A model generated the notes under the pieces. The model searched no databases and had not been told where the DNA came from. It saw only the letters and a program-made list of their open reading frames with translations. A program made the translations under genes and the position numbers. From assembly GCA_017443945.1 (NCBI GenBank), contig JAFSXS010000029.1:1-34266 (forward strand): a stretch of 34,266 bases of DNA, written 5' to 3'. Of the stretch, positions 1 to 34,266 are shown one piece after another; the stretch's first letter is position 1, and every line of letters begins with the position of its first letter. The DNA is from Synergistaceae bacterium (GTDB taxonomy: Bacteria; Synergistota; Synergistia; Synergistales; Aminobacteriaceae).

Positions 1-509
1 ATCGTGTGTATAAATTCATAAGCGTGGGACTCTAAATCATCAGCTCTGTTATATCCTTTCTCCGACGCACCGCAAAAAATGCACCGGCCGTTATCGATAA
101 AAGTGTGCTGACAATTTTCAAATTTAACATTGCCCTGCGAGTCGTCAAACCTGCACACGGAATATTTGCTGTCTGGGTTCATTGAGCAATAAAGACTCCT
201 GCGCGATACAAAACTTGTTAACTCAGTGATGGCTATGCTGTAAATTTGACTTTTCATGACGTGATTGACTCGTTCTTCAAGGTTTGGGAAAACGTCAGCT
301 AGTCCGTCAATGAGCCGTCGTGCAATTTCCCGCAGGAAGACTCCCGATTTGCTGGCAGGATCTAAAAATTTTGTGTCTGGGCTTGTAAATAAATTTTTGG
401 GCAGCATATCGAGCATATCATTAACTATTTTGGGAGGGGTAAAAACTTCGTCGCTTGATAGATTTGCGAGGCACGTTAAAATATCAGGGTTATTCTGTCT
501 GATAAACAT
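1..509 (-). CDS. N6-adenine DNA methyltransferase of a restriction-modification system (partial, runs off left edge)
   Basis: An open frame starts at ATG 509-507 and continues uninterrupted to the window edge, giving about 169 N-terminal residues. The start reads [20 protein letters not shown], followed by [19 protein letters not shown], which looks like the SAM-binding motif I (FxDPAxxSGxFL) of Eco57I/type III-like adenine methyltransferases. Further on, a Cys/His cluster (CQH...CIFCGAS) precedes ESHAYEFIH, a pattern I associate with the methylase partner of helicase-linked R-M systems. The start overlaps the end of the upstream methyltransferase-like gene by 20 nt, so the two are probably translationally coupled. 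The catalytic NPPY motif would lie beyond the edge and cannot be seen. A helicase/nuclease gene probably follows outside the window; that is inference. Confidence 0.75.
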
Positions 510-1077
510 TAGAGCCGATCTCCTTAAAATTTGCGGGTGGATATGTATTCAATGCTTCTTCCTCGTACATTAAAATTGTCCGGTCGTTATTATCATTCAT
601 CAAGTCAGCAAGTCTAAAATCTTTGCGTGTTACATTATCGTCAACATCATTGAACGTCCATTCAGGAAAAATTATCTGTCTGCCGTCAAGAAGGGTCATC
701 GAGAGAAAATCACCGCAGACAATGTTACACGATAAAATAAATTTTGCTGATCTGATCAATTCCGGAGCGTCAATAAAATTTTTCCAGACGTTAAATAGTT
801 TTTCGCGGCAGATAATGACGTTATCGGACAAAATGTCAATTCCGTAAATGCTTGAGAGTGCGATAATGGATTTTTTTTCGTGATTGTCAGTAATGGAGTC
901 AAGTTTGCGAGTTAAGATCTCGATTAAGAAATTACCTTCTCCGCACGCTGGTTCAAGGAAGCGGGAGTCAATTTTTCTGCACAGTGAGTCAACTAAACTG
1001 CACATTGATTTTACTTCACGTTCGGCGGTGAAGACTTCGCCATGATTGATAACTCTCTGACGTGATTTGACCTGCAA
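490..1077 (-). CDS. Small methyltransferase-fold subunit of the restriction-modification locus
   Basis: 195 aa starting at TTG; a GGAGG Shine-Dalgarno (plus-strand 1087-1091) lies 9 nt upstream and supports that start. The N-terminus has [11 protein letters not shown], then [16 protein letters not shown], a clear SAM-binding motif I (EPACGxGNFL). A second block near residue 118 (VCGDFLSM) resembles the acidic loop that follows in N6-adenine methylases. No (D/N)PP(Y/F) catalytic motif is visible: at the expected place the protein reads IIFPEWTF and soon ends. It therefore looks like a methylase-fold accessory or specificity subunit rather than a complete enzyme. It overlaps the next methylase gene by 20 nt, suggesting a two-protein complex. 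Truncation of a larger gene is the alternative, but the clean stop, RBS and coupled overlap argue for a real gene. Confidence 0.7.
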
Positions 1078-1086
1078 TTTATGATA

Positions 1087-1113
1087 CCTCCGATTTCAGC
1101 AGGTATTATAGCA
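1087..1113 (-). promoter_or_regulatory. Extended -10 promoter and RBS for the R-M operon
   Basis: On the minus strand TATAAT (plus 1105-1110) is preceded by TGC (1111-1113), an extended -10 element. It lies about 14 nt before the GGAGG of the TTG-started small subunit. No convincing -35 was seen. Confidence 0.45.
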
Positions 1114-1150
1114 ATAAGATAATGAAATAAGCGAAAAGTTTTGTACGGAC

Positions 1151-1184
1151 AAGAAAGCGGAAAAGGAAAAAACTCCCTCTCCGC
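1151..1184 (-). terminator. Probable intrinsic terminator of nfnAB
   Basis: Just after the nfnB stop, the minus strand has GCGGA...TCCGC with an extra AGG/CCT pairing and a pyrimidine-rich tail (TTTCTTGT). The stem is imperfect and the T run is broken, so strength is uncertain. Confidence 0.45.
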
Positions 1185-1193
1185 GAAAAATTT

Positions 1194-2699
1194 TTATTTT
1201 CCTGCAAGATATTCATTCATGCTTGCTGCTGCGCGTCTACCTTCTCCCATTGCAAGAATAACGGTTGCAGCACCTAAGACGATATCACCGCCGGCCCAAA
1301 CTCTTGGAATGCTTGTTTTCTGGTTCTCGTCGACGATGATATTTCCGCGTTTAGTAACGTTAAGTCCTTGTGTGGTCTGAGACATTAACGGGTTTGACTC
1401 ATTTCCTAAAGCAACGACAGCAGCGTCAATCTCTAAAACGTGTTCAGTTCCGGGGATAGCTACGGGTTTGCGTCTTCCGGAAGCGTCTGGCTCGCCGAGT
1501 TCGTAATTTAAGAGTTCAACACCGGTTAATCTGCCTTTGTCATCGCCGATAAATTTTGTTGGATTCTCTAAGAAATGGAAGTCTACTCCTTCTTCGATTG
1601 CGTGTGCGACCTCTTCAGCTCTTGCGGGCATTTCTGCGCGGGTTCTTCTGTAGACGCAATAGACTTTATCAGCGCCGAGTCTTAATGCAGTTCTTGCGCC
1701 ATCCATTGCGACGTTACCGCCACCGAAGACAGCAACTCTTTTTGCCTCGAATAAGGGTGTGTCGGCGTGTTCGCGGTCATAAGCCTTCATCAAGTTTGAA
1801 CGCGTTAAATATTCATTTGCACTGAAGACGCCGATTAAGTTTTCGCCCTCAATGCCCAAAAATTTTGGAAGTCCTGCGCCTGTGCCGATAAAAGCTGCGT
1901 CATAGCCTTCACGGTCTAAAAGCTGTTCGAGAGTCTCTGTGCGTCCGACCAAGAAACTTGTTTTGAACTCAACGCCCATTTTCTTGAGGTTTTCGACTTC
2001 TTTAGCGACGATTTCTTTTGGGAGCCTAAATTCTGGAATACCATAGACCATAACGCCGCCGGTTTTCTGGAATGCCTCAAAGACTGTAACGCTGTGTCCT
2101 GCGCGTCTGATGTCAGCTGCAACGGTGAGTCCTGCGGGGCCTGAACCGATGACGGCGACTTTTTTTCCTGTATCAGGTGCGGGAGTTGGGACGGTGATTT
2201 TATTATTTGCGCGTTCCCAGTCAGCTACATATCTTTCAAGACGGCCGATTGCAACAGCTTTCTCCGGAGTCTTTAACATTTTACCGACAGTGCAGAAGCT
2301 CTGACATTGTTTCTCTTGAGGACACACACGCCCGCAAATGGCAGGAAGTAAATTTGTCTGCTTGATTGTGTCAACAGCTCCCTTGAAATCACCTTTCTGA
2401 ATGTGCGAAATAAATTCAGGAATGGGAACAGCGACGGGACAACCTTTTTTGCAGGGAGCGCCGGGGCATTGAATGCAGCGTTCGGCCTCGACTCGTGCTT
2501 GAGTTTCTGTGTAACCTAATGCAACCTCGCCCATTTCGTGAGCGCGCTGAATCGGATCTCTTGAGGGCATTTCCTGCGGGGGGATTGCTGTTCTGTCTTT
2601 GGGGGTTAAAGTTGTTCCGGCTGCTTTTTTTGCTTCGAGGTCAGCCCAAAGTTTTGCTGCTTCTTCCTGTAAAATTTCTGTTGTTTTGTGTTCGCTCAT
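1194..2699 (-). CDS. nfnB: NfnB: NADP(H)-binding subunit of electron-bifurcating ferredoxin:NADP oxidoreductase (GltA-like)
   Basis: 501 aa, similar in length to the glutamate-synthase small-subunit/NfnB family. Cys clusters CIQCPGAPCKKGCPV (about residue 76) and CGRVCPQEKQCQSFC (about residue 122) would bind two [4Fe-4S] clusters. GSGPAGLTVAADIRRAG (about residue 186) is the FAD Rossmann motif and GGGNVAMDGARTALRLGA (about residue 325) the NADPH Rossmann motif. The gene follows nfnA by 3 nt, with an AGAAGG ribosome site inside the end of nfnA. That pairing is what separates NfnB from a stand-alone glutamate synthase subunit. Known role of NfnAB: cytoplasmic flavin-based bifurcation linking NADH and reduced ferredoxin to NADP+. 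Databases often call such proteins gltA, or sudA in sulfide dehydrogenase. Confidence 0.9.
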   Translation of the reverse strand: MSEHKTTEILQEEAAKLWADLEAKKAAGTTLTPKDRTAIPPQEMPSRDPIQRAHEMGEVALGYTETQARVEAERCIQCPGAPCKKGCPVAVPIPEFISHIQKGDFKGAVDTIKQTNLLPAICGRVCPQEKQCQSFCTVGKMLKTPEKAVAIGRLERYVADWERANNKITVPTPAPDTGKKVAVIGSGPAGLTVAADIRRAGHSVTVFEAFQKTGGVMVYGIPEFRLPKEIVAKEVENLKKMGVEFKTSFLVGRTETLEQLLDREGYDAAFIGTGAGLPKFLGIEGENLIGVFSANEYLTRSNLMKAYDREHADTPLFEAKRVAVFGGGNVAMDGARTALRLGADKVYCVYRRTRAEMPARAEEVAHAIEEGVDFHFLENPTKFIGDDKGRLTGVELLNYELGEPDASGRRKPVAIPGTEHVLEIDAAVVALGNESNPLMSQTTQGLNVTKRGNIIVDENQKTSIPRVWAGGDIVLGAATVILAMGEGRRAAASMNEYLAGK

Positions 2700-2702
2700 A
2701 AT

Positions 2703-3575
2703 TTAGGCCTTCTTTCCTGCATCGAGACCGACTCGGCATTTGTGATCTGCTTCGCGTTCTTTGTCCTTAAAAGCTGTCATTCTCTGCATCATGTTATCAA
2801 AGTCGACTTCATAGCCGTTAAACTCTGGTCCGTCAACGCAAACAAATTTTGTCTCGTTACCTACTTTGACACGGCAGCAACCGCACATACCAGTACCATC
2901 AATCATGATAGTGTTCAAAGATGTAGTAATAGGAACGCCGAAGGGTTTAGCAGCTGCAACACAGAATTTCATCATGATAGCGGGGCCGATTGAAACTATT
3001 TCGCTGACTTTTTCGCGCTCGCAAACTTCTTTTAACGGTTCTGTAACAACAGCTTTGCGGCAGTAAGACCCGTCATCAGTTACGATTATAAGTTCATCAG
3101 AGGCCTTGCGCATTTCGTCTTCAAAGAATAACAAATCTTTTGTGCGTGCGCCAATGACTGTAATAACTTTATTGCCGATTGCGTGATTTGCTTCTACGAT
3201 TGGATGAAGAGGAGCGATTCCGATTCCTCCGCCTATGCAAAGGACTGCGCCGTCTTTCTTCTCGATGTGAGTGGGTCTTCCTAATGGGCCGACTAAAACC
3301 GGAATATTATCGCCAACGTTGAAATTCATAGAAAATCTGCGTGTAGTTGCGCCGACTGTCTGGAAAACTATAGCGATCCAGCCTTCTTGTGCGTTTGCGT
3401 CTGCGATTGTGAGCGGTATTCTTTCGCCGTAATCTTCATCAAGCTGGAAAATAATAAACTGTCCTGCTTTTCTGTTGCGAGCTATTTCAGGTGCCTCAAC
3501 TTTGTAGTAATAAACGCTTTGATCTCTCTCTTTATCGTATGAGAGCTGTCGTTTTTCGAGTATCTTATGCAACAA
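2703..3575 (-). CDS. nfnA: NfnA: FAD/NAD-binding [2Fe-2S] subunit of ferredoxin:NADP oxidoreductase
   Basis: 290 aa of the dihydroorotate dehydrogenase electron-transfer subunit (PyrK-like)/sulfide dehydrogenase beta family. An N-terminal FAD-binding barrel includes RIPLTIAD (near residue 53), and the NAD domain has CIGGGIGIAPLHP (near residue 112). The C-terminal motif DGTGMCGCCRV, followed by a later VCVDGPE, supplies the [2Fe-2S] ligands. The start is one of two tandem TTG codons: the first (3575-3573) is 5 nt from a GGGGG-containing ribosome site, the second (3572-3570) 8 nt, and the second would give the more typical N-terminus MHKILEKRQLS. It is the first gene of the nfnA-nfnB operon and has its own promoter upstream. 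Confidence 0.9.
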   Translation of the reverse strand: MLHKILEKRQLSYDKERDQSVYYYKVEAPEIARNRKAGQFIIFQLDEDYGERIPLTIADANAQEGWIAIVFQTVGATTRRFSMNFNVGDNIPVLVGPLGRPTHIEKKDGAVLCIGGGIGIAPLHPIVEANHAIGNKVITVIGARTKDLLFFEDEMRKASDELIIVTDDGSYCRKAVVTEPLKEVCEREKVSEIVSIGPAIMMKFCVAAAKPFGVPITTSLNTIMIDGTGMCGCCRVKVGNETKFVCVDGPEFNGYEVDFDNMMQRMTAFKDKEREADHKCRVGLDAGKKA

Positions 3576-3627
3576 ATATTCCCCCTCAATTAGTAAAAAA
3601 TTATTGAAAAGTTTATTACAACTGCAA

Positions 3628-3656
3628 ATAATAAGCCTAAATCATAATTTAAACAA
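3628..3656 (-). promoter_or_regulatory. Sigma70-type promoter for nfnAB
   Basis: On the minus strand TTGTTT (plus 3651-3656) and TATTAT (plus 3628-3633) are separated by exactly 17 nt, about 50 nt before the nfnA start. No hairpin terminator for rho is evident in the rho-nfnA gap, so some read-through from rho is possible. Confidence 0.5.
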
Positions 3657-3673
3657 GTAAAATAATTTCGAGT

Positions 3674-5242
3674 TTACGCTAATTTTATCGAGTTCAGGAA
3701 ATCCGCGTTAGTGTCCGTCTGCTTGAGTTTGTCGAGAATCAAATTTAACGCGCCTGCTTCGTCAATGCCTGCTATTCTTTTGCGTAATATCCATAAGCGT
3801 TTAAGCTCTTCATCAGGGATTAATAATTCTTCGCGTCTTGTGCCTGATTTAGTGATATCGATTGCGGGAAAAATTCTTTGTTCTGCGAGTTTGCGCGATA
3901 AATGCAGTTCCATGTTTCCCGTGCCCTTGAACTCTTCATAAATTACATCGTCCATTCTGCTGCCGGTATCAGTTAAAGCAGTTCCGATAATAGTTAATGA
4001 GCCGCCTTCTTCAAAATTTCTAGCTGCGCCGAAAAATCTTTTAGGGAAATACAAGCCAGACGGGTCAAGACCTCCCGACAAAGTACGCCCGGACGGAGGA
4101 ACAGTCAAATTTGAAGCTCTTGCAAGTCTAGTGATTGAGTCAAGGAGGATAACTACATCTCGTTTTGCTTCGACGAGGCGTTTTGCTTTCTCAAGTGCGA
4201 GATTAGCGACTCTGATATGTTCGTCGGCTGGTCTGTCAAAAGTTGAGGCAATAACTTCACCGTCAATAGATCTTGCAATGTCAGTAACTTCTTCTGGGCG
4301 TTCGTCGATTAAGAGGGCCATTATTATAATATCCGGTGAATTTGCTGCGATTGCCCGTGCTATGCGCTTTAAGAGGGTTGTTTTACCTGCTTTGGGAGGA
4401 GAAACAATTAAAGCTCTCTGACCTAGTCCGATTGGTGCAAACATGTCTATTAATCTTGTAGCTAAATCTTTAGGATCTGACTCAAGTGATAATCTGCTGT
4501 CAGGAAAAATCGGGGTCAACTGCGCGAACATGGGTCTATGCCGTGAATGCTCTGGATCTGAAAAATTAACTGTCTCGACCCGTAATAAAGCCTCGTAATG
4601 TTCCTGATCTCTAGGAGGACGAATCAAGCCCCAAATCACGTCGCCATTTCTGAGGCCAAATCTACGAATTTGTGATGACGATAAATAAACGTCGCCGTCA
4701 GTTGGGAGCATTCCTTTAGGACGGAGAAACCCGAAATTTTCAGGCAATATTTCAAGAGTACCGCCGCCAAATCTGTAATTCATGCTTTCTGCCTGAGCTT
4801 TGAGGGTCGCGAGAATTAAATCATCTTTACGCATTGAAACTGGTGCACTGACGTTAAATTCTTTTGCGATTCTTCTCAAGTCGACGGCGTTTTTTGTTGA
4901 CAACATTGCATAAGTGTATTTCGGTTTAGGGTGTTGAATTAAATCGCGTCTTCCATAAGTCGGCCTTGTTTGATTTTCTTCTTGTTCGCCGTTGTCAAGG
5001 TCTTCGTTATCGTCAATAATCGGCTGTTCGTCAAAATCGTTATTGTATGTATTCTGCTGGATTTCGTTCACTTCCTGTTTCAGCTCCTCCTGTAAAATTT
5101 CGGGGTCAGGCTGATTCTTGATAAAATCTTCAGAGTTTAAGAGCTCTGATTTAGGTTTTCTTCCGCGCCTTTTGGGTGCTGAGATAATTTCTTCCTGCTC
5201 TTGTGATTCTTCTTCTAATAATGATTTCGCTTTTCTTGGCAT
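3674..5242 (-). CDS. rho: Transcription termination factor Rho
   Basis: 522 aa from ATG 5242-5240, which has AAGGA 8 nt upstream. The frame stays open back to 5314, but those extra residues have no ribosome site. The first ~110 residues are a charged extension: basic KRRGRKPK patches, then a Gln/Asp/Glu-rich stretch, as in many Rho proteins of anaerobes. Then come the Rho N-terminal fold, an RNA-binding cold-shock-like domain (YRFGGGTLEILPENFGFLR), the Walker A loop SPPKAGKTTLLKR and Walker B region LLIDERPEEVTD. The Q/R-loop region with SITRLARASN is also present. The protein acts as a hexameric RNA helicase that releases RNA from stalled transcription complexes. It lies 74 nt downstream of pfkA. 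Confidence 0.95.
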   Translation of the reverse strand: MPRKAKSLLEEESQEQEEIISAPKRRGRKPKSELLNSEDFIKNQPDPEILQEELKQEVNEIQQNTYNNDFDEQPIIDDNEDLDNGEQEENQTRPTYGRRDLIQHPKPKYTYAMLSTKNAVDLRRIAKEFNVSAPVSMRKDDLILATLKAQAESMNYRFGGGTLEILPENFGFLRPKGMLPTDGDVYLSSSQIRRFGLRNGDVIWGLIRPPRDQEHYEALLRVETVNFSDPEHSRHRPMFAQLTPIFPDSRLSLESDPKDLATRLIDMFAPIGLGQRALIVSPPKAGKTTLLKRIARAIAANSPDIIIMALLIDERPEEVTDIARSIDGEVIASTFDRPADEHIRVANLALEKAKRLVEAKRDVVILLDSITRLARASNLTVPPSGRTLSGGLDPSGLYFPKRFFGAARNFEEGGSLTIIGTALTDTGSRMDDVIYEEFKGTGNMELHLSRKLAEQRIFPAIDITKSGTRREELLIPDEELKRLWILRKRIAGIDEAGALNLILDKLKQTDTNADFLNSIKLA

Positions 5243-5316
5243 ATAAATTTTCCTTACATAATAATATAAAAATGGCAAGTAAGAGAGCCGGTATTTCACG
5301 ACCCTCTGTAACACAA

Positions 5317-6282
5317 CTAATTCATTTTGTTGACTAAGCTCAACATCTCCGGGCTTAAAGATTTATGTTCGCTCCAAGCACGTTCTAACGGACTAAGCAC
5401 GAGTTTGTGATTAATATTTCCTACCATCATGCCGGATTTGCCGATCATGAGACTTTCTGTAGCAAATGCTCCCATTCTCGTGGCAAGAACGACATCAAAC
5501 GAGGTTGGGTGCCCTCCGCGCTGAATGTAGCCGAGCACTGTAACTCTTGCATCATAACCGCCTGCGTCCGCTAATTGTTCTTTCATTTCGGCAGCACTCA
5601 TAACACCTTCAGCGAGAATTATAAGAGTATGGCTCTTGTGTTCGGCGTAGGAATTCTTTAATAATTTCGTGAGATTTCCTATACTGAGCGGCAATTCAGG
5701 AACTACGGCATATTCTGCACCGGTTGCAACTGCTACTTCAAGCGCGAGAAATCCTGCATTGCGTCCCATTACCTCAACGACAAATAATCGCTGGTGACTC
5801 GACGCTGTATCACGTAATTTCATGATTGCTTCTAGAGCAGTATTTACGGCTGTGTCAAATCCGATTGTTTCATCAGTGCCGGTTATGTCGTTGTCGATTG
5901 TGCCGGGGATTCCTATTGTCGGGAACCCTAGATCGTGAAGAGCTTTTGCACCGTGAAAAGATCCATCACCGCCGATAACTACAAGTCCGTCAATTCCGGC
6001 TTCACGCATTTTTTCGAGAGCTTCCTCGCGTCCTTCAGGGGTCTTGAATCTTTCGCTGCGTGCGGTTTTAAGAATTGTACCGCCTCTGTGAATGATTCCT
6101 CCTACGGCTTTGCTGTCAAGTGGAATAAAATCGCCTTCGATTAAACCCTCGTAGCCTCTCATTACTCCGATGCACTCTTTATCATTGAACATACAAGTGC
6201 GTGCAACGGCTCGGACAGCGGCATTCATACCGGGTGAGTCTCCGCCGCTTGTAAGTACAGCGATACGCTCCATCTTATTCAT
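5317..6282 (-). CDS. pfkA: ATP-dependent 6-phosphofructokinase
   Basis: 321 aa, the normal bacterial PfkA length. The N-terminus has TSGGDSPGMNAAVRA; IGGDGS (near residue 104) is the ATP-type signature, where PPi-dependent enzymes usually have GGDD. The catalytic loop is GTIDNDI. EVMGRNAGFLAL and LGYIQRGGHPTSFD match fructose-6-phosphate and effector contacts. It phosphorylates fructose-6-phosphate to the 1,6-bisphosphate in cytoplasmic glycolysis. The first ATG has AAGGAAG about 13 nt upstream; a second Met at residue 4 is a possible alternative start. It sits between an exported protein gene (45-nt gap) and rho on the same strand. Confidence 0.95.
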   Translation of the reverse strand: MNKMERIAVLTSGGDSPGMNAAVRAVARTCMFNDKECIGVMRGYEGLIEGDFIPLDSKAVGGIIHRGGTILKTARSERFKTPEGREEALEKMREAGIDGLVVIGGDGSFHGAKALHDLGFPTIGIPGTIDNDITGTDETIGFDTAVNTALEAIMKLRDTASSHQRLFVVEVMGRNAGFLALEVAVATGAEYAVVPELPLSIGNLTKLLKNSYAEHKSHTLIILAEGVMSAAEMKEQLADAGGYDARVTVLGYIQRGGHPTSFDVVLATRMGAFATESLMIGKSGMMVGNINHKLVLSPLERAWSEHKSLSPEMLSLVNKMN

Positions 6283-6327
6283 AATATTAACAACTTCCTT
6301 TCGTGTGTTGTTGCATATATATTTTAA

Positions 6328-7095
6328 CTATTTTGACTGTAATTCGTCTATTCTTGCATTAACTTCGCTAGTTTCTTTCTCAAGTGCTGCTAATTGTTCT
6401 TGTAATTTACGTTTGTCAGCGTTTAATTTTTCCGTGCGCTTCAAGAGTCTGTCAATTTCGAGTCTGTTAGCTGCTCGGCCTCCTGAAATGCTGCCTCTGT
6501 CGCGGTTCAAGTCCCAGACCCACAATAAATCGCCCTGCGTTGACGATAGAGCAAAACAAATCGAGCTGTCAAATAAAATTCTTACGTCCTTTGCACCGTC
6601 TAAAATAGGTTTGCCCGTCTTTGGATCATAACGAGGGAAGAATACAAGACCATCACGCGCTCCCAAAACTTTGAAATTAAATCTTTTGTCGTAATCTATC
6701 GGAGAATATTTTTTTCCCTTGACTATTAATGTAATGTGCTTGTCGAAGGGTCCCGGATAAATTGGCATTCCGCGTATATACATATCGACATGGAAGGGGA
6801 TACACTCTGCGAGATTTAAATTTTTCAGGAGAGTATATTTGTAATTTTCCATTTCGTCGGCAGTCCACATATTTTTTTCTGCTTCGGCCAAGATTAAATT
6901 TTCGACGTACTCATTTGAATAATAAGTGATTTTGAGCTTAATGCTTTGGGAGTCGTCGTCTGCGGTTACCTCGATTTCATGAGACCAATTGCGTAATGCT
7001 GCGGGGTCTTGTGGTTTGGCTGCTCCGAGTGCGTATGAGCTAAAAACTGTGAGAATTAATAATGTTGCTAAAAATTTGATTCTGTATGAACTCAT
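6328..7095 (-). CDS. Exported protein of unknown function with C-terminal coiled coil
   Basis: 255 aa from ATG 7095-7093; an in-frame TTG at 7119 is unlikely because the AAGGA ribosome site lies between the two codons. Residues ~5-25 (KFLATLLILTVFSSYALGA) form a typical signal peptide with an Ala cleavage site. The mature part contains no motif I recognise. It is rich in Tyr, Asp and Lys and includes PGPFDKHITLIVKGKKY and GKPILDGAKDVRILFDSS, which suggests a beta-rich domain. The last ~45 residues (about 210-255) are a heptad-like helix dominated by Leu, Glu and Lys, consistent with an oligomerising coiled coil. It probably acts in the periplasm or at the cell surface. It lies upstream of pfkA on the same strand without a clear functional link. 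Confidence 0.65.
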   Translation of the reverse strand: MSSYRIKFLATLLILTVFSSYALGAAKPQDPAALRNWSHEIEVTADDDSQSIKLKITYYSNEYVENLILAEAEKNMWTADEMENYKYTLLKNLNLAECIPFHVDMYIRGMPIYPGPFDKHITLIVKGKKYSPIDYDKRFNFKVLGARDGLVFFPRYDPKTGKPILDGAKDVRILFDSSICFALSSTQGDLLWVWDLNRDRGSISGGRAANRLEIDRLLKRTEKLNADKRKLQEQLAALEKETSEVNARIDELQSK

Positions 7096-7251
7096 AATGA
7101 AATTTATTCCTTTCTGCAATATTTCACATGAACGTGAAAGATAAATTTTATGAGGGATTAAAAATTTTGCAAGTATTATACAATAAGTGAGCGAGATTTT
7201 TACATCATTAATCAGGCTGATTTATTTTTGCGTGGATTACGGGAAATTTAT

Positions 7252-7462
7252 ATTTTTGCGGGACTATGGGATTATTTCACGATTTGCGGTTATTGGCCTT
7301 GTGCGTTAATTTTGTGTGCTGCTGTAAAAGTTTATTTGCGGACTATGTGATTATTTTGCGATTACCGGTCTTATGCGTTAATTTGTGTGTGCTGTTATAA
7401 AGTTTATTTGCTGGTCATGCGATTATTTCACGATTTGCGATTATTGGTCTTGTGCGTTAAAC
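7252..7462. repeat. Three degenerate ~72-79 bp tandem repeats in a gene-free stretch
   Basis: The interval 7096-7535 holds no credible gene. Within it, a unit repeats three times: GCGGACTATG-like start, GATTATTT, CGATT(T/A)GCG-like centre, then TTATTGG(C/T)CTTGTGCGTTAA and TGTGTGCTG...AAAGTTTAT. The GCGTTA landmark occurs at 7303, 7375 and 7454, giving periods of 72 and 79. The first unit begins TTTTTGCGGGACTATGGGATT, nearly the same as the hairpin downstream of the flavoprotein gene at 22809 (TTTTTGCGGGAGAATGGGATT), so it may derive from duplicated terminator-like DNA. Confidence 0.6.
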
Positions 7463-7515
7463 TTTAAATCCGTTGAGAAAAAATGTAAATCTGCATAACG
7501 AAATATTTTCAGCTG

Positions 7516-7521
7516 TATAAT
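7516..7521 (+). promoter_or_regulatory. -10 box of the mnmG promoter
   Basis: TATAAT in the context GCTGTATAATTATA; the same GCTGTATAATT precedes alr. Transcription would begin near 7528, leaving a leader of only ~25 nt to the TTG start and almost none to the ATG at 7536. No good -35 is visible. Confidence 0.45.
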
Positions 7522-7553
7522 TATATAAAATTTTAATGGAGGGAATATTTTTA

Positions 7554-9440
7554 TTGTATAGAGCTTCATACGACGTAATAATAATCGGCGGAGGTCATGC
7601 GGGGTGCGAGGCTGCTTTATCGTCTGCAAGAATCGGTTGCAAAACTTTAATGCTAAATCTTTCAATCGACAACACAGCTTTAATGCCCTGCAATCCTTCA
7701 ATAGGAGGCCCGGCAAAAGGTCATCTCGTACGGGAAGTAAGCGCGCTGGGAGGCGAACAGGCTAAAGCGGCGGATTATGCAACTTTAATGATTCGCTGGC
7801 TCAATACTTCAAAGGGTGCGGCGGTTCGTGCATTGCGTGCCCAGTGTGATCCGGGATTATACAGCACTTATTACCGCAAATTATTGACAACGCAGGAAAA
7901 TCTTGACATTAATCAGGACGAGGCAATTAAAATTTTCACGCGCAATAATCAAATTACGGGCATAGAGACACGGCACGGGGCAATTTATGAGACTCGCGCG
8001 CTGGTCATTTGCGGAGGAGTCTATATCGGTGCAAAAATTTTTGTAGGCGATAAAATATTTAAATCCGGGCCGATGGGTCAGAATAACTCAGAAAAAATTT
8101 TAGACTCACTTCACGAACTCGGCATTAAAACAGGAACAATGCGCACAGATACGACACCTCGCCTGAATATTAACACTATAGATTTTTCACGCGCGACCCC
8201 TCAATTATCAGAAAATGAGCCTTTGTGCTTTGATTTCTGGAACGAACCGAAAATTTATGATACTTCAAAATATGCCTGTTATTTTTCCCGCACGACTGAA
8301 GCAACATATAATATTCTTTCGCAAAATATAAAACGTTCGCCGCTTGTTACTGGTGATGTAAATTCGCACGGGCCCCGATATTGTCCGTCGATAGAAGATA
8401 AATTTTTGAGATTTCCCGATCACATAACTCACCCAATAGTCTTTGAGCCTGTATCGCTGAATACAAATGAAGTCTACGTGCAAAATTTTTCGACGAGTCT
8501 TCCTTATGATGTACAAGTTGAATTAATTAGCACTCTTCCGGGCTGTGAGAACGCGAAAATTATCAAGCCTGGCTACGGAATCGAATATTATTATTTGCTG
8601 CCCGACCAGTTAAAACGCTCGCTCGAAAATAAAAATATTTCGGGTTTATTCTGTGCAGGTCAAGTAAATGGGACTTCAGGCTATGAGGAGGCCGCCGCAC
8701 AAGGTTTATTAGCGGGAATAAATGCAGCTTTGTTCGTGAAAAATTTAGAGCCTTTAACTCTTTCGCGCGATAATAGTTATTTGGGAGTTCTCGTTGATGA
8801 TTTGACGACCAAGAGCACTGACGAACCTTATAGAATGTTGACAAGCCGTTGTGAGCATAGATTATTATTGCGGTGGGATAACGCGATTCACAGATTGTCG
8901 GAATTTGGGCGCAAGGTCGGATTAATTGACGATTCAAAATGGGCAGTGCTTGAAGAAAGATTTACGCGCGAGAATGAAGAAATTTCGAGATTACAAAATT
9001 TGCGTATAACTCCTTCAGATGAGATTAATAAATTATGTGAGGAATTTGACGCAGAAATATTGACGAGTTCAACAAGTCCGGCGGAATTTCTAAAGCACAG
9101 GGGAGTCAGATATGAGCTGATTAATAAAATTTGTCCGTGCGATAAAGATTTAACCCGCGAAGAAATTTCACACATCGAGACCGAATTACGTTACACAGGC
9201 TATCTCGAACGCGAAAACAGGGTCGCAGCAAGATTAAAGGATTTCGACAACGCAAAGATCCCCGAAGATTTTGATTATGACTCTGTAATTGGCTTAAGGG
9301 CTGAATGTCTGCAAAAGTTGAAACACTTTAGACCTGATTCACTTGGCCACGCGTTAAGAATTTCCGGAGTAACGCCGACTGATGTGCAGTTAATTTCTGT
9401 TATATTAGCCCGCAATGAACGACGAAAAAATAAATCTTGA
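7554..9440 (+). CDS. mnmG: tRNA uridine 5-carboxymethylaminomethyl modification enzyme MnmG (GidA)
   Basis: 628 aa from TTG 7554. An ATG at 7536 would add six residues, but its own codons form the GGAGGG ribosome site and it lies only ~8 nt after the predicted transcript start, so TTG is preferred. YDVIIIGGGHAGCEAALSSARIG is interrupted by nothing and is the FAD Rossmann motif; NPSIGGPAKGHLVREV and GGEQAKAAD are MnmG signatures. DVNSHGPRYCPSIEDK and SGLFCAGQVNGTSGYEEAAAQG follow in the correct order. The C-terminal helical domain ends with HALRISGVTPTDV. With MnmE, the enzyme modifies U34 of certain tRNAs in the cytoplasm. The downstream DUF721 gene overlaps it by 26 nt. Confidence 0.95.
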   Translation: MYRASYDVIIIGGGHAGCEAALSSARIGCKTLMLNLSIDNTALMPCNPSIGGPAKGHLVREVSALGGEQAKAADYATLMIRWLNTSKGAAVRALRAQCDPGLYSTYYRKLLTTQENLDINQDEAIKIFTRNNQITGIETRHGAIYETRALVICGGVYIGAKIFVGDKIFKSGPMGQNNSEKILDSLHELGIKTGTMRTDTTPRLNINTIDFSRATPQLSENEPLCFDFWNEPKIYDTSKYACYFSRTTEATYNILSQNIKRSPLVTGDVNSHGPRYCPSIEDKFLRFPDHITHPIVFEPVSLNTNEVYVQNFSTSLPYDVQVELISTLPGCENAKIIKPGYGIEYYYLLPDQLKRSLENKNISGLFCAGQVNGTSGYEEAAAQGLLAGINAALFVKNLEPLTLSRDNSYLGVLVDDLTTKSTDEPYRMLTSRCEHRLLLRWDNAIHRLSEFGRKVGLIDDSKWAVLEERFTRENEEISRLQNLRITPSDEINKLCEEFDAEILTSSTSPAEFLKHRGVRYELINKICPCDKDLTREEISHIETELRYTGYLERENRVAARLKDFDNAKIPEDFDYDSVIGLRAECLQKLKHFRPDSLGHALRISGVTPTDVQLISVILARNERRKNKS

Positions 9441-9885
9441 TGTTACAAAACTTTTTCCCGAAGTAGCCAGAAGGATGCAAATTTTAGACGAGCTTAAAAA
9501 ATTATGGCCTTCAATAGTGGGAATTGCAGCAAAATATTCTAGTCCGTATGATTTGATTCATAATGATTTATACGTTGAAGTCAAGAATCAGCAGACGGCG
9601 CAAATGATTCAAAATATGCGCGGGAATATCACGAGGGCATTTATAACGCGCTATAAATATGACAAAGACTCAAAAATTAACGTGATTATAAAGCGGCCTA
9701 ATGTCGAGAAAGCGAAAATAAAACCTGCTCCCGTCAAGAAGCAGGCTGTAAAAATTGATGATTCACTCGTAAATGAATATATGAGCGAGTGTCCGGAAAG
9801 TTTGCCTCAAGACGTGAAATTTGCTATATCACATTTACGGGCATATCTTGAAGCTATTGGATCTCAGTCCAGTTTTCGCGCTTGA
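9415..9885 (+). CDS. DUF721/DciA-like protein
   Basis: 156 aa. The segment LDELKKLWPSIVGIAAKYSSPYDL, a W-x-x-I-V-G core, is followed by DLYVEVKNQQTAQMIQNMRGNI. It matches the general pattern of DUF721/DciA proteins, a KH-like domain implicated in loading the replicative DnaB helicase in many bacteria. The C-terminal third has a basic Lys/Pro linker (residues ~95-112) and a short acidic helix. The gene overlaps the end of mnmG by 26 nt and has no obvious ribosome site, so it is probably translationally coupled. Its last 32 nt overlap the end of the opposing YidC-sulfatase gene. Family membership is by eye and moderate in strength. Confidence 0.6.
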   Translation: MNDEKINLDVTKLFPEVARRMQILDELKKLWPSIVGIAAKYSSPYDLIHNDLYVEVKNQQTAQMIQNMRGNITRAFITRYKYDKDSKINVIIKRPNVEKAKIKPAPVKKQAVKIDDSLVNEYMSECPESLPQDVKFAISHLRAYLEAIGSQSSFRA

Positions 9886-12787
9886 ACATTGTGCCTTTGA
9901 CCTGCCAAAGTTTTATAATGCTGAAAGTATTTACATTCATGTTATCGCTGTCAGGATAATTTTCGCAATAAGTTCTGATTCTGTCCGAGCTGCTTAATTT
10001 CTTTAACTCCTCAATCGTATAAATCCCTGGAGCTTTTGCAATTCCGTCGATTAATAGTGCTGGTGTGTCCTCGATTGACATTAACGCATTTGACGTAATT
10101 AAATCCCCGCGAGAGTTAAAATCTTTGAACATCAGAAGCGCATCAGGGCGGAAACTGTCGATATAAACAGTATGATCAAAAATTTTATTTATAGTTTGAC
10201 TGTCTCCCCAACTATGATCTGACACAAAGACTATTCTTGTATTATCGTAGACTCCTGCTTTCTTGAGCTTTATTAGGAAATCTGCGAGAAATCTCATAAT
10301 ATGCACTTCAGTATAATAATGTTCGGGGATAATGCCGTCTACTAAAATGCCCTGCCCCTTAGTTTGAGGATAAGGATCTAATACAGGAAGTAGCGAATCA
10401 GGCTGCATATACCATAATGCATGAGATAATGTGCTATGTAAAAATTTAAATGTTGATTTTCCGTCGTCTGCCTGTACAAAATCTCCCATAAATTGAAGCG
10501 GTGCAAGATTAGCCAAGAAGGATTTGACTAACATCATTTCGCTTACTTGTTCAGATGCTCCCCATATCCATTGGCCAGTGTTGTACATCTTACTTCTTAA
10601 GCTGAACGGAATAGATCTAAATAATGACAGCACTATTAAAAATTGTGAAATATCTTCCCTATTTTGTATCTTGATTTCGATTCCGTTTTTATTTGCCCAG
10701 TTCAGCCAATAAGGTACATAATCATTCATCCAGTTATATTTTAGATTCAAGACTGATTCGGGATGTTTCAGTGCATTAAGATAAATTGGGTTATTAGTTG
10801 ATTCTGACATGACGGAGTCATAGCCGTTGCTCGTAAAAATATTTGGTAAGAATGATATTGCATTGCCGTATTTTTCTATAATTGATACATTAGGCTGCGT
10901 ATCATTAAGGGTGTTGGGCTTATAGTCCGGCCCTGCATAAATTGAAGGAGTCGAGAAAAAAGTTCTCGGACCTGTAGCAAGCGTATCAGGGAAATAAATA
11001 AATCCCTCGAAATCGCTTATAAATTCGGGATACTCAGCAAAAAATTTTTTGACATGTTCACCCGTGAAACCGTCAAGAAATATAGCAAATACGTTTTTAC
11101 CTGTTCTGCTGAAGCGCCAGAGTCTATTATGATATTCAGGGAAATTTACATTTTCAGTATTTATTAAATTATTGTCGTGTCTTATATTGAAATAACAATA
11201 AACACTCACTCCGCACATGGCTATTGAGATCAAGACAAATGTGATCACTAAATTTTTGATATATTTACGCCACACACAGAAAAATATTATCACGGTTGTT
11301 ATCGAAATGCTTAATAAATCTTTTATGGCCGCACGTTCAACTTTCATAACTCTTTCGTCTATAAATATTGCGTTGATGTTACCATAATTTTCAGTAAGCA
11401 CGAACGAATTTATAAACGCCATACACACGAGAAAAGCTGCAATAACAGCTAAAATATTCTGCACAAATTCAGGAATCAGCGGCCATATTAGAATAAGCGC
11501 AAATAATAACGTCATTCCATAAATGCTTATTTTCGAGATAGTCCCCGCAAGAGAATCCATAAAGAAATCAGGATCAGAACGATACGTAAGCGACGGATAT
11601 AATACACACACGAATATTATCGCAAATATTATCGACGAGAAAAACAGCGAATTTCTGTGATCATCAGTCAAACGCGAAGAAAAACTGCATATTTTTTCGC
11701 TACTGACGGGCAAAAGAAACGCGAGCAAAGCATACCCAAATAAAATTAATAAAAATGTAGATAAACGCAGAAAAACTTTCATCGGGAACTGCACATTTTT
11801 CATGTAAAAGAATATCGCTATAGTAAATACAGCAAAGCAAAATGTCTTAGCAATTAATTCACGAATCGTAAAGCCGCTTAATATAAATCTCGTATACAGC
11901 ATCCATGCAAAAACAGCCGGAATCATGAACAATAAATAATAAATATTCTGAAATGTATTTATCGAATTAATGACAGAACCTAAAGCATCATGAGTTATAT
12001 CTACAAATGTAGAATAAAAATGTGCGAAAAATATCCCCAGCACACTCATAGAAATTATCACTATAAAAGCATTCACGCAAATTTTCTTCCAGCCGGCCGG
12101 AACAAATCTATAATCAAGCACTCTCGCAATCTTATCACCGCCGAATATCCCGTAAAAATCTATATTCTTCACGAGCATTATAAAATTATTCGTCGTCCAA
12201 TAAATCAACAACGCCGACGGAGCATTATACAACATCACAAGAAATAACGCCGCAATTATAAACGCCTGCACCCGTTCACGTTTCGTAAATTTCTTAGCAG
12301 TAATCGCCGCAAGCACGTTAAAAACTGTCATCACGAACGGCAATAAATTTATCCCTGCAAGCAAATTATCAGGCTTCGACAAATCTTTTATCGCGTAAAA
12401 TGAGACACCTTTTATAATCTCAAGCTCCGAAAGCATTATATACGCAGCCATTAACGGTAAAAGCTGCACAAATAAATCAAGTCCGGATCTAATCGCATAA
12501 ATCGGATTATATGAATATCTCTTGTAAAGCTCGCTTAATTCCTCGTGCTGTTCGGCCCCGTGAAAAGTTTTCTTTATTTCTGCAATTTGAGGCGACAAAA
12601 TATTTTGTATCTTCCTCTCTTTGTCCTGAACTCCGGCAGCCCATTTAATAAACGGACGCAGCAAAATACTCATTACAACCGACAAAATCATTAACGAGAT
12701 TCCAAGATTGCCCGCAAAATAATTTATTCCCAAGTAAATTGCACGTAAAATAATTACTAACGGCTGAATGAAAATATTATATAACAT
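9854..12787 (-). CDS. Fusion of a YidC/Oxa1-like membrane insertase domain with a sulfatase/phosphoglycerol-transferase-like domain
   Basis: 977 aa. Residues ~1-210 resemble YidC2/Oxa1: IFIQPLVIILRAIY, the gNLGISLMILSVVMSILLRPF helix with its Arg, a cytoplasmic helical loop (ILSPQIAEIKK), FVQLLPLMAAYIML and YWTTNNFIMLVKN. Residues ~230-540 hold about ten hydrophobic segments. From ~565 a large exported domain resembles the alkaline-phosphatase superfamily: VFAIFLDGF (first metal Asp), GPRTFFSTPSIYAG (candidate catalytic Thr near 607), FLHSTLSH (~786) and VFVSDHSWGD (~860, metal Asp-His). Such domains transfer or cleave phosphoglycerol or phosphoethanolamine groups outside the membrane. It overlaps the upstream glycerophosphotransferase-like gene by 11 nt with a GGAGG site, pointing to one surface-polymer pathway. 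The exact reaction is unknown. Confidence 0.8.
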   Translation of the reverse strand: MLYNIFIQPLVIILRAIYLGINYFAGNLGISLMILSVVMSILLRPFIKWAAGVQDKERKIQNILSPQIAEIKKTFHGAEQHEELSELYKRYSYNPIYAIRSGLDLFVQLLPLMAAYIMLSELEIIKGVSFYAIKDLSKPDNLLAGINLLPFVMTVFNVLAAITAKKFTKRERVQAFIIAALFLVMLYNAPSALLIYWTTNNFIMLVKNIDFYGIFGGDKIARVLDYRFVPAGWKKICVNAFIVIISMSVLGIFFAHFYSTFVDITHDALGSVINSINTFQNIYYLLFMIPAVFAWMLYTRFILSGFTIRELIAKTFCFAVFTIAIFFYMKNVQFPMKVFLRLSTFLLILFGYALLAFLLPVSSEKICSFSSRLTDDHRNSLFFSSIIFAIIFVCVLYPSLTYRSDPDFFMDSLAGTISKISIYGMTLLFALILIWPLIPEFVQNILAVIAAFLVCMAFINSFVLTENYGNINAIFIDERVMKVERAAIKDLLSISITTVIIFFCVWRKYIKNLVITFVLISIAMCGVSVYCYFNIRHDNNLINTENVNFPEYHNRLWRFSRTGKNVFAIFLDGFTGEHVKKFFAEYPEFISDFEGFIYFPDTLATGPRTFFSTPSIYAGPDYKPNTLNDTQPNVSIIEKYGNAISFLPNIFTSNGYDSVMSESTNNPIYLNALKHPESVLNLKYNWMNDYVPYWLNWANKNGIEIKIQNREDISQFLIVLSLFRSIPFSLRSKMYNTGQWIWGASEQVSEMMLVKSFLANLAPLQFMGDFVQADDGKSTFKFLHSTLSHALWYMQPDSLLPVLDPYPQTKGQGILVDGIIPEHYYTEVHIMRFLADFLIKLKKAGVYDNTRIVFVSDHSWGDSQTINKIFDHTVYIDSFRPDALLMFKDFNSRGDLITSNALMSIEDTPALLIDGIAKAPGIYTIEELKKLSSSDRIRTYCENYPDSDNMNVNTFSIIKLWQVKGTMFKRENWTEIQ

Positions 12788-14074
12788 TGTCTGTAGCCTC
12801 CTTAGCTTTGTTTATGAGATAGTCTGCAATGTGTTCGCCTGCTGTGCCTAGATTCGCAATATTTTCACGCACAAATTCACTTATGGATTTAACATTTTCA
12901 GCCTTTAATGACTCATTGACGATTGCAGAAATATTATTTATTTCACTTGCTTTAATGGGTACGCACAATTTATCAGCAATGGACTTCATGTCATCGGGCA
13001 GGACGCTCATTTCAAACGAGTCAAGGTTTTCTGCTTTGACCTCAAGAGCTATAACGGGTCTCTCATAAATTACGGCGTAATCAAGTCTTATTGCTGAAGT
13101 GTCAGAAATTAATAAATCTGCGCATGATAAAGACTCTGCCGGGTTTGGACTCTCATCCCATTTTGCATTTGGTAAGGAATCAATTAATTTTTTTGCACGG
13201 TCTAATAGTGCTGGTTCTGCTTTTCTTGACTGAGGGTGAGGACGGAAAATTATATCAAAATCTTTCGCTAATTCCTTCACGAAATCAAGAGAATAATACG
13301 ACATAAAGCCTTTATCACCCCATGACGGCGCAATTAATATAACTTTGCGGGAATTTATTTTTTTTGCGGGCTTATCGTTATATAATTTGTCCCAGTAAGG
13401 CAGGCCAAGAGAGATTATTTCTTTTGCGGGGAGATTTCGCAATTTTTCCAGAAAACGTATAGCGGGAACTGCATAATTTCCGGGCACGCAGATTAAATCG
13501 TAAGAATCTAATCCAAATTTTTTATAATATGGCGCTCCTACTGGATCATGAAAAACGTACGCAAGATATTTTACTTTGTGAGGTCTTGAAATGGGATAAC
13601 CTGGTGTGCCTATATTGGGAGTCGTCGTAAGCATGATTTTGCATGAAACTTGATTTATTCTCGCATATGCTGCACTGCCTTCACCGATGTATTTTGCTGT
13701 CATTAATTTATTGCGGATTTTAAGTGCAGGATCTTCTATATCCATTGTGAAATAAGAAAACGCTTGATTTTTCGCGAGTAATGCATTAACAATCGGCTCA
13801 AAAGTGTTCCAATAATTGCGCCCTTCAGAAAAAATTACAATTTCGTTTGCTGAGTGTGAATCTTTGTGAGTCTTTCCTGTTAAACGGTAATAAAGACTTC
13901 TGACTGCAAATGCACTGACGCTGACAAGAGTTACTGCTACATAGATTAAAGCATTTCCCGCACTGGGATCGAGATACGCCGACGCAGTTCCCGGACTAGC
14001 AAGCAAGAACGCTAAAACCAGTGATAGAGCGTACCCCCCCCCCCTTGTGTAAATTTACTTAGAAATTTTTGCAT
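12777..14074 (-). CDS. CDP-glycerol glycerophosphotransferase-like protein, phase-variable (frameshifted in this sequence by an 11-G run)
   Basis: The natural start is ATG 14074-14072, with AGGAG 11 nt upstream. It encodes MQKFLSKFTQ, then the G run, then YALSLVLAFLLASPGTASA, a good signal peptide or anchor, followed by YLDPSAGN and a second hydrophobic helix. With 11 G the frame ends at TAG after 20 codons; with 9 or 12 G the full product is about 432 aa. The body matches the TagB/TagF glycerophosphotransferase family: YVFHDPVGAPYYKK, ISLGLPYWDK, APSWGDKGF, FRPHPQSRK and ISDTSAIRLDYAVIYERPVIA. An internal TTG at 14006 could in principle start a 409-aa form but has no ribosome site. The protein likely adds glycerol phosphate or similar units to a surface polymer, together with the coupled YidC-sulfatase gene. 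Confidence 0.8.
14034..14044. repeat. Mononucleotide tract of 11 C (11 G on the coding strand)
   Basis: The run lies between codon 10 of the glycerophosphotransferase-like gene and its signal-peptide core. Length changes by slipped-strand mispairing would move the gene in and out of frame. In-frame lengths are multiples of three; 11 is out of frame. Confidence 0.9.
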
Positions 14075-14153
14075 GAATTAAATCACTCCTGAATAAAAAT
14101 TTGTACAAGATTATAGCTTGTCATTCTTTAATTATAAAATTTTTTCTCTGCTG

Positions 14154-14159
14154 TATAAT
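14154..14159 (+). promoter_or_regulatory. -10 box of the alr promoter
   Basis: TATAAT in the context GCTGTATAATTGC, 12 nt before the AAGGAG site of alr. This implies a very short leader. The -35 is weak. Confidence 0.45.
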
Positions 14160-14186
14160 TGCTTATAAAAAAAGGAGTCTTTGCGC

Positions 14187-15347
14187 ATGAATAATTTAGA
14201 AATAGCAACCTCTCGAACTTGGGCAGAAATAAATCTTGATGAACTCGAACATAATATAAAAATTTTACGTTCACTCTTAAACCCTAATGCAAAATTTCTC
14301 GGAGTCTGCAAGGCAAACGCTTATGGACACGGCATGACAGAATGTGCTAAAAAATTGCAGTCTTGCGGGGCCGATTGGTTAGCAGTCGCAACTATCCCAG
14401 AAGGAGTCGAGCTGAGAAAAAATAATATTACACTTCCGATTTTATGTCTTGGCCAGACTCAGCCGGAATTTGCAGAATTAATGAGCGACTATAATATCAC
14501 TCAAGCAGTTGGAGATTTAGACAACGGCCGCAAACTTTCGAGAATCATTACAGAGTCAGGCAAAAAAATCAATATTCACGTAAAAATCGATACAGGAATG
14601 AGCCGAACCGGTTTTTATTGGCCGGATAATGACGCATTGAAAGCACAGACAGCACGAGAGATTCAAGAACTTTGCAATTTGCCCGGATTAAATTATGAAG
14701 GGATATTCACACATTTTGCAGTCGCTGACGATGACCCCGATTTTACACGCATTCAAATAAAAAAATTTGAGGACGCACGAGAGACTCTCGCAAAAATCGG
14801 ACTCTACTTCAAATTATCTCATGCAGCAGCAAGTGTCGGAGTCTTGAATTATAGTGAAGCTCATTTCGATATGGGACGATTCGGACTTGTTCTTTACGGC
14901 TATGAATCAACAGAAACAGGCAACGAGAATAGCAGCTTAGATCTTCATCCGGTCATGACTCTAAAATCGCGCATAACTGCCGTTAGAAAATTACCCAAAG
15001 GCGCAACTATAAGCTATGGACGCACTTATAAACTTGAACGCGACTCAGTTATTGCAGTGCTCCCGATAGGTTATGCTGATGGATTGCCGCGAGTCTTGTC
15101 AAATAATTTTTTCGTGAAGATTCATGATACTTTATGTCCGGTTAGAGGCCGCATTTGTATGGATATGACTATGATAGACGTTACTGATTTGACGGACGTT
15201 GAAGCAGGCGACGAGGCAATTATATTTGATGGTGAGCTCGTAACGATGGCCGCAAAAAATTCCGGGACTATAATTCATGAAATTTTGTGCGACCCTTCAG
15301 CTAGAGTCCCGCGAGTCTTCATAGAAAATGGGAAAATGAGAATATAA
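14187..15347 (+). CDS. alr: Alanine racemase
   Basis: 386 aa from ATG 14187, with AAGGAG 9 nt upstream; an in-frame TTG two codons earlier is not needed. KANAYGHG (near residue 37) carries the PLP-binding Lys. HVKIDTGMSRTGF (near 134), SHAAASVGVL and the catalytic-Tyr region ISYGRTYKLERDS (near 274) are all present, followed by PVRGRICMDMTMIDV. The length is typical. It interconverts L- and D-alanine in the cytoplasm for peptidoglycan synthesis. manA begins 3 nt after its stop, so the two form an operon. Confidence 0.95.
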   Translation: MNNLEIATSRTWAEINLDELEHNIKILRSLLNPNAKFLGVCKANAYGHGMTECAKKLQSCGADWLAVATIPEGVELRKNNITLPILCLGQTQPEFAELMSDYNITQAVGDLDNGRKLSRIITESGKKINIHVKIDTGMSRTGFYWPDNDALKAQTAREIQELCNLPGLNYEGIFTHFAVADDDPDFTRIQIKKFEDARETLAKIGLYFKLSHAAASVGVLNYSEAHFDMGRFGLVLYGYESTETGNENSSLDLHPVMTLKSRITAVRKLPKGATISYGRTYKLERDSVIAVLPIGYADGLPRVLSNNFFVKIHDTLCPVRGRICMDMTMIDVTDLTDVEAGDEAIIFDGELVTMAAKNSGTIIHEILCDPSARVPRVFIENGKMRI

Positions 15348-15350
15348 ATT

Positions 15351-16283
15351 ATGCTGCCATTCAGATTAAAACCTGTCTACAAAAATTATTTATGGGGCGG
15401 AACTAGATTATTAGACTGGGGAAAGAATCCCGAAAAAATGCCCCTCGCAGAAAGTTGGGAACTCGCAGCACACAAAGACGGAGATAATTTAATTCTTGAT
15501 GGTGCTTGCAAAGGTTTGACTCTCTCTGAAGCTGTGAAAAAATTTCCCGGTCTGGTGTCGCCTTTATTTGATTCGCGCGAAAATTTCCCGTTGATGGTCA
15601 AATTAATTGACTCTAAGAAGCCGCTGTCTATACAAGTTCACCCAGATAATGACTACGCAATGAAAATAGAAGACTCTTCCGGAAAAACTGAAATGTGGTA
15701 CGTACTCGACAGCACGCCGGAATCATATATTTATTTGGGCTTCAAGCGCAAAATTTCACGTGAGGACTTCAAGAACGCAATATTTGATAACACTTTGCCG
15801 GACATGCTGCAAAAATTTCAAGTTCATAAGGGAGACACTTTTTTTATTCCAGCGGGGACAGTTCACGAGATCGGGCCGGGAAATTTACTCGTTGAGGTTC
15901 AGCAAAATTCTAATATCACCTACAGAGTTTATGACTACGGACGCAGGGACTCAGACGGAAATTTACGCGAACTTCACATTGATAAAGCGTTGGATGTTGC
16001 AAATTTAGAGCCGATTAACCCTGAGCCGCCCGGAAAATCTGAAAATTTATTAGTCAATTGCGATAAATTCAAAGTCGAACGTATTTATCTGCACGAGAGC
16101 TATAACGGGAAAATAAATAATTGCTTCCAGTTTATTTTATGTGTGTCGGGTCATGCAAAATTTGAATGCGGCGATTTTAATTGCTTGCTGGAGGCTGGGG
16201 AAAATATTTTTGTGCCTGCTGATTGTGAGAAATCTTTTACGCTTCATGGTGCGGGAGAATTATTAATCACGACAGAACGTTAA
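15351..16283 (+). CDS. manA: Class I mannose-6-phosphate isomerase
   Basis: 310 aa, the short bacterial type I form. Zinc-site motifs appear in order: SIQVHPDNDYA (near residue 91; Gln and His), KTEMWYVL (near 109; Glu) and IPAGTVHEIGPG (near 167; His). YRVYDYGRRDSDG contains the active-site Arg. The C-terminal ~90 residues form the second cupin half. It interconverts mannose-6-phosphate and fructose-6-phosphate, giving mannose for sugar nucleotides or feeding mannose into glycolysis. It follows alr by 3 nt. A symporter gene with its own ribosome site starts about 80 nt further on. Confidence 0.93.
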   Translation: MLPFRLKPVYKNYLWGGTRLLDWGKNPEKMPLAESWELAAHKDGDNLILDGACKGLTLSEAVKKFPGLVSPLFDSRENFPLMVKLIDSKKPLSIQVHPDNDYAMKIEDSSGKTEMWYVLDSTPESYIYLGFKRKISREDFKNAIFDNTLPDMLQKFQVHKGDTFFIPAGTVHEIGPGNLLVEVQQNSNITYRVYDYGRRDSDGNLRELHIDKALDVANLEPINPEPPGKSENLLVNCDKFKVERIYLHESYNGKINNCFQFILCVSGHAKFECGDFNCLLEAGENIFVPADCEKSFTLHGAGELLITTER

Positions 16284-16366
16284 AATATTGTGTACATGCT
16301 GAATTTATGCAAAATTTCACAAGCTCGTAATATAATAATAAAAACTTTAACAGGAGGCTTTATATA

Positions 16367-17596
16367 ATGAGAGCTCATACAATAGCAAGACATTATTTCT
16401 TCCTCGTTATCTTGATTCTTGCGATGCTTCTAGGAGCGGTTACGGGCTATGTTCATCCCGATTTAGCGAAAAATATTTCGTTCTTAGGGACTATATTTGT
16501 TCGCATGATGTTTTGTATCGTTGTGCCTATGGTCTTTGCGTCGATTGCCGGTGCGGTCGCTAATACAGGGAGTCTAAGGCGTTCCGGAAAAATTATTTGG
16601 ACGACTATTATAACATTCGTGATAACCGGAGCTTTTGCAGCAGTAATTTATTTCGTGCTTGTAAAGATTTTCCCGCCGGTTTTGAAGGCATGGACTAATA
16701 TTGCGCGTGAAGAAGTCGGAAGTTATGCAAGTTTAACGCAATTAGTAACAAATTTCTTCACAGTTGATGATTTTATCGGACTCTTGTCTCGCCGTGCAAT
16801 GCTGCCGTTAATAGTTTTCTCGTTACTGTTTGGATTTTCCGTAAATTTAAGCGGTCCGGCCGGTGAACCGATGAAAAAATTTCTTGAGAGTCTCACAGCT
16901 GTAATGCTCAAATTTGTAAATCTCGTTACTTATTATGCGCCGATAGCGTTTTTTGCGATATTTGCTGATTTAGTAGCGACTTACGGCCCGCAGATCTCAG
17001 AAGCATATGCACGCGCGTTATTGCTTTATTATCCTGTATGCTTTATTTATATTTTTACGGCGTTCCCGATTATGGCATTTATCGGAGGAGGCAGCGAGGG
17101 AGTCAGCAGAATGTTTGCGCACATAGCAAAGCCTGCAATAGTCTCGCTCGGCACGTGTTCAAGCATTGCTACGATTCCTACGAACATGGAAGCAGCAGCA
17201 GACACAGGAATCTCCAAAGATGTATCAGATATAGTTCTGCCATTAGGAGCTACAATGCATATGGACGGTTCTTGTTTCTCGTGCGTGCTAAAAATTGCGT
17301 TTGTCATGGGCGTACTAGGACAGCCGTTGACATGGGCTGATTTGCCGTTGATAGTTCTTGTTGCTGTATTCTCGTCTGTAGGAATGAGCGGCGTACCCGG
17401 AGGCGGTTATATCGGTGAATATATAATTTGTTCGTTATTCTTTGCTAATTACATGGAATTAGCTTTCCCGATTCTTGTTGCAATAGGAAATCTTGTAGAC
17501 CCTCCTGCGACGATGATAAATGCTGCGGGCGATTATGTAGTATCGTTTATAGTTTCGCGATTTGTTGACGGTTCTGACTGGATCAAGAGGGCATAA
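16367..17596 (+). CDS. Dicarboxylate/amino acid:cation symporter (DAACS/GltP family)
   Basis: 409 aa integral membrane protein of the glutamate/dicarboxylate transporter family. The N-terminus has FVRMMFCIVVPMVFASI, matching the family's I.PLvf.s region. The first re-entrant loop appears as SLGTCSSIATIPTNME, equivalent to the serine-rich loop (SSS.ATLP). GATMHMDGSCF replaces the usual NMDGT cation site, with Asn changed to His. SSVGMSGVPGGG is the second hairpin loop and GNLVDPPATMINAAGD the final substrate and cation helix. It probably imports C4-dicarboxylates or acidic amino acids with Na+ or H+. A strong CAGGAGG site lies 10 nt before ATG. The gene ends at a bidirectional terminator. Confidence 0.9.
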   Translation: MRAHTIARHYFFLVILILAMLLGAVTGYVHPDLAKNISFLGTIFVRMMFCIVVPMVFASIAGAVANTGSLRRSGKIIWTTIITFVITGAFAAVIYFVLVKIFPPVLKAWTNIAREEVGSYASLTQLVTNFFTVDDFIGLLSRRAMLPLIVFSLLFGFSVNLSGPAGEPMKKFLESLTAVMLKFVNLVTYYAPIAFFAIFADLVATYGPQISEAYARALLLYYPVCFIYIFTAFPIMAFIGGGSEGVSRMFAHIAKPAIVSLGTCSSIATIPTNMEAAADTGISKDVSDIVLPLGATMHMDGSCFSCVLKIAFVMGVLGQPLTWADLPLIVLVAVFSSVGMSGVPGGGYIGEYIICSLFFANYMELAFPILVAIGNLVDPPATMINAAGDYVVSFIVSRFVDGSDWIKRA

Positions 17597-17599
17597 AAA

Positions 17600-17632
17600 A
17601 TTTTTTCCCGGTCGTAAATGGCCGGGATTTTG
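17600..17632. terminator. Bidirectional intrinsic terminator between the symporter gene and galK
   Basis: CCCGGTC and GGCCGGG (17607-17613 and 17620-17626) form a 7-bp stem with one G-U pair. It is flanked by six T on the left (read as A on the other strand) and ATTTTG on the right, so it can serve both convergent genes. Confidence 0.8.
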
Positions 17633-17634
17633 TT

Positions 17635-18810
17635 TTATTTAATGCTGCCTGCTCCGTTAGTGCTTGATGTCTCGTAAAAAGCTGCGTCCCGTCCGGTTAA
17701 TTCTTTATATTTAGCGCCTATTGATGAAATAAAATCTTTAACTGAGTCATCTTTTACGATACTGACTGTGCAGCCTCCGAAGCCGCCTCCTGTCATGCGG
17801 GAACCAATTACTCCGGGAAAATCCCAAGCTAATTTTGCAAGTATGTCAAGCTCATTGATTGTAACTTGATAATTATCACGTAAAGAAACATGAGACGCAT
17901 TCATTAACCGTCCAAAAGTTTGTAAATCTCCGGCCTTAAGCGAATCATAAGCCCGTAAAGCTCTAGCATTCTCACTCACTGCATGACGTGCACGACGCAA
18001 ATTAATGGGATCATTTATCAAATATGAGTATTCGTCAAGCTCGTTTTCTGTCAGATCACACAAGCAGGAAATTTCTTTTACTTTCTGAAGGTCTGCTAAT
18101 GCCTGTTCACACTGTTGACGGCGCAAATTATATTCTGAACTCACAAGAGAGTGCGGAACATTGGAATTTGTGATAATTATCTTGCAGTCTCCCAGCTCTA
18201 ACGGCGCATAAGAATATTTCAGGCTCGAACAATTTAGTAAGACGGCGTTATCCTTTTTTCCCATGCTTACGGCGAATTGATCCATTATGCCGCAGTTCAT
18301 TCCGACAAAATTATTTTCTGCTTCCTGCGAGAATAAAGCAGCGTTTACACCATCGATATTAAAGCCTTCAAGATCGCTGAAAATTTTTGTTGTGAGGACT
18401 TCAATAGCTGCCGACGACGACAACCCAGCCCCGTCCGGAAGATTTCCCGCAAATAAAATATCAATTCCGGAATTAAATTTGTAACCGTGCTTAATGAGAA
18501 TTGACGCAACTCCAACCGGATAATTTACCCATGTGCGTGAGGTTAATTTTTTGCAGATTTCGTCAAATGAGATCTCAAACGGTTTAGACTCGTCATTGTC
18601 AAAATTTAGTGAGAATAAGCGCAATTTATTTCGTGAAGTCTTACATGCAAGTGCGTAAATTCCAAACTCGATAGCGCAGGGGAAAACAAATCCGCCTTCG
18701 TGGTCTGTGTGTTCGCCGATGAGATTTACGCGTCCTGGCGAAAAAAATGCTTGCGGGGCTGCGTCTTGCCCGAAAATTTTTGCAAAGGGTTCTAACATTG
18801 TATTAATCAT
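17635..18810 (-). CDS. galK: Galactokinase
   Basis: 391 aa, typical for GalK. SPGRVNLIGEHTDHEGG (near residue 23) is the GHMP galactokinase signature, LPDGAGLSSSAAIEV (near 126) the ATP-binding Gly/Ser loop, NCGIMDQFAVSMG (near 171) contains the catalytic Asp and SRMTGGGFGGCTVSIV (near 336) is motif 3. It phosphorylates galactose to galactose-1-phosphate for the Leloir pathway; galT and galE are not in this window. AAGGAGAG lies 10 nt before the first ATG, and a Met at residue 5 is an alternative start. It is divergent from the DUF1810-macrodomain gene and convergent with the symporter gene. Confidence 0.95.
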   Translation of the reverse strand: MINTMLEPFAKIFGQDAAPQAFFSPGRVNLIGEHTDHEGGFVFPCAIEFGIYALACKTSRNKLRLFSLNFDNDESKPFEISFDEICKKLTSRTWVNYPVGVASILIKHGYKFNSGIDILFAGNLPDGAGLSSSAAIEVLTTKIFSDLEGFNIDGVNAALFSQEAENNFVGMNCGIMDQFAVSMGKKDNAVLLNCSSLKYSYAPLELGDCKIIITNSNVPHSLVSSEYNLRRQQCEQALADLQKVKEISCLCDLTENELDEYSYLINDPINLRRARHAVSENARALRAYDSLKAGDLQTFGRLMNASHVSLRDNYQVTINELDILAKLAWDFPGVIGSRMTGGGFGGCTVSIVKDDSVKDFISSIGAKYKELTGRDAAFYETSSTNGAGSIK

Positions 18811-18898
18811 TTAAATTTGTCTCTCCTTATACGTCATGAAATAATTATATAAGAATTATGCTATGATTTAAAAAATTTACATGAGGAGATTAACATTT

Positions 18899-20233
18899 AT
18901 GCAGCGTTTCTTACAAGCTCAGGAGAAAATTTATGATATTGCATTGAACGAAATTAAGCACGGAAAAAAGCGCAGTCATTGGATCTGGTACATTTTCCCG
19001 CAACTTAAAGGGTTAGGCCATAGTTATAATTCAGATTTTTACGGGATTAGAGATTTAGACGAGGCAAGAAATTATTTATCACATCCGGTTTTAGGTGCTA
19101 GACTGCGTGAGATTACTGAAGCTCTATTGCAATTACCGGAAAATGACGCTTATAAAATTATGGGCGACCCTGATGATTTAAAGCTGCATTCTTGTATGAC
19201 TCTTTTTGCGTATATTTCTGAAGAGGGCTCAATCTTTCATAAGGCGTTAGATAAATTTTTTGCGGGTCAGATGGATTACGGGACTCTAAATTTGCTCAAG
19301 CCTAAAAATGTTTTGTCGTGGGATTCTGATTTATGGCTTAGTAAATTAAACGGTTTGTACCCTGATTATAAGGCTCTTAATCGCGAAGTCTGGGAGAATA
19401 CGTTTAAAATCGTCGAAGCAAATTATTACGAACTTCCGAACGGTGAAAGAGTCATAGTCCGCAGCCCTGATAATCCGCGCATAGAGTCAACTTTTTACGA
19501 GAAGGAATTTACAGCAAAGTTTGAGCCTCTCGACACGCCCGTAAAAATTTCTGTTGTACCTGATGATTGTCTTGATGTTGCTCATAAATGGGTTAATGAA
19601 GGTCTTGACGTTACTGTATTGAATCTCGCTAACAGGCAAAATCCAGGCGGAGGTGTCATTCGCGGTTCGTCAGCGCAGGAAGAATATTTATTCCATTGTT
19701 CGGATTACTACAAATTTTTATATATTTTCGCTTATTATGCGGAACGGTACGGACTCACGCTTTCGAGTCATCAATACCCTATGGATAGAAATTTTGGCGG
19801 AATTTATAGTCCGGGAGTTATTATATTTCGTGAGAATGAAACTCGCGGCTATGAATTAATAAAATATCCGTGGCAGGTCAATATGATTGCTGTAGCTGGA
19901 ATGGTAAACCCGGAAACAGAAATTATAAATGGTAAAGAATATATCATCCCTGAATTGGCCGAAGGTGTGAGAAATAAAATCCGCACAATTTACAGAATCG
20001 CCTGCGAAAATAATCAACGAAATTTAGTATTAGGTGCGTTAGGCTGCGGAGCTTTCCATAATCCCCCTGAACATGTCGCAAATTTATTTCTTGAAGTCTT
20101 GCGCGAGAAAGAGTTTAAAGGCGCGTTCAGTAAAATTTGTTTTGCAGTAAAGAGCCATCAAGCCCCCGAAAAAAGCGCGAATTATTTAATTTTCCGTGAT
20201 GTCCTTGACGGCGTTGTGATAAATAATGCTTGA
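18899..20233 (+). CDS. Fusion of a DUF1810 domain with a TIGR02452-like (microbial PARG, macrodomain) domain
   Basis: 444 aa from ATG 18899, with AGGAG 9 nt upstream; an earlier in-frame ATG at 18881 overlaps that ribosome site. Residues ~1-140 match DUF1810: QRFLQAQEKIYDIALNEI, SHWIWYIFPQLKGLG, YLSHPVLGARL and KLHSCMTLFAYI. Residues ~170-440 match bacterial poly(ADP-ribose) glycohydrolase-type macrodomains: VLNLANRQNPGGGVIRGSSA followed directly by QEEYLFHCSDYY, then VIIFRENETRGYE and VLGALGCGAFHNPPEHVANLF. The GGG(x)6-8QEE block holds the catalytic glutamates. The enzyme may remove ADP-ribose from macromolecules or act on an NAD-derived metabolite; what DUF1810 adds is unknown. It stands alone, divergent from galK. 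Confidence 0.85.
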   Translation: MQRFLQAQEKIYDIALNEIKHGKKRSHWIWYIFPQLKGLGHSYNSDFYGIRDLDEARNYLSHPVLGARLREITEALLQLPENDAYKIMGDPDDLKLHSCMTLFAYISEEGSIFHKALDKFFAGQMDYGTLNLLKPKNVLSWDSDLWLSKLNGLYPDYKALNREVWENTFKIVEANYYELPNGERVIVRSPDNPRIESTFYEKEFTAKFEPLDTPVKISVVPDDCLDVAHKWVNEGLDVTVLNLANRQNPGGGVIRGSSAQEEYLFHCSDYYKFLYIFAYYAERYGLTLSSHQYPMDRNFGGIYSPGVIIFRENETRGYELIKYPWQVNMIAVAGMVNPETEIINGKEYIIPELAEGVRNKIRTIYRIACENNQRNLVLGALGCGAFHNPPEHVANLFLEVLREKEFKGAFSKICFAVKSHQAPEKSANYLIFRDVLDGVVINNA

Positions 20234-20288
20234 TTATGTTATGATTCACTCAATCACACATTTTATTATATGAAGGAGAGATTTATTT

Positions 20289-22799
20289 ATGCGTAAAATT
20301 TGTCTTGCAGTAATTATTTCTCTTGTCATGGCTTCATGCGTTTACGGAGCGTCATTCACTCCCGGAACTTATGAGGGCAGGGGAAAAGGTTACAGCGAAA
20401 CCTCTGATGTAATAGTTCGTGTTACCGTTGATGACAAAGCTATCACAAAAATTGAAATCGACGCACCCGAAGAAATCCCGTTTGGTGTTCCTTTGTTCGG
20501 CAAATATGGCGATGCACTAATCGGACGCACTGACGGGAAAATTGACGCTGTCTCAGGCGCAACAATGACTCGCAACGGAATTTCACAAGCCGTCGAGAAA
20601 GCTCTTGCACTTGCACGAGGTGAGAAGCCCGAAGACACAAGCAAGCCCGTAACATTCACTCCAGGAACTTATGAGTCAGAATCAGAAGGTTACAACGGCC
20701 CTGTGAAAATTAAAGCAACTTTTACCGCCGACAAAATAACGGGAATTGAAATTATCTCACATCACGAAACAGAACACGTCGGCGACATAGCTTTTACTCT
20801 CATGATTCCGGAAATGTTGCAGGCTAACGGATCAGGGGTCGACGCTGTGTCGGGAGCAACTTTTTCAACGAGGGCACTACGCAACGCAGTCAATAACGCC
20901 GCTGAAATGGCCGGTTGCACAAATCTTGAGGCATTCAAACGCGCAAAAGTCATTCATAACGCACAAGATGATATAAAACTCGTCTATGATGTAGTAATCG
21001 TCGGTGCAGGTGGTGCAGGAGTGGCAGCAGGAGCTCAGGCGGCACAGGACGGCAACACAGTCTTAATCATCGAGAAAAATGCTGAAGTCGGCGGAAATAC
21101 TTTAGTGTCAGGCGGTCAATATCAAAGTGTCATGCCTTATTTAGTGTGGGATCCGCAAAACCCTGACGCTGAAACAGGAATATTTGCTTTCAATGGCCAG
21201 TCATACAAAAAAGTTAAATCCGTTCAAGGCTGCATTAAAGAATTGAAGATGATTCTAAATTGGAGCGAATCACCCTTTGACGCTGAATATTACAAGACTC
21301 ATGAGTACGTAGCCGGCGACGCTGAAGAACTCTCTAAACATGGTGTACACGCTGAATATTTGCCCGTTCTGCAGGCTCTCAAGAAAGAAATTAAAGCCTA
21401 CCTCGACTGGGCACAACCTAAACTCGACGCAGGAGTCCCGGAAAATAATTTAACGCTTTTCTCGACTCTCAATCTTCACATTTTCCAGACTTATTACGGA
21501 GGACTTAGACAAAGCGCGGACAAATCTACTTGGATTTACGGCAATGTTGATTTAGTCAAGCAGTTTGTTGAAGGCGGTCAAGGTCTCAAAGAATGGCTCG
21601 AGTCAATGGGTTCGACTTTCCACGATGACACACAGCCTACTCTAATCGGTGCATTATGGTACAGAGAAAATGAATTTGTCGGCGCAAATGTTGACACGGA
21701 CGGCGACGGTAAGCCCGAAGAGTATAAAGGCCGCTGGGGGACGTTCTTTGTTGCTCCGATTAATGCAATGTTGAAGGCTAATAAATTAAATCGCGTCATG
21801 ACACGCACTACAGTGAATGAGTTAATTTATGAAGGCGGACGCGTTATCGGTGTCAGAGCAACAGCAAACGACGGCACGAAAATTACTGCTTATGCCTCAA
21901 AAGGTGTTATTCTTGCGACTGGCGGTTATGCTGCAAATCTCGTGAAAGTTGTTGACGAAAATATTTATTGGTCGCCTGAATATCTCTCTACTACAACGAA
22001 GACAACAAATAGATCTTCTTTGCAGGGTAGCGGGATTGCAATGGCTCAAGCGGTCGGCGCACACGTTACGGGAATGGGGTTCACTCAATTAATGCCTATT
22101 TCTTGGATCGACAACGGTAATTTAGCTTTTGGAGGCGGAAATTATGCGTGCTGGATTAATCCTAACACGGGACACAGATTCGTTGATGAAGGCTCAGAGC
22201 GCGACGTTCTCTCACTTGCTGAATTTAAAAACGGTATGGACTACAAGGGCAGCAAAGGTGTTTTCTTAGAGTTTTACAATTCTGCGCAAAAAATGCCGGC
22301 TCCTACACAATTACCAGAAACAGGCGATTATCCCGGACGTTATTACAGGCGCAAAATTTCAGAGCTTCCCGAATTGTTCAAAGAATTAGGAGTCAAAGCT
22401 GATCCTAAAGTCGTTGAGCAGACAATCAGAGCTTATGACAAAGCAGTCATGACGGGCGGTGAATTTCCTGACGTGGGCAAAGCTATTGCATCGCGAACAA
22501 TTGGAAATGTCGAGAAGAACCCCGACGGAAGTTACAAGATTGACAGCTACGATTTAGATAATACAGTTATGACGATAAGACTCATGGCACCGAGCACACA
22601 TCACACAATGGGCGGACTAGTTGTTGACACTGGGCGGCACGTTTTGAATAGTGAAGGGCGTATAATTCCGGGACTTTACGCGGCTGGAGAAGTTACCGGC
22701 GGCATTCACGGAGGAAACAGACTCGGCGGAAATGCAATTGTAGAAATTTTTGTATCAGGAAGAACGGCAGCAAAGACTCTTAACGCCGAGAATCAATAA
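20289..22799 (+). CDS. Exported flavoprotein reductase: two FMN-binding domains plus a fumarate-reductase-like FAD domain
   Basis: 836 aa. Residues 1-20 form a signal peptide (KICLAVIISLVMASCVYGA); a lipobox-like MASC is present but weak. Two FMN-binding repeats follow (about 22-115 and 122-215), each starting FTPGTYE and each with a flavinylation motif: DAVSGATMT (near 85) and DAVSGATFST (near 185), where ApbE-type enzymes attach FMN to the Thr. From ~235 comes the FAD domain of the fumarate/urocanate reductase family: VVIVGAGGAGVAAGAQAA, EKNAEVGGNTLVSGG, HHTMGGLVVDT and GLYAAGEVTGGIHGGNRLGGNA. No heme motifs (CxxCH) are seen. It likely reduces a fumarate- or enoate-type acceptor in the periplasm for anaerobic respiration; the substrate cannot be read from sequence. 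A GAAGGAG site precedes ATG, and it is a single-gene transcript with a strong terminator. Confidence 0.88.
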   Translation: MRKICLAVIISLVMASCVYGASFTPGTYEGRGKGYSETSDVIVRVTVDDKAITKIEIDAPEEIPFGVPLFGKYGDALIGRTDGKIDAVSGATMTRNGISQAVEKALALARGEKPEDTSKPVTFTPGTYESESEGYNGPVKIKATFTADKITGIEIISHHETEHVGDIAFTLMIPEMLQANGSGVDAVSGATFSTRALRNAVNNAAEMAGCTNLEAFKRAKVIHNAQDDIKLVYDVVIVGAGGAGVAAGAQAAQDGNTVLIIEKNAEVGGNTLVSGGQYQSVMPYLVWDPQNPDAETGIFAFNGQSYKKVKSVQGCIKELKMILNWSESPFDAEYYKTHEYVAGDAEELSKHGVHAEYLPVLQALKKEIKAYLDWAQPKLDAGVPENNLTLFSTLNLHIFQTYYGGLRQSADKSTWIYGNVDLVKQFVEGGQGLKEWLESMGSTFHDDTQPTLIGALWYRENEFVGANVDTDGDGKPEEYKGRWGTFFVAPINAMLKANKLNRVMTRTTVNELIYEGGRVIGVRATANDGTKITAYASKGVILATGGYAANLVKVVDENIYWSPEYLSTTTKTTNRSSLQGSGIAMAQAVGAHVTGMGFTQLMPISWIDNGNLAFGGGNYACWINPNTGHRFVDEGSERDVLSLAEFKNGMDYKGSKGVFLEFYNSAQKMPAPTQLPETGDYPGRYYRRKISELPELFKELGVKADPKVVEQTIRAYDKAVMTGGEFPDVGKAIASRTIGNVEKNPDGSYKIDSYDLDNTVMTIRLMAPSTHHTMGGLVVDTGRHVLNSEGRIIPGLYAAGEVTGGIHGGNRLGGNAIVEIFVSGRTAAKTLNAENQ

Positions 22800-22811
22800 T
22801 TTACAATTTTT

Positions 22812-22849
22812 GCGGGAGAATGGGATTATTTCCTGTCCTCCCGTTTTTT
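22812..22849 (+). terminator. Intrinsic terminator of the flavoprotein gene
   Basis: GCGGGAG...CTCCCG forms the stem with additional inner pairing, followed by six T. It insulates the phase-variable promoter that begins 19 nt further on. Confidence 0.85.
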
Positions 22850-22867
22850 GTTGCTTGAAATTGCTTA

Positions 22868-22895
22868 TTGACTAATACCCCCCCCCCGGTATAAT
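22868..22895 (+). promoter_or_regulatory. Phase-variable promoter of the RiPP operon
   Basis: TTGACT (22868-22873) and a perfect TATAAT (22890-22895) are separated by 16 nt: AATA, ten C, GG. The C run occupies most of the spacer, so gain or loss of C changes the -35/-10 distance and hence promoter strength. At 16 nt the promoter should be somewhat weaker than at the 17-nt optimum (11 C). Transcription would start near 22902, about 30 nt before the first ATG. Confidence 0.8.
22878..22887. repeat. Mononucleotide tract of 10 C inside a promoter spacer
   Basis: Ten consecutive C in an otherwise AT-rich intergenic region. It is the second G/C homopolymer of 10 or more in this window; the other is in the glycerophosphotransferase-like gene. 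Confidence 0.9.
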
Positions 22896-22931
22896 TTACG
22901 CAAATAATAATAGAAAAGCGGCGATAATCTC

Positions 22932-23099
22932 ATGGCAACAGTAAAATGGCAAAGTGTTTGTTCTTGCTGCGGTAAGGGCGGCTCTACAACATAAATAAAC
23001 GAAAGTCAAGGTCAGCCCCGTTCTAATCCGTCAAGTATCGGCGGTAAATGTCCATCAAGTCCCGACGGAAAACACAAACCGAAATGGGTGAAGGTTTAA
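22932..23099 (+). pseudogene. Small Cys-rich protein (55 codons) interrupted by an in-frame TAA at codon 21
   Basis: From ATG 22932 the frame gives MATVKWQSVCSCCGKGGSTT, then TAA (22992-22994). The same frame then continues as INESQGQPRSNPSSIGG and KCPSSPDGKHKPKWVKV to a TAA at 23097-23099. The paired parts (VCSCCGKGG and a distal KCPSS...GKHKPKW) look like one small zinc-ribbon-like protein. Its final stop overlaps the ATG of the next gene (TAATG), which fits a real, translationally coupled gene. The simplest reading is a recent nonsense mutation; a 20-aa Cys-rich peptide as the true product, or stop read-through, cannot be excluded. It is the first ORF behind the phase-variable promoter. 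Function unknown. Confidence 0.6.
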
Positions 23100-23473
23100 T
23101 GGCTGATGAAAAATTAGATCCTAAGTATGCTAAAAATTATTCAGATGACAATTTCTGGGACAAAATTAAAGGCGTTCTCAAGTCTGCCGGGCGTGAAATA
23201 GTTTATAAAGCTCTTCAATTATATTACGTCATGAAGCGTCCTGAGTGTCCTGCTGCGATAAAAACGGCGATAGTTGCGGCGTTAGGTTATTTTATTCTGC
23301 CGTTGGATCTAGTGCCCGATTTTATTCCGGTTGTGGGCTTCACTGATGATTTAGCGGCGATTGGTGCAGCTCTCTTAATGTCCCAAATGTATGTAAACGA
23401 TGAAGTCAAAGCACAGGCACGTGAAAGTCTTGATAATTTTTTCGGGGCTGGAACTTCTGTCGGGATTGATTAA
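23099..23473 (+). CDS. DUF1232 (YkvA-like) small membrane-associated protein
   Basis: 124 aa from the ATG of the TAATG junction at 23099; a longer in-frame start at 23048 lies inside the upstream ORF and gives no conserved sequence. The core AAIKTAIVAALGYFILPLDL and VPDFIPVVGFTDDLAAIGAA is the DUF1232 signature (GYFxxPxDLxPDFIPVxGxxDD). It lies within a hydrophobic stretch that may form a membrane hairpin. The N-terminal ~35 residues are charged and the C-terminus carries a short helix. The molecular role of the family is not known; some members lie next to toxin or peptide-export genes. It sits in the RiPP operon between the broken Cys-rich ORF and a 38-aa mini-protein. Confidence 0.85.
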   Translation: MADEKLDPKYAKNYSDDNFWDKIKGVLKSAGREIVYKALQLYYVMKRPECPAAIKTAIVAALGYFILPLDLVPDFIPVVGFTDDLAAIGAALLMSQMYVNDEVKAQARESLDNFFGAGTSVGID

Positions 23474-23488
23474 AGGAGTGATATTTTT

Positions 23489-23605
23489 ATGAGCAATTAT
23501 ACAGCGGTACTCGGCGAACTTGCGTCGGGGTCTGAACGAGGTAAGGGCGCAATCACTGAATCAGAATTTAACGAGAAAAAACGCGCTCTCATGGACAAAA
23601 TTTAA
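23489..23605 (+). CDS. 38-aa mini-protein with a SHOCT-like C-terminus
   Basis: ATG 23489 is preceded by AAAGGAG with ~10 nt spacing, a good ribosome site. The product begins MSNYTAVLGELASGSERGKG and ends AITESEFNEKKRALMDKI. The second half resembles the short C-terminal (SHOCT) motif, GxITexEFexkKxxLL, usually found at the end of larger bacterial proteins as an oligomerisation helix. The gene is 15 nt after the DUF1232 stop and 2 nt before the next ATG, consistent with an operon member. Function unknown. Confidence 0.55.
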   Translation: MSNYTAVLGELASGSERGKGAITESEFNEKKRALMDKI

Positions 23606-23607
23606 TT

Positions 23608-23910
23608 ATGTTTACTTGCAAAAAATGCGGCTCCTGCTGTGAAATGATGAACTTCCTGCAAGCTCAAAATTTGCCGGAAATTTCACAAATAGCAGCTCAA
23701 TTAAATAACGGTTCGGGAACTTGCAAATATTTTGACTCTGACTCTAGGCTCTGCAAAATCTATGACTCACGGCCAATAATCTGCAACAACAAAAAATTTT
23801 ATGAAGAGAGACTAAAAAATGTCATGACACGTGAAGAATTTGACGAGATTTTATTTACATCATGCAATAAAGTTAGGAGCAGCCATCATGAAAGACTACG
23901 CGAAAATTAA
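23608..23910 (+). CDS. CxxCGxCC (YkgJ-like) cysteine-cluster protein
   Basis: 100 aa. The N-terminus FTCKKCGSCCEMM is the hallmark of the YkgJ/CxxCxxCC family, thought to bind zinc or an iron-sulfur cluster. Later Cys residues (GTCKYF, RLCKIYDSRPIICNN and SCNK) complete the usual pattern GxCxxLxxxxxCxIYxxRPxxC. It starts 2 nt after the mini-protein stop, has no strong ribosome site of its own, and its end overlaps the radical SAM gene by 23 nt. In this context it may help iron-sulfur handling or the modification chemistry of the neighbouring radical SAM enzyme; that is inference. Confidence 0.8.
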   Translation: MFTCKKCGSCCEMMNFLQAQNLPEISQIAAQLNNGSGTCKYFDSDSRLCKIYDSRPIICNNKKFYEERLKNVMTREEFDEILFTSCNKVRSSHHERLREN

Positions 23911-24934
23911 TTTTTTACGAGACAAGAAAGCAGCTCAGGACGAAGCAAATTATCTGAATCGCCTTATATCAGAAAATTTATATCCTGAAAAATTTATTAT
24001 GCCTCTGACTCTGCAATTTGAGCTTACTTCACATTGTAACGTTCATTGCAAGCACTGTTATAACCGTTCGGGCGAGAATAATTTATCAGCTGACAGAATG
24101 ACTCCCGAAAACTGGAAAATTTTTGCGCGTTATCTCGTCAAGCACGGGGGAATCTTTCAATGCGTCATTTCAGGGGGTGAGCCTCTTTTACTGGGTGATG
24201 ACTTATTCGAGATAATGGACATTTTACACGATGACGGAACAATTTTTTTGCTGATCTCTAACGGTTTATTGATGACTCCCGAAAAAGTTAAATCATTCGC
24301 GAAATATCGTTATAAATGGCTGCAAATTTCAATTGACGGCGCGACTCGTGAACGTCATGACTCATTCAGGCAGAAAAACGGCAGCTTTGACGCGGCAATA
24401 AAAGCGGTTTTCATGCTCTCAAGTGCGGGGATTCCTGTAATGATTGCGCACTCTGTAACGCCCGAAAATTTATGTGAACTCGATAAAATGTGCTCGCTTG
24501 CTTATGAGTTAGGGGCGGCAGGTATAATTTTAGGCGAGATAATGCCCAGCGGACGAACTTTTTTGAATCAGGAAATATTATTAAATCACGAGCAGAGAAA
24601 TATTTTATACGAGAAAATTAACGAGAATGCAGCCAAATTTTCCGGAAAAATGCAGGTACAAAGGAGTTCAGGCACAAAGATTCAATTAATGCGCGCACAA
24701 AATTCACCAGTAACAGGAGCAATTATCAGACCGGACGGAAATATAAGACTCGATTGCGTTGCTCCGTTTGTTATTGGGAATGTGTTAGATGAAGATTTTT
24801 GCGAAATTTGGCAGAGTAAAGCCCCTGACATTTGGAAGAGGCCGGAAATTGTTAATTATATTGACTCATGGGACGACATCGACGAAATCAATCACGGAAT
24901 CAAGAATTATTTTGACTCTGACGTGATACTATAA
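23888..24934 (+). CDS. Radical SAM enzyme, putative RiPP maturase with reduced SPASM-like C-terminus
   Basis: 348 aa from ATG 23888, with TAGGAG 9 nt upstream; the longer in-frame start at 23831 lies inside the preceding gene. The N-terminal region LTLQFELTSHCNVHCKHCYN (near residue 40) supplies the CxxxCxxC motif that binds the [4Fe-4S]-SAM cluster. CVISGGEPLLLGDD (near 96) is the GGEP SAM-binding motif and QISIDGATRERHDSFR (near 152) a typical later strand. The C-terminal part, IIRPDGNIRLDCVAPFVIGN followed by VLDEDFCEIW, keeps the SPASM layout (DGxVxxC...GNV...EIW) but holds only two Cys, too few for two auxiliary clusters. Two paralogous small peptides and a PqqD-like protein follow at once, so it probably modifies those peptides. 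The modification type is unknown. Confidence 0.88.
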   Translation: MKDYAKINFLRDKKAAQDEANYLNRLISENLYPEKFIMPLTLQFELTSHCNVHCKHCYNRSGENNLSADRMTPENWKIFARYLVKHGGIFQCVISGGEPLLLGDDLFEIMDILHDDGTIFLLISNGLLMTPEKVKSFAKYRYKWLQISIDGATRERHDSFRQKNGSFDAAIKAVFMLSSAGIPVMIAHSVTPENLCELDKMCSLAYELGAAGIILGEIMPSGRTFLNQEILLNHEQRNILYEKINENAAKFSGKMQVQRSSGTKIQLMRAQNSPVTGAIIRPDGNIRLDCVAPFVIGNVLDEDFCEIWQSKAPDIWKRPEIVNYIDSWDDIDEINHGIKNYFDSDVIL

Positions 24935-24950
24935 AGGAGGAAATTTTTAC

Positions 24951-25127
24951 ATGAAGCAATATTCTAAACCTGAAATAATAAGCAGCTCCAAGCCCGTTTT
25001 TGCGTTCCCTGCTGTAGGTCTTGCGTTAATAGGCGGTTATGCGGCTGGAAAGGCAGTAACAAAAATTTTTGAGGCGAGTATGTCAGCTCGTGAAAATTTG
25101 CTTGAACTCGAACCCGTTATATCATGA
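24951..25127 (+). CDS. Putative RiPP precursor peptide 1 (58 aa)
   Basis: ATG 24951 has a near-perfect AAGGAGG site 9 nt upstream, the strongest in the operon, as expected for an abundant peptide. The product starts MKQYSKPEIISSSKPVFAFP, continues with a Gly/Ala-rich hydrophobic stretch (VGLALIGGYAAGKAV) and ends ENLLELEPVIS. It shares M-K-x-Y, P7, I9, S11-S12 and the block FAFPA (17-21) with the 60-aa peptide encoded downstream, plus a terminal LEP followed by V or I. The conserved N-terminal half looks like a leader recognised by the PqqD-like protein. It contains no Cys, so thioether (sactipeptide-type) chemistry is not possible within it. The stop overlaps the ATG of the PqqD-like gene (ATGA). 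Confidence 0.75.
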   Translation: MKQYSKPEIISSSKPVFAFPAVGLALIGGYAAGKAVTKIFEASMSARENLLELEPVIS

Positions 25128-25426
25128 ATGCTGCTTATAATATGCTGAAAAATTTTATTCCCGTTCGTAATGCCATGAAAGTTAGGGAGGACGGAAATTT
25201 TTTAATCGCTGCTAACAACGAGAAAGAAATTTTTTATCTCAACTCGACGGCGCGGGACTTCTGGGAATTTATCGACGGAAATATAAGCGTTGACTCAATC
25301 TGCGAAAAATTTTTATGCGAATACGATATTAACCGCGACTCACTTGAGAATGATTTAGTGAATCTTTTGCGCGACTTACAATGGAAAAAATTAATTAGAA
25401 TCAAAATAGGAGGTGATTTGTCATGA
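25124..25426 (+). CDS. PqqD-like peptide recognition protein (RRE)
   Basis: 100 aa. The segment DGNFLIAANNEKEIFYLNST followed by ARDFWEFIDGNISVDSICEKF is the PqqD pattern (xxLNxTAxxxWxxIDGxxSxxxI). The helix SLENDLVNLLRDLQWKKLI completes the winged-helix-like fold. PqqD family proteins bind leader peptides of RiPP precursors and present them to a radical SAM partner. Here it lies between two precursor candidates, with ATGA overlaps at both ends, so stoichiometry is probably set by coupled translation. Its Ile/Lys-rich tail is unremarkable. Confidence 0.85.
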   Translation: MNAAYNMLKNFIPVRNAMKVREDGNFLIAANNEKEIFYLNSTARDFWEFIDGNISVDSICEKFLCEYDINRDSLENDLVNLLRDLQWKKLIRIKIGGDLS

Positions 25427-25605
25427 AAGAATATATAACGCCGTCAATAACATCAAGTAATACAGGAAAATTTGCGTTTCCTGCAATTATAGCGGGGTTA
25501 AGCATTGCTGAGGCATTTGCATTAGGAGCGGCTGCGGCTATTAAGGGCGATAAAAGCGTTTCTGTTGACATGCCTTCAGGACTCGAACCGATATACGCGT
25601 GTTAA
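25423..25605 (+). CDS. Putative RiPP precursor peptide 2 (60 aa)
   Basis: The ATG overlaps the stop of the PqqD-like gene (ATGA), with AGGAGGTG just upstream. The product starts MKEYITPSITSSNTGKFAFP, followed by a very Ala-rich hydrophobic stretch (IIAGLSIAEAFALGAAAAIKG), then DKSVSVDMPSGLEPIYAC. Twelve of its first 21 residues are identical to precursor 1, and both end in an LEP motif, so they are paralogs with a shared leader and different cores. Unlike peptide 1 it ends in Cys. The amphipathic Ala/Gly segment would suit membrane insertion, as in many bacteriocins, but activity is unknown. It is the last gene before a strong terminator. Confidence 0.75.
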   Translation: MKEYITPSITSSNTGKFAFPAIIAGLSIAEAFALGAAAAIKGDKSVSVDMPSGLEPIYAC

Positions 25606-25612
25606 TTTTTTT

Positions 25613-25649
25613 GCGGGAGTGCGGGATTTGTTCTCGTTCTCCCATTTTT
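25613..25649 (+). terminator. Intrinsic terminator of the RiPP operon
   Basis: An outer stem GGGAG/CTCCC (25615-25619 and 25639-25643) encloses an inner stem CGGGA/TCTCG (25622-25626 and 25632-25636), followed by ATTTTTA. Confidence 0.85.
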
Positions 25650-25670
25650 ATTAATGAAGGTAAAATATAT

Positions 25671-25676
25671 TATAAT
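25671..25676 (+). promoter_or_regulatory. -10 box of the purL promoter
   Basis: TATAAT lies 19 nt before the AGGAGG site of purL and after the RiPP terminator. It gives purL a short leader; the -35 region is poor. Confidence 0.4.
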
Positions 25677-25708
25677 TTCTCTTATTATCACAATAGGAGG
25701 TTATTACG

Positions 25709-28700
25709 CTGGTACATAGAGTTTATACAGAACGCAAAGACTCAGGCAATATCGAGTCATTAACGCTCTTGAACGAGATAAAAAATTTCCCCGGCAATGA
25801 AAATCTATCACGAGTCAGAATCTTAAACCGTTATGATATTCAGGGCTTGAGCGATAAAGAATTAGACTCCTGCAAATATTTAATTTTCGCTGAACCTTTC
25901 ACAGATAACATTTTGCAAGTTTTACCCGATGACGCAAATAAAATTTTTGCCGTAGAATATTTACCCGGACAATATGACCAGAGAGCCGACGCTGCCGAAC
26001 AATGTGCAGGACTTTTACTCGGTTTCAGGCCAGTTATCAAGACTGCAAGAATCTATTTATTTTACGGAGATATAAACAATTTTGACGCGATAAAAAAAAT
26101 TTTAATCAACCCCGTTGAATCTCGTGAAGCACAGTTAAACGAGTATGAATCGCTTGATTTAAATTATTCCCGCCCCGATGACGTGAAAATTATTGACAAT
26201 TTATCAAGCCTTCAGGGTTTAGCTATGAGTCATGAAGATTTAGAGTGCTGCAAGAAATATTTTGACTCAGAAAAACGCAGGCCTACATCAACAGAAATAA
26301 AAGTTTTAGACACTTACTGGTCAGACCATTGCAGGCACACAACTTTTTTGACGCAAATTAATCATGCAGAAATTTTTGACTCGCGGGTTGCAGACTCTTA
26401 CGCAAAATATTTAGAAATTAGACGCGCATTAAATTATTCTCCCGATAAAGCCATAACTTTAATGGACATTGCAACTATCGGCGCAAAATATTTGAAATCT
26501 CGCGGGTTACTGCCTGACTTGGCAGACTCAGAAGAAAATAACGCCTGCACAGTGAAAATAAATATTAACGGCGAGTCATGGCTTTTACTCTTCAAGAACG
26601 AGACTCACAATCACCCTACAGAAATAGAGCCTTTTGGAGGTGCTGCAACGTGTATCGGCGGTGCAATTAGAGACCCTTTATCAGGACGCGCATATGTCTA
26701 TCAAGCAATGAGAATCACCGGAGCTGCTGACCCGTTTAAATCGACTTGGCCCGGAAAATTATCACAACGCGCAATCATCACAAAAGCTGCAGCAGGTTAC
26801 AGTTCATACGGGAATCAGATCGGAATACCGACGGGACTTGTTGATGAAATTTATCATGAAGGCTATAGAGCTAAAAGACTTGAGGTCGGCGCGGTTCTTG
26901 CTTCTGTTCCGGAAAAAAATATCATTCGTGAACGTCCAGAGGCAGGAGATTATATTTTGTTGCTGGGCGGTAAGACTGGTCGTGATGGCATAGGCGGTGC
27001 AACAGGTTCGAGCGTTTCACATAATGCAATATCGCTTGAAACTTGCGGAGCTGAAGTCCAAAAAGGTAACGCACCCGAAGAACGCAAATTGCAAAGGTTG
27101 TTCAGGAATCCGGAATTTACGAGACTCATAAAACGCTGCAACGATTTCGGCGCAGGAGGAGTAAGCGTCGCAGTAGGTGAACTCGCAGAAGGTCTCGAAA
27201 TAAATTTAGACTCAGTTCCGCTGAAATATGCAGGTCTTGACGGTACAGAAATTGCAGTCAGCGAGTCTCAAGAACGTATGGCCGTCGTTGTGAGTGCAGG
27301 CAATGTAGAACGCGTGAAAAATTTAGCTCTCTCCGAAGACGTTCAAGCAAGCATTATAGCTCGTGTAAATGATTCAGGACGTATGCGGATGACTTGGCGG
27401 GGACGTGAAATTGTTAATTTATCGCGGGATTTCATAAACTCAAGCGGTGCAAAACGTAATATAACCGTGAAAGTTAATGAGCCTCACAAAAAAATTTATG
27501 ACTCTGACTCTAAATCATTCAGGGAGAAATTATTTGCGCTGTTAAAAGATTTAAACGTTTGTTCAAAGCAGGGACTCGCAGAAAGATTTGATTCAACTGT
27601 CGGAGCTCACTCGATTTTAATGCCGTTCGGTGGGAAATTCCAGAAAACGCCGGCTCAAGCAATGGCAGCAGAAATTTTCACGGGCTCGCAAATTTGTTCG
27701 TTGATGTCGTACGGCTTTGATCCGTTTATAAGCGAGTCATCACCTTTTGACGGTGCTTATTTGGCGGTGCTTGATTCACTCTGCAAGATTATAGCGTCAG
27801 GAGGAAATTTGACTCATTGCTGGCTGACTCTTCAGGAATATTTTGGCAAACCGGGCACTAATCCCGAAAAATGGGGGCTTCCATTTGCTGCACTGTTGGG
27901 AGCGTTGAAGGCTCAATTAGATTTTAACGTTGCTGCGATCGGCGGAAAAGATTCAATGAGCGGTTCATTTGTTGACGAGAACGGGAAAAATTACGATGTT
28001 CCCCCGACTTTGATTTCATTTGCGGTGTGTGCTGCTGACGTGAATAAAATTATTTCTCCGGAATTTAAGCGTGCAGGCTCGAACGTTTATATATTGACTC
28101 CTGATTATGATGATTCAGATTTGCCGGTTCCTGACTCGATCAAGAAAATTTTTGCGTTGATTCAAGAGCTTAATGGGTCAGGAAAAATTTTATCATGCTA
28201 TGTTACGACTTTCGGGGGGATTCTTGCGGGAGTCTTCAAAATGTGTATCGGCAATAATTTAGGCTTTGAGTTCGAGAAAAATATTTTACTTGACGATAGA
28301 CGCTGTAAATTCATAATCGAGCTTGCTGACGAGAATAATAATTTATCCAGACTTGGCCGCGTGATTGAGTCTCCTGAAATAATTTATAACGGCGAAAATG
28401 TCAGCTTAAACGAGGCCGACAAAGTTTATAAATCGACGCTTGAGTCAATTTTCCCGACCGAAATAAAAGATTCGTCAGCGATTCCGGAAACAGCAATAAA
28501 TTCGAGTCTGCCAAAAGTTTTTTACTCACATGAAGCAATAGCAGCACCGAAATTTTTAATACCCGTTTTCGCCGGCACTAATTGCGAGTACGAGACAGCA
28601 CAGGCAGTCAATAACGCAGGAGGGCGCGCAAAAATTTTTGTTGTGAAGACTCTAACTCCTGAGTTAATGCAGGAATCAGCGCACGATTTTGCGAAAGAAT

Positions 28701-29347
28701 TACGAGACTCGCAGGCTTTAATCATTCCTGGTGGATTCTCTAACGGCGATGAACCCGACGGATCAGGGAAATTTATAGCTATTTTCTTGCGAAGTCCTGA
28801 AGTAAGAGAGAGTTTAACAAATTTGCTTGACGTTCGAGAAGGTTTAATCTGCGGGATCTGCAACGGATTTCAAGCGCTTGTCAAAACTGGTTTATTACCG
28901 TTTGGGAAATTCACGAATCCTGAAAATTTATCGGCGACTCTGACATTTAACAAAATCGGCCGTCATCAGTCGAGAATAATAAGAAGCCGAGTCATTGCTA
29001 ACCATTCGCCTTGGCTGAGAAAAAATAAAGCCGGTGAAGTGTATTCAATGCCGATTTCACACGGTGAAGGAAGATTCATTTGCGATGAAGAAATTTATAA
29101 ATCTCTAATGAAGTCCGGCCAAGTCGCGAGTCAGTATGTTGACATGAATAATAAACCCTCAATGATGACGCAATTTAATCCGGCTGGCTCAAGTTATGCG
29201 ATTGAGTGCATTACATCACCTGACGGGCGCATATTAGGCAGAATGGGACACGTTGAGAGATTTGGCGCGAGTCTTTATAAGAATGTTGCGGGCAATTACG
29301 ACACAAAAATTTTCGAGTCAGCGTGTGAATATTTCAGGAAAATATAA
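25709..29347 (+). CDS. purL: Phosphoribosylformylglycinamidine synthase, one-chain PurL with glutaminase domain
   Basis: About 1212 aa. Codons from CTG 25709 read LVHRVYTERKDSGN and match the conserved PurL N-terminus; AGGAGG (25695-25700) sits 8 nt before this CTG, and an in-frame TAG just upstream closes the frame. The first ATG/GTG/TTG in frame is TTG 25769, which would delete that conserved start and has no ribosome site. Hence CTG is the likely start. Synthase-domain motifs include SDHCRHTTFLT, NETHNHPTEIEPFGGAATCIGG, CNDFGAGGVSVAVGEL and AIGGKDSMSG. The C-terminal class I glutaminase domain has VPVFAGTNCEYE-like entry, IPGGFSNGDE and the nucleophile loop GICNGFQAL (Cys), with a distal SHGEGRF. 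It converts FGAR to FGAM in purine synthesis. No other pur gene is adjacent. Confidence 0.92.
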   Translation: MVHRVYTERKDSGNIESLTLLNEIKNFPGNENLSRVRILNRYDIQGLSDKELDSCKYLIFAEPFTDNILQVLPDDANKIFAVEYLPGQYDQRADAAEQCAGLLLGFRPVIKTARIYLFYGDINNFDAIKKILINPVESREAQLNEYESLDLNYSRPDDVKIIDNLSSLQGLAMSHEDLECCKKYFDSEKRRPTSTEIKVLDTYWSDHCRHTTFLTQINHAEIFDSRVADSYAKYLEIRRALNYSPDKAITLMDIATIGAKYLKSRGLLPDLADSEENNACTVKININGESWLLLFKNETHNHPTEIEPFGGAATCIGGAIRDPLSGRAYVYQAMRITGAADPFKSTWPGKLSQRAIITKAAAGYSSYGNQIGIPTGLVDEIYHEGYRAKRLEVGAVLASVPEKNIIRERPEAGDYILLLGGKTGRDGIGGATGSSVSHNAISLETCGAEVQKGNAPEERKLQRLFRNPEFTRLIKRCNDFGAGGVSVAVGELAEGLEINLDSVPLKYAGLDGTEIAVSESQERMAVVVSAGNVERVKNLALSEDVQASIIARVNDSGRMRMTWRGREIVNLSRDFINSSGAKRNITVKVNEPHKKIYDSDSKSFREKLFALLKDLNVCSKQGLAERFDSTVGAHSILMPFGGKFQKTPAQAMAAEIFTGSQICSLMSYGFDPFISESSPFDGAYLAVLDSLCKIIASGGNLTHCWLTLQEYFGKPGTNPEKWGLPFAALLGALKAQLDFNVAAIGGKDSMSGSFVDENGKNYDVPPTLISFAVCAADVNKIISPEFKRAGSNVYILTPDYDDSDLPVPDSIKKIFALIQELNGSGKILSCYVTTFGGILAGVFKMCIGNNLGFEFEKNILLDDRRCKFIIELADENNNLSRLGRVIESPEIIYNGENVSLNEADKVYKSTLESIFPTEIKDSSAIPETAINSSLPKVFYSHEAIAAPKFLIPVFAGTNCEYETAQAVNNAGGRAKIFVVKTLTPELMQESAHDFAKELRDSQALIIPGGFSNGDEPDGSGKFIAIFLRSPEVRESLTNLLDVREGLICGICNGFQALVKTGLLPFGKFTNPENLSATLTFNKIGRHQSRIIRSRVIANHSPWLRKNKAGEVYSMPISHGEGRFICDEEIYKSLMKSGQVASQYVDMNNKPSMMTQFNPAGSSYAIECITSPDGRILGRMGHVERFGASLYKNVAGNYDTKIFESACEYFRKI

Positions 29348-29352
29348 TTTTT

Positions 29353-29375
29353 GCGGGGGATTCTATTTCTCCCGC
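29353..29375 (+). terminator. Hairpin after purL
   Basis: GCGGG/CCCGC (29353-29357 and 29371-29375), with added pairing, begins 6 nt after the purL stop. No T run follows (TTGAAT), so it may be a weak or Rho-assisted stop. The last codon of the opposing decayed gene lies inside the hairpin. Confidence 0.5.
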
Positions 29376-30209
29376 TTGAATACAATGCGCCATATAGTCA
29401 ATAGCATATTTAAAAATTTTCCGCGTGAACGTAATAATGCTGCTGTTAGTTCATCCCGAAAATAACCGAACAAATCAACTATAAACCAAATAAATTTATG
29501 TCTGGGGGTGTGGGGCATATCGTCCGGATTTGTATAAACATAGAAATTAAAGAATTTAAGTTTTTTCCCGTGTTTGAGCATGTACACATTAAATAATCTT
29601 TCAGCCATAAAACCCGGTGCTCTTCTCTGAACTAAGCTGTAATAAGCCTTATAATTAATTTTCTTGTCAACTTCATCGAGGATAGCAAACAGCCATTCGC
29701 AATAATCGCAAAAATCTTAGTATTTCATGATAAAAATATTTCGCGCAAAAAGTTTATTGCCGTTCATTATTGTATCAAATGCCTCGTGATAATCCGGGAA
29801 TTGATTCTTGATTATTTTTTCCAGCACCCTCAAATCTTCGCTGAAATGACACGCGTTATATTGATCTCTCACAGAAACTGGCATAGTAAATTTTTTCGAC
29901 GCGATTATATAACCGTTCTCGATCATGTTTATTATTCGTTCTGGGTCGATTTTGTAATTTGTTATCTCGCTTTCAGGTTTATTTATTCCCTCTGTAAAAA
30001 ATTTTTTCTCGTCGAACGCAAGAAGCCGCCTATAATGCATTAGTCCAACATATTTAATTTCGGGGTATAAAGTTTTTATATTCTTCCACGCCCAATAAAT
30101 AACTGTTAATTCAGAATAATAGGGATTTTTTTCGCTGATGTTGCCGCATGGTTGGCCGTTACATAAATTATCTGTCTGTCTATCTGAGGGTAGCAGATTT
30201 ATTTGTCAT
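29363..30209 (-). pseudogene. Decayed DUF4422 glycosyltransferase gene
   Basis: The minus-strand frame from 30205 to 29363 reads as a DUF4422 capsular/exopolysaccharide glycosyltransferase: CGNISEKNPYYSELTVIYWA, then WKN, GLMHYRRL (the family's H-Y-R-R), FPDYHEAFDTIMNG, ARNIFIMKY, then an in-frame TAA (29719-29717). The same frame resumes as DFCDYCEWLFAILDEVDKKI and GFMAERLFNVYML. At the 5' end a TGA (30208-30206) closes the frame, and the usual N-terminal ~40 residues are missing. A good ribosome site and ATG exist at 30209, but in another frame that ends after nine codons. Two lesions plus a lost N-terminus mean it is almost certainly inactive. A full-length family member would transfer a sugar to a surface polysaccharide. 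Confidence 0.8.
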
Positions 30210-30289
30210 TGTCAAGCGTCCTTTCTCGTAAAATTATTCACGCATAAAAATTTCTCATGAACTTTCACGATTATAGCACAAAAATTTTT

Positions 30290-30395
30290 CACACGAGTAA
30301 TTCTGCAATAATGCCATTTTTACCCAAACGAGCGCGCAAAAGATTCAGCAGGTACATAACGCATAAATATAGTCAACGCACTTAATTTTTTATAG
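30290..30395 (-). pseudogene. Chimeric remnant of a permease gene copy
   Basis: Two pieces of the adjacent permease gene are repeated here, joined with the middle removed. GCGCAAAAGATTCAGC...ACATAACGCATAAATA (about 30333-30375) matches 30761-30803 of the intact gene, and CACGAG(T/C)AATTCT(G/A)CAA (about 30295-30312) matches its 3' end at 30490-30507. On the minus strand the scrap encodes MRYVPAESFAR and, in another frame, NGIIAELLV before a stop; the intact gene has MRYVPAESFARLFG and NGLVVELLV. The rest of 30210-30483 shows nothing codable. Confidence 0.65.
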
Positions 30396-30483
30396 TGAAA
30401 ACATTTTTTGCAGACTGGGCCGACTGCGCGTCATTAGCTGTTCACGTTATTCAAGTGTATTTGCGCTATAACAATGAAACTTT

Positions 30484-31407
30484 TTACACGAGCAATTCTA
30501 CAACAAGACCATTCACAAGCGAATAAATAATCACAAACGCAATATAAGCAATAAATTTCTTCGCACCGAGAACAATTTTCAACGCGCCCAAATTCGTAAT
30601 CTTTGTAGCCGGCCCGGTTATCATAAAAGCTGAAGCACTCGCCATGCTCATCCCGTCAGCAAGCCACTGAATCAATAAAGGAATCGTCCCGCCCCCGCAC
30701 GCATAAAGGGGAACTCCTATTGTAGCAGCCATCAAGACCCCGAAACCGTTTTTACGCCCAAATAACCGCGCAAAAGATTCAGCCGGCACATAACGCATAA
30801 ATAACGCCGTTAAAAATATCCCCAGCAAAAAATATAATCCTGTAGCCCTCACATTACGCAGAAAATTTTTTATGTAGCGTAAAAGCAAATTTTTATCTGT
30901 ATCGCGATTTGAAATCTCGTAGAAGCCCGAAAAGTTGAAAAAAGTTTTTCCCGTGAGTCTTACATATAAACAAACGCTCAATCCCGCAAATATTCCGCAC
31001 ATAAAACACGATAAAATTCTAACTATTAAAGCAGTCTCACCCAGTGCAGAACTGTAAATTATTAACTGCGGGTTTAACAGAATCGATGCCATCATAAACG
31101 ACGCAAGCCAATCTTCACGCATACCCTTTTCGTAAAATGAGGCTGCAATCGGAATCGTCCCATACATGCACAAAGGCGACGCAATGCCCAGCACACACGC
31201 AGGAACAATCCCGAACAGACTCAATTTTTTATCACGAAGGGAGGCGAAAAGCTCGTGAATCTTATTTTTTCCGAATACAGACACAAACGAACCTATCGCC
31301 ATTCCTAACAGCCAGTAAACATAAATTTGTTCAAGCTGTAACGTGAAGTAATACCAGAGATAAATAAATTCCCGGTTTAAAATTTTAGTCAATGCTGACA
31401 AGGTCAT
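30484..31407 (-). CDS. Permease of the PF03773 (DUF318/YraQ-like) family
   Basis: 307 aa with about eight hydrophobic segments. Two family-type repeats are visible: SPLCMYGTIPIAASFYEKGM (near residue 77) and YACGGGTIPLLIQWLADGMS (near 236). Each has a C-x(2-4)-G-T-I-P core, followed by the paired loops SILLNPQLIIYS and AFMITGPATKITNLGAL. Family members include the organoarsenical exporter ArsP and metal- or redox-linked permeases, but the substrate here is not predictable. The start ATG overlaps the end of the DUF362 gene by 23 nt, so the two are co-expressed. A degraded chimeric copy of its 3' half lies just downstream. Confidence 0.85.
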   Translation of the reverse strand: MTLSALTKILNREFIYLWYYFTLQLEQIYVYWLLGMAIGSFVSVFGKNKIHELFASLRDKKLSLFGIVPACVLGIASPLCMYGTIPIAASFYEKGMREDWLASFMMASILLNPQLIIYSSALGETALIVRILSCFMCGIFAGLSVCLYVRLTGKTFFNFSGFYEISNRDTDKNLLLRYIKNFLRNVRATGLYFLLGIFLTALFMRYVPAESFARLFGRKNGFGVLMAATIGVPLYACGGGTIPLLIQWLADGMSMASASAFMITGPATKITNLGALKIVLGAKKFIAYIAFVIIYSLVNGLVVELLV

Positions 31408-32314
31408 AATTTCGCGATCCGAGTCCTATTTCTGCGGCGTGTTCGACTGTGTGAATGCCATGACGCGATTCCATTCTGTTAATTAATGACTTGCCGTCCG
31501 GAGCTTTGTACACTAAATCAACGCAGGCTTGATCGAGTGCAACAGGGTCAAGAGATCCGAGAATCCCTATATCATGCATATCGGGTGCTGATGGGTTACC
31601 GTCGCAATCACAGTCAACGCTCAAATGATTCATTACGCTGATGTACATTATTTTTTTGCCGCCGTCTAAACTGTCAGAAACCGCCTTTGCTGCCTCAGCC
31701 ATTGACTCAAGAAAATCATCCTGCTTATCATACCAAATGCTGCCTGATTCTTTCGTGCCTGCTGTGTGAATTATAACTTTTCCGCGCGGTGAAGCTATAC
31801 CGATTGAAATATTTTTCAGCGCGCCTCCGAAACCTCCCATAGCATGACCCTTGAAATGTGTTAATACAAGCACGAAATCATAATTTTTGAAGTGTGAGCC
31901 GACGACATCATTTTTTAAGTGCTTTCCTCCGACGACCGGCAAAGAAATTTCACCCTCTGAGTCAAGAATATCAACGTTTGCAATTTTCGTGAATCCGTGA
32001 TCTTCTGCTACTTGCATGTGCATTGCTGTTGAAGATCTTGACCCGCCGTAAGCTGTGTTGCCTTCGATTATTGTGCCGTTGACTTTTTTCACAAGCTCGC
32101 CGATTAACTCAGGTGATAAATAATGAGTGTTGCCTGCCTCGCCCGTGCTGAGTTTGACTGCGACTCTTCCGGAAGGTTCGCGGCCAAGTGCGTTATAAAT
32201 TGCCATGATTCCCGCCGGAGAAATATTTTTTGTGAAATAAACCGTAGAATTTGCTGCAAATGAAACATTACACAGCGCGAAAATTATTAGTGCTGCAAGA
32301 AAAATTTTTCTCAT
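31385..32314 (-). CDS. Exported DUF362 protein
   Basis: 309 aa with a clear signal peptide (KIFLAALIIFALCNVSFAA). The body matches DUF362: IIEGNTAYGGSRSSTAMHM, VLVLTHFKGHAMGGFGGALK (strongest block, near residue 155), CDCDGNPSAPDMHDIGILGS and LDPVALDQACVDLV. Family members often carry 4Fe-4S ferredoxin motifs; this one has none, only the CDCDG pair and isolated Cys. The biochemical role is unknown, possibly metal or redox related. AAAGGAG lies 9 nt before ATG. It is the first gene of an operon with the permease. Confidence 0.85.
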   Translation of the reverse strand: MRKIFLAALIIFALCNVSFAANSTVYFTKNISPAGIMAIYNALGREPSGRVAVKLSTGEAGNTHYLSPELIGELVKKVNGTIIEGNTAYGGSRSSTAMHMQVAEDHGFTKIANVDILDSEGEISLPVVGGKHLKNDVVGSHFKNYDFVLVLTHFKGHAMGGFGGALKNISIGIASPRGKVIIHTAGTKESGSIWYDKQDDFLESMAEAAKAVSDSLDGGKKIMYISVMNHLSVDCDCDGNPSAPDMHDIGILGSLDPVALDQACVDLVYKAPDGKSLINRMESRHGIHTVEHAAEIGLGSRNYDLVSID

Positions 32315-32377
32315 GTGATTAAAGACTCCTTTGCAATTATAAATTTTTTACGAGAATAAACTATAAAGAGCGGTTTA

Positions 32378-32383
32378 AGTCAA
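32378..32383 (-). promoter_or_regulatory. Possible -35 box for the DUF362-permease operon
   Basis: On the minus strand TTGACT is followed after 17 nt by TTTATT, an AT-rich but imperfect -10, about 60 nt before the DUF362 start. Confidence 0.3.
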
Positions 32384-32456
32384 TCAGCAAAATTACGTGA
32401 TAAAAAAATTTTTTTCTCTGTGAGTCTTTGTGAGTGCGTGAATGAAATTAATTTTT

Positions 32457-32480
32457 TGTAGTTGTAAATGTAGTTGTAAA
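32457..32480. repeat. Exact 12-bp tandem duplication
   Basis: TGTAGTTGTAAA occurs twice in direct succession in the gap between the DUF362 gene and the oxidoreductase gene. No function is evident. Confidence 0.6.
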
Positions 32481-32530
32481 ATATTTCTCTCGTGATTACG
32501 AGTCAATGAAAAGTTTTGTATATTATAGCA

Positions 32531-32568
32531 AAAAAATTTGTCCCCCGTGAAAATTCTTCATGAGGGAC
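32531..32568 (-). terminator. Intrinsic terminator of the oxidoreductase gene
   Basis: On the minus strand GTCCC...GGGAC, with an inner TGAA/TTCA pairing, is followed by AAATTTTTTT. It begins 14 nt after the stop codon. Confidence 0.85.
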
Positions 32569-32581
32569 AGTGTGTAATAAT

Positions 32582-34168
32582 TTACGCTAAATATTTTTTC
32601 AGCACAGCACGTACAGCACCGGGGCCGGCATTTAGTTCGTTGTAAAATTTTTCTACTTTCTCACCGAGTCCAGCCTCATAGAGATTCAGACCGAAAATAT
32701 TTGCGTTGCTCAAAATTTCATGAAGTCCGCCGCTTTTCTTGAGTTCTGCCTGCAAAGTATCAAGCATAGGATCTGAACTGACCTGCATTGACTCGCCTTT
32801 ATCGTCAGTGCCTTCAAGATAACGGAGCCACCCTGCCAACGCTAAAGGAATCGCCTTCAATGAGTTAATGTCAAGTGATTTATCAGCAGCGTAACTCTTT
32901 AATGTCTCGCCGAATCTCACAGGAATTTTTTGACTCGTGTCTGTTGCGATTCTTTGCGGTGTGTCCGGTAAAAACGCGTTCGGGAGTCTTTCGCCGACAA
33001 CTTCATCAATAAATTTTTTCGGGTTAATAATTTTCGGGTCAGTAACGACGGGGAGTCCTTCTTTATAGCCGATAAGCTCAACGAGTTTCTTTAATTCGGG
33101 GTCGCTCATTTCGTCAGCAATTTTCTTGTAACCGAGCAAGCAGCCATAAACAGCAAGTGCAGTGTGCAAAGGATTCAAACATGTTGTAACCTTCATGCGT
33201 TCGGTGTTATTTACAGTGTCGCGGTCTGTCATGTAGACTCCTGCTTTATCGAGTGCCGGGCGGCCATTGGGGAAATTATCTTCTACTACTAAATATTGCG
33301 GGGCTTCAGCGTTGACGAACGGTGCAATATAAGTATTTCGATTTGTAATAACCGGGCTGATGTTCTCGACTCCTAAAGATTTTAGCTGCTCTTCGACGAT
33401 TTCAGACGGACGCGGAGTAATTTTATCGATCATTGACCAAGGGAAAGAGACCTGCGACTCATCACTAATCCACGAGAAAAATTCTTTATCGACAAAACCG
33501 TTATCAACCCATGATTTAGCGATTTCTAAGACGCTTGCACGTAATTTTTCGCCGTTATGAGAACAATTATCCATGCTTACGACTGCGATAGGGTGTGCGC
33601 CTGCCCTGAATCTTTCGAGCAATAAAGAAGCTGTTACGCTCATTGCGTGTTTAGGTTTGTCGGGGCCTGACTTCATGTCTGACACAACGACCGGCATTAA
33701 TTCGCCCTTCATGTCTCTTAGCGCATAACCTTTTTCTGTGATTGTGTAGCTTACCATTTGTAAAGAAGGCTTTACGAAGATTGCGCGTAATTTTTCCCAT
33801 TCTTGAGTGTCTGAACTGTCGGCGCGGATTCCTTCAGCGATTGAGGCAATAATATTTTTGTCGAGTTCGCCGGAAGCTCTTAACGTTACCATGAGAGTCA
33901 AATTATCGAACGGCTCATAAATTTTTTTGATTATCTCGTAGTCAAAAGTTTCTGCTGCGATTATTCCTGTCTCGGCGAGTCCCTTGTCGAGTAAATCCTG
34001 CTGTAATGCTGCAATAAAGCCCCTGAAAATATTTCCTGCACCGAAATGAACCCAAGTAGGATTTTTCGCTGTCAATTCGCGCATTTTCTGAACGTCATTT
34101 TTCGGGAGTCTTATTCCGGCCTTTTCCCATTGCGAACGGTCGGTGATTCCCTTCAAGCTAAGCTGCAT
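32582..34168 (-). CDS. Mannitol dehydrogenase family oxidoreductase (fructuronate/mannonate- or polyol-type)
   Basis: 528 aa, within the range of the long-chain polyol dehydrogenase family (MtlK/UxuB). WVHFGAGNIFRGFIAA (near residue 39) is the NAD-binding GxGxxxR motif, VVSMDNCSHNGEK (near 196) the family's S-x-D-N...NG block and SMIDKITPRP (near 248) the conserved D-(K/R)-I-(T/V)-P segment. MKVTTCLNPLHTALAVYGCL (near 328) contains the Lys...Asn...His catalytic region (K-x-x-x-L-N-x-x-H). The substrate could be D-fructuronate, mannonate or a hexitol; sequence alone does not decide, and no hexuronate genes are visible beside it. An AAGGAGGT site lies 11 nt before ATG. Confidence 0.85.
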   Translation of the reverse strand: MQLSLKGITDRSQWEKAGIRLPKNDVQKMRELTAKNPTWVHFGAGNIFRGFIAALQQDLLDKGLAETGIIAAETFDYEIIKKIYEPFDNLTLMVTLRASGELDKNIIASIAEGIRADSSDTQEWEKLRAIFVKPSLQMVSYTITEKGYALRDMKGELMPVVVSDMKSGPDKPKHAMSVTASLLLERFRAGAHPIAVVSMDNCSHNGEKLRASVLEIAKSWVDNGFVDKEFFSWISDESQVSFPWSMIDKITPRPSEIVEEQLKSLGVENISPVITNRNTYIAPFVNAEAPQYLVVEDNFPNGRPALDKAGVYMTDRDTVNNTERMKVTTCLNPLHTALAVYGCLLGYKKIADEMSDPELKKLVELIGYKEGLPVVTDPKIINPKKFIDEVVGERLPNAFLPDTPQRIATDTSQKIPVRFGETLKSYAADKSLDINSLKAIPLALAGWLRYLEGTDDKGESMQVSSDPMLDTLQAELKKSGGLHEILSNANIFGLNLYEAGLGEKVEKFYNELNAGPGAVRAVLKKYLA

Positions 34169-34215
34169 GATAAAAAATTACCTCCTTGATTGTAAAAAAT
34201 TTTTTGTGTGCAATG

Positions 34216-34224
34216 ATTCTAGCA
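34216..34224 (-). promoter_or_regulatory. Extended -10 promoter of the oxidoreductase gene
   Basis: On the minus strand TGC precedes TAGAAT (plus 34216-34221), about 48 nt before the ATG. No good -35 is seen, as is usual for extended -10 promoters. Confidence 0.4.
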
Positions 34225-34266
34225 AGAAATTTATATTTATGGGAATAAACTTTTTACAGAACGCGA

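Follow-up and report, generated by a model that had tools for sequence, protein, structure and literature searches.

The window, a stretch of 34,266 nucleotides from a Synergistaceae bacterium (assembly GCA_017443945.1, contig JAFSXS010000029.1), carries a gene in which a DUF1810 domain is joined to a PARG-type macrodomain (Table 1). The longest open frame of this gene, 18881-20233 on the forward strand, is intact and encodes 450 aa. Its start codon is most likely ATG 18899 rather than ATG 18881, because a sequence resembling a Shine-Dalgarno site, AGGAG, lies 10 nt upstream of the former; the predicted product then has 444 aa. Residues are numbered here on the 450-aa frame, and 6 is to be subtracted for the 444-aa product. 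The initial annotation, made from the letters alone, had proposed that DUF1810 and a PARG-type macrodomain with a GGG...QEE catalytic loop share one gene, and both proposals were borne out: the two Pfam matches fall in a single intact frame, and the macrodomain contains the loop.

Two further genomes of the same genus, G050 and G073, carry the fusion as frames of 457 and 455 aa that are 74-75% identical to that of the window over 450-452 positions. Since both frames are intact, it is unlikely that the fused frame arose by assembly error. A flavoprotein gene (20289-22799), a single frame downstream of the window fusion, is common to the G050 and G073 loci; in G073 it is split into two frames (L032, G073:C139; 1040-2479 and 2527-3525, minus strand).

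Table 1. The fused gene and its parts in window coordinates, with residues of the 450-aa frame.
Feature	Position	Strand	Basis
Shine-Dalgarno-like AGGAG	18884..18888	+	read in sequence
Fused gene from its likeliest start, 444 aa	18899..20233	+	open frame and AGGAG; homologous intact fusions in G050 and G073
DUF1810 domain (PF08837), residues 7-139	18899..19297	+	Pfam E 5.2e-56; predicted structure matches 2jek
PARG-type macrodomain module, residues 143-446	19307..20218	+	PF10021 on 173-318, TIGR02452 on 170-439; boundary from L063, L074 and L084
Presumed PARG catalytic loop GGGVIRGSSAQEE, residues 256-268	19646..19684	+	aligns with the same loop of solved PARG chains
Second macrodomain loop GALGCGAF, residues 385-392	20033..20056	+	aligns with solved PARG chains

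The C-terminal half belongs to the microbial PARG family

The C-terminal half matched the Pfam family PARG_cat_microb (PF10021; E 2.7e-26, 93.2 bits against a cut-off of 23.5) and TIGR02452 (E 7.2e-40, 137.2 bits against a cut-off of 50), and its solved relatives by sequence are 5zdf/5zdb (8e-21) and 3sig (5e-19). It contains the motif NPGGG-x7-QEE at residues 254-268, in keeping with GGG-x(6-8)-QEE, which we take to be the catalytic-loop signature of microbial PARG. In family and in both macrodomain loops this half is like the known microbial PARG proteins (PF10021/DUF2263, TIGR02452; 3sig, 5zdb), from which the window protein differs by the added N-terminal DUF1810 and, as a subfamily trait shared with L063, L074 and L084, by an extra start at about residues 143-170. 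The C-terminal half is an ordinary member of the microbial PARG family and, by homology and with its loops intact, a predicted hydrolase of ADP-ribose linkages. Relatives with other N-termini align from residues 127-147 onward, which places the start of the PARG module near residue 143 and leaves next to no linker between the two domains.

Members of the same PARG subfamily occur as a lone protein (L074) and, in the window's genus, together with LRR_5-like and RCC1-like repeats in an 819-aa protein (L063; G064:C85, 207-2666, minus strand), which is 59% identical to the window's PARG over 320 residues and whose LRR_5-like match lies just below the Pfam cut-off. A Prevotellaceae locus (L084) holds a PARG of this subfamily (41%; 5962-6915) and a stand-alone DUF1810 (10869-11282), both on the plus strand and about 4 kb apart, with LRR_5, C92-peptidase-like and DUF6717 genes between them. 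The PARG half of the window gene also has a relative in giant phages: Lak phages and Bacillus phage G encode a PARG-like protein that is 29-35% identical to it. Each half is present in plasmid and phage records, but no single place there covers 80% of the fusion.

DUF1810 shares the fold of Rv1873 and keeps a set of polar residues

The N-terminal half matched DUF1810 (PF08837) with 188.7 bits against a cut-off of 25, over positions 4-136 of the 136-position model. Its relative by sequence is 2jek, the structure of Rv1873 (E 9e-30), and its predicted structure (pLDDT 95.4) matched 2jek with a Z of 25.6 and an rmsd of 1.4 over 140 residues. The next fold match had a Z of 4.6, a class that denotes a common arrangement at most; no known ADP-ribose enzyme was matched in this search, 2jek alone being above noise. 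Family and fold are thus the same in Rv1873 and in the window's N-terminal half, but the solved chain is a single domain of 145 residues with no assigned function, whereas the window copy is joined to a predicted ADP-ribose hydrolase.

In an alignment of 154 DUF1810 sequences, 40 columns were conserved at 90% or more, including E24, K30, H33, W34, W36, Q41, E61, D98, K101 and T135. Apart from isolated exceptions, such as one PARG fusion that has C instead of H33, the DUF1810 domains fused to ARH, A1S_2505 or PARG keep K30, H33, W34, W36, Q41, E61, D98 and K101. A polar set kept in this way, in a domain mostly found by itself, would suit a ligand site and perhaps an active site.

The known ADP-ribosylhydrolase families are given as the macrodomain, ARH/DraG and NADAR (YbiA-like) families, NADAR being the third beside the other two, in a published account (PMC11833690). 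A kinship of DUF1810 with NADAR, raised by a resemblance of motifs, was considered and set aside as unsupported rather than refuted. Sequence profiles were negative, NADAR being absent from the 21 Pfam families matched by 54 DUF1810 sequences at an E limit of 10 (the HMMER filters drop most matches above 0.1), and the fold search gave only 2jek above noise, with no NADAR entry among the matches listed and a Z of at most 4.6 in every row other than 2jek.

The DUF1810-PARG fusion within the genus

DUF1810 was found in 32 of 185 genomes of the window's phylum, 30 of which belong to the window's genus (43 genomes). Three frames of the phylum, of 453, 459 and 468 aa from stop to stop, hold the DUF1810-PARG fusion. 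A branch with an SH-aLRT of 95 sets their DUF1810 domains apart, within a set of 19 rows that itself has an SH-aLRT of 95 and is made up of 16 unfused copies and these 3 fused to PARG; because the three domains group in this way, the fusion seems to have arisen once, within the genus. Both DUF1810 and PARG were present in 17 of the 43 genomes of the genus, DUF1810 only in 13, PARG only in 5 and neither in 8, and co-occurrence of the two genes was not significant in these 43 genomes (Fisher p = 0.33).

Two loci of the genus, from the 20 phylum loci whose surroundings were examined, link DUF1810 to ARH genes. In L049, genes for ARH, glyoxalase, DUF1810, carbonic anhydrase and metallophosphatase form a tight row on one strand. 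In L034 an ARH gene, whose solved relatives are DraG and ARH3, overlaps the start of DUF1810.

Fusions in other bacteria and on viral contigs

We scanned the best 80 of at least 591 named-genome loci, from a scan that gave at least 593 stretches, and 38 loci on viral contigs, together 118 DUF1810 frames, of which 20 were long and 10 of these were scanned with Pfam. DUF1810 carries a C-terminal ADP_ribosyl_GH domain in L133 (Prevotellaceae), L135 (Bacteroides) and L164 (a viral contig), and an N-terminal A1S_2505 domain in L138 (Prevotella). L133, L135 and L138 were the only fusions to a domain of ADP-ribose-hydrolase type in the best 80 of at least 591 named-genome loci. Like the window protein, the ARH/DraG (PF03747)-DUF1810 proteins of Prevotella and its relatives, usually about 390-430 aa in total, have DUF1810 joined directly to an ADP-ribosylhydrolase; they differ in that the hydrolase is of another family and the order is sometimes reversed.

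Eight DUF1810 proteins on viral contigs (L177, L179-L181, L183, L185, L186 and L188) are extended at the C-terminus by about 80-110 residues; the extension of L177, the one scanned among these eight, had no Pfam match.

In a draw of Bacteroidota genomes, DUF1810 was present in 29 of 395, and 43 of the 45 matches lay in frames of at most 217 aa; the only long frames were in the genome of L135 itself and in L202, an ARH fusion. Among 398 genomes from the phylum of G186, a Ruminococcaceae genome, only 1 had a DUF1810 match, G186 itself. DUF1810 was found in 56 of 398 Pseudomonadota genomes, with one confirmed fusion, a 473-aa protein of Thiocystis (L203 in G187; 6475-7896, minus strand) that joins DUF1810 to an RNase_T exonuclease domain. 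Seven long Pseudomonadota frames (L287-L293) had no match to our own PARG, ARH and A1S queries and resemble N-terminal frame extensions; six more Pseudomonadota matches, in frames of 200-234 aa, lie outside this inspection by our own queries.

The exonuclease fusion and an N-terminal ASCH domain joined to DUF1810 in L100 suggest a different setting, in which DUF1810 would serve nucleic-acid repair: the substrate would be ADP-ribosylated RNA or DNA, the hydrolase would strip the tag and DUF1810 would handle the nucleic acid or base. Removal of ADP-ribose from RNA 2'-OH by PARG macrodomains and from guanosine by NADARs is reported (PMC11833690). We consider such a role unlikely, given that each of the two fusions was seen in one example, that no nucleic-acid-binding fold stood out in the DUF1810 fold search and that genes for the ADP-ribosyltransferases DarT and KptA were not found in the window's genome.

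The A1S_2505 partner is predicted to have a macrodomain fold

No solved relative of A1S_2505 was found by sequence search. The model of its N-terminal domain (pLDDT 92.3) matched the alphavirus macrodomain 3gqo (Z 11.8, rmsd 3.0 over 132 residues), TARG1 (2l8r; Z 11.6, rmsd 2.9 over 127) and the DarG macrodomain (5m3e; Z 11.0, rmsd 3.0 over 125), and nearly all the fold matches listed were macrodomain entries. Foldseek alone gave weak matches (best E 2e-3, none at or below 1e-3). The model points to a macrodomain fold for A1S_2505, and from this fold the domain may be expected to act on ADP-ribose. The A1S_2505 family, for example L138:547-963 and L207-L286, is phage-associated and without assigned function.

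Recurrent fusions in the family of a Prevotella genome

The fusions were most informative in the family of the Prevotella genome G192, in which 49 of 221 genomes gave 55 DUF1810 matches. Of these matches, 27 lie in frames that also hold a domain of ADP-ribose-hydrolase type, 16 with ARH/DraG and 11 with A1S_2505; in this count, 11 matches in frames of 61-165 aa, from outside the loci examined, stand as unfused, and the 27 include pairs of nearly identical sequences (L315/L316, L319/L323). We examined 40 loci of the family, picked mainly for long frames, and among their 41 DUF1810 frames 15 contain ARH and 10 contain A1S_2505 (the 25 of 41 is no rate, as long frames were favoured). These 25, together with G544 (L202, ARH) and G192 itself (L138, A1S_2505), make up the 27. 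ARH was called in the 40 loci by our own profile, and Pfam confirmed the call in L310 and in four others by frame (G1469, G1435, G1423 and G1440). In eight further long frames of the family, DUF1810 was the only Pfam match.

Domain order varied. ARH precedes DUF1810 in L310, L332 and L336 and follows it in the other ARH fusions, while A1S_2505 follows DUF1810 in L331 and precedes it in the other A1S_2505 fusions. One 973-aa frame (L310; G1505:C205, 3623-6544, minus strand) holds ARH, a PTP-SAK phosphatase-like domain, ARH and DUF1810 in this order. L358 has the same pieces as two genes, one for an ARH-phosphatase-ARH protein and, 6 nt after it, one for DUF1810. An ARH gene lies 4 nt downstream of an A1S-DUF1810 fusion in L325, and the DUF1810 frame of L339 overlaps an A1S gene.

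Two other loci deserve mention. In L350 (G1468:C4, 1715-3337, minus strand) A1S_2505 and ARH share a frame of 540 aa, in which a stretch of about 120 unassigned residues separates the two domains and DUF1810 was not detected. In L308 (G1514:C29, plus strand) the ARH part of a DUF1810-ARH fusion is split over two overlapping frames (3233-4114 and 4057-4530), by assembly error or decay.

Architectures, tree and gene neighbourhoods

DUF1810 is combined with three hydrolase types, the PARG macrodomain, the macrodomain-like A1S_2505 and ARH, in at least five architectures (PARG-C, ARH-C, ARH-N, A1S-N and A1S-C), and both domain orders are seen. The three types belong to different families and differ in chemistry but have a substrate class in common, which for A1S_2505 is predicted from the fold. 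It adjoins separate ARH genes in four further loci, L325, L358, L049 and L034, the last two in the window's genus. On the DUF1810 tree (137 columns, with many forks unresolved) the ARH label needs 8 changes, at least 2 of them forced by starred branches, and the A1S label needs 3, at least 1 of them forced in this way. The tree left out L345, which has a very long branch, L310, which was kept in the conservation alignment, all viral loci but L164, every second locus of the L287-L305 series (the odd numbers), duplicates known as such and any domain shorter than 110 residues.

A conserved DUF1810 operon was not found: 73 close same-strand neighbours matched 82 Pfam families (E 1e-8), of which the first 25 were listed and no family came up in more than 3 of the proteins, and PADLOC gave 7 single matches. 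The neighbour genes came from our own simple frame picker rather than from annotation. The 73 are part of 100 neighbours, a set that excludes viral loci, neighbours of fewer than 90 aa and one duplicate locus; of the 27 omitted, four (two of L049, one of L084 and one of L087) were covered separately, and the others, including those of L202 and of L288 onwards, were dropped without a rule. DUF1810 usually makes up a whole protein, about 140 aa long. Most copies sampled from outside the G192 family are unfused, and their neighbours are varied.

This diversity of neighbours bears on whether the fusions carry a functional meaning. It could be that the bacteria in question often join small enzymes and that DUF1810 is one mobile piece of several, shuffled among partners with no functional link, as might be read from the LRR_5-like and RCC1-like repeats on the same PARG subfamily in L063 and from the ASCH and exonuclease fusions of L100 and L203. 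ARH in the G192 family has further partners too, GH92 and FG-GAP among them: in 101 of its genomes, 76 ARH matches were counted, and 5 of these lie in DUF1810 fusions. The recognised partners of DUF1810 are, however, uneven, comprising three hydrolase types for one substrate class in both orders, and the same sets recur as adjacent genes (L325, L358, L049, L034). We regard shuffling of this kind as very improbable.

A role for DUF1810 in ADP-ribose metabolism

The initial annotation read the fusion as tying DUF1810 to ADP-ribose or NAD metabolism, and the frames shared with ARH or A1S_2505 in both orders, 27 of the 55 matches in the G192 family, support this reading. It had proposed a survey of DUF1810 fusions and neighbours for genes of ADP-ribosylation, and named links to unrelated functions in most genomes as the finding that would speak against it. 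The fusions agreed with the proposal. The contrary finding was half borne out: the neighbours were varied, no Pfam family recurring in more than 3 neighbour proteins, and one ASCH and one exonuclease fusion were seen.

Because fusion and adjacency to such hydrolases recur, DUF1810 is likely to work in ADP-ribose metabolism. We consider it probable, from these sequence comparisons, that the window gene encodes a two-domain protein for the removal of ADP-ribose. The PARG macrodomain half would hydrolyse ADP-ribose linkages, and the DUF1810 half would act as its partner, on the same mark or on the ADP-ribose set free. Joining DUF1810 to a hydrolase would then be useful whichever hydrolase fold serves. 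Since its partner is exchangeable among three hydrolase types, DUF1810 presumably does something that all of them need, which may be binding the ADP-ribosylated substrate, removing a linkage that the partners leave, or consuming ADP-ribose.

Within this link to ADP-ribose, DUF1810 could be a reader or targeting module that is not an enzyme, binding ADP-ribose or a modified macromolecule and bringing the hydrolase there. Its attachment to already complete hydrolases at either end and the direct abutment of the domains are consistent with such a function, and a binding pocket could well be formed by the strongly conserved W34, W36, F39, P40, Q41, D98 and K101. If it served targeting only, DUF1810 would be expected to occur attached more often than it does, most copies in the samples drawn being stand-alone proteins of about 140 aa with varied neighbours, and we hold this competitor of catalysis to be possible but somewhat unlikely. 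The usual occurrence of DUF1810 alone and its near-invariant polar residues suggest instead that it is most likely an autonomous ligand-binding domain, and probably a catalytic one. A more specific proposal is that DUF1810 forms a fourth superfamily of ADP-ribose-processing enzymes beside macrodomains, ARH/DraG and NADAR, which would cleave a linkage that its partners cannot or degrade released ADP-ribose; the fusions would be two-step erasers, and Rv1873 of M. tuberculosis would be a member. We offer this proposal tentatively and rate it as rather doubtful.

A DUF1810 structure has been solved since 2007 (release date of 2jek). In the accessible parts of the open-licence literature (PMC5025739 and PMC5624866 included), a body of text that excludes most subscription papers and all preprints, we found no assigned function for DUF1810, PF08837 or Rv1873 and no link of these to ADP-ribose, nor did we find the DUF1810-PARG fusion or the pattern of three hydrolases described there. 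The recurrent fusion to three unlike types of ADP-ribose hydrolase gives DUF1810 a concrete and testable biochemical context, and, if the reading is true, it would lengthen the short list of domains known to read or erase ADP-ribosylation. A structure-based survey (PMC5624866) gives Rv1873 as a putative ATP binder, which agrees weakly with an adenine-nucleotide ligand for DUF1810.

Follow-up and report, generated by a model that had tools for sequence, protein, structure and literature searches.

A poly-C spacer in the promoter of a radical-SAM/PqqD peptide operon: a candidate slippage switch and a companion box in a genus of Synergistota

The control of gene expression by slippage within a promoter spacer is already known. 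In Neisseria fetA, a poly-C tract between the -10 and -35 elements alters expression (PMC5320596). Both fetA (poly-C) and porA (poly-G) carry a homopolymer between sigma-70-like -35 and -10 boxes, and its length varies among relatives (PMC5320596). The locus described here shares these properties but differs in belonging to another phylum, in preceding a peptide operon rather than an outer-membrane protein gene, and in carrying a conserved box, GTAWWWTTRCKNA, beside the run. Stochastic homopolymer switching has also been predicted for a bacteriocin-like peptide system, the nap island of N. gonorrhoeae; in the parts of that source that describe the island, the runs lie in coding sequences (napR, napC), whereas here the run lies in the promoter, and no radical-SAM maturase is described, whereas a putative one is encoded in the present operon (PMC11798529).

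The operon itself resembles mycofactocin, PQQ and lasso-type PqqD systems, in that a radical-SAM protein, a PqqD-like protein and short peptides are encoded together; in contrast to those systems, its NCBIfam matches all fall far below the curated cut-offs. Moreover, the genus shares with the poly-G loci of Campylobacter and Neisseria coding-strand G runs in glycosyltransferase, LicD and similar genes, with mixed frames, but it differs from them in having a one-sided, frame-independent conserved DNA box at a fixed span. We know of no comparable box in those loci; a limited full-text literature search, which is weak evidence, found no run-flanking motifs, and contingency loci in Synergistota did not turn up in full-text searches either. 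The novelty lies not in the mechanism but in the phylum, in the peptide operon, in the spacer length of 20 nt and in the box.

The promoter and the operon that follows it

The window, that is, the whole stretch of 34,266 nucleotides that was analysed, makes up contig C29 of the draft genome G000 (2.4 Mb). An earlier note had described a TTGACT/TATAAT pair separated by a 16-nt spacer containing a C10 run, and both its coordinates and its spacing (AATA-C10-GG) were confirmed (Table 1). Within the 8 kb scanned, the site at 22868-22895 had the highest score of all promoter-like sites (11 of 12). The pattern TTGACW-N4-C6-N0..8-TATAAT matched once in the window and not at all in 100 shuffled sequences. 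As in loci of the fetA/porA type, a homopolymer thus occupies the interval between the two boxes. The terminator that had been proposed to insulate the promoter from the gene upstream is real, with a stable fold and a T tail.

Table 1. Positions of the promoter, the operon and the second run in the window
Feature	Position	Strand	Basis or remark
Intrinsic terminator of upstream flavoprotein gene	22812..22850	+	hairpin 22812-22844, then T run; fold -19.2 kcal/mol, z -5.0
-35 hexamer TTGACT	22868..22873	+	sequence; TTGAAT in G007 ortholog
AATA, 5' part of promoter spacer	22874-22877	+	sequence
C10 run in promoter spacer	22878..22887	+	sequence; C15 in G007
GG, 3' end of promoter spacer	22888-22889	+	sequence
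-10 hexamer TATAAT	22890-22895	+	within run-associated box TATAATTTACGCA
Run-associated box TATAATTTACGCA	22890..22902	+	identical in G007
Small Cys-containing ORF, 20 aa then TAA	22932..22994	+	homologous frame in G007 open for 56 aa
DUF1232 protein	23099..23473	+	PF06803; missing from G007 operon
38-aa ORF	23489..23605	+	no family match
CxxCxxCC metal-cluster protein	23608..23910	+	PF03692
Radical-SAM protein, putative peptide maturase	23888..24934	+	PF04055 1.2e-24
58-aa peptide MKQYSKPEIISSS..., candidate precursor	24951..25127	+	sequence; no family match
PqqD-family protein, putative peptide-binding chaperone	25124..25426	+	PF05402 1.4e-12
60-aa peptide MKEYITPSITSS..., candidate precursor	25423..25605	+	sequence; no family match
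Operon-closing intrinsic terminator	about 25615..25650	+	fold -18.3 kcal/mol, z -4.6
G11, second run of window	14034..14044	-	about codon 11 of CDP-glycerol glycerophosphotransferase-like gene
Run-associated box of second run, GTAAATTTACTTA	14049..14061	+	sequence

The description of the operon as RiPP-type held for the radical-SAM protein, the PqqD-family protein and the two short peptides. One correction concerns the first ORF, which stops at TAA after 20 codons; homology to the 56-aa ORF of the sister species G007 can still be recognised in the frame 3' of this TAA. A recognition protein of the PqqD/RRE type is present, as PF05402 is matched at 48.2 bits (cut-off 23.4), whereas the SPASM match on the radical-SAM protein (20.1 bits) lies just below its cut-off of 21.5. 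The 58-aa and 60-aa peptides have MKxYxxPxIxSS...FAFPA in common. The radical-SAM gene was found in 9 of the 43 species of the genus, and its closest public records are rumen Synergistales/Synergistaceae metagenome-assembled genomes (MAGs). No run of at least 7 nt lies upstream of six other copies of the operon in the genus or of those in two public MAGs. In particular, the relatives from red deer and goat rumen conserve the operon at 71-73% identity and lack the run. In the clade of the window, the operon may be decaying, as judged from a frameshifted radical-SAM gene in G007 and the shortened first ORF in the window.

Variation in run length and the clustering of spacers at 20 nt

At the orthologous promoter, G007 reads TTGAAT-AATA-C15-TATAATTTACGCAAAT where the window reads TTGACT-AATA-C10-GG-TATAATTTACGCAAAT, so that the spacer is 19 nt long in the former and 16 nt in the latter. 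G007 retains both the promoter and the operon, with radical-SAM fragments 82-94% identical to the protein of the window. A fixed run length, which the earlier note had named as refuting its reading, is therefore not seen at the level of species, where C15 is found against C10 plus GG, and the difference between relatives at one promoter is of the fetA/porA kind, though between species only. Twelve runs are conserved in place between the two genomes, and the lengths differ in 8 of them (15/14, 11/10, 11/13, 10/15, 9/10, 13/9, 11/13 and 8/14, all being consensus values from species-level draft assemblies that may be miscounted). These differences support instability of the runs between species. 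An 8-C run in a DnaB helicase gene does not differ in length between the two species, and thus some runs need not be switches. The radical-SAM gene of G007 (L090) is split by a frameshift in a T run (T6, compared with T7 in the window), which may reflect decay, switching or an assembly error.

The promoter belongs to a recurrent class. The pattern TTGA-N3..6-C7-N1..20-TATAAT gave 31 matches, spread over 19 of the 43 species, whereas the reversed control gave 0. The spacers measure 20 nt in 17 of the 31 promoters, 19 nt in six, 21 nt in three and 22 nt in one; because the pattern allowed spacers of about 9 to 31 nt, this peak was not built into the search. Longer runs go with shorter gaps (r -0.76), and the standard deviation of spacer length is 1.1 nt against 2.3 nt after permutation, with none of 20,000 permutations as tight, although the p-value is optimistic because some of the matches are related. 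The spacers of the genus thus cluster at 20 nt, unlike that of Neisseria porA, which is 17 nt. Auble and deHaseth reportedly worked on G/C-run spacers in E. coli promoters, a lead on why 20 nt might be suitable. Most of the poly-C promoters, and nearly all of those that could be read, sit upstream of an ORF; the products include secreted or membrane proteins, small hydrophobic proteins of one family and a glycosyltransferase, among others.

With 27 of the 31 promoters at 19-22 nt, the 16-nt spacer of the window is an outlier, which casts doubt on the tacit assumption of the earlier note that 16 nt is well suited to the ON state. The 16-nt allele may not be the ON state: given the clustering at 20 nt, expression would be expected to peak near 19-21 nt and to be weaker with 16 nt, although the ordinary optimum of 17 nt may apply instead. 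The proposed peptide switch also appears less isolated than had been suggested, since poly-C promoters recur in the genus, mostly before genes outside this operon, and no run of at least 7 nt precedes the most closely related copies of the operon elsewhere.

Two further features of promoters were observed. In 9 of 30 poly-C promoters (L222, L223, L224, L230, L231, L238, L245, L246 and L251), TATAAT is followed by GTCAA at a distance of exactly 9 nt, against a background of 3.6% anywhere in 24 nt. GTCAA is an inverted copy of the -35 TTGAC, and the two may be operator half-sites about 40 nt apart. In addition, G000 contains strong TTGACA-17-TATAAT promoters followed by tandem repeats of 5-8 nt directly at the presumed start site (L213-L221; C8:33133, C10:7899, C43:14904, C59:18786, C68:68561, C90:34743, C104:1697 and C110:8630), with the units GGCTCGT, CACTCAT, TTCGCAG (10 or more copies), CGACA, CGCCTAT and GGTTCACA (4 copies). 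They are located mostly upstream of genes of the surface-glycan type and are perhaps a second class of repeat-variable promoters.

Runs across the genus and the box beside them

C/G runs are strongly over-represented in the genome of the window, with 41 runs of at least 8 nt (5.9 expected) and 37 of at least 9 nt (1.1 expected under a first-order Markov model). Runs of at least 9 nt are present in all 43 species, in numbers from 2 to more than 50 per species. In G000, 27 of the 37 runs are poly-G on the coding strand, and the 22 coding runs with both flanks long enough to judge comprise 10 in frame and 12 out of frame. The host genes have surface-glycan functions, including LicD (2), GT2, GT10, GT87, GT92, FkbM, SDR, ATP-grasp sugar transfer, AlgX-like, CDP-alcohol transferase, a thiamine-diphosphate enzyme and others. 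Such hosts are typical contingency genes, and the runs of the genus look like contingency loci. The second run of the window is an example of a coding run whose length joins or breaks the flanking frames: its 11 G leave the parts of the gene out of frame, they would be in frame at 9 or 12, and the G007 ortholog has 13 G. Elsewhere in the window, an imperfect tandem repeat (period 72, 2.7 copies) lies at 7255-7460. A poly-G run in an acetolactate-synthase-like gene of another species (L179, G029) adjoins an N assembly gap, which suggests that assemblers stumble on such runs.

Gibbs sampling revealed a box, GTAWWWTTRCKNA, directly 3' of the C run on the C strand and about 16 nt from the 5' edge of the run, in promoters and coding genes alike. 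Scores of at least 11 of 13 were found at 21 of 37 runs in G000 and 21 of 43 in G007, against a background of 2-3%, whereas on the 5' side such scores occurred only once in G000 and four times in G007. Because part of the data had gone into refining the consensus, a test out of sample carries particular weight; with the consensus fixed beforehand, the box was found at 13 of 40 runs in G001, G002 and G004 against 1.6% (p 3e-14, a type of value that relatedness inflates). In the genus, run plus box gave 131 matches against 13 in reversed controls; in 40 genomes of 19 other genera of the family, it was at chance (20 against 18). Run and box are 3-4 nt apart in G000 and G007 and 6-9 nt apart in G005, but the sum of run and offset stays near 16 (18 in G005), equal to the sum of run and 3' gap in the promoter class. 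A conserved 5' counterpart of the box was sought and rejected, as the only general feature preceding the run is T..T[A/G].

Where it lies in a coding gene, the box uses two of the codon phases and largely avoids the one in which its TAA would be in frame; it is therefore a DNA-level feature rather than a peptide motif. In run-less orthologs the box is altered or missing, and in several cases the alignment shows no gap large enough for a cassette; it thus appears that run and box originate jointly and in place. Insertion of both as a mobile cassette was rejected as a general account, since run-less orthologs align across the Fe-ADH site, where they do so in place at a Gly-rich motif, and across the GT92 site, where only small changes are seen (L028, a run longer by 4 nt and substituted box bases). 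Two loci, L013 and L019, do show gains in length, of 15 and 6 nt, respectively.

Readings of the run and their implications

The promoter, its run, the insulated operon, the length difference between orthologs, the genus-wide class and the companion box are features of the sequence itself; we infer that slippage is frequent within populations, that it affects transcription and which of the lengths is ON. On balance, it is probable that the slippage-prone poly-C spacer of this sigma-70-type promoter switches the radical-SAM/PqqD peptide operon, as one of a large set in the genus. Gain or loss of C residues would shift the distance and the helical phase between the -35 and -10 boxes, and the shifted spacing would change transcription of the operon. 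Most runs of the genus, being poly-G in the coding strands of surface-glycan genes, would act as translational on/off switches, and the smaller class of poly-C promoter spacers would give on/off or graded control of transcription. On/off switching by the length-variable runs across the genus is likely.

The lack of a run before the other operon copies and the possible decay of the operon in this clade speak against the switch, and the tight spacing of the class is as compatible with a fixed functional length as with a switch. With a fixed length, the run would be a non-switching part of the promoter, a G/C-rich and perhaps A-form spacer that must span about 20 bp for the two boxes to be brought together and that selection holds at this length, as the concentration at 19-22 nt, the offsetting of gaps by run length and the near-perfect TTGAC and TATAAT would lead one to expect. 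We consider this unlikely, given the 16 nt of the window against the 19 nt of its ortholog and the variation in length and frame of most coding-gene runs in the same genome. That the runs are an assembly artefact of poly-G base-calling errors is very improbable: a few do lie at contig ends (for example C32, 13 nt from the end), but positions and flanks match in independently assembled species, the box is conserved and the gene classes are biased.

The box may bear on what maintains the runs. It could mark, together with the run, a dedicated element, a putative site for a protein that makes or maintains hypermutable G/C runs, so that its overlap with the -10 box in the window would be incidental; this is compatible with the switch. 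Its one-sidedness, its recovery out of sample and at 21 of the 37 runs in G000, the span of about 16 nt shared by genes and promoters, its two codon phases, its absence or weakness in run-less orthologs and its chance frequency in the other genera sampled all argue for such an element, which is possible but doubtful, as the box is also -10-like, many runs lack a clear box and, to our knowledge, no protein is known to bind it. Alternatively, the box might be a -10 element everywhere and the coding runs spacers of weak antisense promoters, in which slippage would change frame and antisense transcription together. The form G-TAWWWT-TRCKN-A does resemble a -10 element plus start region, and the span from run to box matches that of true promoters. 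Yet coding runs show no enrichment of a -35 box on their upstream side, conservation is highest at the C three bases past the hexamer rather than at the -10 A, and the other exact promoters of the window's genome have no TTAC tail; we regard this account as quite improbable, and a site for a run-maintaining or run-reading protein is ranked above it. It can be proposed, tentatively, that a C/G run plus GTAWWWTTRCKNA, about 16 nt from the 5' edge of the run, is a genus-wide portable hypermutation module that arises in place in unrelated surface-glycan genes whatever the frame, yields variable spacers of 20 nt where a -35 box is added, and has its run length or mutation rate set by a dedicated box-binding protein.

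If these readings are correct, the box would be, as far as we know, the first sign of a conserved companion site at homopolymer switches, and it makes directly testable the old question of whether such runs mutate passively or with the help of a dedicated factor. The 20-nt class would challenge the usual reading of about 17 nt as always ON for spacers with G/C runs. An uncultured gut genus would, moreover, control its surface sugars by dozens of switches and have some further ones for secreted or peptide products.
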